NCBI RefSeq assembly: GCF_031884435.1
Contig: NZ_CP134779.1
Span: 5,208,001-5,272,000, forward strand
Direction: 5' to 3'
DNA length: 64,000 nucleotides
Source: Bosea sp. 685
Lineage (GTDB): Bacteria; Pseudomonadota; Alphaproteobacteria; Rhizobiales; Beijerinckiaceae
The translations under genes and the position numbers were made by a program. Under the pieces are notes generated by a model. That model had not been told where the DNA came from. It did not search any database and was given only the letters and a program-made list of their open reading frames with translations. This document shows positions 1 to 64,000 of this stretch, piece after piece (position 1 is the first letter of the stretch; each line of letters starts with the position of its first letter).

Positions 1-8
1 AACGCAGC

Positions 9-494
9 TTGCCCACCAAGATCCTTCTCGCCATCACCCGCGGCGTGCTGACGGCCCTCGTGCTGCTCGACGAGATCGCGCGGCCGCTCTATCGGCCGTT
101 GGCGGACTGGCTCGCCTCGCTGGGAATCGTCGCGCGGGCGGAGGCCGCGATCGCCCGGTTGCCGCGATTGGCCATTCTCGCTTTGCTTGCGATCCCCTTC
201 GCAGTCGCCGAGCCCTTGAAGATCGTCGGCCTGATCATGATCGGGCGCGGGCAGGTCGTGGCGGGCATCGTGATCCTCGCTGTGGCCTATCTCGCGAGCT
301 TCCTGATCGTCGAGCGCATCTACCAGGCCGGGCGGGACAAGCTTCTGAGCTATCGCTGGCTGGCCTGGTTGATGGCGGCGATCGAAACCGTCCGCGTCAA
401 AGCGCTCACCTGGGTCAAGGCGAGCGCGGCCTATCAATCCGCCCTCCGGATCCGCGACGAGGCCAGGCGCTGGTTGCGGGGCCTGCGCGCCTAG
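9..494 (+). CDS. Small membrane protein of unknown function, 5' end uncertain
   Basis: I do not recognise the family. The protein has two hydrophobic stretches (about residues 50-75 and 80-100) that should cross the inner membrane, and a basic, Arg-rich C-terminal tail of about 60 residues. The first possible start in the window is a TTG at base 9. The frame stays open to the window edge, so the gene may begin upstream and the N-terminus given here is only a minimum. The stop codon TAG is supplied by the first bases of a dispersed palindromic repeat that starts right there. Confidence 0.6.
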   Translation: MPTKILLAITRGVLTALVLLDEIARPLYRPLADWLASLGIVARAEAAIARLPRLAILALLAIPFAVAEPLKIVGLIMIGRGQVVAGIVILAVAYLASFLIVERIYQAGRDKLLSYRWLAWLMAAIETVRVKALTWVKASAAYQSALRIRDEARRWLRGLRA

Positions 495-595
495 AGCATT
501 TTCGAGCGAAGTGGACACCGGTTCGCGTGAAGAAAATGCGATAAAATAAAGAGTTAGAGCATTTCTGCGATTCGGAGAAACGCGGAAATGCTCTA
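492..595. repeat. Composite palindromic repeat, family B
   Basis: The unit has two halves. The first (492-540) carries the core GAGCGAAGTGG and the segment CCGGTTCGCGTGAAG, with arms GAGCATTTTC and GAAAATGC. The second (556-595) is a hairpin with arms TAGAGCATTTC and GAAATGCTCTA. The same two-part design recurs at 37157-37360, 38023-38125 and 58655-58757, and single halves occur at 40421-40473, 41699-41750 and 47106-47158. The leading TAG is the stop codon of the upstream gene. Confidence 0.85.
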
Positions 596-617
596 AGCGC
601 GACCGGGCCGTTCCGGC

Positions 618-3600
618 TCAGAACGTCACGTCGATCCGGCCTCGCAGCGCATGGTCGCGCGCGCCATTGCCCAAGGCGGCATTGTAGCCAAGACCGAGCG
701 CGACATTGCCGGCGACACGCCAGGACAATCCGACCTCCGCAACCATTGCATCGCGCGCCACCGGCGCGGCGTAGACCTGGAAGGGGCTCGCAGCTCCTGC
801 GAAGGCCAGCACGGCGGTGGGCGTCGTCTCCCCGAAGGCGTGACGCCAGCCCAGCATGGCGCGGGCGAAGAGCGGCGTCGCGCCAAGCTGCGTTTCCGCG
901 CGCAGGCCCACTATGGAGAAGCCGAGGTTCTGGTCGCGGCCATTCAAGCGCAATGCGGCCGCCCCGCCCTGCTCCGTGCCTGAATCCGAACGCACGCTCA
1001 CGGCGGCGACCTGGACGAAGGGCTCGAAGGCGACGGAGCCGAGCGGCAAGGCATAGCCGACCTCGGCGAAAGCCTGGGCCGTCGCCCCCTGGCCGTCGAA
1101 ACGCAGCACGTCGGAAAAGCCGTTCAGCCCGACGAGGCGGGTCAGATTGGTCTGGTTCCAGGCATAGGCAGCGCCAGCACGCAGATTGACCGCGCCAAAA
1201 CGCGCCCCGCCATAGAGCGCGGCATGGACGGCGTCCTGCGTGCCGTCCGAGCGGCGCTGGTCGATGTCGAAACGGGTGCGGGTGAAGCCACCGGCGACGC
1301 CGACGCGCCAGGGCGTCTCGCCGCCGCCGGACTCGAGCTCCGCGCCGAACAGCATGCCGCCGCCGCGCCGGTCGAGCGAGGCCGCATTGCCGTCGCCATT
1401 GCTGCTCCCTTGAGCGCCGATCGCCTCGCCCCAGAGCTGGAAGCGTCGGGTTTCGAGAGCGGGCGCGGGCAATGCCGCCATGCGCGGCCGGCCCGGCGCA
1501 TCGGCCGAGAAGGCGCCGGTCACCGTGCCGGACGGAGACGACAAGAACGGCGCGCGCAGGCGGTTCATGATGGTGTCGCGCACCAGATGGCTGGTCTCGA
1601 TCGCGACCGAAACGGCCTGCGCATGCGCCTCGCCCGACAGCGCGTCGAAACCGGCGCGGGCCTCCGCCAGCGACGAGGACACCAACGCGTCATAGACGCG
1701 ATTACCCGTCCCCAGCGCCTCGGCAGCGCGGCCGGCGCTCGCTTGGTTGCGCGTGACAGCCGCGTCGGGAAAGGTGAGCGCATTGCGCTCCAGCGTCAGC
1801 GCCACCGCCCTTGCCTCGTAACTCAGCGTCGGCGTCAGGAAGGCGAAATTCGAGGTCACGCCGGCAAACTGCCCGCTGACGCCGCCCTGTGCGGTCAGGA
1901 TGACATAGCGGGTCGAGAGACCATAACTGCCCTGCGCAGCCAGAAGCTGAACCTGGCCGCCCGACAAGGTCGCAGTTCCCGTCGCCGCAACGAGATCGGA
2001 GGCGCCGGCTGCATTGAGTTCGACCTGATAGGTCGAGCCGGCCGCAAAGGCGACATTGCCGGCAACGTTCAGCGTGCCGATGGAGTTGCCCGGCGCGACC
2101 GTGCCGCCTGAGGCAATGACGATGCTGCCGACCGTGCCGGAGCCGCCGAGCGCGCCGCCCGACACGGTGATGGCGGAGCCTGTCAGCGAACCATTGACGA
2201 CGAGAAGCCCGCCAAGCACCGAGGTCGGGCCGGTATAGCTGTTGGTCCCGGTCAGGATCAGCTTGCCGGAGCCCTGCTTGGTCAGCGTCCCCACGCCGGA
2301 GATGTTGGCGGCGAGGGTGGTGCTGTCGGTGAAATTCGCGATGATGGCGCCGTCATTCTGAATGAAAGGCGTGTCGATGGTGCCCGCCAGGCCGCCATTG
2401 CCGAGATTGAGCACGCCCAAGGGGCCGATCTCAATACCGGCCGCGGCCTTGACGAGCCCACCATCCGCAACCGTGAGCACGCCGGCATAGTCGCCACCGC
2501 AGCCGCAACCGGAAGAGCCGATGAGCAGGCCGTTAGTCGCATTCAGGACCGAGCCCGCCCCTGTCACCAGGACGCTTGCGGTGGGAAAGCCCAGGCTGGG
2601 ATCGGGATCCGAACTGATCTCGACGAAGCCGGTCGCGTTCACCACACCGCCCGCGGAAATGACGAGACTACCGGAGCCGCCGGAGCCAAAAAAATTGCCG
2701 ACGAACAAGCCGATATCGACGTTCCAGGTCGATCCGGGACCGGTCACCGTCACGACCGGCGCGATCGCTAGCCCATCGAGACCCGCGCCGCCCTTGCTGT
2801 TCATCACCGCGCCGCCGCTGATCGTCAGCGTCACGAGCGTGAAGTTGCCGAGGGCCGTGAGGCCTTCGACGGTCACGGTCGAGCCCGCGCCTGTGACCTC
2901 CATCGCCGATTGGACGAGCAGGTAGCCGGCCGGATCCACCATGTTCAAGGTGCCGCCATTGCTGACGCGCAATGTCCCGCCCAACACCACAATGCCGCCG
3001 CCGCCGCCGGCCGGATTGCCGACACTGAGCGAGCCGCCGCTGATGTCGAGTGTCGGATTCGAGCAACCGCAACCCAGACCGCCCAGAACGAGGAGCCCTT
3101 CGATGCTGCTCGTCCCAGTCAGAGTGAGTGCCCCCGGCCCGTCCATGAAGAGCGAGCCCTTGCCGGTGATATTGCCGGAGAACACGGTGGCGACCGCGTT
3201 GGAGCCGACCGACAGGATGGCACCGTCGCCGATAACGACCTTGCCCGCGCCCGACAGCGAGCCGATCGCGACCTGGAGCGTATCCATGACCTCAATCGTC
3301 GCGCCGGTGGCAACACTGTAATCGGAGCTTGCCGAGAGCGCCGTGTCGGAATTGGCGATAAGCCGGCCCTGCATAACGCTGGTCGCACCGGAATAGGTGT
3401 TGTTGCCGGAGAGGACGAGATCGCCGAGGCCGGTCTTGGTCAGCCCGCCCGTGCCGGAGATGATACTGAGGCTGTCTAGCTCCAGGGCAAAACCATTGGT
3501 ATCGATCGTACCGCCGCCGGCCTTGAGCGTGACCGTGCGCGCCGAGGTCACATTGGCGGTGATGACGAGGCCGCCGCCATCGAAGGTCAGCCCGCCGCCG

Positions 3601-4442
3601 ACGTCGCCAAGCTGGGCGTTATCGCTGATCGAAATCCGGCCCTGGCTGATCGTCGTGCCGCCGGAATAGGAATTGGCCGAGTTGGTCAGCGTCAGCGTGC
3701 CCGCCCCGGTCTTGACCAGCGAGCCGCCGCTGATGACGCCGTCGACCGTCGTGGACGCGCCGTTGCCGCCGACGGTGAGTTCATTGGCGCCGAGGACGTA
3801 ATCGCCCACTCCGGCGATCGAGCCGGCGCTCAGGCGGTTGTCGCCGAGCGGGCCGGTGCTGCCCGAGAAATCGGTCGTCGCGCCGAGATTCGTCACGATC
3901 GTCGCATTTCCGGCCGTGCTGCTGTTGAAGAACACGATGGTGCCGTTGTTGGTGATCGTGGCGTCGCCGGCCGTGCTGCTGTCGTTGAACTGAAGGAAGC
4001 CGTCGTTGGTGATCGTGGCGTTACCGGCCGCGCTGTTGCCGGTGAAAGCCACCAAATACTGATTGACCAGGGTCTGCGCCTGGCCGGAATTGTTGACGAT
4101 GCCTGCTCCAGCGAAGATGATGCCGCCGGGAAAGTTGATCGTGATCGTGTAGGCCGGCGCGCTTGCGTTGAAGGTGAAGCCCCCGAGCGTCCTGGTTGCG
4201 TTGACTGTGATCAAGGACTGGCTGGTGGCATCGAAGAACGCCGTGCCGGTCGGAACCGTCGCCGGCGTCCAGTTCGCGCCGGCGATGAATTCGCCCGAGC
4301 CGGGATTGAGCTGCCAGGTCGCGTCCTGCGCGCGAGCTGAGCCTGCGCAGAGCAACGCCGAACCCAGCGACGTGCCCGCCAGCAAAGCCAGCATGACGAA
4401 GCGGCGGCGATACGCGCCGCGCCCTTGGCCTGTCGAATCCAC
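618..4442 (-). CDS. Autotransporter outer-membrane beta-barrel protein
   Basis: Type Va secretion protein: the passenger is exported by Sec and carried to the cell surface by its own C-terminal barrel. Seen here: a long signal peptide ending near ARAQ (residues 36-39); a Gly/Ser/Thr-rich passenger with autotransporter-associated repeats of the type TKTGxGxLxLxGxNxYxGxT near residues 240-270, 330-362 and 716-750; three tandem copies of a roughly 19-residue unit around AGNATITN (about 138-195); and an autotransporter beta domain over the last 270 residues ending in aromatic Phe (DVTF). Two CGC motifs (about residues 458 and 645) are unusual in a passenger. The ligand or function is not predictable. 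It is a single gene with nothing functionally linked beside it. Confidence 0.93.
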   Translation of the reverse strand: MDSTGQGRGAYRRRFVMLALLAGTSLGSALLCAGSARAQDATWQLNPGSGEFIAGANWTPATVPTGTAFFDATSQSLITVNATRTLGGFTFNASAPAYTITINFPGGIIFAGAGIVNNSGQAQTLVNQYLVAFTGNSAAGNATITNDGFLQFNDSSTAGDATITNNGTIVFFNSSTAGNATIVTNLGATTDFSGSTGPLGDNRLSAGSIAGVGDYVLGANELTVGGNGASTTVDGVISGGSLVKTGAGTLTLTNSANSYSGGTTISQGRISISDNAQLGDVGGGLTFDGGGLVITANVTSARTVTLKAGGGTIDTNGFALELDSLSIISGTGGLTKTGLGDLVLSGNNTYSGATSVMQGRLIANSDTALSASSDYSVATGATIEVMDTLQVAIGSLSGAGKVVIGDGAILSVGSNAVATVFSGNITGKGSLFMDGPGALTLTGTSSIEGLLVLGGLGCGCSNPTLDISGGSLSVGNPAGGGGGIVVLGGTLRVSNGGTLNMVDPAGYLLVQSAMEVTGAGSTVTVEGLTALGNFTLVTLTISGGAVMNSKGGAGLDGLAIAPVVTVTGPGSTWNVDIGLFVGNFFGSGGSGSLVISAGGVVNATGFVEISSDPDPSLGFPTASVLVTGAGSVLNATNGLLIGSSGCGCGGDYAGVLTVADGGLVKAAAGIEIGPLGVLNLGNGGLAGTIDTPFIQNDGAIIANFTDSTTLAANISGVGTLTKQGSGKLILTGTNSYTGPTSVLGGLLVVNGSLTGSAITVSGGALGGSGTVGSIVIASGGTVAPGNSIGTLNVAGNVAFAAGSTYQVELNAAGASDLVAATGTATLSGGQVQLLAAQGSYGLSTRYVILTAQGGVSGQFAGVTSNFAFLTPTLSYEARAVALTLERNALTFPDAAVTRNQASAGRAAEALGTGNRVYDALVSSSLAEARAGFDALSGEAHAQAVSVAIETSHLVRDTIMNRLRAPFLSSPSGTVTGAFSADAPGRPRMAALPAPALETRRFQLWGEAIGAQGSSNGDGNAASLDRRGGGMLFGAELESGGGETPWRVGVAGGFTRTRFDIDQRRSDGTQDAVHAALYGGARFGAVNLRAGAAYAWNQTNLTRLVGLNGFSDVLRFDGQGATAQAFAEVGYALPLGSVAFEPFVQVAAVSVRSDSGTEQGGAAALRLNGRDQNLGFSIVGLRAETQLGATPLFARAMLGWRHAFGETTPTAVLAFAGAASPFQVYAAPVARDAMVAEVGLSWRVAGNVALGLGYNAALGNGARDHALRGRIDVTF

Positions 4443-4787
4443 GAAAGCGTCGCCCCCAAATCCCAGCGCGACAATTTAAGGCAATCTTACTCTACGGCAA
4501 TAGATAACCATTCACAGGCTGGGGATCGACACTCGTCGCCATGCCGCGCGACGGCCCGCGAGTCGAACGCCCGGCATGCCGTCCAGATTTTTCGCATTGA
4601 GGTTGAAACAGCTTGGTCATCCCGGGCGTAGCGAAGCGTAGACCCGGGATCCATTCCTGAGCCTCACCAATCAGCGCTCCGGAATGGATCCCGGATCGGC
4701 GCGGCTAAAGCCGCTTGTCCGGGATGACCCGCGCTATGATTCCACCTGAGCGCAGCCTGCTTCAGCGGGCCAGCAGCAGTGGCGCGC
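4443..4787. repeat. Intergenic region with long palindromic repeat, family A (4615-4729)
   Basis: The 345-base gap holds the upstream region of the autotransporter gene and one family A palindrome at 4615-4729. The palindrome has outer arms GGTCATCCCGGG and CCCGGGATGACC and inner arms CCGGGATCCATTCC and GGAATGGATCCCGG. It would fold into one long hairpin. Relatives lie at 24728-24863, 33470-33610, 35615-35717, 49421-49524 and 52540-52642. No gene was seen in the gap. Confidence 0.8.
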
Positions 4788-5759
4788 TCAGACGACCTGG
4801 TTGCGCAACGTCGTCTCGCCCCGCGCCAACCGGCCGAGATTGTCGAGCAGGGTGTCGACGACATTGCCCTCATAGGCCCGCGTCTCGCCGGCGCTGTGAG
4901 GCGTGATGACGACCTGCGGCAGGCTCCAGAAAGGCGAGGATGGCGGCAGCGGCTCGTCATGGAAGCAGTCGAGCCCGGCGCCGGCCAGCCGGCCCTCGCT
5001 CAGCGCGGCGAGCAGCGCGGCCTCATCCACCACCTTGCCGCGTGCGACATTGATGAGGACGGCCGTGGGCTTCATCGCCGCGAGCGCCTGGACGCCGATC
5101 AGCCCTTCGGTCTCCGCCGTCAGCGGGCAGGTCAGCGCGACGATGTCGGCCTGCGCCATGACCTCGTGCAACTGGTCGGGCCGGACGATCGCCTCGATAT
5201 GCGGCTGCGGCTCCGGCTGGCGGCGCACGCCGATGACGCGGATGCCGAAAGCCGAGGCGAGCGCGGCCAGGCGCAGGCCGATGCGGCCGAGCCCGACGAT
5301 GACCATGGTTTTGCCGCCAAGCTCGTCCTCGCGCCTGGCGCGGTCGCCGATCATCGGACGCCAATGCTTGGCCGTCTGGTTGTCGCGGGCGAGATGGATC
5401 TGGCGGGTCAGGGCCAGGACCAGCGCCATGGCGTGCTCGGCGACGGCGCGCTCATTCACCCCTTGCGCGCTGGCGAGGCGGATGCCGGCGGCAGCCAGGG
5501 CCGGTTTGTCGAATTGGTCGGTGCCGGCGCTGACCGACTGGATAAAGCGCAGCTTGGGCGACGCGGCGATCAATTCGTTGCGCCAGAGGCCGGAGACGAC
5601 GAGGACATCGGCCTCGCCCGAGCGCGCTTTGAGCTCGTCGAGCGAGTTCGCCGAAAAACTCCGGGCGGCGTGGCCGCGCGTCGCAAACTCGGCCTGCAAT
5701 TGATAGGCGGCGTGGGAAAAACCGATCGTCAGCTCATTGTCAGGCGGCAGCAGGGGCAT
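4788..5759 (-). CDS. NAD(P)-dependent D-2-hydroxyacid dehydrogenase
   Basis: Cytosolic oxidoreductase of the D-2-hydroxyacid dehydrogenase family, reducing 2-oxoacids or oxidising D-2-hydroxyacids. The Rossmann glycine motif VGLGRIG lies near residues 153-160. The catalytic Arg sits in NVARGKVVDE (about 236) and the catalytic His in PHSAGE (about 288). About 323 residues is normal for the family. I start at the ATG at 5759 (MPLLPPD) rather than the upstream in-frame start at 5840, because the extra residues are non-conserved and would run up to the next gene. The substrate cannot be told. It lies downstream of cobC on the same strand but has no known role in B12 synthesis. Confidence 0.88.
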   Translation of the reverse strand: MPLLPPDNELTIGFSHAAYQLQAEFATRGHAARSFSANSLDELKARSGEADVLVVSGLWRNELIAASPKLRFIQSVSAGTDQFDKPALAAAGIRLASAQGVNERAVAEHAMALVLALTRQIHLARDNQTAKHWRPMIGDRARREDELGGKTMVIVGLGRIGLRLAALASAFGIRVIGVRRQPEPQPHIEAIVRPDQLHEVMAQADIVALTCPLTAETEGLIGVQALAAMKPTAVLINVARGKVVDEAALLAALSEGRLAGAGLDCFHDEPLPPSSPFWSLPQVVITPHSAGETRAYEGNVVDTLLDNLGRLARGETTLRNQVV

Positions 5760-5843
5760 TCGTCTCGTTCCTCGACAGTCAAAAGACGTGGTCAGGTTAT
5801 CGGGAGAGCGGCGCGCTGTCCCGGCGGTCAGCGCATGCAAGCT

Positions 5844-6860
5844 TCACGCTGGACCGGGGCCGGAGGTCGCAAAGCCCGCAAGCGCCGCCTCGAGCCTGGT
5901 CCATTCCGAGGCCTGCCCGGGCAGGCCGAATCGCAGCCAGCGCACATTGTTCTGGAAACGGCGCAGATAAAGGCCATGCCGGCCAAGATGAGCAAACAGC
6001 GCCGGCGCGCCACCGGTTTCGAGCAGCCTGAACAGCGCCGTGCCGCCGACGATCCTGCCATGCGGCGCGAGCAGCGCGTCGAGCCGGGCGGCATCGGCAG
6101 CGCGAGCGGCTCCGGCTTGCGCGAGCCAGAGGGAATCGGCCAGCGCCGTCGCTCCGATATGCAGCGCCGGCCCGGCCACCGCCCAGGGCCCCATCGCCGC
6201 GCGTAGGGCGCTGGTCAGCGCCGGATCGCAGATCGCGAAGCCCAGGCGCAGGCCCGCCAGCCCATACGTCTTGCCGAAGGAGCGGAGCACCAATGTCGCC
6301 GGCGGCAGCTCGGGCAGAATGCTGACCTCCGGCGTGAAATCGGCAAAAGCCTCGTCGACGACGAGCAGGCCGCCGCGCGCGGCGCATCGGGCCGCCATGG
6401 CCGCGAGCCCTTGCCGCGACACGACCCGGCCATCAGGATTGTTCGGGTTGACCAGCACGATGCTACGCGCCTCGCCCGCTTGATCCGGATCGGTGACGGG
6501 GCGCACCTCCGCTCCAGCCTTGGCCCAGGCCTGGGCATGCTCGGCATAGGTCGGCCCCAACACCGCGACCGGACCGGCCGCCACGAGACGCGGCAGCAAA
6601 TCGATCAGGATCTGCGTGCCGGGTGCCGCGACGATGCCGGCGCTTTCGGGCACGCGATAGGCCGCACGCGCCGCGGCCAGCAGCGCCGCCTCCTCGGTAG
6701 CCCCGGGCAGGCGCTGCCAGAGCGCAGCCGGCAGCGACGGAAGCGGATAAGGCAGGGGATTGATCCCGGTCGAGAGATCGACCCAAGGGGCCGGGGCATC
6801 GGGAAACAGCGCTTGCGCCGTCGCCAGATCGCCGCCATGCCAGATTTCGCCCTCAATCAC
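5844..6860 (-). CDS. cobC: L-threonine-O-3-phosphate decarboxylase (CobC; CobD in Salmonella)
   Basis: PLP enzyme of the histidinol-phosphate aminotransferase fold that decarboxylates threonine phosphate to (R)-1-amino-2-propanol phosphate, the arm joining the corrin ring to the nucleotide loop. Hallmarks: the N-terminal HGGDL and LSTGINP motifs; NPNNPDG around residues 140-150; and the PLP-binding lysine in SFGKTYGLAGLRLG (about 195). The start is GTG at 6860, only 17 bases from the divergent cobD ATG, so the two genes must share a very compact control region. Its product is used by CobD. Length (338) fits the family. Confidence 0.93.
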   Translation of the reverse strand: MIEGEIWHGGDLATAQALFPDAPAPWVDLSTGINPLPYPLPSLPAALWQRLPGATEEAALLAAARAAYRVPESAGIVAAPGTQILIDLLPRLVAAGPVAVLGPTYAEHAQAWAKAGAEVRPVTDPDQAGEARSIVLVNPNNPDGRVVSRQGLAAMAARCAARGGLLVVDEAFADFTPEVSILPELPPATLVLRSFGKTYGLAGLRLGFAICDPALTSALRAAMGPWAVAGPALHIGATALADSLWLAQAGAARAADAARLDALLAPHGRIVGGTALFRLLETGGAPALFAHLGRHGLYLRRFQNNVRWLRFGLPGQASEWTRLEAALAGFATSGPGPA

Positions 6861-6877
6861 GATTGATCCCGCCTCGC

Positions 6878-7858
6878 ATGAGCCCGCCCGACACCTTGCT
6901 TCTGCTGCTCGCCGCGCTCGTGATCGAGGCCGCGCTCGGCTATCCCCAGGGCTTGTATGCGCGGATCGGCCATCCCGTCACCTGGCTTGGCGCGCTGATC
7001 GCGGCGCTCGACGACAGCCTGAACCGCGAGACCGCCTCTTATGCGGCACGCAAGGCTGCCGGGCTCGCCGCGCTCGTCATCCTGCTCTGCACGACCATCG
7101 CCTTCGCCTCGACCGCGGCCCGACTTTGCCTCGCGCTCGGGCCGCTCGGCCTGCTGCCGCTGGCGATTCTGGCCTCGACCCTGCTGGCACAGCGCAGCCT
7201 CTACCAACATGTCGCTGATGTCGCCGAAGGGTTGGAGCAAGGCGGGCTCTCCGAGGGGCGCAAGGCGGTTGCGATGATCGTGGGCCGCAATCCTGAAAGC
7301 CTCGACGAGGCCGGCGTCTCGCGCGCCGCGATCGAGAGCCTCGCCGAGAATTTCTCCGACGGCGTCGTCGCCCCCGCCTTCTGGCTCGGCCTCGCCGGGC
7401 TGCCGGGCTGCGCACTCTACAAGGCGATCAACACCGCCGATTCGATGATCGGCCACAAGACGCCGCGCCATCTCGCCTTCGGCTGGGCGGCGGCGAGACT
7501 TGACGACCTCGTCAACCTCCCAGCCTCGCGGCTCACCGCGCTGTTGCTGGTCGCAGCCGCGGCCCTCGACCGGGAGGCCGCTGCGACTGGGGCCTGGAAG
7601 GCCGTGCGGCGCGACGCCTATCGCCACCGCTCGCCCAATGCCGGCTGGCCGGAAGCGGCGATGGCCGGGGCGCTCGGCCTGCGCCTTGCCGGACCGCGCA
7701 TTTATGGCGAGACTCGCGTCGAGGATGGCTGGATGGGGAACGGCCGCGCCGAGGCGACAGCCGCCGATATCAGGCGGGCGCTCAGGCTCTATCGCGGGGC
7801 CTGCCTGATGCTGTGGGCGCTGGCGGCGGCGGGCGTGGCGTTGGCCGTTGCGGTCTGA
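6878..7858 (+). CDS. cobD: Adenosylcobinamide-phosphate synthase (CobD/CbiB)
   Basis: Inner-membrane enzyme that attaches aminopropanol or its phosphate to adenosylcobyric acid. The protein is hydrophobic, with several membrane segments (first at about residues 5-20) and family motifs: GHPVTWLG near residue 30, ESLAENFSDGVVAP around 145-160, and NTADSMIGHK around 180-190. I chose ATG 6878 (MSPPDTLLL) over the TTG at 6863, which would almost touch the divergent cobC start. About 326 residues is typical. The next gene downstream is the unrelated vapBC pair. Confidence 0.93.
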   Translation: MSPPDTLLLLLAALVIEAALGYPQGLYARIGHPVTWLGALIAALDDSLNRETASYAARKAAGLAALVILLCTTIAFASTAARLCLALGPLGLLPLAILASTLLAQRSLYQHVADVAEGLEQGGLSEGRKAVAMIVGRNPESLDEAGVSRAAIESLAENFSDGVVAPAFWLGLAGLPGCALYKAINTADSMIGHKTPRHLAFGWAAARLDDLVNLPASRLTALLLVAAAALDREAAATGAWKAVRRDAYRHRSPNAGWPEAAMAGALGLRLAGPRIYGETRVEDGWMGNGRAEATAADIRRALRLYRGACLMLWALAAAGVALAVAV

Positions 7859-7897
7859 CCGGAGCCGGTGATCGGCTTACGCCAGCGCGGCAAAAGC

Positions 7898-7922
7898 GCT
7901 ATAGTACCGGGTATCGGATAGC
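7898..7922 (+). promoter_or_regulatory. Candidate VapB operator overlapping the vapBC leader
   Basis: The sequence has nested inverted repeats: outer GCTAT and ATAGC at 7898-7902 and 7918-7922, inner TACC and GGTA at 7905-7908 and 7910-7913. It lies just upstream of the ribosome binding site (CAGGAG, 7925-7930) of vapB. Antitoxins of this kind usually bind such palindromes to repress their own operon. The position and symmetry are seen; the function is inferred. Confidence 0.45.
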
Positions 7923-7937
7923 CCGCAGGAGCCCGTG

Positions 7938-8162
7938 ATGGGTACGCATGTCACGATCGATGAGGATGTCGTGCGAGCAGCCGAGAAGCTGGCGCTGGAG
8001 CAGAACCGTACGGTCGGCGAGGTGATTTCCGAGCTCGCGCGACGGTCATTGCCGGCCGGGACGGAGATCACCTATCGCAATGGCATTCCGCAGTTGCCTC
8101 GCCGCCCCGGAGTGGTCGTCACCATGGAACTGGTCAACGCGCTTCGCGATGAGGAACCGTGA
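7938..8162 (+). CDS. vapB: VapB-type antitoxin
   Basis: Small antitoxin of a type II toxin-antitoxin pair, 74 residues. The N-terminal half (THVTIDEDVVRAAEKLA) has the short beta-strand plus helix pattern of ribbon-helix-helix DNA-binding antitoxins, followed by EQNRTVGEVISELARR. The C-terminal part should wrap the toxin. ATG 7938 follows a good ribosome site; a GTG three bases earlier is also possible. Its stop overlaps the vapC start by 4 bases (GTGA), so the two are translationally coupled. Confidence 0.82.
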   Translation: MGTHVTIDEDVVRAAEKLALEQNRTVGEVISELARRSLPAGTEITYRNGIPQLPRRPGVVVTMELVNALRDEEP

Positions 8163-8602
8163 CCTATCTGCTCGACGTCAATGTTCTGATCGCACTGATT
8201 GATCCAGCACACGACCACTATTCCGCAGCCCATGACTGGTTCTCATCGACGGGCCGCCACTCCTGGGCAACCTGCCCGATCGTAGAGAACGGCGTTATCC
8301 GTATTCTCGGCAATCCGCGCTATCCATTTCCACTCGCCCAATCATCGCCCGCTGGTGTCGCGAGAATCCTCGGCGAATTGCGGGCGGCTCCCGGCCATGT
8401 CTTCTGGGCGGACGAAATCAGCCTGCTCAACCCTGCCGTAGTCGATCTCGGTCAACTGCTTCATTCGCTGCAGGTCACGGACACCTATCTGCTGGCGCTC
8501 GCAGTCTCGAAGGGTGGAAAGCTCGCCACCTTCGACGCTCGGTTGACCACGAATTCCGTCCACGGCGGCGCTGCTGCGCACCACCTCATCCCGACAGTCT
8601 GA
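8159..8602 (+). CDS. vapC: VapC-type PIN-domain ribonuclease toxin
   Basis: PIN-domain endoribonuclease, the toxin of a VapBC pair; family members cut tRNA or rRNA when the antitoxin is degraded. The acidic metal-binding residues expected of a PIN domain are present: D6 in YLLDVNVLIALID, E43 in VENG, D108 in TDTYLLALA and D126 in FDARL. The protein is 147 residues with a GTG start. The pair sits between cobD and cobO, splitting the cobalamin genes, and is unrelated to B12 synthesis. It is probably a later arrival. Confidence 0.88.
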   Translation: MTYLLDVNVLIALIDPAHDHYSAAHDWFSSTGRHSWATCPIVENGVIRILGNPRYPFPLAQSSPAGVARILGELRAAPGHVFWADEISLLNPAVVDLGQLLHSLQVTDTYLLALAVSKGGKLATFDARLTTNSVHGGAAAHHLIPTV

Positions 8603-8607
8603 TCCCC

Positions 8608-9222
8608 TCAGAACTCGATCCCCGCCTGCGCCTTCACGCCGGCGGCGAAATGGTGCTTCACCAGCGTCATTTCCGTCACCAGATCGGCAGCCGCGATCAA
8701 CTCCGGCTTAGCGTTGCGGCCGGTGACGACGATGTGGAGGTCGTCCCGACGGGCGGCGAGCGTCGCAACCACCTCGTCCAATGGCAGGTAATCGTAGCGC
8801 AGCGCGATATTGAGCTCGTCCAACACGATCAGGCGGATCGTCTCGTCGGCCATCAATTCCTTCGCCTTCTCGAAGGCGCGCCCGGCGGCTGCGATGTCGC
8901 GGGCCTTGTCCTGCGTCTCCCAGGTGAAGCCTTCGCCCATGCTGTGCCAGGTGATCTGATCGCCGAAGGCATCGAGCGCCTTGCGCTCGCCTGTCGCCCA
9001 GGCGCCCTTGATGAACTGCACCACCCCGACGCGCCAGCCATGGCCGAGCGCGCGCAGGATCAGCCCGAAAGCAGCCGTCGATTTGCCCTTGCCCGGCCCG
9101 GTGTTGACGATCAGCAGGCCCTTCTCGATCGTCTTGCCCGCAACCTCGGCGTCCTGCACCGCCTTGCGCTTCTCCATCTTGGCCTTGTGGCGGGCGGCCT
9201 CATCAGCGTCGATCGTCATCAT
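8608..9222 (-). CDS. cobO: Cob(I)yrinic acid a,c-diamide adenosyltransferase
   Basis: ATP:corrinoid adenosyltransferase of the BtuR/CobO/CobA family that puts the 5'-deoxyadenosyl group on cobalt(I) of cobyrinic acid diamide. The P-loop TGPGKGKST (residues 41-49) and the motifs WETQD and VLDELNIALRYDYL are typical, and the length (204) fits. The ATG at 9222 overlaps the stop of cobP by 4 bases (ATGA), so cobP and cobO form a coupled minus-strand pair reading away from the riboswitch. It ends only 5 bases from the convergent vapC stop. Confidence 0.95.
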   Translation of the reverse strand: MMTIDADEAARHKAKMEKRKAVQDAEVAGKTIEKGLLIVNTGPGKGKSTAAFGLILRALGHGWRVGVVQFIKGAWATGERKALDAFGDQITWHSMGEGFTWETQDKARDIAAAGRAFEKAKELMADETIRLIVLDELNIALRYDYLPLDEVVATLAARRDDLHIVVTGRNAKPELIAAADLVTEMTLVKHHFAAGVKAQAGIEF

Positions 9223-9767
9223 TTCACCTGCATCGCCAGTCCGGCGACCATGAAGACCACGTGCCGGGCCTCAGCCGCAAGGTTCTGGTGCAGGCGGCCG
9301 GCCTCGTCGCGGAAGCGCCGCGCCAGGGCATTGTCGGGTACGATGCCGAGCCCGACCTCGTTCGAAACCAGCACGACGCGGCCGGAGGCTTCAGCACAGG
9401 CGGCGATGAGCTCGGCGCCCGCGGACACCGTATCCCGCTCCGCCAGGATCAGATTGGTCAGCCACAAGGTCAGGCAATCGACCAGGATCGGCCGCCCCGC
9501 CGGCACGGCGCGGATCGCCTCGGGCAAGGCGAGCGGCGCATCGACCGTGAGCCAGTTGCCGGAGCGCCCCGCCCGATGCTCGGCGATGCGCGCGCGCATC
9601 TCGTCGTCAAAGGCCTGGGCAGTCGCGATATAGCTCCAGGGCGCCGGCAGCGCCTCGATCAGCGCCTCGGCATGGCGGCTCTTGCCCGAGCGCGCACCGC
9701 CGAGAACGAGGGTGAGATGGGGAAGGATCGTCGCCACAGCCGGAACCTCTACCGAAATAGCCGTCAT
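9219..9767 (-). CDS. cobP: Adenosylcobinamide kinase / adenosylcobinamide-phosphate guanylyltransferase (CobP; CobU in Salmonella)
   Basis: Bifunctional enzyme of late B12 synthesis: it phosphorylates adenosylcobinamide and then transfers GMP to give AdoCbi-GDP. P-loop GGARSGKS lies at residues 23-30, followed by the family pattern YIATAQAFDDEMRARIAEHRAGR and the LVDCLTLWLTN stretch. About 182 residues is normal. The open frame extends far upstream to 11429, but that extension is antisense to cbtA and cobW and has no family similarity. ATG 9767 is therefore taken as the start, leaving a short region shared with the divergent riboswitch operon. Confidence 0.93.
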   Translation of the reverse strand: MTAISVEVPAVATILPHLTLVLGGARSGKSRHAEALIEALPAPWSYIATAQAFDDEMRARIAEHRAGRSGNWLTVDAPLALPEAIRAVPAGRPILVDCLTLWLTNLILAERDTVSAGAELIAACAEASGRVVLVSNEVGLGIVPDNALARRFRDEAGRLHQNLAAEARHVVFMVAGLAMQVK

Positions 9768-9788
9768 TGCGAATGACGGCGCAGTGCA

Positions 9789-9817
9789 TTGCACAGCACC
9801 GCCCACATGGCTAATGA
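9789..9817 (+). promoter_or_regulatory. Candidate promoter for the riboswitch-controlled cobalamin operon
   Basis: A -35-like TTGCAC (9789-9794) is followed after 17 bases by TAATGA (9812-9817), a weak -10-like hexamer. Initiation a few bases further would start the transcript just before the riboswitch at 9829. A small palindrome GTGCATTGCAC overlaps the -35 element. The match to consensus is modest, so this is a suggestion based mainly on spacing. Confidence 0.3.
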
Positions 9818-9828
9818 TCATCCCCGAC

Positions 9829-9981
9829 GGTGCCCCGGCAACGGGGTGAAAAGGGAACGCGGTGCGATACCGCGGCTGCCCCCGCAACTGTAAGCGGTGA
9901 GTTCTGCGCCATCGGCCACTGGGAGCGATCCCGGGAAGGCGGCTCAGGACGTCGAGATCCGTGAGCCAGGAGACCTGCCGT
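9829..9981 (+). promoter_or_regulatory. Cobalamin (B12) riboswitch
   Basis: The conserved landmarks of the AdoCbl riboswitch occur in order: GGTGCCCC and GGGGTGAAAAGGGAA near 9829-9856, GCTGCCCCCGCAACTGTAA at 9875-9893, then GAGCCAGGAGACCTGCC (the B12 box) at 9963-9979. It lies on the plus strand upstream of cbtB, so binding of adenosylcobalamin should lower expression of the cobalt uptake and corrin synthesis genes that follow. Confidence 0.95.
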
Positions 9982-10001
9982 CGTCGTTCCGCAATCCAAC
10001 A

Positions 10002-10020
10002 GGCCGCCGGCGGGGCGGCC
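10002..10020 (+). promoter_or_regulatory. Hairpin next to the cbtB ribosome site, likely riboswitch expression platform
   Basis: A 7-bp GC-only stem (GGCCGCC, 10002-10008; GGCGGCC, 10014-10020) with a 5-base loop ends directly at the AGGAGA ribosome site (10021-10026) of cbtB. No run of T follows, so control is more likely at translation initiation or by Rho than by an intrinsic terminator. This is inferred from position. Confidence 0.45.
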
Positions 10021-10032
10021 AGGAGAAACACG

Positions 10033-10209
10033 ATGAACACCTCCGCTTCGCTTTCGACTTCGGCCGGCGTTTCCGAACGCGCCAAGGCCGCACTGGCCGC
10101 CCTGCTGCTCGGCAGCGTGCTGATCTTCACGGTCGGCTTCGCGCATTCGAGCAGCGTCCACAACGCCGCCCACGACACGCGCCACACACTCGCCTTCCCC
10201 TGCCACTGA
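10033..10209 (+). CDS. cbtB: CbtB, predicted cobalt transporter small subunit
   Basis: Short protein (58 residues) of the CbtB family, found under B12 riboswitches together with CbtA and proposed to help cobalt uptake. It has one membrane segment (about residues 18-36) and a His-rich tail with five His in about 20 residues, ending PCH, suited to binding cobalt. The start ATG 10033 follows AGGAGA. An upstream in-frame ATG at 9961 lies inside the riboswitch and is rejected. Confidence 0.88.
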   Translation: MNTSASLSTSAGVSERAKAALAALLLGSVLIFTVGFAHSSSVHNAAHDTRHTLAFPCH

Positions 10210-10220
10210 GGGGATCGAAC

Positions 10221-10979
10221 ATGGTCAATCGCGTTCTCACGGTCAGTCTCCTGGCCGGGCTTCTGGCTGGGCTCGTCATCGCCGCGCTCCAGCACGTCAC
10301 CACCACGCCGCTGATCCTCAAGGCGGAAACCTATGAAGCGGCGATGCGCGCCGCGGCGCCGTCCTTCGCGTCTTTCGGCGGCGAGGCCCGCATCATCCTC
10401 GCCCATGGTCCCGCCGGCGATGCCGCCGGCCATGACCATGCCGAATGGAAGCCACAGGACGGCTTGCAGCGCACCGCCTTCACCACGCTGGTCACGGTCG
10501 CGACCGCGATCGGCTTCGCGGCACTGCTGCTCAGCGGCATGATCGCGGCGAATGAGACGATCGACGACAGGCGCGCGCTCGCCTGGGCGGTCTGCGGCTT
10601 CCTCGCCTTCGGCCTCGTCCCGGCGGCGGGTCTCGCGCCGGAATTGCCCGGCAGCGCGGCGGCCGAACTCTTGCCTCGTCAGATCTGGTGGGTCGCGACG
10701 GCGCTGGTCACGGCTGGCGGGCTCTTCGTCTTCCTGCGCATGGAAGCCGGCTGGCTCAGGGCCCTGGCGGTGCTCGCCATGCTCGTGCCGCATCTGATCG
10801 GCGCGCCGCATCCGGCCGCGCCGGAGAGCAAGGTTCCAGCCGAGATCGCCGCGCATTTCACCGCGCTGTCGCTCTCGATCCAGGCCGCGCTCTGGCTCGC
10901 CACCGGCCTCGCCGTCGGCATGATCTGGCCAAGGATGACACGCAAGGCTTTGGCGACGCGCCGCGCGGCCAAGGCCTGA
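10221..10979 (+). CDS. cbtA: CbtA, predicted cobalt transporter membrane subunit
   Basis: Inner-membrane protein (252 residues) of the CbtA family, partner of CbtB. Six hydrophobic segments can be seen, roughly at residues 4-24, 89-110, 121-140, 157-175, 180-197 and 218-240. The loop after the first segment holds several His residues (HGPAGDAAGHDHAEW), a plausible metal site. It starts 11 bases after cbtB. Assignment to cobalt rests on the family's link with B12 riboswitches and on the cobW and cobN genes downstream, not on direct motif evidence. Confidence 0.88.
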   Translation: MVNRVLTVSLLAGLLAGLVIAALQHVTTTPLILKAETYEAAMRAAAPSFASFGGEARIILAHGPAGDAAGHDHAEWKPQDGLQRTAFTTLVTVATAIGFAALLLSGMIAANETIDDRRALAWAVCGFLAFGLVPAAGLAPELPGSAAAELLPRQIWWVATALVTAGGLFVFLRMEAGWLRALAVLAMLVPHLIGAPHPAAPESKVPAEIAAHFTALSLSIQAALWLATGLAVGMIWPRMTRKALATRRAAKA

Positions 10980-10985
10980 CGCCTC

Positions 10986-11010
10986 GCGCGCTCCTCCCAA
11001 GGGAGCGCGC
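10986..11010 (+). other. Strong hairpin between cbtA and the DUF1636 gene
   Basis: A 9-bp stem GCGCGCTCC / GGAGCGCGC (10986-10994 and 11002-11010) with a 7-base loop starts 6 bases after the cbtA stop. No T run follows. It may protect the cbtBA part of the mRNA or partly lower read-through into the synthesis genes. Confidence 0.45.
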
Positions 11011-11033
11011 ATCTCGAACACGGAGGCGTTTGC

Positions 11034-11444
11034 ATGCCCGAGGCCGATCTCACCATTCATGTCTGCACCGTCTGCCGGCGCGTGCGCGAGGATCTCGCCG
11101 AAGGCTACGACCAGCCGGGGCTCGGCCTCGCCGCCGCGCTCGGCGAGCGGCTTGCCGGCAAGGCCGGAATCACCGTCGAGGCGGTCGAATGCCTCGCCGT
11201 CTGCAAGCGCCCTTGCACGGTCGCCTTCGCGGCGAACGGCAAATGGACCTATCTCGTCGGCGATCTCGACGCCGAGACCCATCTCGACGATATCGTCGGC
11301 GCGGCGGAGAGCTATGCCGCCAGCGCCAACGGCATCATTCCCTGGAAAGAGCGACCCATCCCCTTCCGCAAGGGCGTGGTCGCGCGCGTGCCGCCACTCG
11401 TACCGCGCGAACCAGGCCTGCGCGAACAAGGATCGACATCATGA
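11034..11444 (+). CDS. DUF1636 protein, likely metal- or Fe-S-binding
   Basis: Small soluble protein (136 residues) of the DUF1636 family, often next to cobW. Cysteines C11 and C14 (HVCTVCR) plus C53, C57 and C61 (ECLAVCKRPC) form a pattern like thioredoxin-fold [2Fe-2S] ferredoxins, so metal or cluster binding is likely. The gene lies in the riboswitch operon and overlaps cobW by 4 bases (ATGA). A role in cobalt handling or electron supply for cobalt reduction is a guess from context. Confidence 0.8.
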   Translation: MPEADLTIHVCTVCRRVREDLAEGYDQPGLGLAAALGERLAGKAGITVEAVECLAVCKRPCTVAFAANGKWTYLVGDLDAETHLDDIVGAAESYAASANGIIPWKERPIPFRKGVVARVPPLVPREPGLREQGSTS

Positions 11445-12478
11445 CTGCCTCCCTGGCCAAAGTGCCCTGCACCATCATCACCGGCTTCCTGGGCGCCGGA
11501 AAAACCACGCTGGTGCGCCATCTGCTCGAGAACGCCGGGGGCAAGCGCCTCGCCGTGCTCGTCAACGAATTCGGCGATCTCGGCTTCGACGGCTCCTTCC
11601 TCGCCGGCTGCGGCATCGAAGGCTGCACGGAAGCGGATGTGGTGGAGCTGCCCAATGGCTGCATCTGCTGCACCGTCGCCGACGATTTCGTGCCGGCGCT
11701 GGAAAAGCTGCTGAACCGGCCGAACCCGCCCGAGCACATCCTGATCGAGACCTCGGGTTTGGCTCTGCCGAAGCCGCTGGTGACGGCCTTCAACTGGCCG
11801 GCGATCCGCTCGCGCGTCACGGTCGATGGCGTCATCGCGGTAGTCGACGGGCCGGCTGTGGCCGAGGGCCAGTTCGCCGACGATCCCGAGGCGACGGCCG
11901 CTCAAGCTGCGCAGGATGCATCGGTCGAGCACGACAACCCGCTGGAGGAGGTCTTCGAGGACCAGATCCTCTGTGCCGACCTGATCCTGCTCAACAAGAG
12001 CGATCTCGTCGACGCAGAAGCCAGGGCCCGCGTCATCGCCGAAATCAGGGAGCACCTGCCAAAGGCGATCAAGATCGTCGAGACCTCGCATGGCAAGGTC
12101 GAGCCGGCGTTGATCGTGGGGTTGAACGCCGCCGCCGAGAGCGATCTCGCAGCGCGCCCCTCGCATCACGGCGAGGGCGAGGACCATGACCATGACGATT
12201 TCGACTCGGTCTCGCTGCCGCTGCCGGCCGGCCTCTCGCCGGAAACCCTCTCGGCCCGCATGGGCAAGGCCGCCGAGGCCGAGGGCGTGCTCCGGCTGAA
12301 GGGCTTCACCGCCGTGCCGGGCAAGCCGATGCGCCTCGTCGTGCAGGGCGTCGGCCGCCGCGTCAGCCATCATTTCGACCGGGCCTGGGGCGCGGACGAA
12401 GCGCGCGACGGCCGGCTCGTCGTGATCGGCCTCAAGGGCTTCGACCGCACCGCCGTGGAGGCCGCGCTCGCGGGCTGA
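11441..12478 (+). CDS. cobW: CobW, COG0523 GTPase metallochaperone
   Basis: G3E-family P-loop GTPase that is thought to deliver cobalt to the CobNST chelatase. P-loop GFLGAGKT is at residues 15-22, the metal-binding GCICC motif at 73-77 (C74, C76, C77), and the guanine motif NKSDL near 186-190. A His/Asp-rich segment (HHGEGEDHDHDD, about residues 240-251) precedes the C-terminal CobW_C domain. The gene lies between DUF1636 (4-base overlap) and cobN (7-base gap) under the B12 riboswitch, which favours cobalt over zinc as the cargo. Confidence 0.95.
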   Translation: MTASLAKVPCTIITGFLGAGKTTLVRHLLENAGGKRLAVLVNEFGDLGFDGSFLAGCGIEGCTEADVVELPNGCICCTVADDFVPALEKLLNRPNPPEHILIETSGLALPKPLVTAFNWPAIRSRVTVDGVIAVVDGPAVAEGQFADDPEATAAQAAQDASVEHDNPLEEVFEDQILCADLILLNKSDLVDAEARARVIAEIREHLPKAIKIVETSHGKVEPALIVGLNAAAESDLAARPSHHGEGEDHDHDDFDSVSLPLPAGLSPETLSARMGKAAEAEGVLRLKGFTAVPGKPMRLVVQGVGRRVSHHFDRAWGADEARDGRLVVIGLKGFDRTAVEAALAG

Positions 12479-12485
12479 ACGCGCC

Positions 12486-15400
12486 ATGCACCTCCTCCCG
12501 ACCAGCGAGATCAGGCTCGACGACGGCGAAGACGCCGTCGACCTCGCCTTGCCGCCGGGAGATGTGCTGGTGCTGTCCTATGCCGACAGCGATCTCTCGG
12601 CGATTGCCGTGGCTGCCGGCACGGCTGTCGGCATGACTGCCGGAGCGAGCGGGTTCGATGTCCGGCTCGCCTCGCTCAGGCGGCTCAAGCACCCGCTTTC
12701 CGTCGACCTGCTGGTTGCGAAGACGGCGGCACAGAGCCGTTTCGTGCTGGTGCGCTGCCTCGGCGGGCTGGACTATTGGCGCTACGGCGTCGAGCAGCTG
12801 ACCGAGGCTTGCCGGCGCGAAGGCATCGCGCTTGCCGTACTGCCGGGTGACGACCGACCGGATGCGCGATTGGCGGAACACAGCACCGTGCCGGCGGAGT
12901 TCACGGCCGAATTGTTCGGCTATTTCCACGCCGGTGGCGGCGCTGAGAACATGCGGCGGTTGCTGGGGCGGATCGGGGATTATCTCGGCGCCTCCCTTCC
13001 CTCATCCGACCCGGCTGCGCCGGGCCACCTTCTCCCACCCATCTCGGGCTTGCCTGAGATGGGCAATTCTAAGTGCCAAAGTCGGCAACAGCCGACTTTG
13101 ATGGGGGAGAAGGATGAGGCGGCGGCTTCGCCCTTCTCCCCTCCCATCTCGGGCTTGCCCGAGATGGGCAACCCTGAGTGTCAAAGTCGGCAACAGCCGA
13201 CTTTGATGGGGAGAAGGTGCCGGCAGGCGGATGAGGGAAGGCGATATGCTTCCGAGCTCGCACCGCTTCCGCTCCCCTCGCTCTTCGCGCTCGGCGCGGG
13301 TGCAACGCCCGTCCCCTGGCGCGAGGCGCTCGCCGCCCTCCCCACTGACGCTCCGCTCGTCGCCATCCTGGTCTATCGCTCGGGTGTCAGCGCCGGCGAC
13401 ACGGCTATGGCCGAGGCGATCTCCGCGGCTCTCGCCGCCCGCGGCCACGCCCCGCTGATCCTGGCGCTCACCAGCCTGAAGGACCCCACTGTTACGGCGG
13501 AACTCGCGGCGCTGATCGCCCTGCGCAAGCCCGCGCTGATCGCCACCACCACCGCCTTCTCGGCTCGCGAGGGCGGCGATTTCGTGCTCGACGCCGCCGC
13601 TTGCCCGGTGCTGCAGGCCGTACCCGTCGGCAGCGCGCGCGAGGCCTGGAATGCCTCGCCGCGCGGTTTGTCGGCCGTCGATCTCGCAATGCAGGTGGCG
13701 CTGCCCGAATTCGACGGCAGGCTTGGAGCCATCCCCGTCGCGTTCAAGGCGGATGTGACGGATGCCGCGACCGGCCTCGTCATCCGCCGCCTCCTGCCCG
13801 ATCCCGAAGGCATCGCGGCACTGGCCGATCTCGCCGCCGGCTGGATCGCGCTCGCGGCCAAGCCAGTAGCCGAGCGCAAGCTCGCGCTGGTGATGTCGGA
13901 CTATCCCGCGCGCGGTGGCCGGGCCGGCTTCGCGGTCGGGCTCGACACGCCCGCCAGCGTGGCTGCGATCTCGGAGCTGCTGGCGGGAGCCGGGTACGAT
14001 GCCGCTAGCCGTCATGGTGAGGATGGGCCTGAGCTCATGGCAGCGCTCACCACCGGCCCTGCCGATTTCACCGTCTCGCTCCCGGCCTATCGCGCCTGGC
14101 TCGACGGCATCCCCGTTACCGCCCGCGACGCACTTCTCGCCGCCCATGGCGAGCCAGAACCCGACGGCGACGCCTTCCGCTTCCGCACCATCCAGGCCGG
14201 CCATCTCACCATCGCATTGCAGCCGCCGCGCGATGCCACGCCCGACCGCAAGGCGCGCTATCACGATCCCGACGCCCCGCCGGGACATGCCTATCTCGCC
14301 TTCTATCTCGGCTTGCGCGAGACCCTGCGCATCGACGCGCTGATCCATCTCGGCACGCATGGCACCATGGAGTGGCTGCCGGGCAAGGCGGTCGCGCTCT
14401 CGCCCTCCTGCTGGCCGCGCCTGATCACCCAGGGCGTGCCGGTGATCTATCCTTATGTGGTCGATGATCCCGGCGAAGCCGCGCCCGCCAAGCGCCGGTT
14501 GTCGGCGATCACGCTCGGCCATCTGCCGCCTGAACTCGCCGAGACCGGGGCCGGCGGCGAAGTCGCACTGCTGCGCGACCTCGTCGAGGAGTTCTCGCAG
14601 GCGCAAGTGATGGACCCGCGCCGGGCTGAGATCGTCGCCCGCGAGATCCGTGAGCGCGCTGAAGCCAGCGGGCTCAGCGAGAGCTGCGGCGTCACGCCCG
14701 CCATGGAGATGAGCGAGGCGCTGACCCGGCTCGACGCGCAGCTCTGCGATATCGCCGAATTGCCCTTCCGCGACGGGCTGCACATTTTCGGACAAGCCGC
14801 GCACGATCCCGCCTCCTCTGACGCCGAGCGGACAAACCTGCTGCGCGCGCTCGATGGCCGCTTCGTGCCCCCCGGGCCTGCCGGCTCGCCGCATCGCGGC
14901 CGGCCCGATGTGCTGCCGACCGGGCGCAACCTCTCGACGCTGGACCCGCGCGCGATCCCGACACGCGCTGCAGCGAGACTGGGCGGCCTCGCCGCGCAGG
15001 CCGTGATTGCGCGCCATCTGCAGGAGCATGGCGACCATCCGCGCCGGATCGTGATGGATCTCTGGGCCTCGCCGACACTGCGTTCGGGCGGCGAGGATAT
15101 CGCGCATGCGCTCGCCCTGATGGGCGTCGAGCCGCTCTGGGATCACGCCTCGACACGGGTGACGGGGTTTTCGATCATCCCTCAGCCGAAGCTGACGCAT
15201 CCGCGCCTCGACGTGACGATCCGCATCTCCGGCGCCTTCCGCGACACGTTTCCCGGCCAGATCGCCCTGCTCGATGCGGCGGCCCGCGCGATTGCGGCCC
15301 TCGACGAGCCCGACGAGTGGAACGAGCCAGCCGCCGCGCAGCGCCGAGGTGAAGCAGGCGCGCGCATCTTCGGAGCAGCGCCCGGCCGCTATGGCGCGGC

Positions 15401-16226
15401 GATGGCCGACCGCGCCCTCGACGGCGACTGGACGATGCGCGACGAGCTCGCCGAAGCCTATCTCGCCGCCTCCAGCCATGCCTATGGCGGGGCAGAGGGC
15501 GCAGCGACAGCCGATGCGGGGTTCGCGGAACGCATCAGGGAGGCGCAGGCCTTCATCCATGTCAGCGACACGGCCGGGCGCGACATCTTGGAAGCCTCGA
15601 GCGCGGCCGACGTCATCGGCGGGCTTGCGGCGGCGGCCAAATCACTCGGCGCCAATCCCGCGCTCTACAGCCTCGATTCATCCAAACCCGAGGCACCGAA
15701 GGCGCGCACGCTGACTGAGGACATCGCCCGCATCGTCCATGGCCGCTTGACGCATCCGCGCTGGATTGCGGCGCAGCTCGCCCATGGCTGGCGCGGTGCA
15801 GCGGAACTGGCCGAGGCCGTCGATACGCTTTTCGTTTTCGCGGCAAGCACGGATGCCGTCGCGGATGGGCTGTTCGACGCCGTCTTCCAGGCCTATTGCG
15901 CCGATCCGACGATCTGGAGCGCGCTGGAAGCGGCAAATGCTCCCGCCGCCAACGCCATCCGCGCCCGGCTGAGCGATGCCGAGCGGCGCGGCCTGTGGAC
16001 GAGCCGGCGCAATTCGGTCGCGGCCTTTCTGGCGCGGGCGGACGGCACTGTGACGCCGGCCGAGCCAAGCTCCCCCCTTCCCCCTGGTGGGGAAGGGGTG
16101 GGGATGGGGGGCGCTCCGCTTGGTGAGGGATTGACCCAGTCGTTCGCCCCCTACCCCTCCCCACAAGGGGGAGGGGTTCCCGCGCCTAAGATTACGACCA
16201 GCGTTCACTGGAAGGCCGCGGAATGA
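12486..16226 (+). CDS. cobN: Cobaltochelatase large subunit CobN, with two in-frame repeat insertions
   Basis: Large subunit of the ATP-dependent CobNST complex, which inserts cobalt into hydrogenobyrinic acid a,c-diamide. The magnesium-chelatase-H-like core is intact, with the conserved HLGTHGTMEWLPGK at about residues 621-634. Two stretches do not look like CobN. Residues about 171-252 are the translation of a 244-bp palindromic element and contain a duplicated PPISGLPEMGN...CQSRQQPTLMG peptide. Residues about 1195-1233, near the C-terminus, translate a second GC-rich palindromic repeat. Both keep the frame open, and both lie at a linker or the tail, so the enzyme is probably active. cobS and cobT are not in the window. 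The stop overlaps cobG by 4 bases. Confidence 0.94.
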   Translation: MHLLPTSEIRLDDGEDAVDLALPPGDVLVLSYADSDLSAIAVAAGTAVGMTAGASGFDVRLASLRRLKHPLSVDLLVAKTAAQSRFVLVRCLGGLDYWRYGVEQLTEACRREGIALAVLPGDDRPDARLAEHSTVPAEFTAELFGYFHAGGGAENMRRLLGRIGDYLGASLPSSDPAAPGHLLPPISGLPEMGNSKCQSRQQPTLMGEKDEAAASPFSPPISGLPEMGNPECQSRQQPTLMGRRCRQADEGRRYASELAPLPLPSLFALGAGATPVPWREALAALPTDAPLVAILVYRSGVSAGDTAMAEAISAALAARGHAPLILALTSLKDPTVTAELAALIALRKPALIATTTAFSAREGGDFVLDAAACPVLQAVPVGSAREAWNASPRGLSAVDLAMQVALPEFDGRLGAIPVAFKADVTDAATGLVIRRLLPDPEGIAALADLAAGWIALAAKPVAERKLALVMSDYPARGGRAGFAVGLDTPASVAAISELLAGAGYDAASRHGEDGPELMAALTTGPADFTVSLPAYRAWLDGIPVTARDALLAAHGEPEPDGDAFRFRTIQAGHLTIALQPPRDATPDRKARYHDPDAPPGHAYLAFYLGLRETLRIDALIHLGTHGTMEWLPGKAVALSPSCWPRLITQGVPVIYPYVVDDPGEAAPAKRRLSAITLGHLPPELAETGAGGEVALLRDLVEEFSQAQVMDPRRAEIVAREIRERAEASGLSESCGVTPAMEMSEALTRLDAQLCDIAELPFRDGLHIFGQAAHDPASSDAERTNLLRALDGRFVPPGPAGSPHRGRPDVLPTGRNLSTLDPRAIPTRAAARLGGLAAQAVIARHLQEHGDHPRRIVMDLWASPTLRSGGEDIAHALALMGVEPLWDHASTRVTGFSIIPQPKLTHPRLDVTIRISGAFRDTFPGQIALLDAAARAIAALDEPDEWNEPAAAQRRGEAGARIFGAAPGRYGAAMADRALDGDWTMRDELAEAYLAASSHAYGGAEGAATADAGFAERIREAQAFIHVSDTAGRDILEASSAADVIGGLAAAAKSLGANPALYSLDSSKPEAPKARTLTEDIARIVHGRLTHPRWIAAQLAHGWRGAAELAEAVDTLFVFAASTDAVADGLFDAVFQAYCADPTIWSALEAANAPAANAIRARLSDAERRGLWTSRRNSVAAFLARADGTVTPAEPSSPLPPGGEGVGMGGAPLGEGLTQSFAPYPSPQGGGVPAPKITTSVHWKAAE
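12997..13240. repeat. MITE-like composite palindromic element inside cobN (family C)
   Basis: A 244-bp block bounded by perfect 13-bp inverted repeats (CTTCCCTCATCCG, 12997-13009; CGGATGAGGGAAG, 13228-13240). Inside are two direct 86-bp copies (13028-13113 and 13132-13217). Each has outer arms CCTTCTCCC and GGGAGAAGG and two internal hairpins: CCCATCTCGGG...GAGATGGG and AAAGTCGG CAACAG CCGACTTT. The frame runs through the whole block without a stop. Related outer modules lie between genes at 39883-40040. Confidence 0.88.
16071..16182. repeat. GC-rich palindromic repeat inside the 3' end of cobN (family D)
   Basis: Two G/C-run hairpins are translated as a Pro/Gly-rich tail segment of CobN: CCTTCCCC...GGGGAAGG near 16076-16096, and a CCCCTCCCC...GGGGGAGGGG type stem near 16152-16176. 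The same kind of module (CCCCTCTCC...GGAGAGGGG) occurs between genes at 45199-45221 and 45361-45384. Confidence 0.75.
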
Positions 16227-17497
16227 GCGCGCCCTCTCCGGACACGCTGCGGCGCGGCTGGTGCCCGAGTACGCTGAAGCCGATGGAGACAGGTGATGGC
16301 TGGCTGGTGCGGCTGCATCCGCCCGGAGCCGTGCTGACGCCCACGCAGCTCATTCGCATCGCCGCCCTGGCGCGCGAGCATGGCAACGGGCTGATTGAGA
16401 TTTCCGCACGCGGCAACATGCAGCTGCGCGGGGTGACGGCTCAGAGCCACCCGGCGCTGGTCGCAGTGCTGCTGGGCGAACACCTCGTCGACGAGCATGA
16501 CGGCGACGGTCCGCAGCGCCTGACGCTGATCTCGCCGCTGGCGGGAGAGGGCGAGCTGATCAATGCCGCAGCGCTGGCGGGCGCAATCGAAACGCGCGGG
16601 CGGCTCATTTCCGGCCTGCCGGCGAAATTCCTGATCATCGTCGATGGCGGAGGCACGCTCTCGCTCGACGCGTTCGCCTGCGATCTGCGGCTTGTGGCGA
16701 GCGCGGTCGACCGCATCATCATCGGCCTGCCTGACGGCTCATGGCGCGGGCCGATCGCCGTTGCGGATACGGTTGAGGCCGTCGAGACGATGCTGCATCG
16801 CTTCGCCGGACATCATGCACAGGCGCCGCAGACGATCCGCCGCCTGCGTGATCTGTCGCCCGAGACGCTCGCTGCTCTCTGCGACCTGCCCGAAACCGAT
16901 GCGCCATCACCTCGCTTTGCACCCCGCCGCGCCGGCCTGTTCGCGCTCGGCACCGGCCGCTTCGCCGCCATCGCCGCCCTGCCCTTCGGCCGCTGCGACG
17001 CCGCCACGCTGGAGGCACTCGGCCGCGCCGCCGAGGCGCAAGGCACGCGCACTTTACGCCTCTCGCCCTGGCGTGGACTCGCTTGCCTCGGCCTGGACGA
17101 AGCCTCGGCGCGGGCCTGGCTCGGCGAGGCCGACGGCTTGGGCCTGATCACGCAAGACGAGGATCCGCGCCTCTCGGTCCAGGCCTGCGCCGGCAAGCCC
17201 GCCTGCCTGCGGGCCGAAACCGAGGCCATGAGCGACGCCGCGCGGCTCGCGGAGGCGGCCGCGCCGCTCTTGGCCCGGGGCCTGAGCCTGCATGTCTCCG
17301 CCTGCGCCAAATCCTGCGCCCATCCGGGCGCCTCCGACCTCACCTTGGTCGGCCGGGAGGGGCGTTATGACGTGGTTCTCCACGGCACGACGCGCGATCA
17401 GCCCGTCGCGACGCTTGACCTTTGCGACATCCTGCGGCGTCTGCAGCCGGGACAGGATCTTTTCGCCCGCCTGAGTGCGGCGGCTTCGGGACATTAG
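16223..17497 (+). CDS. cobG: Precorrin-3B synthase CobG
   Basis: Fe-S monooxygenase of the aerobic B12 pathway that hydroxylates precorrin-3A at C20 and forms the gamma-lactone, using O2. The protein (424 residues) has the two-repeat fold of nitrite/sulfite reductases. ARGNMQLRG near residue 56 is the ferredoxin-like half-domain motif. Cysteines in CAGKPAC (about 322-328) and SACAKSCAHP (about 360-368) should bind the [4Fe-4S] cluster. Its presence marks the oxygen-dependent pathway. It overlaps cobN by 4 bases and is followed 3 bases later by cobH. Confidence 0.94.
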   Translation: MSAPSPDTLRRGWCPSTLKPMETGDGWLVRLHPPGAVLTPTQLIRIAALAREHGNGLIEISARGNMQLRGVTAQSHPALVAVLLGEHLVDEHDGDGPQRLTLISPLAGEGELINAAALAGAIETRGRLISGLPAKFLIIVDGGGTLSLDAFACDLRLVASAVDRIIIGLPDGSWRGPIAVADTVEAVETMLHRFAGHHAQAPQTIRRLRDLSPETLAALCDLPETDAPSPRFAPRRAGLFALGTGRFAAIAALPFGRCDAATLEALGRAAEAQGTRTLRLSPWRGLACLGLDEASARAWLGEADGLGLITQDEDPRLSVQACAGKPACLRAETEAMSDAARLAEAAAPLLARGLSLHVSACAKSCAHPGASDLTLVGREGRYDVVLHGTTRDQPVATLDLCDILRRLQPGQDLFARLSAAASGH

Positions 17498-17500
17498 AGT

Positions 17501-18133
17501 TTGAGCACGCGTTACGACTATATCCAGGACGGAGCCGCGATCTATGAGCGCTCCTTCTCGATCATCCGGGCGGAGGCCGATCTCTCGCGCTTTTCCGGCT
17601 CCGCCGCGCGCGTTGTGGTGCGGATGATCCATGCCTGCGGCATGACCGACCTGCCCGATGACGTCGAGATGTCCGAGGGCTTCACGCGCGCAGCCGAGGC
17701 GGCGTTGCGGGCCGGCGCACCGATTCTCTGCGACGCCAAGATGGTCGCCAATGGCGTGACGCGAGCCCGCCTGCCGGCGCGAAACGAGGTGGTTTGCACG
17801 CTCGACGATCCGCGCACGCCCGGTCTCGCCGCCGAGTTGGGCACGACGCGCTCGGCCGCTGCCATGGAATTGTGGCGGCCACAGCTTGCCGGGGCACTGG
17901 TGGTGATCGGCAATGCGCCGACCTCGCTGTTCCGGCTGCTGGAAATGCTCGATGCCGGCGCGCCGAAACCTGCCGCCGTGATCGGCATTCCGGTCGGCTT
18001 CGTCGGCGCGGCGGAATCGAAGCAGGCCTTGGCCGGGGATGGCCGCATGCCCTTCCTCGTCGTGCATGGACGGCGCGGCGGCTCGGCGATGGCGGCGGCA
18101 GCCGTCAATGCGCTGGCACAAGAGAAGGAATGA
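17501..18133 (+). CDS. cobH: Precorrin-8X methylmutase CobH
   Basis: Moves the methyl group from C11 to C12 of precorrin-8X to give hydrogenobyrinic acid. The catalytic His is H44 in RMIHACGM; further family motifs are ILCDAKMVANG and GNAPTSLFRLLEML. At 210 residues it has the normal length. It starts with TTG at 17501, 3 bases after the cobG stop; no better start exists nearby. Confidence 0.95.
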   Translation: MSTRYDYIQDGAAIYERSFSIIRAEADLSRFSGSAARVVVRMIHACGMTDLPDDVEMSEGFTRAAEAALRAGAPILCDAKMVANGVTRARLPARNEVVCTLDDPRTPGLAAELGTTRSAAAMELWRPQLAGALVVIGNAPTSLFRLLEMLDAGAPKPAAVIGIPVGFVGAAESKQALAGDGRMPFLVVHGRRGGSAMAAAAVNALAQEKE

Positions 18134-18137
18134 GCCG

Positions 18138-18896
18138 GTGACATCAGAACCGGCGAAATCTGCTGCTGGAACGACTCTGCTGTTCGGCGTCGGCCTCGGT
18201 CCCGGCGACCCCAACTACATGACCCTGCGCGCCCGCGACATCATCCTCAAAGCTGACCGGCTGGTGCATTTCTGCAAGCGCGGCCGGCGCGGCAATGCCC
18301 GCGTCACGGCCGACGCCATCGTCCCGCCCGATGCGGCGCGCGAGATCGCGCTCGCCTTCCCGGTGACGATCGAAGCCGCAGTCGGCGACGCCGGCTATGA
18401 CGAGCCGATCGCGGCCTTCTACGAGGAAGCAGCCGCCCAGCTCGCGGCGGAGATGGAGGCTGGGCGGAGCGTCGCCGTGCTCTGCGACGGCGACCCGTTC
18501 TTCTACGGCTCCTTCATGCATCTGTGGCGACGCCTCGCCCATCGCTTCCCGACCGAGGTGGTGCCCGGCGTCACCGGAATGGCCGGGGCCTGGACGCGGG
18601 CCGGAGCGCCGATCACCTGGGGCGACGACATCATGACCGTGCTGCCGGGCACGCTCCCGGAAGCGGAACTGACGCGCCGGCTGGTCGACACCGACGCCGC
18701 CGTGATCATGAAGCTCGGCCGCAACCTGCCGAAGGTGCGCCGGGCGCTGAAAACGGCGGGGCTGATCCACCGCGCGATCTATGTCGAGCGCGCCACCATG
18801 GCCGAACAGGTCGTGCTGAAGCTCGGCGACAAACCCGATGACGAAGCGCCCTATTTCTCGATGGTGCTGGTGCCGGGCGAAGGACGGCGGCTGTGA
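18138..18896 (+). CDS. cobI: Precorrin-2 C20-methyltransferase CobI
   Basis: SAM-dependent methyltransferase of the corrin/tetrapyrrole methylase family that makes precorrin-3A. Motifs: GVGLGPGDPNYMTLRA near the N-terminus (SAM-binding loop), LCDGDPFFYGSFMHL around residue 115, and VVPGVTGMAGAW around 135-146. GTG 18138 is the start, 4 bases after cobH; the frame opens further upstream inside cobH without family similarity. The stop overlaps cobJ by 4 bases (GTGA). Confidence 0.94.
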   Translation: MTSEPAKSAAGTTLLFGVGLGPGDPNYMTLRARDIILKADRLVHFCKRGRRGNARVTADAIVPPDAAREIALAFPVTIEAAVGDAGYDEPIAAFYEEAAAQLAAEMEAGRSVAVLCDGDPFFYGSFMHLWRRLAHRFPTEVVPGVTGMAGAWTRAGAPITWGDDIMTVLPGTLPEAELTRRLVDTDAAVIMKLGRNLPKVRRALKTAGLIHRAIYVERATMAEQVVLKLGDKPDDEAPYFSMVLVPGEGRRL

Positions 18897-19684
18897 GCGG
18901 CTCGCTCACCATCGTAGGCTTGGGCCCCGGTGAGGCGCATTGGCTGACGCCCGCGGCGCAGGCGGCGCTCGATGCCGCCAGCGACCTTGTCGGCTACGGC
19001 CCCTATCTCGACCGGATTCCGGCGCGCGCAGGGAGGACCAAGCACGGCTCCGACAACCGCGTCGAGATCGCGCGGGCCGAGCATGCCTTGCGGCTGGCGG
19101 CTGAAGGCCGGACCGTCGCGGTCGTCTCGGGCGGCGATCCCGGCGTCTTCGCGATGGCAGCAGCCGTGTTCGAGGCGCTCGAGGCGGGCGATCTCGCCTG
19201 GCGGGCGCTGACGATCACGGTCGAGCCCGGCATCACGGCGATGCTGGCGGCAGCAGCCAAGGCCGGCGCGCCGCTCGGCGGCGATTTCTGCGCGATCTCG
19301 CTCTCCGACAATCTCAAGCCCTGGGAGGTCGTGACTGTGCGGCTCGCAGCCGTGCTGGAGGCCGATTTCGTGATCGCACTCTACAACCCGATCTCGAAGG
19401 CGCGGCCCTGGCAGCTCGGCGCCGCGCTCGAATTGGCGGCGCGGCACCGCCCGGCGGAGACGCCGGTGATCTTCGCCCGCGCCGTCGGCCGGCCGGATGA
19501 GAATCTGCGCGTGCTGCCGCTATCGCAGGCTGTCGCGGCTGCGGCTTCCGCCGACATGGCAACCCTGGTGATGATCGGCGCGTCCTCGACGCGGTTGATC
19601 GAACGGCCGGGCCAGGCCGCGATCGTCTATACGCCGCGTTCGGTGACGAAGAGTCCCTGCGCCACCAGCCAGGGCAGGACCTGA
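18893..19684 (+). CDS. cobJ: Precorrin-3B C17-methyltransferase CobJ
   Basis: SAM-dependent enzyme that methylates C17 and causes ring contraction to precorrin-4. Motifs: IVGLGPGEAHWLTP at the N-terminus, VVSGGDPGVFAMA around residues 79-91, and ALYNPISKARPWQLG around 162-176, all typical of CobJ/CbiH. It starts with GTG. Its last 58 bases overlap the 3' end of cobK on the opposite strand, so the two mRNAs are complementary there. Confidence 0.95.
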   Translation: MSGSLTIVGLGPGEAHWLTPAAQAALDAASDLVGYGPYLDRIPARAGRTKHGSDNRVEIARAEHALRLAAEGRTVAVVSGGDPGVFAMAAAVFEALEAGDLAWRALTITVEPGITAMLAAAAKAGAPLGGDFCAISLSDNLKPWEVVTVRLAAVLEADFVIALYNPISKARPWQLGAALELAARHRPAETPVIFARAVGRPDENLRVLPLSQAVAAAASADMATLVMIGASSTRLIERPGQAAIVYTPRSVTKSPCATSQGRT

Positions 19685-20391
19685 TCGATATGCTCGACAG
19701 CCTCGACATCGGGCTTCGGCGGCCGCTCGACCATGATCACCGGCAAGCCGAGCCGGCGCGCGGCGACGAGCTTGCCGGCTGTGGCATCGCCGCCCGAATT
19801 CTTGCTGACGAGGATCTCGACACCCTCGCGGCGCATCAGATCCTCCTCGTCATCGGCGTGGAAAGGCCCGCGCTGCTGGATCACGGTGACGTCGTGCAGC
19901 GGCAGGCGGTCGCCGATCGGCTCGATGACGCGGACCAGATAGCGATGGCGCGGCGCGTCGGCGAAGGCCGGAAGTTCGAGGCGGCCGACAGTCAGGAAGA
20001 CGCGCTTCGGCTCGTCCCCCAGCGCCTCGACCGCGCCCTGCATATCGAGCACGGAGCGCCAGCGATCGCCAGGGCACCGTATCCAGGGCTTGCGGCGGAT
20101 GGCGAGCAGCGGCACGCCCTCGGCCTTGCAGGCGTGCTCGGCGTTGAAGGGCATGATCGCGGCAAAGGGATGCGTCGCATCGATGACGGCGATGATGCCC
20201 TCCTCGCGCAGATAGTCGCGCAGGCCCTCGATGCCGCCGAAGCCCCCGACCCGAACCGGCAGGTTCGACGGGCGGGGGTCGACTGTATGGCCGGCCAAGG
20301 AGATGATGGCGCGAATATCGGGGGCCTGTTCAGCCAGATGCTGATCAAGCGCCGCCGCTTCGCTGGTTCCACCAAGAATGAGCACGGTCAT
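19627..20391 (-). CDS. cobK: Precorrin-6A reductase CobK, on the strand opposite the operon
   Basis: NADPH-dependent reduction of precorrin-6A to dihydro-precorrin-6. Motifs: [12 protein letters not shown] at the N-terminus, DATHPFAA near residue 95, and the SKNSGGDATAGKL stretch near 205. It is 254 residues long. The gene lies between cobJ and cobL but reads the other way. Its 3' end overlaps cobJ by 58 bases, and its ATG shares the bases CATG (20389-20392) with the likely cobL start. Transcription of cobL from the riboswitch promoter would therefore run antisense through all of cobK. Confidence 0.94.
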   Translation of the reverse strand: MTVLILGGTSEAAALDQHLAEQAPDIRAIISLAGHTVDPRPSNLPVRVGGFGGIEGLRDYLREEGIIAVIDATHPFAAIMPFNAEHACKAEGVPLLAIRRKPWIRCPGDRWRSVLDMQGAVEALGDEPKRVFLTVGRLELPAFADAPRHRYLVRVIEPIGDRLPLHDVTVIQQRGPFHADDEEDLMRREGVEILVSKNSGGDATAGKLVAARRLGLPVIMVERPPKPDVEAVEHIDQVLPWLVAQGLFVTERGV

Positions 20392-21646
20392 GGTACTAGT
20401 TTCGCTTGAAAACGATGGGCTGTCGAGCGGCAGCGAGGCTGCGCCCTCCCCTTGGCTGGCGCTGATCGGGCTTGGCGAGGACGGCCCGGCCGGTCTCGGC
20501 CCGGAGGCGAAGTCCGCTCTCGACGAGGCCGAGATCGTCTTCGGCGGCGAGCGCCATATCGCGCTGGTCGGGTCGGTGCCGGGCGAGCTGCGCCCCTGGC
20601 CGCAGCCCTTCCGCAACGCTCTGCCGCAGATCCTGGCCGAGCGCGGCCGCAAGGTCTGCGTTCTCGCGACCAGCGACCCGTTCCATTACGGCATCGGCAA
20701 TAGCTTGAGCCGTGCGATTCCCGCGCAGGAAATGCGGATCATCCCGCAGATCTCCTCCTTCGCGATGGCCTGCACCCGGATGCGCTGGCCGCAGGAGGAG
20801 TGCGCGCTGGTCTCGCTGCATGGCCGCACGCTCTACCGCATCGTGCCGCATCTCCAGCCGGGCGCGCATATCCTAGCCCTGTCCTGGGACGAGAGCACCC
20901 CGCGCGCCGTCGCCGAACTGATGACCGCGCGCGGCCTCGGCGGCAGTCGCATTGTCGTGATGGAATCGCTCGGAGGGCCGCAGGAGCGCGTGCGCGAGAC
21001 GCGCGCCGATAGCTTCGCCTTCGACGATATCGTGCCGCTGAACATCATCGCGGTCGATGTCGCGGCCGGACGTGACTCGCGCATCCTGCCGCTCGCACCG
21101 GGGCTGGACGAGGATTGGTTCGCCCATGACGGGCAGATCACCAAATCGGAGATCCGCGCGATCACCCTGTCGGCACTCGCCCCCCGTGGCGGCGAGCTGC
21201 TCTGGGATGTCGGCGCGGGCTCGGGCTCCATCGCGGTCGAATGGTGCCAGCGCCATCTCCGCAACCAAGCCGTCGCCTTCGAGGCCAGGCCCGAGCGCGC
21301 GCACCGGATCGCACGCAACAAGGTCGAACTCGGCGGCCTCTCGGTTGAGGTCGTCGGCGAGGCGCCTGCGGGCTTCGCCGGGCGCGAAGCGCCCGATGCC
21401 GTGTTCATCGGCGGCGGCCTGACGGTCGATGGCCTGTTCGAGGCCGCCTGGGCCGCGCTGAAGCCGGGCGGACGCCTCGTCGCCAATGTCGTGACGATCG
21501 AGGGCGAGGCGAAACTCGCTGCGCTGCACGCGCAACATGGCGGCTCGCTGCGGCGCATTTCGATCGATCGGCTGGCGCCGGTTGGCAGCAAGCATGGCTG
21601 GCGTCCGGCCATGCCGGTGACGCAATGGCGGGTCGAGAAGCCTTGA
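20390..21646 (+). CDS. cobL: Precorrin-6Y C5,15-methyltransferase (decarboxylating) CobL
   Basis: Bifunctional enzyme that methylates C5 and C15 and removes the C12 acetate carboxyl. The N-terminal CbiE-like domain (about residues 15-225) has [11 protein letters not shown] and the CbiE-specific [10 protein letters not shown]. The C-terminal CbiT-like domain has [16 protein letters not shown] (SAM site, about 268-283). Two ATG codons are possible, 20378 and 20390; both overlap the divergent cobK start, and I chose 20390. The stop overlaps cobE (TTGA) if cobE uses TTG. Confidence 0.94.
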
Positions 21647-22032
21647 GCGGCCGTCTCGTCGCGGGGTTGGGCCTACGTGCCGGTACAAGCGAGGACGACA
21701 TCCGCGCCTGTATCGACCAGACGCTGGCGACTGCAGGCCTCGCCGGAGAGCTTGTCCCGCGTTTCGCGACGCTCGCCGCGCGCAGCGCCGAGCCGGGGCT
21801 GCTGGCCCTGGCGAAGGAACGCAATGCCGAGCTCGTCGCCATTCCCGACGAGGCGCTGAAAGGATTCGAGGCGGCCTGTGCGACACGCTCCACGCGGATC
21901 GCCTCGCTCTATGGCGTCGGCTCGGTGGCGGAGGCCGCCGCGCTCGCCGCCGCGGGTCCCGGCGGCGTCCTGGTGCAATCGCGCATCGCCACAGCACGCG
22001 TCACCTGCGCCCTGGCGAGGAGCGCCTCATGA
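21643..22032 (+). CDS. cobE: Cobalamin biosynthesis protein CobE (CbiG C-terminal type)
   Basis: Small protein (about 129 residues) matching the CbiG C-terminal domain; its exact role in the aerobic pathway is unsettled. The [15 protein letters not shown] start, [14 protein letters not shown] and [16 protein letters not shown] stretches are typical. Two starts are possible: ATG 21625 (22-base overlap with cobL) or TTG 21643 (4-base overlap). The second fits the overlap pattern of the operon. It overlaps cobM by 4 bases. Confidence 0.88.
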
Positions 22033-22793
22033 CCGTACATTTCATCGGCGCCGGCCCCGGCGCGCCCGATCTCATCACCTTGCGCGGACGCGACCTGATC
22101 GCGGCCTGCCCGGTCTGCCTCTATGCCGGCTCACTGATCCCCAGGGCGATGCTCGACTGGTGTCCGAAGGGTGCCCGCATCATCGACACCGCCCCGCTCG
22201 ACCTCGACGCCATCATCGCGGAGATGCAAGGCGCCCACCTTGCCGGGCAAGATGTGGCCCGGCTGCATTCGGGCGATCTCTCGATCTGGAGTGCCTGCGG
22301 AGAGCAGATGCGGCGGCTCGATGCGCTCGCCATCCCCTATAGCGTGACGCCGGGCGTGCCGGCCTTCGCCGCTGCCGCCGCGAGCCTGAAGCGCGAATTG
22401 ACGCTGCCGGGCGTCGCGCAGTCGCTGGTTCTCACCCGCACCTCGGGCCGCGCCTCGGCGATGCCCGAGCGGGAAAAACTCGCGACGTTCGCGGCATCGG
22501 GCGCGACGCTGGCGATCCATCTCTCGATCCATGTGATCGATCAGGTGGTGGCGGAGCTCACGCCCTTCTACGGCGCCGCGTGTCCTGTCGCGATCGTGTT
22601 CCGGGCGTCCTGGCCCGATGAACGCGTGCTGCGCGGGACGCTGGCGACGATCGCGGAGGCGGTGCGATCCTCGGGGCTGGAGCGCACCGCGCTGATCCTG
22701 GTCGGGCCGGCTTTGGGCGCGGAGGATTTCGGCGAGAGCGCGCTTTACTCGACCGGGTACGACCGGCGGTTTCGGCCAGGAGGGGGACAATGA
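22029..22793 (+). CDS. cobM: Precorrin-4 C11-methyltransferase CobM
   Basis: SAM-dependent methyltransferase making precorrin-5. Motifs: [18 protein letters not shown] at the N-terminus, LYAGSLIP around residues 32-39, [11 protein letters not shown] around 78-88, and [15 protein letters not shown] around 135-150. At 254 residues it is typical. It overlaps cobE and cobB by 4 bases each. CobF, which acts after CobM in the aerobic pathway, is not in the window. Confidence 0.95.
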
Positions 22794-24109
22794 CCGCGCG
22801 TGGCCTGATCATCGCCGCGCCGCGCTCCGGCTCGGGCAAGACCACGATCACGCTCGGCCTGCAGCGCGCGCTGGTGCGGCGCGGGCTGATCGTGCGCGGG
22901 CTGAAATGCGGACCGGACTATATCGATCCGGCCTTCCATGCCGCCGCGACCGGAGCGCCCAGCGCCAATCTCGATTCCTACGCCATGCCCGACGCATTGC
23001 TGCACCAGATCGCGCAGGATGCGGCTGGCCAGGCCGACATCGTCATCGCGGAAGGCTCGATGGGCCTGTTCGACGGCGTGCCGGGCGAGGTTGGCCACAC
23101 TGGCGCCAGCGCCGACATCGCAGCATTGATGGGCTGGCCGGTCGTGCTCGTCATCGACGTCTCCGGCCAGGCGCAATCGGCCGCCGCAATCGCGCTCGGT
23201 TGCATGCATTACGATCCGCGCATCAGCATTGCCGGCGTCATCCTCAACAAGGTCGCCAGCGAACGCCACCAACGGCTCGTGGGCCAGGGCATGGCGCGCA
23301 TCGGCCTGCCCGTGCTTGGCGCCCTGCCGCGCGAGGCCAGCCTGATCCTGCCCGAGCGGCATCTCGGATTGGTGCAGGCCGGCGAAACCGAAGATCTGTT
23401 CGCCCGGCTCGATGCGCTGGCGGACGCTATCGCGGCTGCAGTCGATCTCGATGCCGTGCTCGCAGCCGCGGGGACGACGACGATCGCCGCGCCGCTCGCG
23501 CCCGCCCCTGCCCTGCCAGCGCCGGGTCGGCGCATCGCCCTTGCACGCGACGCCGCCTTCAGCTTCGTCTACCCGCATGTCGAGGCCGGCTGGCGCGCGG
23601 CTGGAGCCCAACTCGTGCCGTTCTCGCCACTCGCCGACGAGCCGCCGCCCGAGGATTGCGACGCCTGCTGGCTGCCGGGCGGCTATCCCGAACTGCATGC
23701 GGGCCGGATCGCGGGCGCAGCGCGCTTCCTCGACGGTCTGCGCGGCTTCGCGCGGACGCGACCGGTCCATGGCGAGTGCGGCGGCTATATGGTGCTGGGG
23801 CGCTCCTTGATCGATGCCGAGGGCGTCGCTCACGCCATGGCCGGGCTGCTCGGCGTCGAGACCAGCTTCGCCAGGCGCAAGATGAATCTGGGCTACCGCC
23901 GCGCCGTCCTCCAGGCCGACGGCCCGCTCGGGCAAGCCGGCCAGGCGCTCACGGGCCATGAATTCCACTACGCCACGATCGCCGCGGCTGGAGACGATGC
24001 ACCCTTCGCCATGGTCACCGATCCGCATGGCTCGGCGCCCGCCCCCGCCGGCAGCCGGCGCGGCCATGTCACCGGCTCGTTCTTCCACGCGATCGCGTTG
24101 GCGCCGTGA
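22790..24109 (+). CDS. cobB: Hydrogenobyrinic/cobyrinic acid a,c-diamide synthase CobB
   Basis: Glutamine- and ATP-dependent amidation of the a and c carboxyls. The N-terminal synthetase domain has P-loop [10 protein letters not shown] (about residues 10-19) and [13 protein letters not shown]. The C-terminal class I-like glutamine amidotransferase domain has the catalytic Cys in [11 protein letters not shown] (about 330) and the His in [10 protein letters not shown] (about 390). It is 439 residues long. It overlaps cobM (ATGA) and bluB (GTGA) by 4 bases. Confidence 0.95.
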
Positions 24110-24720
24110 GCGCGTCGCCGGTCTTCGATGCAGGTTTCGCGCAGCAATTCGCCGCGCTCCTGGCATGGCGGCGCGATGTCCGGCGCTTCCGGCGCGAGCC
24201 GCTGCCCGACGGGCTCATCGACAGGCTCCTGGCGCAGGCCGAGCTTTCGCCCTCGGTCGGCCATTCCCAGCCCTGGCGCTGGGTCAGGGTGCGCGAGGAG
24301 GCGCAGCGCGAGACGGCGCGGAACAGCTTCCAGCGCTGCAATGCCGATGCGCTCGGTGACTATGAGGGCGAGCGAGCGCGGCTCTATGCCAGCCTCAAGC
24401 TCGAAGGCATGCGCGAGGCGCCGGAGCAGATCGCGGTGTTCTGCGACCATGGCACCCAACAGGGCCATGGGCTTGGGCGACGGACCATGCCCGAGATGCT
24501 GGATTATTCCGTCGTGGCCGCGATCACGCAGTTCTGGCTCGCGGCGCGGGTCGCGGGCGTGGGCGTCGGCTGGGTCTCGATCCTGGAGCCCGACGCCGTG
24601 CGCGAGGCGCTCAGCGCGCCGCCGGAGTGGAAGCTGATCGCCTGGCTCTGCATCGGCTGGCCGGAGGCGGAGAGCGATGTGCCCGAGCTCGTGCGGGCGG
24701 GCTGGGAGAGCGGGCGGTAG
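24106..24720 (+). CDS. bluB: 5,6-dimethylbenzimidazole synthase BluB
   Basis: Oxygen-dependent, nitroreductase-fold enzyme that breaks down FMNH2 to 5,6-dimethylbenzimidazole, the lower ligand of B12. Motifs: WRRDVRRFR near residue 21, SVGHSQPWRWVRV around 50-62 and VGVGWVSIL around 145-153. The start is GTG 24106, overlapping cobB by 4 bases. It is the last gene of the operon, and a palindromic repeat follows directly. Confidence 0.94.
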   Translation: MSASPVFDAGFAQQFAALLAWRRDVRRFRREPLPDGLIDRLLAQAELSPSVGHSQPWRWVRVREEAQRETARNSFQRCNADALGDYEGERARLYASLKLEGMREAPEQIAVFCDHGTQQGHGLGRRTMPEMLDYSVVAAITQFWLAARVAGVGVGWVSILEPDAVREALSAPPEWKLIAWLCIGWPEAESDVPELVRAGWESGR

Positions 24721-24727
24721 AGGGCGC

Positions 24728-24863
24728 TGTCATCCCGCACGCGCTGCGGCACGAAGTGCTGCTGCGCAGATGCGGGACCGCGCGACGAGAAGGCGCTTCT
24801 TGCTGAAAGCGATCCCGTGTCTGCGCCGCGGCATTGCATGCCGCAGCGCGCACGGGATGACAC
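24728..24863. repeat. Long palindromic repeat, family A variant
   Basis: Outer arms TGTCATCCCG and CGGGATGACA enclose further paired segments (CACGCGCTGCGG with CCGCAGCGCGCAC-like arms), giving one long imperfect hairpin. It fills the gap between the convergent bluB and scoB stops and could end transcription from both sides. Confidence 0.7.
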
Positions 24864-24866
24864 CCT

Positions 24867-25520
24867 TCAAAGCGCCACCTTGAACGCCGCTTCCGTCTTG
24901 CTGGTGATCTCCTCCAGCGTGACGCCCTCGGCCAGTTCGATCAGGCTCATGCCGCCGCCATTCTCGTCGATCGAGAAGACGCCGAGATCGGTGATCACCA
25001 TGTCGACCACGCCAGCCCCGGTCAGCGGCAGATCGCAGGCCTTGAGCAGCTTGGCCGATTCCGAGCCGTCCTTGTTCTTGGCGACATGCTCCATCACCAC
25101 GACGACCTTCTTGACGCCGGCGACGAGGTCCATGGCGCCGCCCATGCCCTTCACCACCTTGCCGGGGATCATCCAGTTGGCGAGGTCGCCATTCTGGGCG
25201 ACCTGCATGGCCCCCAGGATCGAGAGGTCGATATGGCCGCCGCGGATCATGCCGAACGAATCGGCGGAGGAGAAATAGCTCGTCGTCGGCAGTTCGGTGA
25301 TGGTCTGCTTGCCGGCGTTGATCAGGTCGGGATCCTCGTCGCCCTCATAGGGGAAAGGGCCCATGCCGAGCATGCCGTTCTCGGACTGGAGCTGAACCGA
25401 GACCCCCTCGGGGATGTAGTTCGAGACCAGCGTCGGAATGCCGATGCCGAGATTGACGTAATAGCCGTCCTTGAGTTCCTTGGCGGCGCGGGCTGCGATC
25501 TGTTCACGGGTCCAGGGCAT
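24867..25520 (-). CDS. scoB: 3-oxoacid CoA-transferase subunit B
   Basis: Beta subunit of a succinyl-CoA:3-oxoacid CoA-transferase (SCOT/PcaJ type), which moves CoA between succinyl-CoA and acetoacetate or 3-oxoadipate. The catalytic glutamate is E47 in [15 protein letters not shown]. The [18 protein letters not shown] and [19 protein letters not shown] stretches are classic. It is 217 residues and starts 12 bases after scoA. ScoB and PcaJ cannot be told apart here; no other protocatechuate genes are near, so ketone body or PHB use is more likely. Confidence 0.92.
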
Positions 25521-25532
25521 GTCTTGAACTCC

Positions 25533-26240
25533 TTAAGCCGCGCGCTTGCGGGTGGTGCGCTGCTCGATGCGCTTGGCCGCATTGGTGACGTGGACGATCC
25601 GCTTCACGAAGATGCCCGGCGTATGCATGTGATCGGGATCGATCTCGCCCGCCGGCACGAGATGCTCAACCTGCGCGATGGTCAGCCGCGAGGCCGAGGC
25701 CATCATCGGATTGAAGTTGCGGGCCGTCTTCCGGTAGACGAGATTGCCTTCGGTATCGCCCTTCCAGGCATGGACCAGCGAGATATCGGCGAAGAGGCCA
25801 CGCTCCATGATGTAGCGCTCGCCGTCGAAAACCCGCTCCTCCTTGCCTTCCGCGACCAGCGTGCCGACGCCGGTCTTGGTGAAGAAAGCCGGGATGCCCG
25901 CCCCGCCAGCGCGGATGCGCTCGGCCAGCGTGCCCTGCGGGGTGAATTCGAGCTCGAGCTCGCCGGCGAGGAACTGCTGGGCGAAGAGCTTGTTCTCGCC
26001 GACATAAGACGAGATCATCTTCTTGATCTGCCGGGTCTCGAGCAGGATGCCGAGGCCCGCGCCGTCGATGCCGGCATTATTGGAGATGAAGGTCAGCTCC
26101 TTGGCGCCGCTCTCACGCACCGCCTCGATCAGGAGATCGGGAATGCCGCAAAGGCCGAAGCCTCCGGCCATGATGGTCATGCCGTCCTTGATGGCGCCGG
26201 CCAGAGCAGCCTTGGCGTCAGGAAAAACCTTCTTCGACAT
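25533..26240 (-). CDS. scoA: 3-oxoacid CoA-transferase subunit A
   Basis: Alpha subunit of the CoA-transferase. The CoA-binding glycine motif GGFGLCGIPD lies near residues 23-32, with ISNNAG, the QQFLAGELELEFTPQGTLAE stretch and GADISLVHAWKGD-like FADISLVHAWKGD. I start at ATG 26240 (MSKKVFPDA) rather than the frame's upstream start at 26291. The protein has 235 residues and forms a two-gene operon with scoB. Confidence 0.92.
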   Translation of the reverse strand: MSKKVFPDAKAALAGAIKDGMTIMAGGFGLCGIPDLLIEAVRESGAKELTFISNNAGIDGAGLGILLETRQIKKMISSYVGENKLFAQQFLAGELELEFTPQGTLAERIRAGGAGIPAFFTKTGVGTLVAEGKEERVFDGERYIMERGLFADISLVHAWKGDTEGNLVYRKTARNFNPMMASASRLTIAQVEHLVPAGEIDPDHMHTPGIFVKRIVHVTNAAKRIEQRTTRKRAA

Positions 26241-26338
26241 CGCGTTGCCTTTGCCGCTGGAATGACTGGCCGGAGGGCTTGGCTCAAGCACTAGCCGAGC
26301 GCGAGGGGCGGTTGCAACATGAGGTAGACTAAAGGCGC

Positions 26339-26369
26339 GCAGACCCCTCCCAAAAGGAAGGGGGTCTGC
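26339..26369 (-). terminator. Hairpin downstream of the molybdenum hydroxylase operon
   Basis: Inverted repeat GCAGACCCC (26339-26347) and GGGGTCTGC (26361-26369) around an A-rich loop, 15 bases past the stop of the diheme cytochrome gene. It may end the minus-strand operon, although no clear T run follows on that strand. Confidence 0.45.
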
Positions 26370-26384
26370 ATCGCATTGCCAGCC

Positions 26385-27005
26385 TCACGACGCCGGGCAG
26401 GCCGCGCCGCTATCCGCCCAGGCCTGCATCAGCGCGCCGAACTGGGCGCTGCTGCCTGGCGCCGGCTCGCGGCCGGGACCCGGATTCCAGCCCCAGAGCA
26501 CCAGCGAGTCGGTGGTGACATGCTTGACGATCGCCGCGAGGTCGCGCCCGCCATTGCGGCTCTGATCCTTGAGCTGCAGGCAGATCTGGCCCAGCGTCTT
26601 GCCCTCCCAGGCCATCGAGGCCGGAGCGAGCGCCCAGTGCCCGTCACCGGGCACGCGGGCGGGATCGTAGTTCTGCTTGCCGTGGCAGGTGGCGCATTCC
26701 AGGCCCGGCGCGCCGTGGCCATCCTTGCCGCGCACCACCAAAGGCTGGTGCAGGCGGCGCGCATCGGTCTGGCGCGGGCGCTCGGTCGCCGGATGGCAGT
26801 TCATGCAGCGCGGATGCGTCAGCACCTTGCCGATCTCGCCAAACAGCGCAGCCGAGCGCGCCTGCTGGTTGGGAATGGTCGAGAAGCTCGCGGCGTCCTG
26901 CAGAGGAGCGCCACCACGCTGCGGTGCGGATTGGGCGAAGGTCAGCGCCGTGCCGCCAAGGCCGAGCGCGAGCGCCGCGGCGCTCGCAAGGATGAGAGGC
27001 CGCAT
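26385..27005 (-). CDS. Exported diheme c-type cytochrome of the molybdenum hydroxylase operon
   Basis: Periplasmic cytochrome (206 residues) with a signal peptide (cleavage near TFAQS, residue 25) and two heme-binding motifs, CMNCH (67-71) and CATCH (104-108). It is the last gene of the three-gene operon and overlaps the large subunit gene by 1 base (TGATG). It very probably takes electrons from the hydroxylase and passes them to the respiratory chain. The frame is open far upstream inside the large subunit gene, but the real start is the ATG at 27005 before the signal peptide. Confidence 0.85.
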
Positions 27006-29170
27006 CAGACCGTTCCTCCAACCATCGGCAATTGCCGGGGCCGGACCTGACCCAACCGCGCCAAGGCATTGGCCACCGCCGGCCCGATCGGCGGAACGCT
27101 GGGCTCGCCGACGCCGGTCGGCTTCTCCGTCGAGGCGATGATCATGACCTCGACCGCCGGCATCTCGTGGATGCGCAGCGAGCGATAGCTGTCGAAATTC
27201 GTCTGCACCGGCTTGCCGGCGTCGAGCGTGATCTCGCCATAGAGCGCATGACCGATGCCGAAGCCGATGCCACCCTCCATCTGGGCGCGGATGACGTCGG
27301 GATTGACTGCGACGCCGCAATCGACCGCGCACCAGACCTTGTGGACCTTGGGCTCGCCATCGCTCCCGAGCGAGACCTCGGCGATCTGGGCAACGAAGGA
27401 GCCGAAGCTCTCGACCACCGCGACGCCGCGCGCCCGGCCCTCGACAGAGTTGGGCCCGTTCCATTTGGCGAGCTCGGCCACGGCCTTGAGCACGCCCATC
27501 GCGCGCGGCTCTTTGCCCATCATGGCAAGCCGGCCCGCGACCGGATCCAGCCCTGCCGCCTGCAGCAATTCGTCGACGAAGCACTCGACCGCATAGGCGG
27601 TGTGGGTGTGGCCGACCGAGCGCCACCACAAGGTCGGCACGCCGACCTTGGCGGTGTGCACCTCGCAAGCGAAATCGGCGACCTCGTAAGGCAGCTCGTT
27701 GGCGCCCTCGATCATGGTCGAATCGATGCCGTTCTTCACCACCATCGCCTCGAAGGGCGTGCCGAGGAAGAAGGACTGGCCGACGATGCTGTCGGTCCAG
27801 GCCGTTATCTTGCCGTCCTTCACCGCTCCGCGCAGCTTGTGCAGGAAGAGCGGGCGGTAATAGCCGCCGGTGAGATCGTCCTCCCGCGTCCAGACCAGCT
27901 TGACCGGACGGTTGGGGCCGATCGCCTTGGCGACCATGGCGAGCTCGGCCGCCAGATGCTGGCTGACCTGGGCGCGACGGCCGAAGGAGCCGCCCGCCAG
28001 CATGGTCTCGAGCCTGACCTTGTCCTGGGGCAAGCCCAGCACGGCCGCGATGGTCGCATGCTCGGTCGTCTGGAACTGGCTGCCGAAGCGGGCGAGCGCC
28101 TGGGTTCCGTCCCATTCGAGATAACCGTCGAGCGGCTCCATCGGCGCATGCGCCAGATAGGGAAAGACGAACTCGGCCTCGACCACCGTGTCGGCCTTGG
28201 CGAGCACGGCCTCGGCATCGCCATGCTTGCCGACGACGGTGCCCGGCGTGCGCGCCAGCGCCCGGTATTCGGCGATGAGCTCGCGGCTGCCGCGCTTCTC
28301 CGCGGCGCTCTCGTCCCAGGTGACCTTCAGCGCCTCGCGGCCCTTGATCGCGGGCCACATGCCGGTGGCATAGACTGCGACACCGGAGCCGATCGGCTTG
28401 ACGTCGACCACGCCCTTGACCTTCAGCGTCTCGGCGGCGTCGAAGCTCGCCATCTTGCCCCCGAAGCGCGGCGGGCGGGCGACGACGACCGTCAGCATGC
28501 CCGGCGTATGGATGTCGATAGTGAACTGGGCCTTGCCGCGCGCCTTGTCGGCGCTGTCGAGGCGCTTGACCGCGCCTTCCCTGCCGATCAGGCGGAAATT
28601 CGCCGGCTGCTTCAGCGCCACGGTCTCGGGCACAGGCAGCTTGGAAGCGGCGCCGGCGAATTCACCGAAGCGGCCCTGCTTGCCGGAAACATGCTTGAGC
28701 ACGCCCGCCTCGACGGTGATCTCGCCAGCCGGGACCTTCCAGGCCTCGGCCGCCGCCTGCACCAGCATGGCGCGCGCCGTCGCGCCGGCCTTGCGCATCT
28801 GCTCGAAGGAATTGGCGATGGCCGAGGAGCCGCCGGTGCCCTGCACGCCGAAGAGGAGGTTGGCGTAGAGCTTGACGTCGGCCGGCGCATGCTCGGCACG
28901 CATCTGGCCCCAATCGGCGTCCATCTCCTCGGCAACGAGCGTGGTGAGGCCGGTGAACGGCCCCTGGCCGAACTCGATATGCTTGATCAGGACGGTGACC
29001 GTGTCATCGGCGGCGACGCGGACGAAGGCGTTGGGCGCGAAGATGGCTGCGCCGCCCGCGGGGCGAGCGGACTGCGCCCTGGCGACCTCAGGCAGATGCA
29101 GCCCGATGACGAGAGCGCCGGCCCCGGCGAGGAGCGCGCGACGCGAGAGATTGATGTCGTGAGCGGTCAT
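27005..29170 (-). CDS. iorB: Molybdopterin-binding large subunit, isoquinoline 1-oxidoreductase-like (xanthine dehydrogenase family)
   Basis: Molybdenum hydroxylase catalytic subunit that should hydroxylate N-heterocycles or oxidise aldehydes. Seen: a twin-arginine signal ([17 protein letters not shown], residues 7-23), [17 protein letters not shown] (cofactor domain), [19 protein letters not shown] (Moco contact), and the C-terminal [13 protein letters not shown], whose Glu is the catalytic base in the family. At 721 residues it fits the IorB-like group lacking a separate FAD subunit. The Tat signal suggests that the folded complex works in the periplasm with the cytochrome encoded next to it. 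The exact substrate is unknown. Confidence 0.88.
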
Positions 29171-29172
29171 GA

Positions 29173-29634
29173 TCAGGCCTCCAGCGAGCGGGCAGCGCTA
29201 TGGATCGCGGCGCGGATGCGGGCATAGGTCGCGCAGCGGCAGATGTTGCCGTTCATGGCGAGATCGATGTCCTGGTCGGTCGGCTTCTTGTTTTCCTTGA
29301 GCAGGGCAACCGCGCTCATCACCTGGCCCGACTGGCAATAGCCGCATTGCGGCACGTCGCCGGCTGTCCAGGCTGCCTGGACAGCCTCGGCCTCGCGGCC
29401 GGAGATCGCCTCGATCGTGGTGATCTCGGCGCCGGCCACGGCGGAGACCGGCGTCACGCAGGAGCGCAGCGGCTTGCCGTCGAGATAGACGGTGCAGGCG
29501 CCGCATTGCGCGACGCCGCAGCCGAATTTGGTGCCGGTGAGGCCGAGATTGTCGCGCAGCGCCCAGAGCAGGGGCGTATCGTCGTCGATATCGACGCTAT
29601 GCGTCGTTCCGTTGACCTTGAAGGTATGGGCCAT
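29173..29634 (-). CDS. iorA: [2Fe-2S] small subunit, isoquinoline 1-oxidoreductase-like
   Basis: Electron-transfer subunit of the molybdenum hydroxylase with two [2Fe-2S] sites: a plant-ferredoxin-type cluster (C39, C44, C47, C59) and a helical-domain cluster (C97, C100, C132, C134). It is 153 residues from ATG 29634; the frame opens 13 codons further upstream without conservation. It has no signal peptide of its own, so export would depend on the Tat signal of the large subunit, whose gene starts 2 bases downstream. Confidence 0.92.
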
Positions 29635-29749
29635 GGCTGCCTCCGATGCTGATATGACGCAGCGCGGCACCATGGTGCGGATCGAGGCTCGCCCTCGCCG
29701 GCCCGATCTGACATATCAGAAGCGGGCTATCAATCCGTAGTCCTGGGTC

Positions 29750-29798
29750 GCGCGACTGGACTAGTTAGACGTTTTCAGTCTATCTAGGATAGTCGCGC
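29750..29798. promoter_or_regulatory. 49-bp palindrome between iorA and the TetR gene, likely operator
   Basis: Two 21-base arms (29750-29770 and 29778-29798) pair at 17 positions around the centre GTTTTCA. The outer 8 bases GCGCGACT / AGTCGCGC and the inner GAC/GTC steps match exactly. It lies 115 bases upstream of iorA and 28 bases upstream of the divergent TetR gene, the usual place for a TetR operator that controls both. Confidence 0.6.
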
Positions 29799-29825
29799 TC
29801 AGTTTGGATCTTGTCAAGACTGCAA

Positions 29826-30467
29826 ATGGCCGACAGCACCGAAAGTTCCGGCACCGGAGCGAATTCTTGTGCCGAGGATGCGACCACCCGTATCGACCAG
29901 ATCGCGGACGCGGCCCTGCGCCGTTTCGCGCGCTACGGTTTCAAGCGCACCTCGATGGACGACATCGCCAAGGAGGCCGGCCTCGCCAAGGCGACGCTCT
30001 ATCTGCATTTCAAGGGCAAGGACGACGTCTTCCGGGCGATGATGCTGCGGACCGGCCAGCGGGTCGACGCCCGCTGCCGGCGCGTGATGGCGATGGCGGC
30101 TCCGTTCCCGGAGCGGCTCGCGGCTCTGCTCGACGCGCATTTCGGCACCGGCTACGCCTGTTTCGGCGCAGGCGAGCACCTCCTCGAGCTCAAGGCCGTG
30201 ATGACGAGCGTCGCCAGCGCCGAGGTGCAGGCTTTCGAGGACATCTTCACGCGCCACGCCACCGAACTCCTGGAAAGGGCGGAAGCGGCGGGCGAGATCA
30301 GCCTGTCGCGCAGCGGGCTTTCGACGGCCACTTTCGTGGCGACATTGATGCAGGCCGCGGCCGGTGCGAAGGCTGGCGCCAAACTCTCGTGCGAAACTTA
30401 CGGGGCGCGCCTGCGCGATCTCGCATCGGTCTTCGCCGCCGCCCTGGCGCCGACGGACCGGGATTGA
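29826..30467 (+). CDS. TetR-family transcriptional regulator
   Basis: DNA-binding repressor (213 residues) with an N-terminal TetR helix-turn-helix: RIDQIADAALRRFARYGFKRT, then MDDIAKEAGLAKATLYLHFKGKDDVF (about residues 23-70), and a ligand-binding C-terminal half without recognisable specificity. It is divergent from the iorAB-cytochrome operon, with a 49-bp palindrome between, so it probably represses that operon and itself. ATG 29826 is preferred over the TTG at 29811. Confidence 0.88.
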   Translation: MADSTESSGTGANSCAEDATTRIDQIADAALRRFARYGFKRTSMDDIAKEAGLAKATLYLHFKGKDDVFRAMMLRTGQRVDARCRRVMAMAAPFPERLAALLDAHFGTGYACFGAGEHLLELKAVMTSVASAEVQAFEDIFTRHATELLERAEAAGEISLSRSGLSTATFVATLMQAAAGAKAGAKLSCETYGARLRDLASVFAAALAPTDRD

Positions 30468-30625
30468 GGGTTTTCATCTCCCGCCTTAGCCAAACGTCGT
30501 AATTCGCGCCGAAACCGCCGCAATTACGGGCAGGAGCCGCCGTTGACACTCGCTCACGGCGCAGTGCAGCATGACTGCAAGGGGAAACGTAACAAGAAGA
30601 AAGAATACGATGCTACGCTCTGGCG

Positions 30626-31385
30626 ATGGCCATGGCTGACGACATCATTCTGTCGACGGCGGGACTGACCAAGGACTTCGGCGGCTTCAAGGCCGTCAGC
30701 GGCGTCGACCTCAAGGTCCGGCGCGGGCACATCCATGCGCTGATCGGCCCCAACGGCGCCGGCAAGACGACATGCTTCAATCTGCTGACCAAATTCCTCA
30801 GCCCGACCAAGGGCGCGATCGTCTATAACGGCCGCGACATCACGCGCGAAAAGCCAGCCGAGATCGCCCGGCTCGGCCTCGTGCGCTCATTCCAGATCTC
30901 GGCGGTATTCCCCCAGCTCAGCGTGCTAACCAATGTGCGCATCGCGCTGCAGCGCAAGCGCGGCGACTCGTTCGATTTCTGGCGCTCGGAGAAGGTGCTG
31001 CGCGGGCTCGACGAGGAGGCGATGCGCCTCGTCGATGCGGTCGGGCTCGGCTCCTTCGCCAACCTGACGGCAGCCGAACTCAGCTATGGCCGCAAGCGCG
31101 CGCTCGAGATCGCCACGACGCTGGCGCTCGATCCCGAAATGCTACTGCTCGACGAGCCGATGGCCGGCATGGGCCGCGAGGATGTCGAGCGCATCGAGGC
31201 CCTGATCCGCAAGGTCTCGGTCAACCGCACCATCCTGATGGTCGAGCACAATCTCTCGGTCGTCGCCTCGCTCTCGGACCGCATCACGGTTTTGGCACGC
31301 GGCCAGGTGCTGGCCGAGGGCGACTATGCCGCGGTCTCGAAGGATCCGCGCGTGATCGAGGCCTATATCGGCTCGGGGGGCGACC

Positions 31386-31396
<11 letters not shown>
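30626..31396 (+). CDS. livG: ABC transporter ATP-binding protein, LivG type
   Basis: Cytosolic ATPase of a branched-chain-amino-acid-type (HAAT) uptake system. Walker A GPNGAGKTT (about residues 41-49), signature LSYGRKR (about 152-158, the LSYG form usual in LivG) and Walker B MLLLDEP (about 172-178). It starts at ATG 30626, with a second ATG two codons later, and overlaps livF by 11 bases. It is the first gene of livGFKHM, 158 bases after the TetR gene; that gap shows no clear promoter. Confidence 0.92.
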
Positions 31397-32129
<733 letters not shown>

Positions 32130-32218
32130 AGCCACACTCCGGGACCGGGACCTTCAAGACCAGGCATTTCGAAAACAAGAACAACGTCGAAAACGACATT
32201 CACTCCAGGGAGAGAAAC

Positions 32219-33427
32219 ATGATGAAACTCAAGACCATTCTGGCGACGACGGCGCTGGCGGCGCTGATGGTGAGCCCGGCACTCGCCCAGCAGATCTCCG
32301 TCAAGGCCGGCGTGCTGAACGACCGCTCCGGCCTCTATGCCGACCTCTCCGGCGAGGGCTCGGTCATCGCCGCGCGCCTCGCAGTCGAGGATTTCAAGGC
32401 CGCCGAGAAGGGCATCAAGGTCGAGATCGTCTCGGCCGACCACCAGAACAAGCCCGATGTCGGCTCGACCATCGCCCGGCAATGGTATGATCAGGACGGC
32501 GTCGATCTGATCCTCGACGTGCCGACCTCCTCGGTGGCGCTCGCCGTGAATCAGATCACCAAGGAAAAGAACAAGATCCACATCAATTCGGGCGCCGCCT
32601 CCTCAGACCTCACCGGCAAGGCCTGCACGCCCAACACCGTGCACTGGACCTACGACACCTATGCCCTGGCCCAGGGCACGGGCGGCGCGATGGTGAAGGC
32701 AGGCGGCGACAGCTGGTTCTTCCTGACAGCCGACTATGCCTTCGGCCATGCGCTGGAGCGCGACGCCACCGAGGTCATCACCAAGAATGGCGGCAAGGTG
32801 GTGGGCGCAGTGCGCACACCGTTCCCGGGCACCGATTTCTCCTCCTTCCTGCTGCAGGCGCAGGCCTCGAAGGCCAAGGTCATCGGGCTCGCCAATGCCG
32901 GTGGCGACACGATCAATTCGATCAAGCAGGCCGGCGAATTCGGTATCGTCGCCGGCGGCCAGAAGCTCGCCGGGCTCCTCGTCTTCGCCTCCGACGTGCA
33001 TGCGCTCGGTCTGCAGACGGCGCAGGGCCTGGTGCTGACCGAGGCCTTCTACTGGGACACCAACGACCAGACCCGAGCCTGGTCGGAGCGCTTCGCCAAG
33101 CTCAACAACGGCAAGAAGCCGACCATGGTGCAGGCCGGCGTCTATTCCGGCTTGCTGCATTATCTCAAGGCGGTCGAGGCCGCCAAAAGCAAGGACACCG
33201 CCACCGTCATGGCGAAGATGAAGGAGATGCCCACCGACGATCCGCTCTTCGGCAAGGGCACGGTGCGCGCCGACGGCCGCAAGATGCACGATATGTATCT
33301 GTTCGAGGTCAAGAAGCCGTCGGAATCGAAGGGGCCGTGGGACTACTACAAGCAGCTTGCCGTGCTGCCGGCCGACAAGGCCTTCCGCCCGCTCTCCGAA
33401 AGCGAGTGCCCACTCGTCAAGAAGTGA
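32219..33427 (+). CDS. ABC transporter periplasmic substrate-binding protein (LivK-like)
   Basis: Type I periplasmic binding protein (402 residues) with a Sec signal peptide cleaved after SPALAQ (about residue 23). The mature part (VKAGVLNDRSGLYADLSGEG) and the central NAGGDTINSIKQAGEFGI stretch match the amide/branched-chain/aromatic-acid binding group. The ligand cannot be told from sequence; urea- or aromatic-type substrates are as likely as amino acids. A perfect hairpin follows the stop, which would allow this gene to be expressed above the permeases. Confidence 0.9.
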   Translation: MMKLKTILATTALAALMVSPALAQQISVKAGVLNDRSGLYADLSGEGSVIAARLAVEDFKAAEKGIKVEIVSADHQNKPDVGSTIARQWYDQDGVDLILDVPTSSVALAVNQITKEKNKIHINSGAASSDLTGKACTPNTVHWTYDTYALAQGTGGAMVKAGGDSWFFLTADYAFGHALERDATEVITKNGGKVVGAVRTPFPGTDFSSFLLQAQASKAKVIGLANAGGDTINSIKQAGEFGIVAGGQKLAGLLVFASDVHALGLQTAQGLVLTEAFYWDTNDQTRAWSERFAKLNNGKKPTMVQAGVYSGLLHYLKAVEAAKSKDTATVMAKMKEMPTDDPLFGKGTVRADGRKMHDMYLFEVKKPSESKGPWDYYKQLAVLPADKAFRPLSESECPLVKK

Positions 33428-33433
33428 GCCTCC

Positions 33434-33458
33434 GGAAACCCGGCTCCGCCGGGTTTCC
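33434..33458 (+). other. Perfect 10-bp hairpin after the binding-protein gene
   Basis: Stem GGAAACCCGG / CCGGGTTTCC (33434-33443 and 33449-33458) with a 5-base loop, 6 bases past the stop. There is no T run. Hairpins at this spot in ABC operons often stabilise the binding-protein mRNA or reduce read-through. Confidence 0.6.
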
Positions 33459-33469
33459 ACTCCTCCGGC

Positions 33470-33610
33470 GTCATTCCGGACAAGCCGCCCTCGGGTCCGG
33501 CCTTCAGCCGGCCCAAGGACAAGCTCCACGGCGCCGATCCGGAATCCATCCTAGCGCTGTCGCTCCCTTCGATGGCTTCCGGGTCTCCGCTTCGCTCCGC
33601 CCGGAATGAC
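33470..33610. repeat. Long palindromic repeat, family A variant
   Basis: Outer arms GTCATTCCGG and CCGGAATGAC enclose GATCCGGAATCCATCC-like inner segments. It occupies most of the 232-base gap between the binding-protein and livH genes, so it lies inside the transport operon. Confidence 0.72.
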
Positions 33611-33659
33611 GGCCGAGGTCTCGACACGACCTTCGACGTCCAAACGATCGAGCCACTGA

Positions 33660-34547
33660 ATGTTCGAGCTTCTCGGAATCCCGCCACAAGCACTGTTCGG
33701 CCAGGTCCTGCTCGGCCTGATCAACGGCTCGTTCTACGCCATCCTCAGCCTCGGGCTGGCGGTGATCTTCGGATTGCTCAACATCATCAACTTCGCCCAT
33801 GGCGCGCAGTATATGATGGGTGCCTTCGTCGCCTGGATGTGCCTGAACTATCTCGGCATCAATTACTGGGCGGCGCTCCTGATCGCGCCCCTGATCGTCG
33901 GCGTCTTCGGTGTCCTGATCGAGCGCTTCCTGATTGCGAGGCTCGCCAATCTCGACCATCTCTACGGGCTGCTGCTGACCTTTGGGCTGGCCCTGATCAT
34001 CCAGGGCCTGTTTCGCAACAATTACGGCTCGTCGGGCCTGCCCTACCAGATCCCCGACGCGCTCAAGGGCGGGCAGAATCTCGGCTTCATGTTCCTGCCG
34101 AACTATCGCGGCTGGGTCGTGGGCGCCTCGCTCGTGGTCTGCCTCGTGACCTGGTTCATGATTGAGAAGACCAGGCTCGGCGCCTATCTGCGCGCCGCCA
34201 CCGAGAACCCGACCCTGACCCAGGCCTTCGGCATCAACGTGCCGCTCTTGGTGACGCTGACCTATGGCTTCGGCGTCGCGCTCGCCGCCTTCGCCGGCGT
34301 GCTCGCCGCGCCGATCTATTCGGTCAATCCGAATATGGGTGCCGATTTGATCATCGTCGTCTTCGCGGTCGTCGTGATCGGCGGCATGGGTTCGATCATG
34401 GGTGCGATCGTCACCGGCTTCGGGCTCGGATTGGTCGAAGGCCTGACCAAGGTGTTCTACCCGGAGGCCTCGGCCACGGTCATCTTCATCATCATGGTGC
34501 TGGTGCTGCTGGTGAAGCCAGCCGGTCTGTTCGGGCGGGCGGCGTGA
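33660..34547 (+). CDS. livH: ABC transporter permease, LivH type
   Basis: Inner-membrane permease (295 residues) with about eight hydrophobic segments and the LivH signature GLINGSFYAILSLGLAVIFGLLNIINFAHG at residues 16-45. The cytoplasmic loop ATENPTLTQAFGIN (about 180-193) contacts the ATPase. It forms the channel with LivM, whose gene follows 34 bases later. Confidence 0.92.
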   Translation: MFELLGIPPQALFGQVLLGLINGSFYAILSLGLAVIFGLLNIINFAHGAQYMMGAFVAWMCLNYLGINYWAALLIAPLIVGVFGVLIERFLIARLANLDHLYGLLLTFGLALIIQGLFRNNYGSSGLPYQIPDALKGGQNLGFMFLPNYRGWVVGASLVVCLVTWFMIEKTRLGAYLRAATENPTLTQAFGINVPLLVTLTYGFGVALAAFAGVLAAPIYSVNPNMGADLIIVVFAVVVIGGMGSIMGAIVTGFGLGLVEGLTKVFYPEASATVIFIIMVLVLLVKPAGLFGRAA

Positions 34548-34581
34548 TGGCCGCACTCCCAAACTCTGCGAGGATGTGACC

Positions 34582-35574
34582 ATGGCTGACGTTCTTTCCG
34601 TCGAGGCGCCGGCCGGTGCAATTGCACTGGCCGATACGAGCCGGGGCACCGAGCGGTTGCACAGGGCAATCTTCATCGGCCTTGCCGCGGTGCTGTTGGT
34701 CGCGCCCTACCTCGCCTACCCCGTCTTCGTGATGAAGGTGATGTGCTTTGCGCTGTTCGCGCTCGCCTTCAATCTGCTGCTCGGCTATGGCGGCCTGCTC
34801 TCTTTCGGCCATGCCGCCTATTTCGGCATGTCGAGCTATGTCTGCGCCTATGTCGCCAAGAACTGGGGCCTGACGCCGGAACTCGCCATCCTTTCGGGCG
34901 TGCTGGTCGCAGGCCTGCTGGGCCTGGCCTTCGGGGCGCTCGCGATCCGCCGGCAAGGCATCTATTTCGCCATGATCACGCTCGCGCTCGCCCAGATGGC
35001 GTTCTTCTTCTCGCTGCAGGCGCCGAAGTTCACCGGCGGCGAGGATGGTATCCAGGCGGTGCCTCGCGGCAAGCTCTTCGGTCTGATCGATCTGACCGGC
35101 GACAGGGCGCTGTACTATGTCGTCGCAATCATCTTCATGGCCGGGCTGCTGCTGATCTATCGCATCATCCATTCGCCTTTCGGCCAGGTCTGCAAGGCGA
35201 TCCGGGACAACGAGCCGCGCGCGATCTCGCTTGGCTACCGCGCCAATCAGTACAAGCTCGCGGTTTTCGTGCTCTCGGCGATGCTGGCGGGCCTCGCCGG
35301 CGCGACCAAAGCGATCGTCTTCCAGCTCGCTTCGCTGACCGACGTGCACTGGTCGATGTCGGGCGAGGTCGTGCTGATGACGCTGGTCGGCGGGCTCGGC
35401 ACCGTCTTCGGGCCGATCGTCGGGGCGCTCGTCATCGTCTCCATGCAGAATTATCTCGCGAGCCTGGGCGCCTGGGTCACGGTGGTGCAGGGCGTGATCT
35501 TCGTGGTCTGCGTGCTGCTCTTCCGCGAGGGCATTGTGGGCGTGATCGCGAAGAAGATCGGGCGGCCGCTGTAG
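34582..35574 (+). CDS. livM: ABC transporter permease, LivM type
   Basis: Second inner-membrane permease (330 residues) with an extended N-terminus and about nine hydrophobic segments. The LivM motif LLLGYGGLLSFGHAAYFG lies near residues 62-80, and the ATPase-contact loop KAIRDNEPRAISLGY near 205-219. ATG 34582 follows AGGATGTG; a GTG two codons earlier is less likely. It ends the livGFKHM operon. Confidence 0.92.
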   Translation: MADVLSVEAPAGAIALADTSRGTERLHRAIFIGLAAVLLVAPYLAYPVFVMKVMCFALFALAFNLLLGYGGLLSFGHAAYFGMSSYVCAYVAKNWGLTPELAILSGVLVAGLLGLAFGALAIRRQGIYFAMITLALAQMAFFFSLQAPKFTGGEDGIQAVPRGKLFGLIDLTGDRALYYVVAIIFMAGLLLIYRIIHSPFGQVCKAIRDNEPRAISLGYRANQYKLAVFVLSAMLAGLAGATKAIVFQLASLTDVHWSMSGEVVLMTLVGGLGTVFGPIVGALVIVSMQNYLASLGAWVTVVQGVIFVVCVLLFREGIVGVIAKKIGRPL

Positions 35575-35614
35575 GCGCCGAGGCCGTTTTGGCGAGGCAT
35601 GCCCCTCCCCACAG

Positions 35615-35717
35615 TGTCATCCTGGGCGACCGAAGGTCGTCCCGGGATCCATCGCTGGGCTCGGCGCTCTAGGATGGATCCCGGAGCTGCGCGGCTTCGC
35701 CGCTTGTCCAGGATGAC
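35615..35717. repeat. Long palindromic repeat, family A
   Basis: Outer arms GTCATCCTGG and CCAGGATGAC; inner arms CCCGGGATCCATC and GATGGATCCCGG. It lies between the convergent ends of livM and the cytochrome gene. Confidence 0.82.
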
Positions 35718-35746
35718 GGCGCGGATTTGATCGACCTTGCCGGCCG

Positions 35747-36127
35747 TCACTGCCCGCGCATCAGGAAGGCCGTGACGGCTGCCCGGTCGGCCTCGTCGTC
35801 GAGACCCTGCGGACTCATCCAGCCGCCTTTGAACATCGCGTCGGGGTCGGCGAGATAGGCGTTCAGGCGGGCCTCGTCCCAGGTGATGCGCTTGGCGCGC
35901 GCCGCCTTGAAGGCAGGCGAGTAATCGAAGCCCTCGGCCGCGCCGATGACGCGCCCCTTCAGCCCGGCCAGATGCGGCCCGGCCATGCCCTGCTTGGCGG
36001 GATCGAGGCTGTGGCAGGATTTGCAGGGCTCGAACAAAGCCTCGCCGCGCGCCAGATCCTGCGCCGTGGCGAGGCCCCCCGAGAGCGCGAGCGCCATGGC
36101 CGCCACGATGGCCGGTGCGGGTCTCAC
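35747..36127 (-). CDS. Exported class I cytochrome c
   Basis: Periplasmic monoheme cytochrome (126 residues; about 104 after removal of the signal peptide near TAQ, residue 23). The heme motif is CKSCH (35-39); the context GMAGPHLAGLKGR is typical of cytochrome c550/c2-like proteins, and a C-terminal Met in KGGWMSPQG is the likely sixth ligand. It starts with GTG overlapping the upstream gene by 4 bases, so it is translated together with the exported propeller protein. Confidence 0.9.
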   Translation of the reverse strand: MRPAPAIVAAMALALSGGLATAQDLARGEALFEPCKSCHSLDPAKQGMAGPHLAGLKGRVIGAAEGFDYSPAFKAARAKRITWDEARLNAYLADPDAMFKGGWMSPQGLDDEADRAAVTAFLMRGQ

Positions 36128-37128
36128 GCCTGCTTCACCGTCTGGATGCGCACGAGGCGGTCATTGCCGCTCTCGCCACCCCAGGCCTCGCCGGAGCGGC
36201 CATCCATCTGGCGGACATTGGCGCCGGCCTTGTCGCTCGGGAAGCTGCTGAAAGCCTCGGTGACCGGATCGAAATGCACGATGGCATTGGCGCTGAAATC
36301 GGTCAGCCAGACCTTGTCGGCATCGTCGACATAAACCGAATAGGTGCGCGGCTTGTCGCCCGGCAGTTTCCAGGTCTTCCAGCTCTTGCTCAGCGTGTCA
36401 TAGGCCGAGACATTGCCGGAATTCCATTCGCTGACCCAGACCCGGTTCTTCGAATCCGACCAGACGCGGCGCGCACCCTGTCCGGGCGTCGGCGGCTCGA
36501 CCACCGTAACCTGGGCCGTGCCGGTGTCGATCCTGGCGATGTGGTTGCCGGCGAGCGAGGCGTACCAGACCTCGCCCGAGGGCGTCAGAGTGATGCCGTA
36601 GGCGCCCGGCCCCCGCGGTGCGTCCCAGACCTCCATCTTGCGCGTCTTCGGATCGAAGCGGCCGATGATGCCGTTTTGGCCGGTGAACCAGAGGATGCCG
36701 CTCTTGTCGAAGACGCCGGTGTTGAGATTGGCCCGCGCCCTGCCTTCCGGCAGCTTGAAAAGCTCGACCTCGTGGGTCTTGTCGTCGACGCGGGCGATGG
36801 CGTTCTGGCCGCCCTCCGTCACCCAGGCCGCACCATCGGGCCCGCGGATGACGCCATGGGGCGCCGCGCCCCGGCCAAGCTCGACCACCTTGAGTTGGCC
36901 GGAGCGCGGATCGAAACGCCCGAGCGTGCCGTTGCGCTGGCCGCAGACCCAGAGCGTGCCGTCGCCGGCATCGGTGACGTCGCGGGAGCCCTTGATCGCG
37001 GGAATGTCGAAATAGCTGACGGCGAATTTCGTCCCGGTCGTCTCGGCTGCGATCGCGGCGGTCCGGCCGATCAAGGCAGGGGCTGCAAGCCCGGCGAGGC
37101 CGAGCTGGAGAAAGGAACGGCGCAGCAT
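36124..37128 (-). CDS. Exported beta-propeller protein, virginiamycin B lyase-like (Vgb/SMP-30 type)
   Basis: Protein of 334 residues with a Tat-like signal (LRRSFLQLGLAGLAAP, residues 2-17) and about seven propeller repeats of the Vgb type, each with patterns such as DGTLWVCGQRNGTLGRFDP, GAAWVTEGGQNAIARVD or GEVWYASLAGNHIARID. Known Vgb lyases act on streptogramin B in the cytosol. An exported protein coupled to a cytochrome c gene is unlikely to be a resistance enzyme. A periplasmic dehydrogenase, lyase or scaffold feeding electrons to the cytochrome is a guess. Confidence 0.8.
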   Translation of the reverse strand: MLRRSFLQLGLAGLAAPALIGRTAAIAAETTGTKFAVSYFDIPAIKGSRDVTDAGDGTLWVCGQRNGTLGRFDPRSGQLKVVELGRGAAPHGVIRGPDGAAWVTEGGQNAIARVDDKTHEVELFKLPEGRARANLNTGVFDKSGILWFTGQNGIIGRFDPKTRKMEVWDAPRGPGAYGITLTPSGEVWYASLAGNHIARIDTGTAQVTVVEPPTPGQGARRVWSDSKNRVWVSEWNSGNVSAYDTLSKSWKTWKLPGDKPRTYSVYVDDADKVWLTDFSANAIVHFDPVTEAFSSFPSDKAGANVRQMDGRSGEAWGGESGNDRLVRIQTVKQA

Positions 37129-37156
37129 GGAGCGTCTCCTTCGTCAGGCAGAGGCT

Positions 37157-37360
37157 GGAGCAATTTCCGATCCATTCGGATCGTTCAATTGCTCTAGGTT
37201 ATTGTTTTAACGCGTTTTCTTCACGCGAACCGGTACCCACTTCGCTCGAAAACGCTCTGGAGCAACGCCCGACCCCGTTGGATCGTTCGATGGCTCCAAT
37301 CTTTTATTTCAGCGCGTTTTCTTGACGCGAACCGCTATCCACTTCGCTCGAAAACGCTCT
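37157..37360. repeat. Two tandem composite palindromic repeats, family B
   Basis: The gap 37129-37432 holds two back-to-back composite units (37157-37258 and 37257-37360). Each has a GGAGCAA...GCTC(C/T) hairpin followed by a core of the form CGCGTTTTCTTCACGCGAACC...ACTTCGCTCGAAAACGCTC. No gene was seen in the gap. Confidence 0.85.
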
Positions 37361-37432
37361 GGGATCGCGCTTGGCTTCTTGAGTAAACCGACAAGATGGT
37401 GAAACCGGGACAGTGCCCAGCGCGCCGCCGCT

Positions 37433-37963
37433 TCAGCGGATCAGCTTCGCCGCCGCGCGGAACTGCGGATGGGCCGCGGTCCTGAGCCATTCGAACACCA
37501 CCATCTCGGTGGTGACGATCTCAGCGCCATGGCGCGCCATGCGCGCGATCGCGACCTCCTTGGATTCAGGCGCGCGCGAGCCGACCGCATCCTGCACCAC
37601 GGCGACGCGGCGGCGATGCTCGAGCAGGCTCAGCACGGTCTGGCCGACGCAGACATGCGCCTCGCAGCCGCAGATAACGAGCTGCATGTCGCCGGCAAGC
37701 GCCTCGAGAAAAGCGGGCTCCGCGCAGGAATCGAAGCTCATCTTGGCGATCACGGGGCCGGCGCCCGAAAGCTCCGGCACTGTGCCGCCGAGCCCAGCCG
37801 GATTCTGCTCGGTCATCAGCACCGGCACCGCGAGCAGCCCGGCAACATCGACCAGGCGCCTGGCATTCGCGACCAGGCGCGCACCGTCATGGATCGCCGG
37901 CATCAGGCGCGCCTGGAAATCGATGACGACGAGGATGGCGTCGGTGGCAGAAAGCAGGGTCAT
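37433..37963 (-). CDS. Isochorismatase-family cysteine hydrolase
   Basis: Cytosolic hydrolase (176 residues) of the isochorismatase-like fold. The catalytic triad is visible: D15 in VVIDFQ, K74 in VIAKMSF and C105 in GCEAHVCV. The family includes nicotinamidases, N-carbamoylsarcosine amidases and YcaC-like enzymes; the short length and lack of a metal-binding DxHxxH motif argue against nicotinamidase. It is a single gene between family B repeats. Confidence 0.88.
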   Translation of the reverse strand: MTLLSATDAILVVIDFQARLMPAIHDGARLVANARRLVDVAGLLAVPVLMTEQNPAGLGGTVPELSGAGPVIAKMSFDSCAEPAFLEALAGDMQLVICGCEAHVCVGQTVLSLLEHRRRVAVVQDAVGSRAPESKEVAIARMARHGAEIVTTEMVVFEWLRTAAHPQFRAAAKLIR

Positions 37964-38022
37964 GATCGCGTCTTTCTAGCATGGTCTGGTCCAGGAGCGC
38001 AGCGGCGTGCCGCCGCCATGCG

Positions 38023-38125
38023 AGAGCGGTTTCCGATCCAATTGGATCGTTCAATTGCTCGCGTCCTTTGCCCCAACGCGTTTTCTTCGCGCGAACCGGT
38101 GCCCATTTCGCTCGAAAACGCTCTA
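38023..38125. repeat. Composite palindromic repeat, family B
   Basis: A hairpin (GAGCGGTTTCCGATCC...GGATCGTTCAATTGCTC) at 38023-38060 is followed by the core at 38075-38125 (CGCGTTTTCTTCGCGCGAACC...CTCGAAAACGCTCTA). It lies between the divergent isochorismatase and VOC genes. Confidence 0.83.
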
Positions 38126-38167
38126 AGGTCGCGGCCACGCCAAAACCAGAAAAGGAGAGGACACGCC

Positions 38168-38572
38168 ATGCCCCAGATGATCTTCGTCAACCTGCCCGTG
38201 AAAGATCTCGGCGCCTCGGTCGCCTTCTTCACCGCGCTCGGCTTCTCGTTCAACCCGCAATTCACCGACGAGACCGCGACCTGCATGGTGATCAGCGACA
38301 CCATCTTCGCGATGCTGCTGACCCATGAGAAATTCCTCAGCTTCTCGCCCAGGCCAATCGCCGATACGAGCCAGGCGGTCGAGGTGCTGACCTGCCTCTC
38401 CCGCGACAGCCGGGCTGATGTCGATGCCATGGTCAAGGCGGCGCTGGCTGCCGGCGGCACGACCTATAAGGAGCCGCAGGATTACGGCTTCATGTATGGC
38501 CACGGCTTCCAGGACCTCGACGGCCATGTCTGGGAGCTGATGTGGATGGACCCCGCCGCCGTGCAGGGGTGA
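38168..38572 (+). CDS. VOC-family (glyoxalase/bleomycin resistance) protein
   Basis: Protein of 134 residues with the paired beta-alpha-beta-beta-beta pattern of the vicinal-oxygen-chelate fold: MIFVNLPVKDLGASVAFFTALGF at the start, and DLDGHVWELMWMDP at the end, which supplies the usual metal-binding Glu. It resembles PhnB/YaeR-like extradiol-dioxygenase-fold proteins of unknown substrate. ATG 38168 follows GGAGAGGAC, a clear ribosome site. Confidence 0.85.
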   Translation: MPQMIFVNLPVKDLGASVAFFTALGFSFNPQFTDETATCMVISDTIFAMLLTHEKFLSFSPRPIADTSQAVEVLTCLSRDSRADVDAMVKAALAAGGTTYKEPQDYGFMYGHGFQDLDGHVWELMWMDPAAVQG

Positions 38573-38586
38573 AACCTGACACGCTC

Positions 38587-38678
38587 GAGATGCTCGGGCT
38601 TGACCCGAGCATGACGAGACCGGCCTCTTCCTTCACAAGCTTCCCGGGCCGCGCTTTGCACGGCCTGGGAATGACGCC
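38587..38678. repeat. Palindromic repeat with hairpins, family A variant
   Basis: A hairpin GCTCGGGCTTGACCCGAGC is followed by CTTCCCGGGCC...GGCCTGGGAATGAC arms. It lies between the convergent VOC and alpha/beta-hydrolase stops. Confidence 0.6.
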
Positions 38679-38683
38679 TTTCG

Positions 38684-39766
38684 TCAGTTCCCGCCGGCCG
38701 CACGCTTGGGCACGCCGGCGAGCCAGATGCCCATCTCCCTGGCCCAGAACGTCGCGAGCCCCGTCGTGCCGTGGCCACGGGTATCCTCGCTCGCCGGGAT
38801 CAGCAGCAGCCTGCCATTGGCGAGGCGCTTCAACTCGCGCTCCATGATGCCGGTCTCGGGCGGGTTGCGCTCGTCATCGGCGGAGTTGATCGCCAGCAGC
38901 GGCGCCTTGATCGCGCCCAGGCCCTGGGAGGCGTCGTAGTCGCGCGAGGAATCCCACTGGTAGAGGAAGTCGTTGGCATCGGCGCTGAAGGCGGCCTTCA
39001 AGCGCTCGTCGAGCAGCGCATCGGCGGCCTCACGCGTCGGCGCCAGCTTCTGATAGGCGAGCGTGCCGCCGCTGGTGGCAATGCCGAAGAAGACATTGGC
39101 CGTGCGGAAAGCCGGTGGCTGCGCTGTGTAGTCGCCGCCCTTCCACTCCGGATCGTTGCGGACGGCGTCAATGATCATGCGCCGCATCATCCAGTTGCGG
39201 CTCGACATCGGCGTCGGCTGCGAGGCCATCGGCACCAGCGCGTCCATGAAATCGGGATGCCTGACGCCCCAGAGCCAGACATGCATGCCGCCCATCGAAT
39301 TGCCGAGCACGAGCCGGACATGGCGCAGCCCCAGCCCCTCGCTGACCAGCTTGTGCTGGGCTGCGACCATGTCCTCGTAATTATAGCGCGGGAACTTCGC
39401 CTTCAGCCCGTCGGAGGGCTTGGAGGAAGCCCCGGCGCCGATCGAATCCGGCAGGACGATGAAGTATTTCGCCGCATCGAGCGGCTGGCCCGGGCCGAAT
39501 AATTCGCCCGCGAAGGCCGGCGTCAGCAGGCTCGCCGCCGATCCCGCCGTGCCGTGCAGGATCACCACCGGCTCGCCTGCCGGGTCGCCGATGGTGGCGT
39601 AGCCGAGCTTCAGTTCGGCCAATGTCTCGCCGCTCTGGAAGCGGAAATCCTTGGCCACCCAGACGCCGCGCTTGGGCGCGGGATAGTCGGCGGCCGAGGC
39701 CGCCATCGCGACGATGGACAGGATGAAGGCCGCAGCCGCACGGCGCGGCCAGCTTACGATGGTCAT
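38684..39766 (-). CDS. Exported alpha/beta-hydrolase, homoserine acetyltransferase-like
   Basis: Protein of 360 residues with a signal peptide (cleavage near ASA-ADY, residue 26) and an alpha/beta-hydrolase fold like MetX: VVILHGTAGS (oxyanion region), nucleophile S157 in GNSMGGMH, acid in NSADDERNPPE (about 300) and His in TRGHGTTG (about 338). Export and context argue against methionine synthesis; it is more likely a periplasmic esterase. I use ATG 39766; the frame runs on upstream without conservation. Confidence 0.85.
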   Translation of the reverse strand: MTIVSWPRRAAAAFILSIVAMAASAADYPAPKRGVWVAKDFRFQSGETLAELKLGYATIGDPAGEPVVILHGTAGSAASLLTPAFAGELFGPGQPLDAAKYFIVLPDSIGAGASSKPSDGLKAKFPRYNYEDMVAAQHKLVSEGLGLRHVRLVLGNSMGGMHVWLWGVRHPDFMDALVPMASQPTPMSSRNWMMRRMIIDAVRNDPEWKGGDYTAQPPAFRTANVFFGIATSGGTLAYQKLAPTREAADALLDERLKAAFSADANDFLYQWDSSRDYDASQGLGAIKAPLLAINSADDERNPPETGIMERELKRLANGRLLLIPASEDTRGHGTTGLATFWAREMGIWLAGVPKRAAGGN

Positions 39767-40160
39767 GATGGTGGCACCTTCGTTGTCGCCGCCACGACTT
39801 GCCGCCGGGCGATCCTCCCATAAATGAAGGATCGCGCCGAACAGGGCACGAGGCAAGAGAGGCGGGCCAGATCCGCTTCCTTCTCCCCTCGCGGGAGAAG
39901 GTGGCGCGCAGCGCCGGATGAGGGGGCGCCGTGCCCTGTCCGGTTGGCGTCGTGTTCGGCTAGATGGAACGCTCACAGCGCCCCCTCATCCGTCTCGGCT
40001 GCGCCGATCCACCTTCCCCCGCTAGGGGGGAAGGGAAACGCGCGAAATCCCCGCCGGCGTTTCCGCTGCGGAGAGAGAGTGGCGGGGCGCCACGAGGCGC
40101 GTACTGGTAGGGGTCCGCATCCGTTGAGCCAGGATGCGGTGCGGAGGGATTGAGCCGTCC
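39767..40160. repeat. Intergenic region with family C modules (39883-39932 and 39990-40040)
   Basis: The 394-base gap holds two copies of the outer module seen inside cobN. One has the CTTCTCCCCTCGCGGGAGAAGG hairpin core joined to GCGCGCAGCGCCGGATGAGGG; the other is CCCCTCATCCG...CACCTTCCCCC...GGGGGGAAGGG. Together they form an inverted pair. No gene was seen. Confidence 0.7.
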
Positions 40161-40367
40161 TCAGCCGCGCTTGACAGCTGTCTCGGCGATCTCGTGGTGA
40201 CCGATGGCGCGTTCGAGGCCGTCGGGCCCACGCACGCGATACTGCTCTTCCTTGTTGTCGCGCGGCGGCATCACGCGCAGGATCTCGTAGAGGCCGAGCC
40301 TGGCCTGATTGGCGAAACCCGGTTCGAGATTGACCAGATCACCCGGCTTATATGGCTGACTGGCCAT
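40161..40367 (-). CDS. Small conserved protein, function unknown
   Basis: A 68-residue soluble protein (FKPGDLVNLEP-like start, PYKPGDLVNLEPGFANQ, then LYEILRVMPPRDNKEEQYRV). The pattern resembles short KOW/SH3-like proteins common in Hyphomicrobiales. No function is known to me. ATG 40367 is preceded by GGGGGATGATG. Confidence 0.7.
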   Translation of the reverse strand: MASQPYKPGDLVNLEPGFANQARLGLYEILRVMPPRDNKEEQYRVRGPDGLERAIGHHEIAETAVKRG

Positions 40368-40420
40368 GTCATCATCCCCCGTGAGACGGATTGAGGCGTT
40401 GGAACAGGTTGCGCCGCGGC

Positions 40421-40473
40421 TAGAGCATTTTCGAGCGAAGTGGACGCCGGTTCGCGTGAAGGAAATGCTCTAG
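40421..40473. repeat. Palindromic repeat, family B core
   Basis: TAGAGCATTT and AAATGCTCTA arms around GAGCGAAGTGG and CCGGTTCGCGTGAAG. Its right-hand CTA is, on the minus strand, the TAG stop of the DUF1488 gene. Confidence 0.85.
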
Positions 40474-40733
40474 AAATCGGCGGGAGTCAGGCGGTGATAG
40501 CTGGCCCGGTGCCGCGCATAGGCGTTCGAGGCCGCCTTCAGGATCGTGTCCCGGTTCCGATCGAAGACATCGAGCACCTGCGCCTGACTGTCATCGATGC
40601 CGGAACCCAGCTTGCGCAGGGCGTCCATCTCGATCTGGAAGGTGATCTCCAGCGAGGCATCCGAGCCCCAGAAGCTGACGCAGGAACGCCCTGCGTCGAA
40701 ACTCCGGACCGGATTGGGAAAATTCAGCGCCAT
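40470..40733 (-). CDS. DUF1488 family protein
   Basis: An 87-residue protein (MALNFPNPVRSFDAGRSCVSFWG, then EITFQIEMDAL) of the DUF1488 family, with unknown function, common in alphaproteobacteria. The frame extends 47 codons upstream, but ATG 40733 matches the family start. The stop codon is provided by the adjoining family B repeat. Confidence 0.85.
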   Translation of the reverse strand: MALNFPNPVRSFDAGRSCVSFWGSDASLEITFQIEMDALRKLGSGIDDSQAQVLDVFDRNRDTILKAASNAYARHRASYHRLTPADF

Positions 40734-40874
40734 GGTCGGCCTGCTTTCTTGCGGTTGCGCTTCACGGCCAACACCGGCGCCCGGACCTGCCCGGCCAAGA
40801 GCCAGCGGAACAGCGGAGCCAGAGCACATGCCGTCGGCTCCCGAGGGGCTCAAGCAAGCTGATCGTTTTCTCAA

Positions 40875-40930
40875 GGACGGTCAGGCCAAAACAAATCAAC
40901 CGCAAGGCGGCTTGTTTTCGACGACCGTCC
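40875..40930. other. Long hairpin with three paired stems
   Basis: GGACGGTC / GACCGTCC (40875-40882 and 40923-40930), AAAACAA / TTGTTTT (40888-40894 and 40912-40918), and CCGC / GCGG around an AAG loop (40900-40910). It lies 142 bases upstream of the DUF1488 start. It could be a small RNA, a terminator or a relic of a repeat; read left to right the TTTT lies inside the stem. Confidence 0.6.
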
Positions 40931-40983
40931 TCCGGACATGGGGAAGGCAGCCGCGCATTGTAAGGGCGGCGCGATAATAAGGC

Positions 40984-41057
40984 CTGGACCTCGCGAGTTA
41001 GATTTGGACCTCGCGAACAAGATTTGGCCTCGCAAAAATAAGATTTGAGCCTCGCGG
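40984..41057. repeat. Degenerate tandem repeat of about 20 bases, 3.5 copies
   Basis: The unit (T)GGACCTCGCGANNNAGATTT occurs in diverging copies starting near 40985, 41005, 41026 and 41048. The copies keep CCTCGC and AGATTTG best. Confidence 0.65.
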
Positions 41058-41078
41058 GGCTGGCCGGTCGATATGCGA

Positions 41079-41106
41079 CAGCTCTTCGGCGTCAGCTCTT
41101 CGGCGT
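41079..41106. repeat. Perfect 14-base tandem duplication
   Basis: CAGCTCTTCGGCGT occurs twice in a row (41079-41092 and 41093-41106). Confidence 0.8.
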
Positions 41107-41219
41107 CCTGCCCTGCCTGCCGAAGGATCCGGCAAACATCGGCAAGGATCGGTCTATCGGCCCGCGCCCGCCCTGCCGCATGGTCTCCCTCACCCCAGGC
41201 CGAGCCGAGCGAGGATGCG

Positions 41220-41600
41220 ATGGCGCTCCACCGGAGACATTTCGCCAAGGCGACGCTCGTCGCGATCCTGCTCGCCATGATGGCGCATGCCTCGGCAGCC
41301 CCAGCCCTTCAGGAACCAGATATGACAACCACCGAGCAAACCAACGCCGCGGCGCGCGAGACGGCGCCGCACCCTTATGTCGGAATGTGGGTGACGGCCG
41401 ACGGCCATATCCGGCACGACTTGCTGCCGAATGGCCGTTATGACGAGGCCAGGGGCAATCGCAAGAGCGCCTATCGCGGGCGCTACAGCATCACCGGCGA
41501 CCATATCGACTATGTCGACGACACCGGCTTCACCGCCGATGGCGATTTCGTCGACGGCGTGCTGTATCATGCGGGGATGGTGCTGCGGCGGGAATGCTGA
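41220..41600 (+). CDS. Exported Atu4866-family protein
   Basis: A 126-residue protein with a signal peptide (ATLVAILLAMMAHASAAPA, about residues 11-29) and the Atu4866 domain: YVGMWVTADGHIRHDLLP, GNRKSAYRGRYSITGDHIDY and DDTGFTADGDF. The family is a small lipocalin-like beta barrel of unknown function. ATG 41220 is preceded by GCGAGGATGC; the frame is open further upstream without conservation. Confidence 0.82.
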   Translation: MALHRRHFAKATLVAILLAMMAHASAAPALQEPDMTTTEQTNAAARETAPHPYVGMWVTADGHIRHDLLPNGRYDEARGNRKSAYRGRYSITGDHIDYVDDTGFTADGDFVDGVLYHAGMVLRREC

Positions 41601-41642
41601 GGCAGCAGGATTTTGATTTGGCACCAACTTGGATTTGGCGTC

Positions 41643-41750
41643 GGCTTGTCCCGAAAACCGGTTCCCACTTTCGGGCCGATGCTCCAGTTCTTTCTTCTGA
41701 CGCGTTTTCTTCATGCGAACCGGCATCCACTTCGCTCGAAAACGCTCTAG
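41643..41750. repeat. Palindromic repeats: accessory element plus family B core
   Basis: 41643-41683 carries CCCGAAAACCGGTTCCCACTTTCGGG, a different palindrome. 41699-41750 is a family B core ending CTCGAAAACGCTCTA. They fill the gap between the Atu4866-like gene and the efflux pump gene. Confidence 0.8.
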
Positions 41751-41861
41751 CAGGACTGGCCGGTCCGCTATGCAGCGGCGGCACGTCCCGCCTCTGGCGC
41801 ATGGCATGCCCCGGCCTTACAAGTCTGCCATTCTCCCAACGCACGGGCAGGCCGAGTAACC

Positions 41862-43355
41862 ATGGACAAACGGGTCGAGACGGCGGCGCATCCAGCGCCC
41901 CTTACCCATGAGGATATTCGCAGCATCCTGTTTGGCATCATGCTCGCCATGTTGCTGGCGGCGCTGGACCAGACCATCGTCGCAACCGCGATGCCGACGA
42001 TCGGGCGCGAGCTCAACGACGTCACGCATCTGCCCTGGATTGTGACGGCCTATCTGCTCGCCTCGACCGCGGTCACGCCGCTCTACGGCAAGCTCGCCGA
42101 TATCCATGGCCGGCGGGTGACGCTGCTCTCGGGCATCGTTGTCTTCGTCTTCGGCTCAGTCGCTTGCGCGCTGGCACCCAATCTCTGGCTCCTGGTGGTG
42201 GCGCGCTTCGTCCAGGGGCTGGGCGGCGGCGGGCTGATCGCCCTGGCGCAGACCATCATCGCCGACATGGTGCCGCCCAAGGAACGCGGCAAATACCAGG
42301 TCTATTTCGCCGCCGTCTTCATGGCCTCCTCCGTGCTCGGGCCGGTGCTGGGCGGGATCATCGCCGAGGCACTGCACTGGTCGGTGATCTTCTGGATCAA
42401 CCTGCCATTGGGGTTTGCCGCCTATTGGATGACGAGCTCGGCATTGAAGCGGCTGCCACGTCATGAGCGGCCGCACAAACTGGACGTCGCCGGCGCCCTG
42501 CTGATGACCAGCGCGACGATGACGCTGCTGCTCGCGCTCTCCTGGGGCGGCACCTATTACCCCTGGAGCTCGGCCTGGATCGTCGGGCTCGTGGCCTTCT
42601 CCATCGTGTTGTGGGCCGTTTTCGCCTGGCGGCTGCGGAGTGCCGCCGAGCCGCTTATCCCGCTCGACCTCCTCGCCAATCCGGTGGTGCGGATGGGCAC
42701 GATGGCTGCGGGCTTCGGCATGGGCACCTTCATCGGCTTGACGATCTACCTGCCGCTCTATTTCGAGACGGTTGTCGGGATGAGCGCCTCGGCCTCGGGG
42801 CTCGGCCTGCTGCCGCTCACCTGCGGCACCGTGATGGGCGCGACCTTGTCGGGCCGCTCGCTGACGCGATTGACGCATTACAAGCGCGTGCCTGTGGCGG
42901 GGCTGAGCGTCGCGACATTGGGAGCGGCGCTGCTGACGATCTATGCCGGGCAGATGCCGCTCCTGCCCTTCTCGCTGACCCTGGCGGTGATTAGCCTGGG
43001 GCTCGGCACCATGCTGCCCGTGGCAACGGTCTCGATCCAGAATGCGGTGCTGCCGCATCAGCTCGGCACGGCGACCGCGATCGCGAACTTCTTCCGCCAG
43101 ATCGGCGGGGCGCTGATCGTGGCGGTGTTCGGCGCGATCGTGCTCGGCGGCGTCAGCGGAGCGGGCGTCGGGCTCTCGCCCGAGGCGCTGAAGCTGGGAA
43201 CGGTCGATCGCACAGCGATGATCGAGCTGTTCCGCTATGTTTTCGCGGCGACCTGCTTCGGCTTCGCGATGGCGCTGCTGCTGATGGTGCGGATGAAGGA
43301 ACTGCCCCTGCGCGGCAGCGCGGTGGAAGCGGCGAAGGCGGCCGGCGGCGAATAG
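41862..43355 (+). CDS. MFS efflux transporter, DHA2 (EmrB/QacA) family
   Basis: Proton-driven drug exporter of 497 residues with about 14 membrane segments. Signatures: LDQTIVATAMPTI (DHA2 motif D1, about residues 35-47), GKLADIHGRRV (motif A, about 75-85) and GPVLGGIIAE (motif C, about 163-172). ATG 41862 follows CCGAGTAACC. There is no partner membrane-fusion protein or regulator beside it, so the substrate is open. Confidence 0.92.
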   Translation: MDKRVETAAHPAPLTHEDIRSILFGIMLAMLLAALDQTIVATAMPTIGRELNDVTHLPWIVTAYLLASTAVTPLYGKLADIHGRRVTLLSGIVVFVFGSVACALAPNLWLLVVARFVQGLGGGGLIALAQTIIADMVPPKERGKYQVYFAAVFMASSVLGPVLGGIIAEALHWSVIFWINLPLGFAAYWMTSSALKRLPRHERPHKLDVAGALLMTSATMTLLLALSWGGTYYPWSSAWIVGLVAFSIVLWAVFAWRLRSAAEPLIPLDLLANPVVRMGTMAAGFGMGTFIGLTIYLPLYFETVVGMSASASGLGLLPLTCGTVMGATLSGRSLTRLTHYKRVPVAGLSVATLGAALLTIYAGQMPLLPFSLTLAVISLGLGTMLPVATVSIQNAVLPHQLGTATAIANFFRQIGGALIVAVFGAIVLGGVSGAGVGLSPEALKLGTVDRTAMIELFRYVFAATCFGFAMALLLMVRMKELPLRGSAVEAAKAAGGE

Positions 43356-43388
43356 CCGGAACAGTCGCCGCCCCCGCGCGTTCGCCAC

Positions 43389-43505
43389 TAGAGCAGGATG
43401 CGAAAAAGTGGGAACCGGTTTTTCGCATTGATCCTGCTCTAACTCTTTAGATGAGAGACGGATTCAGATTTCAGATGGGATCACTCGGTGATCCCATCTG
43501 AAATC
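43389..43505. repeat. Two hairpin repeats between the efflux pump and DUF1269 genes
   Basis: 43389-43442 is a palindrome with arms TAGAGCAGGATGCGAAAA and TTTTCGCA...TCCTGCTCTA around GTGGGAACCGGT. 43467-43505 is a perfect 18-bp inverted repeat (GATTTCAGATGGGATCAC and its complement) with a TCG loop. Either could end transcription of the pump gene. Confidence 0.82.
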
Positions 43506-43569
43506 ATCCGGCTCTAGCCCGTCGCATCGCCGCGGCGGGCTCCGTCACGCCTTCACGCAGGAGCATCCC

Positions 43570-44121
43570 ATGTCCGATCTCGTCGTCATCGTTTACCCGA
43601 CCGAGGCCCGCGCCGAGGAAATGCGCCAGAAGGTCGTCTCGCTGCAGAAGGAATACCTGATCGAGCTCGGCGACGCCGCCATCGCGGTGATGCATGAGGG
43701 CGGCAAGGTGAAGCTCAATCAGCTGCTCAACACCACCGCGCTCGGCGCGGTCTCCGGCTCGTTCTGGGGCCTGCTGATCGGCGCGATCTTCCTGATGCCG
43801 GTGTTCGGCGCGGCGCTGGGCGCGGCGTCCGGCGCGCTCGGCGGGGCGCTGACCGATTACGGCGTCAATGACGGCTTCATGAAGGAACTCGCCGCCAACC
43901 TCCAGCCGGGCAATGCCGCGCTCTTCCTGCTGATCAACAAGATGACCGCCGACAAGGTGCTCGACGCCGTCAAGGGCACGGGCGGCGTGGTGCTGAAGAC
44001 CTCGCTCGACCATACCCGCGAGCAGCAATTGCGCGATGCCCTGGCGGGAACGCCGAAGACGCCGGCGGCCACACCCGCCCCGGCCCCGGAAGGCGCGGGC
44101 GCACCTTCGCCGGTGGGGTGA
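43570..44121 (+). CDS. DUF1269 family membrane-associated protein
   Basis: A 183-residue protein of the DUF1269 family. A ferredoxin-like N-terminal half (MSDLVVIVYPTEARAEEMR, LQKEYLIELGDAAIAVMHE) is followed by a Gly/Ala-rich hydrophobic hairpin (about residues 55-95) and a second soluble part. The C-terminal 25 residues are Pro/Ala-rich and probably disordered. The function is unknown; relatives are often stress-related. ATG 43570 follows CAGGAGCATCCC. Confidence 0.85.
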   Translation: MSDLVVIVYPTEARAEEMRQKVVSLQKEYLIELGDAAIAVMHEGGKVKLNQLLNTTALGAVSGSFWGLLIGAIFLMPVFGAALGAASGALGGALTDYGVNDGFMKELAANLQPGNAALFLLINKMTADKVLDAVKGTGGVVLKTSLDHTREQQLRDALAGTPKTPAATPAPAPEGAGAPSPVG

Positions 44122-44138
44122 GGCCCCAGCCTCTCACA

Positions 44139-44263
44139 TCATTCTCGGGCGGCCCGAGGGAGGCCCGGGATCCGAAGCGCGTCATGGTCGGGCTTGACCC
44201 GACCATCTTGGAAACCAGAGCATTCTGGTCATGGGATTCTCGGGGCAAGCCCGAGAATGACGG
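44139..44263. repeat. Palindromic repeat, family A variant with nested hairpin
   Basis: Arms CATTCTCGGGC...CCCGAG and CTCGGGGC...CCCGAGAATG enclose an inner hairpin CATGGTCGGGCTTGACCCGACCATC. It lies between the convergent DUF1269 and dapD stops. Confidence 0.7.
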
Positions 44264-44275
44264 CAAGGTTTGTGA

Positions 44276-45118
44276 TCAGTCGCGCAGCAATTCGTTGATG
44301 CCGGTCTTCGAGCGCGTCTGGGCGTCGACCGTCTTGACGATGACGGCGCAATAGAGCGAGGGGCCGGGCGTGCCGTCGGGCAAAGGCTTGCCCGGCAGCG
44401 AGCCCGGAACCACCACCGAATAGGGCGGCACCTTGCCGATATGGACCTGGCCGGTGGCGCGGTCGACGATCTTGGTCGAGGCCGAGATGAACACGCCCAT
44501 CGAGAGCACAGAGCCCTCGCCGACGATCACGCCTTCGACCACTTCGGAACGGGCGCCGATGAAGCAGTTGTCCTCGATGATGGTCGGGTTGGCCTGCAGC
44601 GGCTCGAGCACGCCGCCAATGCCGACGCCACCCGAGAGATGGACGTTCTTGCCGATCTGGGCGCAGGAGCCGACCGTCGCCCAGGTGTCGACCATGGTGC
44701 CGCTGTCGACATAGGCGCCGATATTGACGAAGGACGGCATCAGCACGACGTTCGGGGCGAGGAAGGAGCCCTTGCGCGCGGCGGCCGGCGGCACGACGCG
44801 GAAGCCCGCGGCGCGAAAGCGGTTCTCGCCCCAGCCCTCGAACTTTGAGGGCACCTTGTCCCAGAACACGCCTTCGCCGGGGCCGTTGGCGATGATCATG
44901 TTGTCGGTCAGGCGGAAGGAGAGCAGCACCGCCTTCTTGAGCCACTGATGCACGACCCACTCGGTGCCGATCTTCTCGGCGACGCGGGCCTCACCGGCAT
45001 CGAGCAATTCGATCGCCTGTTCGACCGCCTCGCGGACTGCGCCTTTGGTGTTGATGCCGATCTCGGAGCGGGCCTCCCAGGCGGCGTCGATGGTGGCGGC
45101 GAGATCGGTGAAGGACAT
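44276..45118 (-). CDS. dapD: 2,3,4,5-tetrahydropyridine-2,6-dicarboxylate N-succinyltransferase
   Basis: Enzyme of the succinylase branch of lysine and diaminopimelate synthesis. It is 280 residues with an N-terminal helical domain and a left-handed beta-helix built from hexapeptide repeats (about residues 105-235, for example [33 protein letters not shown] in part). ATG 45118 ([11 protein letters not shown]) is the start. No dapC or dapE gene is adjacent. Confidence 0.95.
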
Positions 45119-45420
45119 GGCGGCGCTCCGGCGGGCGAAAAAGTCGCGGGGAGCGATGGCGGATGAGGGCGGCGGCGTCAAGGTTTGGCAGGGGAAACCC
45201 CTCTCCTGTAAGGAGAGGGGTAGGAGTCAGGTGCAGGCCCTTTCGGCGTCATGCCCGGCCTTGAGCCGGGCATCTCCTGCAAGAGATTCTCGGGTCTGCG
45301 CTTCGCTTCGCACGAGAATGACGACAGCTTCTCTGGTTTACCGGCCTGCCCTCACCCCTGCCCCTCTCCCACACGGGAGAGGGGTTCCCACGCTTCTCCT
45401 GCACAGGTGGCAGACTGGCC
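45119..45420. repeat. Intergenic region with G/C hairpins (family D) and a family A variant
   Basis: The 302-base gap between the divergent dapD and deaminase genes holds a perfect 10-bp hairpin CCCCTCTCCT/AGGAGAGGGG (45199-45221), a family A-like stretch GTCATGCCCGGC...GCCGGGCAT with GAGAATGAC (about 45248-45325), and a second perfect hairpin CCCCTCTCCC/GGGAGAGGGG (45361-45384). No gene was seen. Confidence 0.78.
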
Positions 45421-46755
45421 ATGCGCCTCTGGATCAAGAACCCGCTTGGCATCGTCGCGGACAATGCCGGCGGCGGGATCGTCGTCGATGGCGCGATCAT
45501 CGCCGAGCTCGTGCCAGTAGGCGGGGCCCCTGCCCTGCCCGTCGATGCGGTCTTCGACGCCTCGCGCCATGTCGTGCTGCCCGGCCTGATCAACACGCAT
45601 CACCATTTCTACCAGACGCTGACGCGCGCGCATCCGGCCGCGATCGATCGCGAGCTGTTTCCCTGGCTGACCGCACTCTACCCGCTTTGGGCGAGGCTGA
45701 CGCCCGATGACCTGCGCTTGGCGGTCCGCGTCGCGCTGACGGAGCTTTTGCTCTCAGGCTGCACCACCGCGGCGGACCATCATTACCTCTACCCGAAGGG
45801 GCTGGAGAACGCCGTCGACATCGCGGTCGAGGAGGCGCGGGCCCTGGGCATCCGCGCCACGATCTCGCGCGGCTCGATGAACCTGTCGCAGAAGGATGGC
45901 GGCCTGCCGCCCGACTCTGTCGTCCAGGACGAGGAGACGATCCTGACCGATAGCGAGCGGGTGCTTTCCCTGTTCCATGATCCCGCGCCGGGCAGCATGG
46001 TCCAGATTGCGCTGGCACCTTGCTCGCCGTTTTCGGTGACGCCGGCGCTGATGAAAAAGAGCGCGGAGCTGGCAGCACGCTTCGATGCGCCGCTGCACAC
46101 CCACCTCGCCGAGACCAGGGACGAGGATGCCTATTGCCTCGAAGTCTATGGCAAGCGCCCGCTCGACCTGCTGGAGGAGACCGGCTGGATGCGGCCAAAG
46201 ACCTGGCTGGCGCATGGCGTGCACTTCAGCTGCGAGGAATGCGAAAGGCTGGGAGCGGCCGGCGTCGGAATCTGCCATTGCCCGACCTCGAACGGGGTGC
46301 TGGCGTCGGGCTTCTGCCGGACGCGCGAATTGGAGGCAGCCGGAGCGCCGCTCGGCTTGGGCGTCGACGGCTCGGCCTCCAATGACGGCTCCAACCTGAT
46401 GGAGGAGTTGCGCCACGCTTTGCTGATCAACCGCCTGCGCTATGAGAGCGCCACGGCTGTCACCGCGCGCGACGTGATCCGCTGGGCGACGGAGGGCTCG
46501 GCGCGCTGCCTTGGACGCTCCGATATCGGGCGGATCGCGCCCGGCATGCAGGCGGATCTGGCGCTGTTTTGTCTCGACGAATTGCGCTTCTCCGGCGCGC
46601 ATGACCCGGTCGCGGCGCTGGTGCTGTGCGGCGCGAACCGGGCCGACCGGGTGATGGTCGCCGGCGCCTGGCGCGTGATCGATGGGGCCGTGCCGGGGCT
46701 CGATCTCACTGCGTTGCGGCGCTCGCATGGAATGGCGGCAAAACGTTACGCCTGA
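45421..46755 (+). CDS. 8-oxoguanine deaminase-like amidohydrolase
   Basis: Zn-dependent amidohydrolase (444 residues) of the cytosine/guanine/hydroxyatrazine deaminase group, best matching 8-oxoguanine deaminase, which yields urate. Metal-binding H60 and H62 lie in NTHHHFYQTLTRAHP; further ligands are in LHTHLAET (about 223-230), WLAHGVHF (about 262-269) and GVDGSASNDGSN (about 318-329). Together with the hydantoin genes to the right it suggests use of purine or cyclic amide nitrogen. Hydroxyatrazine-type substrates cannot be excluded. Confidence 0.87.
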   Translation: MRLWIKNPLGIVADNAGGGIVVDGAIIAELVPVGGAPALPVDAVFDASRHVVLPGLINTHHHFYQTLTRAHPAAIDRELFPWLTALYPLWARLTPDDLRLAVRVALTELLLSGCTTAADHHYLYPKGLENAVDIAVEEARALGIRATISRGSMNLSQKDGGLPPDSVVQDEETILTDSERVLSLFHDPAPGSMVQIALAPCSPFSVTPALMKKSAELAARFDAPLHTHLAETRDEDAYCLEVYGKRPLDLLEETGWMRPKTWLAHGVHFSCEECERLGAAGVGICHCPTSNGVLASGFCRTRELEAAGAPLGLGVDGSASNDGSNLMEELRHALLINRLRYESATAVTARDVIRWATEGSARCLGRSDIGRIAPGMQADLALFCLDELRFSGAHDPVAALVLCGANRADRVMVAGAWRVIDGAVPGLDLTALRRSHGMAAKRYA

Positions 46756-46831
46756 GAGACAGATTGTTCGGAATCTTGACGCATTTCTCGGCTTGATTCG
46801 GGACGGATCACGGCCAAGGGAGTCAGGCGCC

Positions 46832-47083
46832 ATGAAGATCGGTTTGATCGCGGCATTGGGGTTGGCTCTTCTCGGCAGCGGCTGTGTCACGATCGCCGAG
46901 CGACGAGCGCTCGATGAGGAACGCTGCCGCTCCTACGGCTTCCGCCCCGGCACCGACGGCTATGCGAATTGCCTGCTCCATATCGAACTCGACCGCTCGG
47001 CCAGCCGCAGGGTCTGGGTCGAGCGCGATTACTATGGCCCCTATTACGGCTATGGCTTCGGCTACGGTTTCCGGCGCTGGTGA
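46832..47083 (+). CDS. Small lipoprotein, function unknown
   Basis: An 83-residue protein with a lipoprotein signal (lipobox LLGSGC, Cys at residue 18), a middle part with two Cys (EERCRSYGF, YANCLLHIE) and a Tyr/Gly-rich C-terminus (YYGPYYGYGFGYGFRRW). Such short envelope lipoproteins are common in Hyphomicrobiales. ATG 46832 follows AGGGAGTCAGGCGCC. Confidence 0.78.
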   Translation: MKIGLIAALGLALLGSGCVTIAERRALDEERCRSYGFRPGTDGYANCLLHIELDRSASRRVWVERDYYGPYYGYGFGYGFRRW

Positions 47084-47105
47084 CAGCCCACCCCGGATCT
47101 TTGTT

Positions 47106-47158
47106 TTGACGCGTTTTCTTCACGCGAACCGGTATCCACTTCGCTCGAAAACGCTCTA
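47106..47158. repeat. Palindromic repeat, family B core
   Basis: GACGCGTTTTCTTCACGCGAACC...ACTTCGCTCGAAAACGCTCTA. The last CTA is the TAG stop codon of the minus-strand MarR gene. Confidence 0.85.
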
Positions 47159-47674
47159 GCTCGCGGGCGGGCCGTCGCGCTCCGGCCTGAAATCACGCAA
47201 TAGCGGCAACCTCGCATGCAGCCGGTGCAGGAAGCCGGTGAGCTGCGCCTTTTCTTCCGCCGTGAAGTCCCCGAGCAGCAGATCCTCGCGGGTGGTGGCG
47301 AGCGCGATCAATGCGTCATGCAGGGCATAGCCGCTCGTCGTCAGCTCCAGCACCTGCCGGCGTGCGTCGCGATCATCGGGACGCTCGGTGACGTGGCGGG
47401 CGGCGACCAAGGTCGCGACGCTACGGCTGACCGCGCCCTTGTCGAGCCCGATCACCTCGCAGATGCGCTGCGCCGCGATCGCCGGCTCGATGGCGAGCTG
47501 CGAGATGACGCGCCATTCGGTGACGCCGACGCCGAAACGCTCAATATAGAGCCGCGACGAACTGCGCGACCAGGTGTTGGAAATCGCGGTCAGGAAATAG
47601 GGAACGTAACCGCCGAGATCGAGAACATCCCGCTCCGGGCCGGCAACGGCCTTGTGGCGCTTCGTCGAGGGCAT
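47156..47674 (-). CDS. MarR-family transcriptional regulator
   Basis: Winged-helix regulator (172 residues). The DNA-binding part is about residues 50-105: TEWRVISQLAIEPAIAAQRICEVIGLDKGAVSRSV, then the wing DDRDARRQVLELT. It is divergent from the hydantoinase gene, so it probably controls it in response to a cyclic amide or aromatic ligand. The stop codon is supplied by a family B repeat. Confidence 0.9.
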   Translation of the reverse strand: MPSTKRHKAVAGPERDVLDLGGYVPYFLTAISNTWSRSSSRLYIERFGVGVTEWRVISQLAIEPAIAAQRICEVIGLDKGAVSRSVATLVAARHVTERPDDRDARRQVLELTTSGYALHDALIALATTREDLLLGDFTAEEKAQLTGFLHRLHARLPLLRDFRPERDGPPAS

Positions 47675-47881
47675 GGCGCATCCAGAGAAGTCAGGCCAAG
47701 TATCTCACACGCCGCTGCGGGATGCGGCAAGCGCCATGAGCCGGCGCATCTCGTAGAGCCCGCCTTGCTGTAGAGCCTATCCTGGCCGAGGCCTTGCATG
47801 CGCGCAGGCCCGCCATACGAGGAAGCCCGTGGCGCCGGCGCCGATGCCGGGCATACTGCGCCTCGCAACCACATCATCTGC

Positions 47882-47919
47882 CTGACCCAATATCTTCTGA
47901 CTGACCCAAGATCTCCTGC
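47882..47919 (+). promoter_or_regulatory. Two tandem 19-bp repeats upstream of the hydantoinase gene
   Basis: CTGACCCAATATCTTCTGA (47882-47900) and CTGACCCAAGATCTCCTGC (47901-47919) agree at 16 of 19 positions and end 19 bases before the ATG. They may be a regulator site or, because the second copy lies in the leader, an RNA feature. The rest of the MarR-hydantoinase gap shows nothing clear. Confidence 0.4.
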
Positions 47920-47938
47920 CCTACCAAGGAACCAGCCC

Positions 47939-49402
47939 ATGCCGACCCCTGCCTACGACATCGTCATCCGTGGCGGCACGCTTGCGACGGCAACAGATGT
48001 GTTCAAGGCCGATCTCGGCATCCAGGCCGGGCGCATCGCCGCGATCGGGCTCGACCTGCCCGCCGAGGCGCAGGAGATCGACGCGAAGGGCAAGCTCGTC
48101 TTGCCCGGCGGCGTCGACACCCATTGCCATATCGAACAGCTCTCGGGCAGCGGGCTGATGAGCGCCGACAACTTCGAGACCGCGACGCGCTCGGCCGCCT
48201 TCGGGGGCACCACCTCGGTGATTTCCTTCGCCGCCCAGCATCGCGGCGCCAACCTCGCCAGCGTAGTCGAGGATTATGCGGCGGTGGCGAGGGCGGGGGC
48301 GATCATCGACTACGCCTTCCACCTGATGGTGGCGAACCCCGACGAGCAGACCGTCACGCAGGATCTGCCGGCACTGATCCGCGCCGGGCACCGCTCGGTC
48401 AAGGTGTTCATGACCTATGACGCCGTGCAGGTCGATGACGGGCAATTGCTCGACGTCCTGATGGCGGCGCGCTCGGCCGGAGCGCTGGTCTGCGTCCATG
48501 CCGAGAACCACGGCCTGCTGAAATGGATGGGCGAGCGCTTGATGAAGCGCGGCTACACCGCGCCGAAATACCATTCCGTCAGCCACCCCCAGGCGGCCGA
48601 GGTCGAGGCCTTCCACCGCCTGATCGCCTTCTCGGAACTGCTCGACCAGCCGATCTGCATCTTCCACGTCTCGACCGCCGAGGGCGCCAGGGTGATCCGC
48701 GAAGCGCGCGGGCGCGGCGTCAAGATCTATGCCGAGACCTGCCCGCACTACCTCTTGATGACCGCCGCAGAGCTCGACAAGCCCGGCATCGAAGGCGCAA
48801 AATGGGTCTGCTCGCCGCCGCAGCGGGGTTCGTCCGACCAGGAGGCGCTGTGGCAGGCGCTGGCGCTCGGAGACCTGCAGATTCTCTCCTCCGACCACGC
48901 ACCCTATCGCTTCGACGAGACCGGCAAGCTCAAATACGGCCCCAATCCCGGCTTCAAGCAGATCGCCAACGGCATGCCGGGGCTTGAGATGCGGCTGCCC
49001 GTCCTGTTCGACGCCATGGTGAGCAAGGGCCGGCTCGGGCTGAAGAAATTCGTCGAGTTGACCTCAACCGCCCCGGCCCGGATTTACGACCTGCCCGGCA
49101 AGGGCTCGCTCGCCATCGGCATGGACGCCGACATCGCGATCTGGGACGCCGACCGCAAGGTCGTGCTCGCCGACAATCTGCACGACAACACCGGCTACAA
49201 CCCCTTCGCGGGACGCACCATCACCGGCTGGCCGGAGACGGTGCTCAGGCGCGGCGAGGTCGTCGTCACGCAGGGTGCGCTGAAGGCGCAGCCCGGCTCG
49301 GGCCGATTGATGCTGCGCGAGGCCGGCGAGGCGACACGACCGACCGGGACGCTCTCGCCCGAATTCGACCCGGCGCGGAATTTCGGCGCCAAGCTGTATT
49401 GA
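47939..49402 (+). CDS. D-hydantoinase / dihydropyrimidinase
   Basis: Binuclear zinc amidohydrolase (487 residues) that opens hydantoins or dihydropyrimidines to N-carbamoyl amino acids. Metal ligands: H62 and H64 in DTHCHIEQ, carboxylated lysine K155 in SVKVFMTYD, H187 in CVHAENH, a His in FHVSTAEGA (about 243) and Asp in SSDHAPYRF (about 317). ATG 47939 is preferred to upstream starts. The racemase and carbamoylase genes nearby point to hydantoin use. Confidence 0.93.
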   Translation: MPTPAYDIVIRGGTLATATDVFKADLGIQAGRIAAIGLDLPAEAQEIDAKGKLVLPGGVDTHCHIEQLSGSGLMSADNFETATRSAAFGGTTSVISFAAQHRGANLASVVEDYAAVARAGAIIDYAFHLMVANPDEQTVTQDLPALIRAGHRSVKVFMTYDAVQVDDGQLLDVLMAARSAGALVCVHAENHGLLKWMGERLMKRGYTAPKYHSVSHPQAAEVEAFHRLIAFSELLDQPICIFHVSTAEGARVIREARGRGVKIYAETCPHYLLMTAAELDKPGIEGAKWVCSPPQRGSSDQEALWQALALGDLQILSSDHAPYRFDETGKLKYGPNPGFKQIANGMPGLEMRLPVLFDAMVSKGRLGLKKFVELTSTAPARIYDLPGKGSLAIGMDADIAIWDADRKVVLADNLHDNTGYNPFAGRTITGWPETVLRRGEVVVTQGALKAQPGSGRLMLREAGEATRPTGTLSPEFDPARNFGAKLY

Positions 49403-49420
49403 TGCGCACCATCCTCGCCC

Positions 49421-49524
49421 GTCATCCTGGCCGAAGCGTAGCGGAGCGCCGGGATCCATCGTAGAGCTCGGCGCCTTACGATGGATCCCGGATCTGCGCC
49501 GCTGCGCGGCTTGTCCAGGATGAC
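49421..49524. repeat. Long palindromic repeat, family A
   Basis: Outer arms GTCATCCTGG and CCAGGATGAC; inner arms CCGGGATCCATCGTA and TACGATGGATCCCGG. It separates the hydantoinase and racemase genes. Confidence 0.83.
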
Positions 49525-49568
49525 GCGGTGTTTCAAGTGAATCCATTGCGCCCCTAGCGGAGATCCCC

Positions 49569-50231
49569 ATGGCCGGCACCATCTTCGTCATCAACCCGAA
49601 CTCCACTGAGGCCGTCACCGCCGGCATCGACAAGGCGGTCGAACCGCTGCGCTCCGCTGAGGGCCCCAAGATCGCCTGCCTGACGCTGACCGAGGGCCCT
49701 CCGGGCATCCAGTCGCAGCGCGACGCCGACGGCGTCGTCGGACCGCTGCTGAAGCGGGCGGCCGGACTGGAGAACGAGGCGGCAGCCTTCGTCGTCGCCT
49801 GCTTCAGCGACCCCGGCATGCATGCGCTGCGCGAACAGAGCCGCCACCCGGTGCTCGGCATCGCGGAATCGGGCGTGTTCCAGGCCCTGACGCTCGGCCA
49901 GCGCTTCGGCGTGATCGCGATCCTGCCGAGTTCGATCCAGCGGCATCTGCGCTATTTCGGCGCCATGGGCGTGATGGGGCGGCTTGCCGGCGATCTCTCG
50001 ATCGGGATGGGCGTGACCGAGCTCAGCAATGCGGAGAAGACGCTGGAGCGCATGACCGCGACCGGCAAGACGCTGCGCGACACGCATCATGCCGACGTCA
50101 TCGTGATGGGCTGCGCCGGCATGGCGCGCTTCCGCCGGCCGCTGGAGGAGGCGCTCGGCGTGCCGGTGGTCGAGCCGACCCAGGCCGCGACCGCGATGGC
50201 CGTGGGACGAGTGCGCCTCGCCACAGCGTAA
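49569..50231 (+). CDS. Hydantoin/aspartate racemase family protein
   Basis: Cofactor-independent racemase (220 residues) of the Asp/Glu/hydantoin racemase family. The two catalytic cysteines are C78 in VVACFSDPG and the Cys in VIVMGCAGMA (about 180). The N-terminal INPNST motif is typical. Beside a hydantoinase it most likely racemises 5-substituted hydantoins so both isomers can be used. Confidence 0.9.
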   Translation: MAGTIFVINPNSTEAVTAGIDKAVEPLRSAEGPKIACLTLTEGPPGIQSQRDADGVVGPLLKRAAGLENEAAAFVVACFSDPGMHALREQSRHPVLGIAESGVFQALTLGQRFGVIAILPSSIQRHLRYFGAMGVMGRLAGDLSIGMGVTELSNAEKTLERMTATGKTLRDTHHADVIVMGCAGMARFRRPLEEALGVPVVEPTQAATAMAVGRVRLATA

Positions 50232-50327
50232 TCGCCACAACTATAGCGAGAATTTTACGGAACCACAGGAACCGGGCGAGCGCAGCGGCGTTGCATTGCA
50301 GCCGCCCTCTCTCCCGGAGCTGTCGCT

Positions 50328-50540
50328 GTGGATCAGGATCGCATTGCCCGGATCGCCAGAGCCATGTGCCGAGCCGCGCGGATGGATCCGGACAAGCCGC
50401 CCGCAATCCAGGCTATCCGCGAAGAGATGCGATTTGCGCAGACCGACGCGGATGCGTCTCTCCTGCCCGCCTGGCGGTATTTTCAGCCGGAAGCGGCCGC
50501 CTTCGTCGCGCGTCACCGCCTGCGGACGAGGATCGTTTGA
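50328..50540 (+). CDS. Small protein of unknown function
   Basis: A 70-residue protein (DRIARIARAMCRAARMDPDKP, then PAWRYFQPEAAAFVARHR) with two helical, Arg/Ala-rich parts. The start is GTG 50328. I do not recognise the family. The pattern of IARxxCRAxxxDPD and PAWRxY resembles short conserved proteins in phages and Hyphomicrobiales. Confidence 0.55.
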   Translation: MDQDRIARIARAMCRAARMDPDKPPAIQAIREEMRFAQTDADASLLPAWRYFQPEAAAFVARHRLRTRIV

Positions 50541-50564
50541 ACGGAGACGCGCTGCGGGGTGGTG

Positions 50565-50738
50565 CTACTCCTCAGCTTCATCCAGGCGCATCTCGAAGGC
50601 CAGCATCGCATCGGCCAGCGCCGCGAGTTCGGCGTCGCGCTCCGGGCTCTCGGGCGAGGCGCTCAGCTCCTGGGCGCGCTCCTGGGCCCGCTGATAATCT
50701 TCTTCGGTATGGACGACGATCGGCTGCTTCATCGCCAT
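50565..50738 (-). CDS. Short HigA-N-terminus-like protein without DNA-binding domain
   Basis: A protein of 57 residues (PIVVHTEEDYQRAQERAQEL, then SPERDAELAALADAMLAFE). The (T/S)EEDYxxAxxRxxEL...LADAxxAFE pattern is that of the N-terminal helix pair of HigA-type antitoxins, but the frame stops before any HTH domain. No toxin gene is next to it. ATG 50738 or 50732 may be the start. Confidence 0.6.
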   Translation of the reverse strand: MAMKQPIVVHTEEDYQRAQERAQELSASPESPERDAELAALADAMLAFEMRLDEAEE

Positions 50739-50747
50739 AATCGGCAC

Positions 50748-50999
50748 TGCGATTGTGGCGTCTTCATGAGCGCCGCCACAATCGCCACGACACCCCGCGC
50801 CACGACGCCTCGCCGGCTATTCCAGGCATAGGAACAGTCTATTAGCCCGGCGAAGATCTCCTGACCTATGGTTGGCCCCGCAGCATCCGCCTCGCTCGCC
50901 AGGGCGACGGCGGCACTGAAAAAAGCCCACGGCCAAACCCGCCAGAGATGAAGCGGCGCACTGAGCGGGCCGGCACCATGAAAACAGGGGACAAGATCG
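50748..50999. other. 252-base gap upstream of a binding-protein gene
   Basis: It should contain the promoter of the peptide-type ABC genes. CGTGGCGGGGTGT-like stretches occur but no clear palindrome, promoter or gene was seen. Confidence 0.3.
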
Positions 51000-52523
51000 A
51001 TGGCACGGTTGGGATTGGCATCATTCATGGGCGGCATCGCCCTGACGCTGCTGGGGCTCTCCGCCCCGCCAGCACTCGCCGGCAAGGCGGACGACACGCT
51101 CAACGTCGCCTTCGCGCTCGAGCCCGAGGCGCTCGACACCTACAAGATCGCCGGCCGCGAGGGGCTGATCCTGGCCCGGCACATCTATGACGGCCTGCTC
51201 TACAAGGATCTCGACACCGGCGAGATCAAACCGGCGCTGGCCAAGGCCTGGCGCTTTACCGACCCGATGACGATGGAGTTCGATCTCCGCGAAGGCGTGA
51301 TCTTCCACAACGGCGCGAAATTCACGGCCGACGACGTCGTCTACACGCTCAACACCGTGCTCGACCCGAATTACGGCACGCGCTTCCGCATCGCCATCGA
51401 CTGGATCGAAAAGGTCGAAAAGGTCTCGGAATTCCAGGTCCGCATCAAGATGGCGAAACCCTTCGCCGGCGCGGTCGAGATGCTGGCCGATGCGCTGCCG
51501 ATCTATCCGGCCGCCTATTTCAAGGAGGTCGGCTCGGCCGGCATGGCGGCCAAGCCCGTCGGCACCGGCCCCTACAGGCTCGTCGAGATGACGCCGGGCA
51601 TCCGCTACGTCTTCGAGCGCTTCGACGGTCATTACACCGGCAGCCCCAAGGGCAAGCCGGCGATCGGCAAGATCGTCGTGCGCACCATCCCCGAGCTCAA
51701 CACCCAGTTCGCCGAGCTTCTGGCCGGCAAGCTCGACTGGAGCTGGCGCATCCCGCCCGACCAGGCAGCGCGTCTCGCCAGCCGCATCCAGATCGTCAAC
51801 GGCCCAATCATGCGCATCGCCTATGTCGGCCTCACCGTGACCGCCAAGGGCAAGGACTACCCGACCAAGAACCTGCTGGTGCGCCGCGCCATCAACCATG
51901 CCGTCAACCGCGAGGCGATCGTCAAAGCCTTCGCCGGCGGCGCCTCACAGGTGCTGAATGCCGCCTGCAACCCCAAACAGTTCGGCTGCGCGCAGGATGT
52001 CGCGACCTATGCCTATGATCCGGCCAAGGCCAAGGCGCTGCTGAGCGAGGCCGGTTTCGCTAACGGCGTCGACATCGAGATGGTTTTTGCCGCGATGCCG
52101 CGCCCGGTCGCCGAGGCGGTTGCTTCCGACCTCGCCAAGGTCGGCATCCGGGTGACGCTGAACGAGCAGCAATATGCGGCCGGCGTGCAGAAATGGCGTG
52201 CGGGCGAATTGCCGGCCTTCTTCACCAATTGGGGCAGCTACGGCACCGGCGACGTCGCCTTCATCATCTCGAATTTCTTCGGCGGCGGCGCCGACGACCT
52301 CGTCCAGGACAAGGAGGTGATCGATCTCGTCACCGCGGCCGACACGGCGCAGGACCGAGGCTTGCGCCAGGAGAACTACGCCAAGGCGCTGAAAAAGATC
52401 GCCGACCAGGCCTATTGGCTGCCGATGTACGACTTCAACATCAATTACGGCCTGTCGACGGCGCTCAACTTCAAGCCGCACCCCGACGAGTTCGCCCGCT
52501 GGTGGCTGTCGAGCTGGAAGTAA
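51000..52523 (+). CDS. Peptide/nickel-type ABC transporter substrate-binding protein (family 5)
   Basis: Periplasmic binding protein (507 residues) with a signal peptide cleaved after PPALAG (about residue 28) and the SBP_bac_5 fold: LNVAFALEPEALDTYK, the FxLREGVxFHNGxxFTADDVVYTL hallmark near residues 95-117, and VGTGPYRLVE around 185-195. The family binds peptides, nickel, opines or other solutes. With the hydantoin genes around it, uptake of cyclic amides, carbamoyl amino acids or peptides is plausible. No ATPase genes follow the permeases. Confidence 0.92.
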   Translation: MARLGLASFMGGIALTLLGLSAPPALAGKADDTLNVAFALEPEALDTYKIAGREGLILARHIYDGLLYKDLDTGEIKPALAKAWRFTDPMTMEFDLREGVIFHNGAKFTADDVVYTLNTVLDPNYGTRFRIAIDWIEKVEKVSEFQVRIKMAKPFAGAVEMLADALPIYPAAYFKEVGSAGMAAKPVGTGPYRLVEMTPGIRYVFERFDGHYTGSPKGKPAIGKIVVRTIPELNTQFAELLAGKLDWSWRIPPDQAARLASRIQIVNGPIMRIAYVGLTVTAKGKDYPTKNLLVRRAINHAVNREAIVKAFAGGASQVLNAACNPKQFGCAQDVATYAYDPAKAKALLSEAGFANGVDIEMVFAAMPRPVAEAVASDLAKVGIRVTLNEQQYAAGVQKWRAGELPAFFTNWGSYGTGDVAFIISNFFGGGADDLVQDKEVIDLVTAADTAQDRGLRQENYAKALKKIADQAYWLPMYDFNINYGLSTALNFKPHPDEFARWWLSSWK

Positions 52524-52539
52524 CGCTCCACGCAGAACC

Positions 52540-52642
52540 GTCATTCCGGGCGACCGAAGCGAGACCCGGAATCCATCGTAGAGTGCATCGCCTTAGGATG
52601 GATTCCGGATCGGCGCCGCTTTCGCGGCTTGTCCGGAATGAC
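52540..52642. repeat. Long palindromic repeat, family A
   Basis: Outer arms GTCATTCCGG and CCGGAATGAC; inner arms CCGGAATCCATCGTA and AGGATGGATTCCGG. It lies between the binding-protein and permease genes of one transport operon. Confidence 0.83.
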
Positions 52643-52695
52643 GGCGTGTTCGAGTTGGACATCACGCGCTCACACAGCCTCTGGATGGAACCGCC

Positions 52696-53613
52696 ATGCT
52701 GCCCTTTCTCGCGCGCCGCCTGATCGTCGCCGTCCTCGTCGCGCTCGCGGTGTCGATGGTCGCGTTCGGGCTGATGTTCGTCGCCGGCGATCCCGCGGTG
52801 GTGCTCGCCGGCCAGGCCGGGCGCGCCCAGGATGTCGAGATGATCCGGCATGCCTATGGGCTCGACCGGCCGCTGCCGGTGCAGTTCCTCGACTGGATCG
52901 GCCGGGCGCTGACCGGCAATTTCGGCACGAGCCTGTATTTCAACCTGCCGGTCGCCACGATCATCGGCGAGCGCTTGCCAGTGACGCTGATGCTCGGCAG
53001 CGCCGCCTTCCTGCTCGCCATGCTGGTTTCGGTGCCGCTCGGCATCGCCGCCTCGCTCAAGCCGGGCGGCCTGCTCGACCGCGCCGCGCTACTGCTCGCC
53101 GTGCTCGGACAGGCGATCCCGAGCTTCTGGCTCGGGCTGATCCTGATCGTCGTCTTCGGCGTCTGGTGGGGCCTGGTCCCGATCTCGGGAACGGAGAGCT
53201 GGCAGGGCTATATCCTGCCGGTCATCGTGCTGAGCTATTACGCCATGCCGGCGCTGATGCGCTTGACCCGGGCGGGCATGATCGAGGTGCTCGGGGCCGA
53301 TTATATCCGCACCGCCCGCGCCAAGGGGCTGGCGCGATTGCGCATCCTGATGGTGCATGCATTGCGCAACGCCGTGCTGCCGCTGGTGTCTCTCGCCGCC
53401 GTGCAGTTCGGCATGATGCTCTCAGGCTCGATCGTGATCGAGAGCGTCTTCGCCATCAACGGGCTCGGCCGCCTCGCCTGGGAATCGCTGCTGCGCAGCG
53501 ACCTGCCGGTGGTGCAGGCGATCATCCTGATCCTGTCGCTGATCTATGTGACGCTGACAACCGCGGCCGACCTGGTCAATGCCTGGCTCGATCCGCGCCT
53601 GAGGAGCGCCTGA
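52696..53613 (+). CDS. ABC transporter permease, DppB type
   Basis: Inner-membrane permease (305 residues) with six membrane segments. The N-terminal segment is followed by the DppB pattern GDPAVVLAGQAG...IRHAYGLDRPLPVQFLDW, and the EAA loop is DYIRTARAKGLARLRILMVHALRN (about residues 199-222). It overlaps the next permease gene by 1 base (TGATG). Confidence 0.92.
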   Translation: MLPFLARRLIVAVLVALAVSMVAFGLMFVAGDPAVVLAGQAGRAQDVEMIRHAYGLDRPLPVQFLDWIGRALTGNFGTSLYFNLPVATIIGERLPVTLMLGSAAFLLAMLVSVPLGIAASLKPGGLLDRAALLLAVLGQAIPSFWLGLILIVVFGVWWGLVPISGTESWQGYILPVIVLSYYAMPALMRLTRAGMIEVLGADYIRTARAKGLARLRILMVHALRNAVLPLVSLAAVQFGMMLSGSIVIESVFAINGLGRLAWESLLRSDLPVVQAIILILSLIYVTLTTAADLVNAWLDPRLRSA

Positions 53614-54494
53614 TGACAGCGCTCGATCTCGACAATCGCATCCTGCAGCGGCGCAAGCTCTGGCGGCGCGTCAGCCGCAGCACCGGCATCCATCTTGGCG
53701 GCGGGTTGTTGGTGCTGATCGCCGCCATCGCGCTGTTTGCCCCGCTGCTCGCGCCGCACGATCCGATCGCGCAGGACCTGACGCGCCGGCTGCTGCCGCC
53801 CTTCTGGCAGGCCGGTTCCGACCCGGCGCATTGGCTCGGCACCGACCATCTCGGGCGCGACTATCTCTCGCGATTGATTTTTGGCGCGCGGGTCTCGCTC
53901 GGGATCGGGCTCGGCGTGACGCTCTGCGCCGGGGTGATCGGCACGATGCTCGGGCTGCTCGCCGGCTATTTCGGCGGCAAGACCGATATGCTGATCAGCT
54001 TCATCATCACGACGCGGCTGTCGCTGCCGATCGTCCTGGTCGCGCTCGCCGCCGTCGCGCTCGGCGGCGCCTCGCTGCAGACGCTTGCCGTCGTGCTCAG
54101 CCTCCTGCTCTGGGACCGCTTCGCCGTGGTGGTGCGCTCGGCGACGCAAGGGCTGCGCAACCGCGAATTCGTCCAGGCTACGATCTCGTTCGGCGCTTCC
54201 AGCCTGCATGTCATGCTGCGCGGCATCCTGCCCAATCTGCGCAACACGCTGATCGTGGTGGCGACGCTGGAGGTCGCCAATGTCATCCTGCTGGAGGCGG
54301 CGCTGTCGTTCCTGGGCCTGGGTGCACGGCCGCCGACACCGTCCTGGGGGCTTATGATCGCCGAGGGGCGCGAGCACATCCTGTTCGATCCTTGGCTGAT
54401 CGCCTTGCCCGGCTCGGCGCTCTGCCTGCTCATCCTCGCCGTCAATCTGCTCGGCGACGGCGTGCGCGACGCGCTCGATGCCACGAGCAGCTGA
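53613..54494 (+). CDS. ABC transporter permease, DppC type
   Basis: Second permease (293 residues) with an N-terminal segment, LGTDHLGRDYLSRLIFGARVSL near residues 75-96 (DppC hallmark) and the EAA-type loop REFVQATISFGASSLHVMLRGILPN near 190-214. It forms the channel with the upstream DppB-type permease. The dppD/dppF-like ATPase genes expected next are absent; the LysR gene follows instead. Confidence 0.92.
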   Translation: MTALDLDNRILQRRKLWRRVSRSTGIHLGGGLLVLIAAIALFAPLLAPHDPIAQDLTRRLLPPFWQAGSDPAHWLGTDHLGRDYLSRLIFGARVSLGIGLGVTLCAGVIGTMLGLLAGYFGGKTDMLISFIITTRLSLPIVLVALAAVALGGASLQTLAVVLSLLLWDRFAVVVRSATQGLRNREFVQATISFGASSLHVMLRGILPNLRNTLIVVATLEVANVILLEAALSFLGLGARPPTPSWGLMIAEGREHILFDPWLIALPGSALCLLILAVNLLGDGVRDALDATSS

Positions 54495-54645
54495 ACCCGC
54501 CCCGACCGCCCCCGAGAGCGAACGGCACGCGCCCTGCATGGGCAGCCCGAGCTTGACGCGCGGCTCAAGCTGCGTTGCCATCCCGTTTCGTGGTGGCGGC
54601 ACGGCTGCGCGTGTCGGCGCGCAGGCCACGCCGAAGGGAGAGTTC

Positions 54646-55629
54646 GTGACGGCAAAGCGCCCGAAACTGCATCACCTGAACTGGAATCTCCTCCACACCT
54701 TCCTGGTGATCGTCGAGGAGCGCAGCATCACGCGTGCCGCCGACCGGCTGCTGGTGCGCCAGCCCTCGGTCAGCGCCGCGCTGCAGCGGCTTGAGGAGAC
54801 GCTTGGCGGCCAGCTCGTGCAGCGCGACAGCCGCCGCTTCGTCCTGACCAAGCGTGGCGAGCTCTTGCACAAGGAATGCGTCGATATCTATCGCAGCGTC
54901 GCCCGCATCGGCGAAAAACTCTCGGAAGAACATGACGAGCTGACCGGGCTCGTGCGCGTCCAGCTCATCACGCATATGGTGCTGCCGGCCTTCGACCGGG
55001 CGCTGTCATTGATGAGCCGCCGCCATCCCGGCGTCACCGTGCGGGTCGAGGTCGCGAGCAGCCAGGACATCGTCCGCTCCGTCTCGCAAAGGCTGAGCCC
55101 CTTCGGCTTCTGCCTGTTGCCCAACCCGCTCGCCGGGCTGAATTGCCGCCATCTGCTGCGCGAGGAGTTCGGCATCCTGTGCGGGCGCGACCATGCGCTG
55201 CATGGCCGGGTCGGCGTACCGCTGCACGAACTCGCCGACGAACCTTTCATCGCACTCGCCTGCGGCCAGGACGGCGCGCTCGAGCCCATGGTCTCGCTGC
55301 GCGAGGGCGCAGGGCTGGGCAGCCGCACGGTCGGCGCGAGCCCCAATCTGGAAGAGGTCGCGCGGATGATCGCGGCTGGCATGGGCATCGGCATCCTGCC
55401 GCTCGCCTCGGTGCAGGACGCGATCGACACCGGCACGCTCTGGAACCTGTCGGGCGCGGGCGGGAAACTCGGCGCCGATCTCTATTTCGTCAGCAGCCCG
55501 GCCATGGGCATGAGCGCGGCCGAACTCGCCTTCCAGCGCCTGTTCGAGGACATGTTGGAGGCCGAAAGCGCGCCACCCGAAATCATCGACAACCCGCTGA
55601 TAGCAGGGCTGACGCTGCCGCTGGCTTGA
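54646..55629 (+). CDS. LysR-family transcriptional regulator
   Basis: Regulator of 327 residues with an N-terminal winged helix (HHLNWNLLHTFLVIVEERSITRAADRL, then QPSVSAALQRLEETLG, about residues 8-60) and a type 2 periplasmic-binding-like sensor domain. GTG 54646 is chosen because it follows GAAGGGAGAG and matches the usual LysR N-terminus. It lies between the transporter and the convergent carbamoylase gene, and may control either. Confidence 0.9.
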   Translation: MTAKRPKLHHLNWNLLHTFLVIVEERSITRAADRLLVRQPSVSAALQRLEETLGGQLVQRDSRRFVLTKRGELLHKECVDIYRSVARIGEKLSEEHDELTGLVRVQLITHMVLPAFDRALSLMSRRHPGVTVRVEVASSQDIVRSVSQRLSPFGFCLLPNPLAGLNCRHLLREEFGILCGRDHALHGRVGVPLHELADEPFIALACGQDGALEPMVSLREGAGLGSRTVGASPNLEEVARMIAAGMGIGILPLASVQDAIDTGTLWNLSGAGGKLGADLYFVSSPAMGMSAAELAFQRLFEDMLEAESAPPEIIDNPLIAGLTLPLA

Positions 55630-55661
55630 GACTTTCCAGCTCGCCTCGGAACCACACCCGT

Positions 55662-55868
55662 CATGGTCTGGGCGATCCGAAGGATCGAGGCTGGAACCCA
55701 TGAACACCGCCTCATTCGTCATGGTCGGCCTTGTGCCGACCATCCACGTCTCCGCTGGTCGAGAATCGTGTTCAGGACGTGGATGCTCGCCACAAGGGCG
55801 AGCATGACGAACGGGAACAGTCGTGCTCATGGGTTCCGGATTCGCGCCTTCGGCGCGCCCCGGAATGA
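55662..55868. repeat. Nested palindromic repeats
   Basis: An outer family A-like element (GTCATGGTCTGGGCGATCC...GGCTGGAACCCATG at the left; CATGGGTTCCGGATTCG...CCGGAATGAC at the right) is split by an inner element that runs from about 55718 to 55811 (GTCATGGTCGGCCTTGTGCCGACCATCCACGTC at the left in part, GACGTGGATGCTCGCC...GCGAGCATGAC at the right). One repeat seems to have inserted into another. Confidence 0.7.
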
Positions 55869-55898
55869 CGCGCTGTTTCTCCGCAAACGCGGCAAGGC

Positions 55899-57143
55899 CT
55901 ACCGGTCCGCGCGCTCCAGCACGCATTGCAGCAGCACGTTCAGCCCCGGCTCCAGATCCTCGCGCGTGCAGAGCTCGCCATTGTTGTGGGTGATGCCGCC
56001 CTGGCAAGGGGCGAAGATCATCGTCGTCGGCGCATGGCGGGCGATGTAATAGGCGTCGTGCCCGGCCTGGCTCAGAATATCCATGTGGCGGTAGCCGAGG
56101 GCCGCCGCCGAAGCGCGGACCTGGTCGATCAGTTCCTGCGCGAAGATGCGCCCGCCCCATTTCCAGATATCGAGGATCACGACGCCACAATCGGCCTTGG
56201 CACCAGCCTCGAAAGCGGCGCGGCGCATACGCTCGGCCATCACCTCCGAGGTCACCGGGTCGGGATGGCGGACATCGCCGACGGCCTGGGCCCAATCGGA
56301 GAGGATGCCCGGCTTGTTGGGCCAGGCGACGAGCCGCGCGGCGGTGGCTTTGCCGCCGCTACCGGCGTGATCCCAGCCGAGATCGTCGACCGCAACGAGG
56401 AAGCGCGCGCCCGCAAGCAGCGCGTTCTTGCGCCGCTCCATCGGCCAGGGACCGGTATGGGCGGTCTCACCCTTGAACTCGACCAGCATGCCGGTCGAGG
56501 GGAAGCCGCCGGTGACGACGCCGAGCTGCATGCCCTCGCGATCGAGGATCGGGCCCTGCTCGATATGGAATTCGAAATAGGCGTCGAAGGCGTGGGGCTT
56601 GTCCTCCATCTCGCCGAGATAGCCGATGCGCTTAAGCTCCGCGCCGATCGTCTTGCCGTCCTCGTCCGTGCGCCCGCGCGCCCAGTCTAGCGCATAGGCG
56701 CCGGTGAAGGCGCCGGAGCCGACCATGGGCGGCGAGAAGCGTGCGCCTTCTTCATTGGTCCAGTTGACCACCTCGATCGGCCGGCGCGTGCGCTTGCCCA
56801 GCGCATCGAGCGTGCGGCAGACCTCCAGCCCCGCCAGCACGCCGGCGATGCCGTCGAAACGGCCGCCATTGAACTGGGTATCGAGATGGCTGCCCATCAC
56901 CACCGGCGGCAGGCTGTCCTCGGTTCCGCTCCGGCGGGCGAAGATGTTGCCGATGCCGTCGACGCGGATGCTGAGACCGGCCGCGCGGCACCAGGCGACG
57001 AACTGGTCGCGCACCTGCTTGTCGGTATCCGACGCCGCCAGGCGCGACAGGCCACCGGGACGGCCCGGGCCGATCTCGGCGGAGCGCTCGATCGTCGTCC
57101 AGAAACGTTCGATGTCGATGCGGGCTTCGCTCGGCACAGGCAT
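55899..57143 (-). CDS. N-carbamoyl-L-amino-acid hydrolase / allantoate amidohydrolase family (HyuC/AmaB type)
   Basis: Metal-dependent amidase (414 residues) of the M20/M28-like carbamoylase family that splits N-carbamoyl amino acids to amino acid, CO2 and ammonia. Metal ligands: H86 in GSHLDTQ, D97 in RFDGIAGV, E131/E132 in NEEGARF, a His in FHIEQGP (about 197) and H in SQAGHDAYY. The lid-domain motif GETAHTGPWPMERRKNAL (usual GxxxHxGxxPM.xRxD) fits. It completes a hydantoin-to-L-amino-acid route with the hydantoinase and racemase. Beta-ureidopropionase activity cannot be excluded. Confidence 0.9.
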   Translation of the reverse strand: MPVPSEARIDIERFWTTIERSAEIGPGRPGGLSRLAASDTDKQVRDQFVAWCRAAGLSIRVDGIGNIFARRSGTEDSLPPVVMGSHLDTQFNGGRFDGIAGVLAGLEVCRTLDALGKRTRRPIEVVNWTNEEGARFSPPMVGSGAFTGAYALDWARGRTDEDGKTIGAELKRIGYLGEMEDKPHAFDAYFEFHIEQGPILDREGMQLGVVTGGFPSTGMLVEFKGETAHTGPWPMERRKNALLAGARFLVAVDDLGWDHAGSGGKATAARLVAWPNKPGILSDWAQAVGDVRHPDPVTSEVMAERMRRAAFEAGAKADCGVVILDIWKWGGRIFAQELIDQVRASAAALGYRHMDILSQAGHDAYYIARHAPTTMIFAPCQGGITHNNGELCTREDLEPGLNVLLQCVLERADR

Positions 57144-57306
57144 GGCAATCTGCTCTCGGATATGCGTTTCGGCGGGGGCCCCGCTCGCCGGACAGGTTGG
57201 GTCACCGTCCGAACAAGGATAGTTGGCGACGGCCCGGTTCCTGGCAAATAGATATTGGCTATGCCTGATATCCGGGCGGCGTGGTTCCCTGCATAAACAG
57301 CGGGCC

Positions 57307-58494
57307 CTAGCCGACCCGCTGCAGCGCCTCGCCGACCCGGTTCAGAACTCCGATCTCGCGCTCGGACAGAGCGTCGTCGCTCGGCTCCGGGCGCGAGCAG
57401 AACCTGACCAGGACCAGGCGGCTTTCAGGGTCGACCCAGAGCCATTGCCCATGGATGCCGACGCCGCAGAAGGCGCCGCGCGGATTGCCGGTGAGGTACC
57501 AGCAGGAGCGATAACGCCCGTCCAGGAACATGTCCCAGAAATTGCCCGTCTCCCAGGCCCGGCGATTGCCCTTAGTGCGCATATCGGCGACCCATTCGGC
57601 GGGAACGACCTGCCTGCCGTCGCGGGTGCGCCCGCCATCGAGGACGAGCTGGCCGAACCGCGCCAGATCACGCGCCGTCGCGCAGATGCCGCCGCTGGCG
57701 CGCGCGGTACCGGCGCGATCGACCGTGACATAGGCCGCCCCGCTCGCGCCCATGGGCCGCCACAGGCGCTGCGCCAGATAGGCTGGATAGGACGTGCCGG
57801 TGGCTCGCTCGATCACCAGCCCGAGCATGTCGGCATTGGGCGAGGCGTAGTAGAAGGCCTGGCCGTGCTCCGCGGAGCTGCGGTTAAGCGAGGTCATGAC
57901 CTGCTCCAGCGTCTCCGGCGTTTCGCCGGGGCGCGCCGGATTCCACAGCATGGCGCGGCGATAGCGGTCGAACAGGCCGGTGGTGTCGAGATAGCTCTCC
58001 TCGAAATCCAGAGCGACGGTCATGTCGAGGAGGTCGCGCACGGTCGCGCTCGCATAGGCGCTGCCGGGGCGCGCAGCGACATAATGCGAGATCGGCGCGG
58101 CAGGATCGAGCTTGCCCTCGCCGACCGCGATGCCGGCGAGCATGCCGGTGACCGATTTCGAGATCGAGAAGATGGTGTGCGGCCTGTCGCGGTCGAGATG
58201 CGGCGCATACCATTCGGCGATGACCTCGCCATCGCGCATGGCGACGAGCGCGTCGGCACTGGAGCGCGAAAGGTGCTCGCGCAAGGCAAGCCGCCGGCCG
58301 TCGGGATAGCCGACCTCGATCCCCTCAAAAAGCGCGCTTCCGGCGTCGGGCTCGGGGAGGCCGGGCTCGCTGAGCGCCGCCGTCGGCACCAGCCTGTCCA
58401 GGTTCTGGAAGCTCCATTGGCAGAAGGGCGCGGTCCGCCAGTTCGCGAGCGTCGCCGTCTCCAGCGTCGTTGTCTTGGAATCGATAGGGGTCAT
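57307..58494 (-). CDS. Beta-lactamase-family serine hydrolase (NylB/EstB-like)
   Basis: Serine hydrolase of the class C beta-lactamase/DD-peptidase fold (395 residues). The nucleophile S110 and K113 form SxxK in FSISKSVTG; the second motif is YASPN (Tyr near 217); and GIHGQWLWVDPES near the C-terminus stands for the third motif region. There is no signal peptide, so it is cytosolic, like 6-aminohexanoate-dimer hydrolase and EstB esterases. An amide or ester substrate brought in by the adjacent transporter is a guess. Confidence 0.87.
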   Translation of the reverse strand: MTPIDSKTTTLETATLANWRTAPFCQWSFQNLDRLVPTAALSEPGLPEPDAGSALFEGIEVGYPDGRRLALREHLSRSSADALVAMRDGEVIAEWYAPHLDRDRPHTIFSISKSVTGMLAGIAVGEGKLDPAAPISHYVAARPGSAYASATVRDLLDMTVALDFEESYLDTTGLFDRYRRAMLWNPARPGETPETLEQVMTSLNRSSAEHGQAFYYASPNADMLGLVIERATGTSYPAYLAQRLWRPMGASGAAYVTVDRAGTARASGGICATARDLARFGQLVLDGGRTRDGRQVVPAEWVADMRTKGNRRAWETGNFWDMFLDGRYRSCWYLTGNPRGAFCGVGIHGQWLWVDPESRLVLVRFCSRPEPSDDALSEREIGVLNRVGEALQRVG

Positions 58495-58654
58495 TCAGAC
58501 CATCCAGCATCACGAAATGGCCCGAGAACGCGGCAGGCGCGCCCGGGCACCGTCGGCGTCACAGAGACCGGAAGGAGGCAGCGCTGTCGATGTCAATAAT
58601 CGCAGCCCCGCAGCGGAAAAGCTGGGGCGGGCCGGCGTCACCATATCGAGGCTC

Positions 58655-58757
58655 AGAGCGTTTTCGAGCGAAGTGGATACCGGTTCGCGTGAAGAAAACG
58701 CGTCAAAACAAAGGGCTGGAGCAATTGAGCGATCCGACTGGATCGGAAATTGCTCTA
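58655..58757. repeat. Composite palindromic repeat, family B
   Basis: Core at 58655-58703 (GAGCGTTTTCGAGCGAAGTGG...CCGGTTCGCGTGAAG) followed by a hairpin at 58718-58757 (GGAGCAATT...AATTGCTCTA). The terminal CTA is the TAG stop of the minus-strand LysR gene. Confidence 0.86.
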
Positions 58758-59657
58758 GTGCATGTAGAGGCGGACGGTGTCGCGCGCCGCGCCGATCTCG
58801 TCGCAGATCCACTCGTCGAGCAGCTTGACCTGCCGCCGCCGGCGCATATCCGGCGGGCGCACAAGATAATAGGAGGCGCCTGTCGGCACCGCCTTGCGCA
58901 TGGGTGCGACGAGCCGGCCGGCCTCGAGCGCCTCATGGGCGAGCACGACGTCTGTCATCGCAACGCCGAGCCCGGCCTCGGCTGCGCTGAGGGCCATGTC
59001 GAGCGCGTCGAAATCCAGCCCCTTGCGCGTGTCGAGCGGGTGTCCGGCCTTCTCCGACCAGGTCAGCCAGTCCTGTCGATCGGGCAATGGATGCAGCAGC
59101 GTCGCCCGGTCGAGATCGCCATCGGGACAATCGCTGCCCGAGAGATAGCCGGGCGCGCAGACCGGCAGGATCCATTCCGGATAGAGTTCCGTGGCGCAGT
59201 CCTGGGGCCAGTTGCCGATGCCGTAGCGGATGCCGAGATCGGCATCGGTGTCGTTCAGGGTCATGTCGTTGAGGCGGGTCTGGACATTGACCTTGATCAG
59301 CGGGTGCTGGGCCTGGAAGGCGCGCAGGCGCGGGAAGAGCCAGCGCAGGGCAAAGGTCGGCAGCACCTTGATCGTCACCGCGTCGCGGTCGCTCTGGAAG
59401 GGATCGACGGCGCGGGCGATGTGATCGAAGGCCTCCTTGACGCCCATGGCGAGGCGCTGGCCGGCATCGGTGATCTCGAGGCCGTTATGGGTGCGCATGA
59501 AGAGCGGCGTGCCAAGCTGTTCTTCCAGGATGCGCACCTGGCGGCTGACCGCGCTTTCGCTGACATGCAGGGACAAAGCCGCCTTCTTGATGCTGAGCTG
59601 GGCCGCGACGACCTCGAAGCAGCGCAGGGCGTTCAATGATGGCAGACGGCGTGTCAT
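58755..59657 (-). CDS. LysR-family regulator, GcvA-like
   Basis: Regulator of 300 residues. The N-terminal winged helix (LPSLNALRCFEVVAAQLSIKKAALSLHVSESAVSRQVRILEEQLG) is of the GcvA type, with the sensor domain pattern DADLGIRYGIGNWP. It lies on the same strand as, and downstream of, the dppC-like gene (87-base gap), next to the serine hydrolase gene, and probably controls this second transport set. The stop codon is provided by a family B repeat. Confidence 0.9.
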   Translation of the reverse strand: MTRRLPSLNALRCFEVVAAQLSIKKAALSLHVSESAVSRQVRILEEQLGTPLFMRTHNGLEITDAGQRLAMGVKEAFDHIARAVDPFQSDRDAVTIKVLPTFALRWLFPRLRAFQAQHPLIKVNVQTRLNDMTLNDTDADLGIRYGIGNWPQDCATELYPEWILPVCAPGYLSGSDCPDGDLDRATLLHPLPDRQDWLTWSEKAGHPLDTRKGLDFDALDMALSAAEAGLGVAMTDVVLAHEALEAGRLVAPMRKAVPTGASYYLVRPPDMRRRRQVKLLDEWICDEIGAARDTVRLYMH

Positions 59658-59744
59658 GACGGTTTCCGGCCTTTCAGGCGCCGCAATATCGCATGGCGAG
59701 CCGGCTTTTGTCTCGCCACGGACGAGCGGCGGGAGCCAGCCCGC

Positions 59745-60635
59745 TCATCGGATGTCCATGCGCGGGTCGAGCGCATCGCGCAGGCCATCGCCGATGAAGT
59801 TGAAGCTGGTGACGGCGAGCGTGATCGCCAGCCCCGGCAGGATCGCGAGCCAGGGCGCGCTGGTCAGGTAGATCTGGGCGTTGTTGAGCATGTTGCCCCA
59901 GCTCGCCACCGGCGGCTGGATGCCATAGCCGAGGAAGCTGACATAGGATTCGAGCAGGATCGCCTTGGCGACGTTGAGCGTGGCCGCAACCACGATCGCC
60001 GCCATCGCATTGGGCAGCAGCGAGCGGAGCATGACGCGCAGGTCAGTCGCGCCCATGGCCTTGGCCGCGACCGCGTAATCCTGCTCGCGCAGCGAGCGGA
60101 TCTGGCCCTCGACGATGCGGGCGACGTTCATCCAGGCGGTCGCGGCGACGAGCAGCGTCATCGAGACCAGGCTGGGCTCGACCAGCGCCGCCAGCGCCAG
60201 CAGCAGGAAGATCGTCGGGAAGCAGAGCACCGCATCGACGAAGCGCATCAGGAGCGAACCGATGATGCCGCCATAATAGCCGGCGACCGTCCCGATCGTG
60301 GTGCCGATGACCACGGCGATCACCATCGCCATGAAGCCGATGGAGAGCGAGATGCGCCCGCCCATCATCAGGCGCGCGAGGATGTCGCGGCCGAGCTCGT
60401 CGGTGCCCAGCACATGCGCGCCCGAGAGCGGCCAGGCGAAGCGATGCATCACGTCGATACGGGTATCGTCGAAGGGCAGGAGATAGGGGCCGAAGACGGA
60501 ACCCAGGAACAGCAGGATGATCGTCACCGCCCCGGCCATGGCGAGCTTGTGCCGGCGAAAGCGGCGCCAGGCGGCGTTCTCGGCGGGCGGCGGCACCAGG
60601 GCAGTGTCGTCGAGCAGCGTTTGCATAGTCGCCAT
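59745..60635 (-). CDS. ABC transporter permease, DppC type (second set)
   Basis: Permease of 296 residues with an N-terminal segment, LGTDELGRDILARLMMGGRISL near residues 74-95, and the loop QDYAVAAKAMGATDLRVMLRSLLPN near 184-208. It lies 3 bases downstream of the DppB-type gene. As in the first set, no ATPase gene follows. Confidence 0.92.
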   Translation of the reverse strand: MATMQTLLDDTALVPPPAENAAWRRFRRHKLAMAGAVTIILLFLGSVFGPYLLPFDDTRIDVMHRFAWPLSGAHVLGTDELGRDILARLMMGGRISLSIGFMAMVIAVVIGTTIGTVAGYYGGIIGSLLMRFVDAVLCFPTIFLLLALAALVEPSLVSMTLLVAATAWMNVARIVEGQIRSLREQDYAVAAKAMGATDLRVMLRSLLPNAMAAIVVAATLNVAKAILLESYVSFLGYGIQPPVASWGNMLNNAQIYLTSAPWLAILPGLAITLAVTSFNFIGDGLRDALDPRMDIR

Positions 60636-60638
60636 GAT

Positions 60639-61589
60639 TCAGCCCATCCGAATGCGCGGGTCGGCGACGGCATAGAGCATGTCGGCCAAGAGCGAGCCGA
60701 GCAGCACCATGACGGCGGAAAACATCAGGATGCCCATCACGACCGGGTAATCGCGGTACTCGATGGAATCGAGGAAGAGCCGGCCCATGCCCGGCCAGGT
60801 GAAGACGGTCTCCGTCACCAACGCGCCGCCGAGCAAGGTCGGGAACTGCAGCCCCGCCAGCGTGATCATCGGCAGCAGGGCATTGCGCGTCGCATGGCCG
60901 CGCAGCACCTGGCGCTCCGGCAAGCCCTTGGCGCGTGCTGTCCGGATATAGTCCTGGCCGATCACCTCCAGCATGGCCGAGCGCATGAAGCGCGCCCAGA
61001 TCGCGGTCTCGACCAGCGCCAGCACCAGAGCCGGCGCGACAAGATGGTGCAAAAGATCGAGCGGCGAGCCATCCCCGATCGTCTGGCGGTTGCCGGCCGG
61101 CAGCCAGCCGAGCTGGACCGAGAACAGATAGATCGCGATCAGCCCGAACCAGAAGGTCGGGATCGACAGCGCGACCATGGCGCCGATCGTCGCCAGCGTG
61201 TCGAACAGGGAATAGCGCCTGATCGCGCCGAGAATGCCGATCCAGCAGCCGAGCCCGATCGCGATCACGGTCGAGACGGCCATGAGCTCGAAGGTCGCGC
61301 GCAGATGCGAACCGATGACCGAGGAGACCGGAGCGCCGTCGCGAAAGGACACACCCCAATCGCCGCGCAGCATGCGCCAGAGCCAGTCGAGATATTGCGC
61401 CAGTAGCGGCCGGTCGAGCCCGAGCTGACGGGTGATCCGGTCGAGATCCTCCTGCGACATCTGCGAGGAGAGCGCGAATTGCGACAGCGGCCCGCCCGGC
61501 GCCAGATGCAGGATCGCGAAGCCGATCATCGAGACCAGCGCCAGGAGCAGCAGGCACTGCCCCAGGCGCTGCAGGAGATAACGCCCCAT
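60639..61589 (-). CDS. ABC transporter permease, DppB type (second set)
   Basis: Permease of 316 residues with six membrane segments; APGGPLSQF and LGLDRPLLAQYLDWLWRML near the N-terminus, and the EAA loop DYIRTARAKGLPERQVLRGHATRN around 208-231. It lies 18 bases downstream of the binding-protein gene and forms the channel with the DppC-type protein. Confidence 0.92.
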   Translation of the reverse strand: MGRYLLQRLGQCLLLLALVSMIGFAILHLAPGGPLSQFALSSQMSQEDLDRITRQLGLDRPLLAQYLDWLWRMLRGDWGVSFRDGAPVSSVIGSHLRATFELMAVSTVIAIGLGCWIGILGAIRRYSLFDTLATIGAMVALSIPTFWFGLIAIYLFSVQLGWLPAGNRQTIGDGSPLDLLHHLVAPALVLALVETAIWARFMRSAMLEVIGQDYIRTARAKGLPERQVLRGHATRNALLPMITLAGLQFPTLLGGALVTETVFTWPGMGRLFLDSIEYRDYPVVMGILMFSAVMVLLGSLLADMLYAVADPRIRMG

Positions 61590-61607
61590 CTCAGCACGCC
61601 CGAAGCA

Positions 61608-63266
61608 TCACGAGGCCCAGTACCAGGACCGCATGTTCCAGCAATTCGACGAGCAGTTGATGTTGGCGGCGAAGCCCTGCAGGCCGTCCTTGAGCCCCTC
61701 GGCCATTACGGTCTGGTAGATCGGCAGCAAAGCGAGATCGTCGCGGATGATCTGCTGGATGCGGCCATAGGTGGCCTTGCGCGCCGCCTGGTCGAACTGC
61801 GTCGCGCCCTGCGCCAGGAGCGTGTCGACCTCGGCGTTCTGGTATTGGCAGGTGTTGAGGCCGCTGCCGCCCTTGGCGGGAATGGCCGTGCTGCTGAAGC
61901 GCGGCGTCACGTCGGGGTCGCTGCCCTGCATGAAGTTCGAGCCGACCATCACCGACTGGAATTTCGACTTCTGCCAGAACTCGCCCCAGATCACCGCGGC
62001 GGGCATGTTGCTGATGCGCATGGCCGCGCCGACGGCCTGCCAATCCTGCGCCAGCAATTGCTGGGACTGTTCGCGACCGGGATTGCCGACGGTCGTGGAA
62101 TTGGTGAATTCGAGCCTGACCCCGCTTTTGGCGCGAATGCCGTCCGAGCCGCGCGCCCAGCCCGCCGCGTCGAGCAACGCATTCGCCTTGGCGGGATCGT
62201 AGCGATGGGCCGGCAGATTATCGGCATAGGCCCAGGATTGCTGCGGCAGGAAGGATTCCGTCGGCACCGGCAGGCCGTAATAGAGCGCGTCGATGCGCGC
62301 CTGCTTGTTCATCGCGAGATAGAGCGCCTCGCGCACCGCCTTCTCGGTGAAGGGGCCGTATTCGAGATTGAGCGCGATATGCTCGACGAAAGCTGTCGGC
62401 GAGAGCGAGACCTTGCGGCCGCGCAGGCCCTGCGCCTCCCTCACGAAATGCGCCGAGATGCCGGACAGCCCGAGATAATCGACCTGCCCGGTGCGGAACT
62501 GCGTGTAGAGCATCGTCAGATCTGGGATGTATTTGAAGACGACGCGTTCGAGATGGGGCCCCTGCCCGTGATAGGCGGGGTTGGCCTGCAGCAGGATATG
62601 GTCGCCCGCCACCCGCTCGCCCCAGCGGAAGGCGCCGGTGCCGACAGGCGCGCTGTTGAAGGGCGCGGTGTTGGGATCGCTCGCCTTCTCCAGGATGTGC
62701 CTGGGCACGATGAAGGTCAGCGCGAGGATCGAGAGATAGGGCGAATAGGCGCTTTCCATGCGCCAATGGATCTCGTCGGGCGCGACCACGCGGATATCCC
62801 GGACGAGGCCGTGGCCGACGCGATTGCGGACCCGGAAGCCGGGATTGTTGATCAGATCGAGCGTGTATTTGACGTCCTCGGCCGTAAACGGCGTGCCGTC
62901 ATGCCATTTCGCGTCGCTGCGCAGCTTGACCTTCCAGACCAGCCCATCGGCAGAGAGGCCGCCATTCTCAAGCGAGGGCACCTCGCGGGCGAGATCGGCG
63001 ACCAGCTTGCCCTGGGGATCGATGTACCAGAGCGGGCTGAAGAGCTGCCACCAGACGCCCTGATCGACCTCGCTGCCGGGCATCAGCGGGTTGAAGACGG
63101 TCGGTTCCTGCGAGATGCCGGCGACGACCTGGCCGCGCGGGCTGGCAGGCGGACGCACCTGGGCGAAACCCGATGTGGCGCGTCCGAGCCCGAGTGCCGC
63201 TCCCGCACCGAGCGCGATCAATCCCCGCCGCGTCGGGCTTGCGAAGTCCGAATTCCTGCTGGCCAT
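61608..63266 (-). CDS. Peptide-type ABC transporter substrate-binding protein, Tat-exported (second set)
   Basis: Binding protein of 552 residues of family SBP_bac_5. It has a twin-arginine signal (SPTRRGLIALGAGAALGLG, about residues 11-29) cleaved near GFAQ. The hallmark KLRSDAKWHDGTPFTAEDVKYTL lies near residues 111-133 and VGTGAFRWGE near 207-216. Export by Tat suggests that it folds in the cytosol first. It is the first gene after the FAD oxidoreductase (59-base gap) and leads the dppB-dppC pair. Confidence 0.92.
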   Translation of the reverse strand: MASRNSDFASPTRRGLIALGAGAALGLGRATSGFAQVRPPASPRGQVVAGISQEPTVFNPLMPGSEVDQGVWWQLFSPLWYIDPQGKLVADLAREVPSLENGGLSADGLVWKVKLRSDAKWHDGTPFTAEDVKYTLDLINNPGFRVRNRVGHGLVRDIRVVAPDEIHWRMESAYSPYLSILALTFIVPRHILEKASDPNTAPFNSAPVGTGAFRWGERVAGDHILLQANPAYHGQGPHLERVVFKYIPDLTMLYTQFRTGQVDYLGLSGISAHFVREAQGLRGRKVSLSPTAFVEHIALNLEYGPFTEKAVREALYLAMNKQARIDALYYGLPVPTESFLPQQSWAYADNLPAHRYDPAKANALLDAAGWARGSDGIRAKSGVRLEFTNSTTVGNPGREQSQQLLAQDWQAVGAAMRISNMPAAVIWGEFWQKSKFQSVMVGSNFMQGSDPDVTPRFSSTAIPAKGGSGLNTCQYQNAEVDTLLAQGATQFDQAARKATYGRIQQIIRDDLALLPIYQTVMAEGLKDGLQGFAANINCSSNCWNMRSWYWAS

Positions 63267-63325
63267 GGTCTTTGTCCCCTGGTGTTGAACGGGCTGTATT
63301 CAGCCTCGATAGTGATGGGCGGCGC

Positions 63326-64000
63326 TCAGGCAGCTGGGCGCAGCGTCTCCCGCTGCGGCGACAGATCGGCGCTGGACACACCAAGCGCGCGCAGCCCCTC
63401 CGGCAAATCCCGATCGAACATGATCGCCGTGATCGCCTGGCCCATGGCCGGCGAGGTCAGGATGCCGCAGCCGCCCTGCCCGGCGAGCCAGAAGAAGCCC
63501 TCGGTATCGGCAGCCCGCGCGCCCGCGACGGGGTTCTTGTCGGCGACGAAATTGCGCAGGCCGGCCCATTGGCTGAGCGGACGCCCGACCCTGAAGCTGG
63601 TGTCCTCTTCGATATTGTAGATCGCCTGCGCGACGTCGATATCCTTGGGATGGACATCGCCCGGCTCGGTCGCGACCGCATCGGCGAGGCTGCCCATCAG
63701 GCAGCCGGTCTCGGGCTTCACATACCAGCGGTAGTCGACATTGCTGACATGGGGCCATGCGGCCGTGCCAAGACCTGCGGGCGAAGCGAAGGTGAAGGCG
63801 GTGCGGCGATGCGGGACGACGCCGAGCGGCGCCACCCCGGCGAGCAGCGCGACCTGATCGACCCAGGCGCCCGCCGCATTGAGCAGGCGCGGCGCGCGCA
63901 GCTGTTGGCCGTCGAGCGAGACCAGCCATTGGCCGCCCTTACGCTCGATCGCGGCGATGTTGGCGCCGGCGAGCAATTGCGCGCCCCTGGCCTTGGCGCC
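63326..64000 (-). CDS. FAD-dependent oxidoreductase, DadA/glycine oxidase-like, 5' end beyond the window
   Basis: C-terminal part (about 225 residues) of a D-amino-acid-dehydrogenase-like DAO-family flavoenzyme. Seen: LNAAGAWVDQVA, FTFASPAGL, YVKPETGCLMGS and the C-terminal FAD-contact motif FFWLAGQGGCGILTSPAMGQ. The frame is open to the right-hand window edge, so the start and the N-terminal GxGxxG motif are missing. It stands upstream of the second transport set and may oxidise the imported amine or D-amino acid. Confidence 0.87.
   Translation of the reverse strand, partial: GAKARGAQLLAGANIAAIERKGGQWLVSLDGQQLRAPRLLNAAGAWVDQVALLAGVAPLGVVPHRRTAFTFASPAGLGTAAWPHVSNVDYRWYVKPETGCLMGSLADAVATEPGDVHPKDIDVAQAIYNIEEDTSFRVGRPLSQWAGLRNFVADKNPVAGARAADTEGFFWLAGQGGCGILTSPAMGQAITAIMFDRDLPEGLRALGVSSADLSPQRETLRPAA

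Follow-up and report, generated by a model that had tools for sequence, protein, structure and literature searches.

Rhizobia carry RIME1, mosaic palindromes that lie between genes. Palindromes that lie in frame within genes are also already known, from the accounts of Rickettsia and of intragenic REPs considered here. As described in PMC10969869, each of the Rickettsia palindromic elements (RPEs; Ogata et al.) encodes a conserved peptide. The account in PMC3733652 includes intragenic GTAG and CGTC REPs in open reading frames, many of them in DNA repair genes including uvr, and different REPs at about the same recB site in two Xanthomonas species.

Here we analysed a palindromic element inside cobN, a vitamin B12 enzyme gene, in the soil bacterium Bosea sp. 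685, and compared the gene with its relatives. The stretch of DNA analysed (the window) is 64,000 nucleotides long. We find that the repeat families at the joints of CobN differ between close relatives. The host gene is:

12486..16226, + strand: cobN, cobaltochelatase large subunit (open frame, 1246 amino acids)

Pfam and NCBIfam both identify the 1246-residue product as CobN, and chelatase families are the only ones matched. Its AlphaFold2 model (mean pLDDT 71.5) resembles the solved CobN structures 9fpc and 7c6o. A cobalamin riboswitch (Rfam RF00174, 137 bits) is present at 9811-9996, upstream of the B12 genes.

A two-layered palindromic element inside cobN

A sequence-only reading of the window had reported a repeat block lying in frame inside cobN. 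The block is present at 12995-13241, at a place that we call site B, and its frame is open throughout, with no stop codon and no frameshift. The element and its parts are:

12995..13241, + strand: site B compound palindromic element, read in frame as residues about 170-252 (repeat, alignment and fold analyses)
12995..13008, + strand: left terminal inverted repeat, 14 nt (self-comparison)
13228..13241, + strand: right terminal inverted repeat, 14 nt (self-comparison)
13029..13113, + strand: arm 1, closing stem with nested tip module (73-nt core at 13034-13106)
13133..13217, + strand: arm 2, closing stem with nested tip module (73-nt core at 13139-13211)

The terminal inverted repeats, a MITE feature, match at 100% as had been reported, over 14 nt rather than 13 bp. 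The same reading described two direct 86-bp palindromic copies. Two direct copies do exist, matching at 92% across 73 nt, and each forms an 85-nt module together with a CTTCTC...GAGAAGG closing stem; however, each copy consists of two hairpins and not of a single 86-bp palindrome. Folded as RNA, 12995-13241 reaches -177.7 kcal/mol, compared with -101.9 +/- 5.3 in shuffled sequences (z -14.2; 0 of 200 shuffles as good), so the palindromic structure is not due to chance.

Dispersed copies reveal how the layers are built. The outer layer is an arm of the form CCCTCATCC-hairpin-CCACCTTCTCCC-tip-GGGAGAAGG, and the element in cobN has two outer arms of this widespread CCCTCATCC...CCACCTTCTCCC repeat; the inner layer is the two-hairpin module, nested in the tip of each outer arm. 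By eye, no target-site duplication is evident in the flanks, where the exact junction is uncertain. A search for Y1_Tnp, the sole transposase family tried, identified two genes, the ends of which differ from those of the site B element.

Four variable joints in CobN

In an alignment of 24 loci from named genomes, partial and distant ones included, both inner modules are found in the closest locus (Bosea sp. OK403). In B. psychrotolerans, only the second of them accompanies the outer element, and the other loci have the outer element alone or nothing. A search of 67 genomes of the genus gave matches in 65 (some of them only distant paralogues), and CobN was fetched from 58. Four genomes with contig ends or gaps (G317, G320, G325 and G343) were left out of the first alignment, which gave 54, and four more were then left out owing to a stop codon away from the joints (G329), contig ends (G355 and G360) or a broken frame (G362). 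The remaining 50 genomes and 95 non-identical proteins from 120 search hits make up a joint set of 145 CobN. Fractions of this set are not prevalences, because the 120 proteins were ranked by similarity to the insert-bearing CobN of the window, which favours filled sites; the 50-genome subset is the better basis for prevalence.

Variable regions, defined as runs of at least 8 columns filled in less than 60% of the rows of the 145 CobN, are confined to four regions: site A (residues 44-54), site B (residues 175-253), site C (residue 510) and the C terminus (site D). Apart from site B, these are located in the window as follows:

12612..12650, + strand: site A joint, residues 43-54 and the next codon; no repeat in the window, filled in other Bosea species
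14010..14025, + strand: site C joint, residues about 509-513, CGTCATGGTGAGGATG, probable remnant of a lost CERSEA-type palindrome (judged from sister sequences)
16075..16186, + strand: site D, a second repeat family with the reading GGEG...GMGG in the C-terminal tail of CobN, with further matches in the same genome

Sites B and D are filled in the CobN of the window. The site D family is unrelated to the site B element and is also in frame; G316 and P0067 have a similar C-terminal tail at this place.

Site B had been proposed as a place in CobN that tolerates differences in length, with an 80-residue gap in relatives as the check. The stretch between the anchors is 90 residues long in the window and 5-11 in 69 of the 145 CobN, a difference of about 80, and the region is variable in relatives and modelled with a pLDDT of less than 50. 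The proposal is supported, yet site B is not alone: CobN has three further regions of this kind, and others are found in PhnI and UvrC.

Inserts were labelled by family using hand-made regular expressions on the peptides, some of which may name one DNA family in two readings. In the similarity-ranked set of 145, site B carries the CTTCTCCC family in 61 CobN (with inner modules in 5 of these, by peptide motif) and site C carries VIPGxTRDP (37), CERSEA (21), PEEPRSG (20) or GGEG (6), one insert being double-labelled; 19 inserts are labelled at site A, mostly SWSGLSRPS and one of them just 9 residues long, and GGEG is found at site D in 3. The 50 genomes alone have 11, 22, 33 and 2 labelled inserts at sites A, B, C and D. 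Judged instead by length cut-offs (30, 20, 20 and 30 residues, respectively), which also take in unclassified stretches and remnants, extra sequence is present at the four sites in 18, 71, 94 and 3 of the 145 CobN. By the same cut-offs, 44 of the 50 genomes have extra sequence at one (21 genomes), two (15) or three (8) sites, and 6 have none. At least six families of dispersed repeats are represented among the classified inserts, and five of the families are nearly always intergenic in the window's genome. Because relatives have filled the same few loose joints with unrelated repeats, CobN records where extra sequence is tolerated. In G317, one of the gapped genomes left out, site B (locus L168) has a GGEG-like reading that is interrupted by a stretch of unknown bases; a second family may thus occur at this site.

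Distribution of the repeats

The window's genome has at least 50 matches to the 244-bp block, at times several per locus (40 of 84 candidates were scored), and 27 matches to the 73-nt copy, including both in cobN. The search of the genome for the repeat unit that the sequence-only reading had called for returned dispersed copies, with 24 of the 27 inner-module loci intergenic, 2 in cobN and 1 in phnI. Similarly, 28 of 30 loci of the site B family are intergenic and 2 are in genes (cobN and phnI). The arm pattern occurs 57 times in the window's genome and is present in 75 of 297 genomes of the order, for which the reversed control yielded none among the matches listed. With the second 73-nt copy as the query, 11 of the 297 genomes match, the window's own included (at most 3 candidates scored per genome); inner-module matches outside this genome all score 52.7 bits or less. 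Further copies are found in the Bosea records OK403 and BK604. Of 53 plasmid records that match an empty arm, 37 are from Rhizobium, and pieces of 32-38 nt match plasmid records of Sinorhizobium and Rhizobium.

We also compared the inserts of the genome set, as DNA, with a sample of the window's genome (464 kb). Several places outside cobN match each of the VIPG, SWSG, CTTCTCCC, PEEP and CERS inserts. The LRWG-type insert at site A of G316 has no match in this 464-kb sample, and LRWG-type inserts are therefore not established as dispersed repeats. In 864 kb with 793 called genes, 76 of 79 repeat places are intergenic, 2 overlap a gene end (cobN site D among them) and 1, cobN site B, lies inside a gene; this count takes in the window itself, which was chosen for the finding, and outside the window the within-gene count is 0. 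In 400 kb of G316, all 22 repeat places are intergenic. Genes for these counts, and for the locus counts of the single families, were called with a hexamer script of our own rather than a published caller. The GGEG family is less gene-shy than the others: its 12 matches in the whole of the window's genome comprise 5 intergenic loci, the cobN tail and 6 loci inside two other genes, uvrC and a hydantoinase/oxoprolinase-type gene.

Elsewhere in this genome, a PEEP-family repeat contains a Y1_Tnp (RAYT-like) gene (L295:1167-1950) whose inverted ends are 19 nt long, as if the palindrome had been the target of this gene. A second Y1_Tnp gene with similar ends (L296) is located about 3 kb away.

Turnover between close relatives

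With the insert columns excluded from the FastTree tree, parsimony requires a minimum of 16 state changes at site A, 29 at site B, 58 at site C (31 for presence alone) and 2 at site D; recombination would inflate these counts. P0030 and P0039, which are 93.6% identical, have different families at site C (VIPG and PEEP, respectively). The left flank of the site is 100% identical between them and the right flank 85.9%, the right flank being the less conserved side in most of the 15 pairs compared. Within the window's clade, site C holds a whole CERSEA palindrome in G347, RHCERNDGEDG in P0004 and RHGEDG in the window. The P0004 sequence is a collapsed, partly deleted remnant. The window's site C is probably what is left of a lost CERSEA-type palindrome, and the three sequences may represent stepwise loss.

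The two arms of the site B element compare differently with those of sister genomes. The arm 2 module of the window shares 98-100% identity with its counterparts in three sister genomes, and arm 2 modules are 96-100% alike across the four genomes. Arm 1 differs: among the sequences compared, the modules of the window's genome (G000) and of G347 are each nearest to dispersed copies, those nearest to the window's arm 1 being in its own genome and not the arm 1 modules of its sisters. G359 has another kind of module in arm 1 and G302 has none. With arm 2 alike and arm 1 differing among sisters, the arm tips change independently of the outer element. At site B of P0004 there is a 49-residue stretch without the module motif.

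Reading frame, constraint and structure

The core of CobN has a Ka/Ks of 0.13 for the window's genome against each of G347, G359 and G302. Constraint on the site B element is looser, with a Ka/Ks of 0.62 (G347, 82 codons), 1.06 (G359, 81 codons, a value that takes in the non-homologous arm 1) and 0.44 (G302, 59 codons). All seven tip modules in the CobN of the four genomes have a length of 1 mod 3, and so does the 22-nt arm of G302, which has no module. Elsewhere in the window's genome, 14 copies are divided 5, 6 and 3 among lengths of 0, 1 and 2 mod 3. The frame is not always kept, unless a sequencing error is responsible: in G362 (L170, two contigs), the cobN frame breaks inside a nested SWSG and GGEG element at site A, which is either a real disruption or such an error.

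The peptide is less uniform than the DNA. The CTTCTCCC family has a similar reading (HLLPxGEK) in PhnI and most CobN. Among 26 site B inserts of at least 20 residues in the genome set, 21 contain CACCTTCTC; 19 of these share one reading frame for it and the other 2 (G298 and G299) use a second, so that one repeat at one place yields more than one peptide. This second frame and the weak constraint make the site B peptide look incidental, with chiefly the frame under protection. In the AlphaFold2 model the joint sites are low-confidence or loop parts of CobN: pLDDT is less than 50 at residues 46-54 and 171-254, and site C lies between helices 489-501 and 514-523. The insert would be translated as part of a stable, working enzyme. 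The idea of repeat-driven protein evolution, as raised by the sequence-only reading, holds in that the linker sequence has changed; a gained function is not indicated, given the weak constraint, the low pLDDT and the use of more than one reading frame.

Other genes and other genera

For PhnI and UvrC, we used the 30 best-scoring loci each, of 63 and 66 matching genomes, respectively (67 searched). Among these loci, each protein has one variable joint with repeat peptides that differ by species. The CGTCATGGTCGGGCTTG-type repeats of PhnI read MVGLDPTISG...ARVKPEHD, in a frame that differs from that of SWSGLSRPS in CobN. In the window's genome, PhnI (L077:716-1999) has about 57 residues beyond its shortest relatives; these are in frame and consist of a tip-type module, which has diverged, and an arm of the CTTCTCCC type (PSSGPSGHLLPRGEK). 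GGEG-family repeats are in frame in UvrC (L089:998-3079) and in the hydantoinase/oxoprolinase-type gene (L097:989-3037); two pieces of the latter match the family and are probably the two arms of one element.

A further 110 CobN were obtained with a Chelatococcus query and are from Chelatococcus, Microvirga, Salinarimonas, Xanthobacter and others, including at least one Bosea (P0230). Site B is filled in none of these 110, which have 6-10 residues there, and 4 have a longer site C. Long inserts at residue 272 (window numbering) are present in 23, all within P0158-P0221 and with Microvirga among the carriers; 17 of the 23 contain SFET or SFDT, which are PEEP-like at the peptide level.

Origin of the inserts

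We consider it highly probable that a dispersed, layered palindrome landed in cobN and is read there as an unstructured linker, and that four joints are refilled by repeats filtered for frame. The outer two-arm element would have been inserted first, presumably moved by a mobilising enzyme, and short palindromes would later have been inserted in, lost from or exchanged at the arm tips. The resulting linker would sit between the N-terminal domain and the chelatase body, and its peptide would have no function of its own. Selection would filter insertions into cobN, and frame-keeping ones at the four flexible joints would survive, so that unrelated repeat families would accumulate at the same joints. 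Resident repeats may decay by deletion through their own hairpins and then be replaced. Counting against this explanation, allele exchange between species could mimic repeated insertion, and the tree change counts do not separate the two.

A possible, although not a favoured, alternative is that each joint received a single ancient insertion, that losses and the exchange of cobN alleles among Bosea species came afterwards, and that new insertions have been few. All 61 motif-classified site B inserts of the 145 CobN belong to the CTTCTCCC family, which an old insertion with subsequent losses fits better than free landing; the arm 2 modules, 96-100% alike in four genomes, also speak for it, and allele exchange within the genus is plausible. 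It accords poorly with site C, which holds at least four families at one spot, and with a parsimony requirement of at least 58 changes at site C and 29 at site B, although any recombination would inflate these FastTree-based counts. The family difference between P0030 and P0039 stands beside a left flank that is 100% identical, though the right flank is 85.9% identical, and arm 1 is nearest to dispersed copies in G000 and G347 (among the sequences compared), another module in G359 and without a module in G302.

More doubtfully, the four joints in CobN and one each in PhnI and UvrC might be standing capture sites in Hyphomicrobiales, where unrelated palindromes are inserted, nested, exchanged at single tips with dispersed copies and deleted. 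If so, turnover would nearly always be in frame and fast enough that close species differ, the linker would evolve by sampling the repeat pool of the genome instead of through point mutations, and a palindrome already in place may itself attract another.

It is improbable that the inserts have been recruited, either as a spacer of benefit to the chelatase or as an RNA structure with a regulatory role within the cobN mRNA. The very stable fold of the site B element and the recurrence of inserts at the same joints could be taken in this way. However, in 6 of the 50 genomes all four CobN sites stay below the length cut-offs for extra sequence, unrelated families stand in for one another, the Ka/Ks of the element is raised, site B shows two reading frames for one repeat, and CGTC-type repeats read SWSGLSRPS in CobN and MVGLDPTISG in PhnI. 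Removal of the element by splicing, from RNA as an intron or from protein as an intein, is nearly inconceivable, as nothing was seen in its support, both length and frame are preserved, most of the matching repeats elsewhere are intergenic and the Pfam and NCBIfam matches of CobN are to chelatase families only.

For annotation, peptides such as CERSEA, VIPGLTRDP, HLLPRGEK and GLDPTISG, and length differences in these proteins, should be recognized as repeat DNA and not as domains.

Comparison with known systems

The site B element had been called MITE-like, and it does share terminal inverted repeats, small size, dispersal and the lack of its own transposase with MITEs. A simple MITE is unlikely: the element is a two-arm mosaic with a palindrome nested in each tip, the tips are interchangeable, no target duplication was recognized by eye, and no parent transposase with the same ends was found (Y1_Tnp tried). 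The arm pattern in 75 of 297 genomes of the order and the matches to Sinorhizobium and Rhizobium plasmids are reminiscent of RIME1, but the site B element lies inside a gene.

CGTC-tagged REPs have a CGTC tag, a stem starting with AT and a CCA tail, as set out in PMC3733652. These features are present in another insert, CGTCATGGTCGGGCTTGTCCCGACCATCCA at site A of G324, and SWSG and CERSEA inserts resemble pairs of such REPs; the site B element is not one of them, because its arms begin with CCCTCATCC and have no CGTC tag. In Bosea, by comparison with the recB case in that account, the same-site pattern extends over dozens of genomes and four regions of a single protein, and at least six families take part.

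The likeness to Rickettsia that had been suggested is upheld. As in the description of RPEs in PMC10969869, short, dispersed palindromes lie in frame in unrelated genes of an alphaproteobacterium; relatives of the window's CobN with an empty site exist. Unlike RPEs as described there, for which one conserved peptide per family is expected, the CTTCTCCC family has more than one reading frame (19 and 2 of 21 inserts), unrelated families occupy the same joints in different species, and palindromes lie within other palindromes. What had been a curiosity of Rickettsia and of intragenic REPs becomes a comparative system, with 50 genomes, several joints, several families and numerous state differences in one enzyme with solved relatives, in which one can ask how often repeats enter genes, how they are filtered for frame, how they exit and whether a palindrome serves as a target. 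Beyond the known in-frame palindromes, the scale of turnover at the same joints and the nested tip modules that differ between sisters seem to be new.
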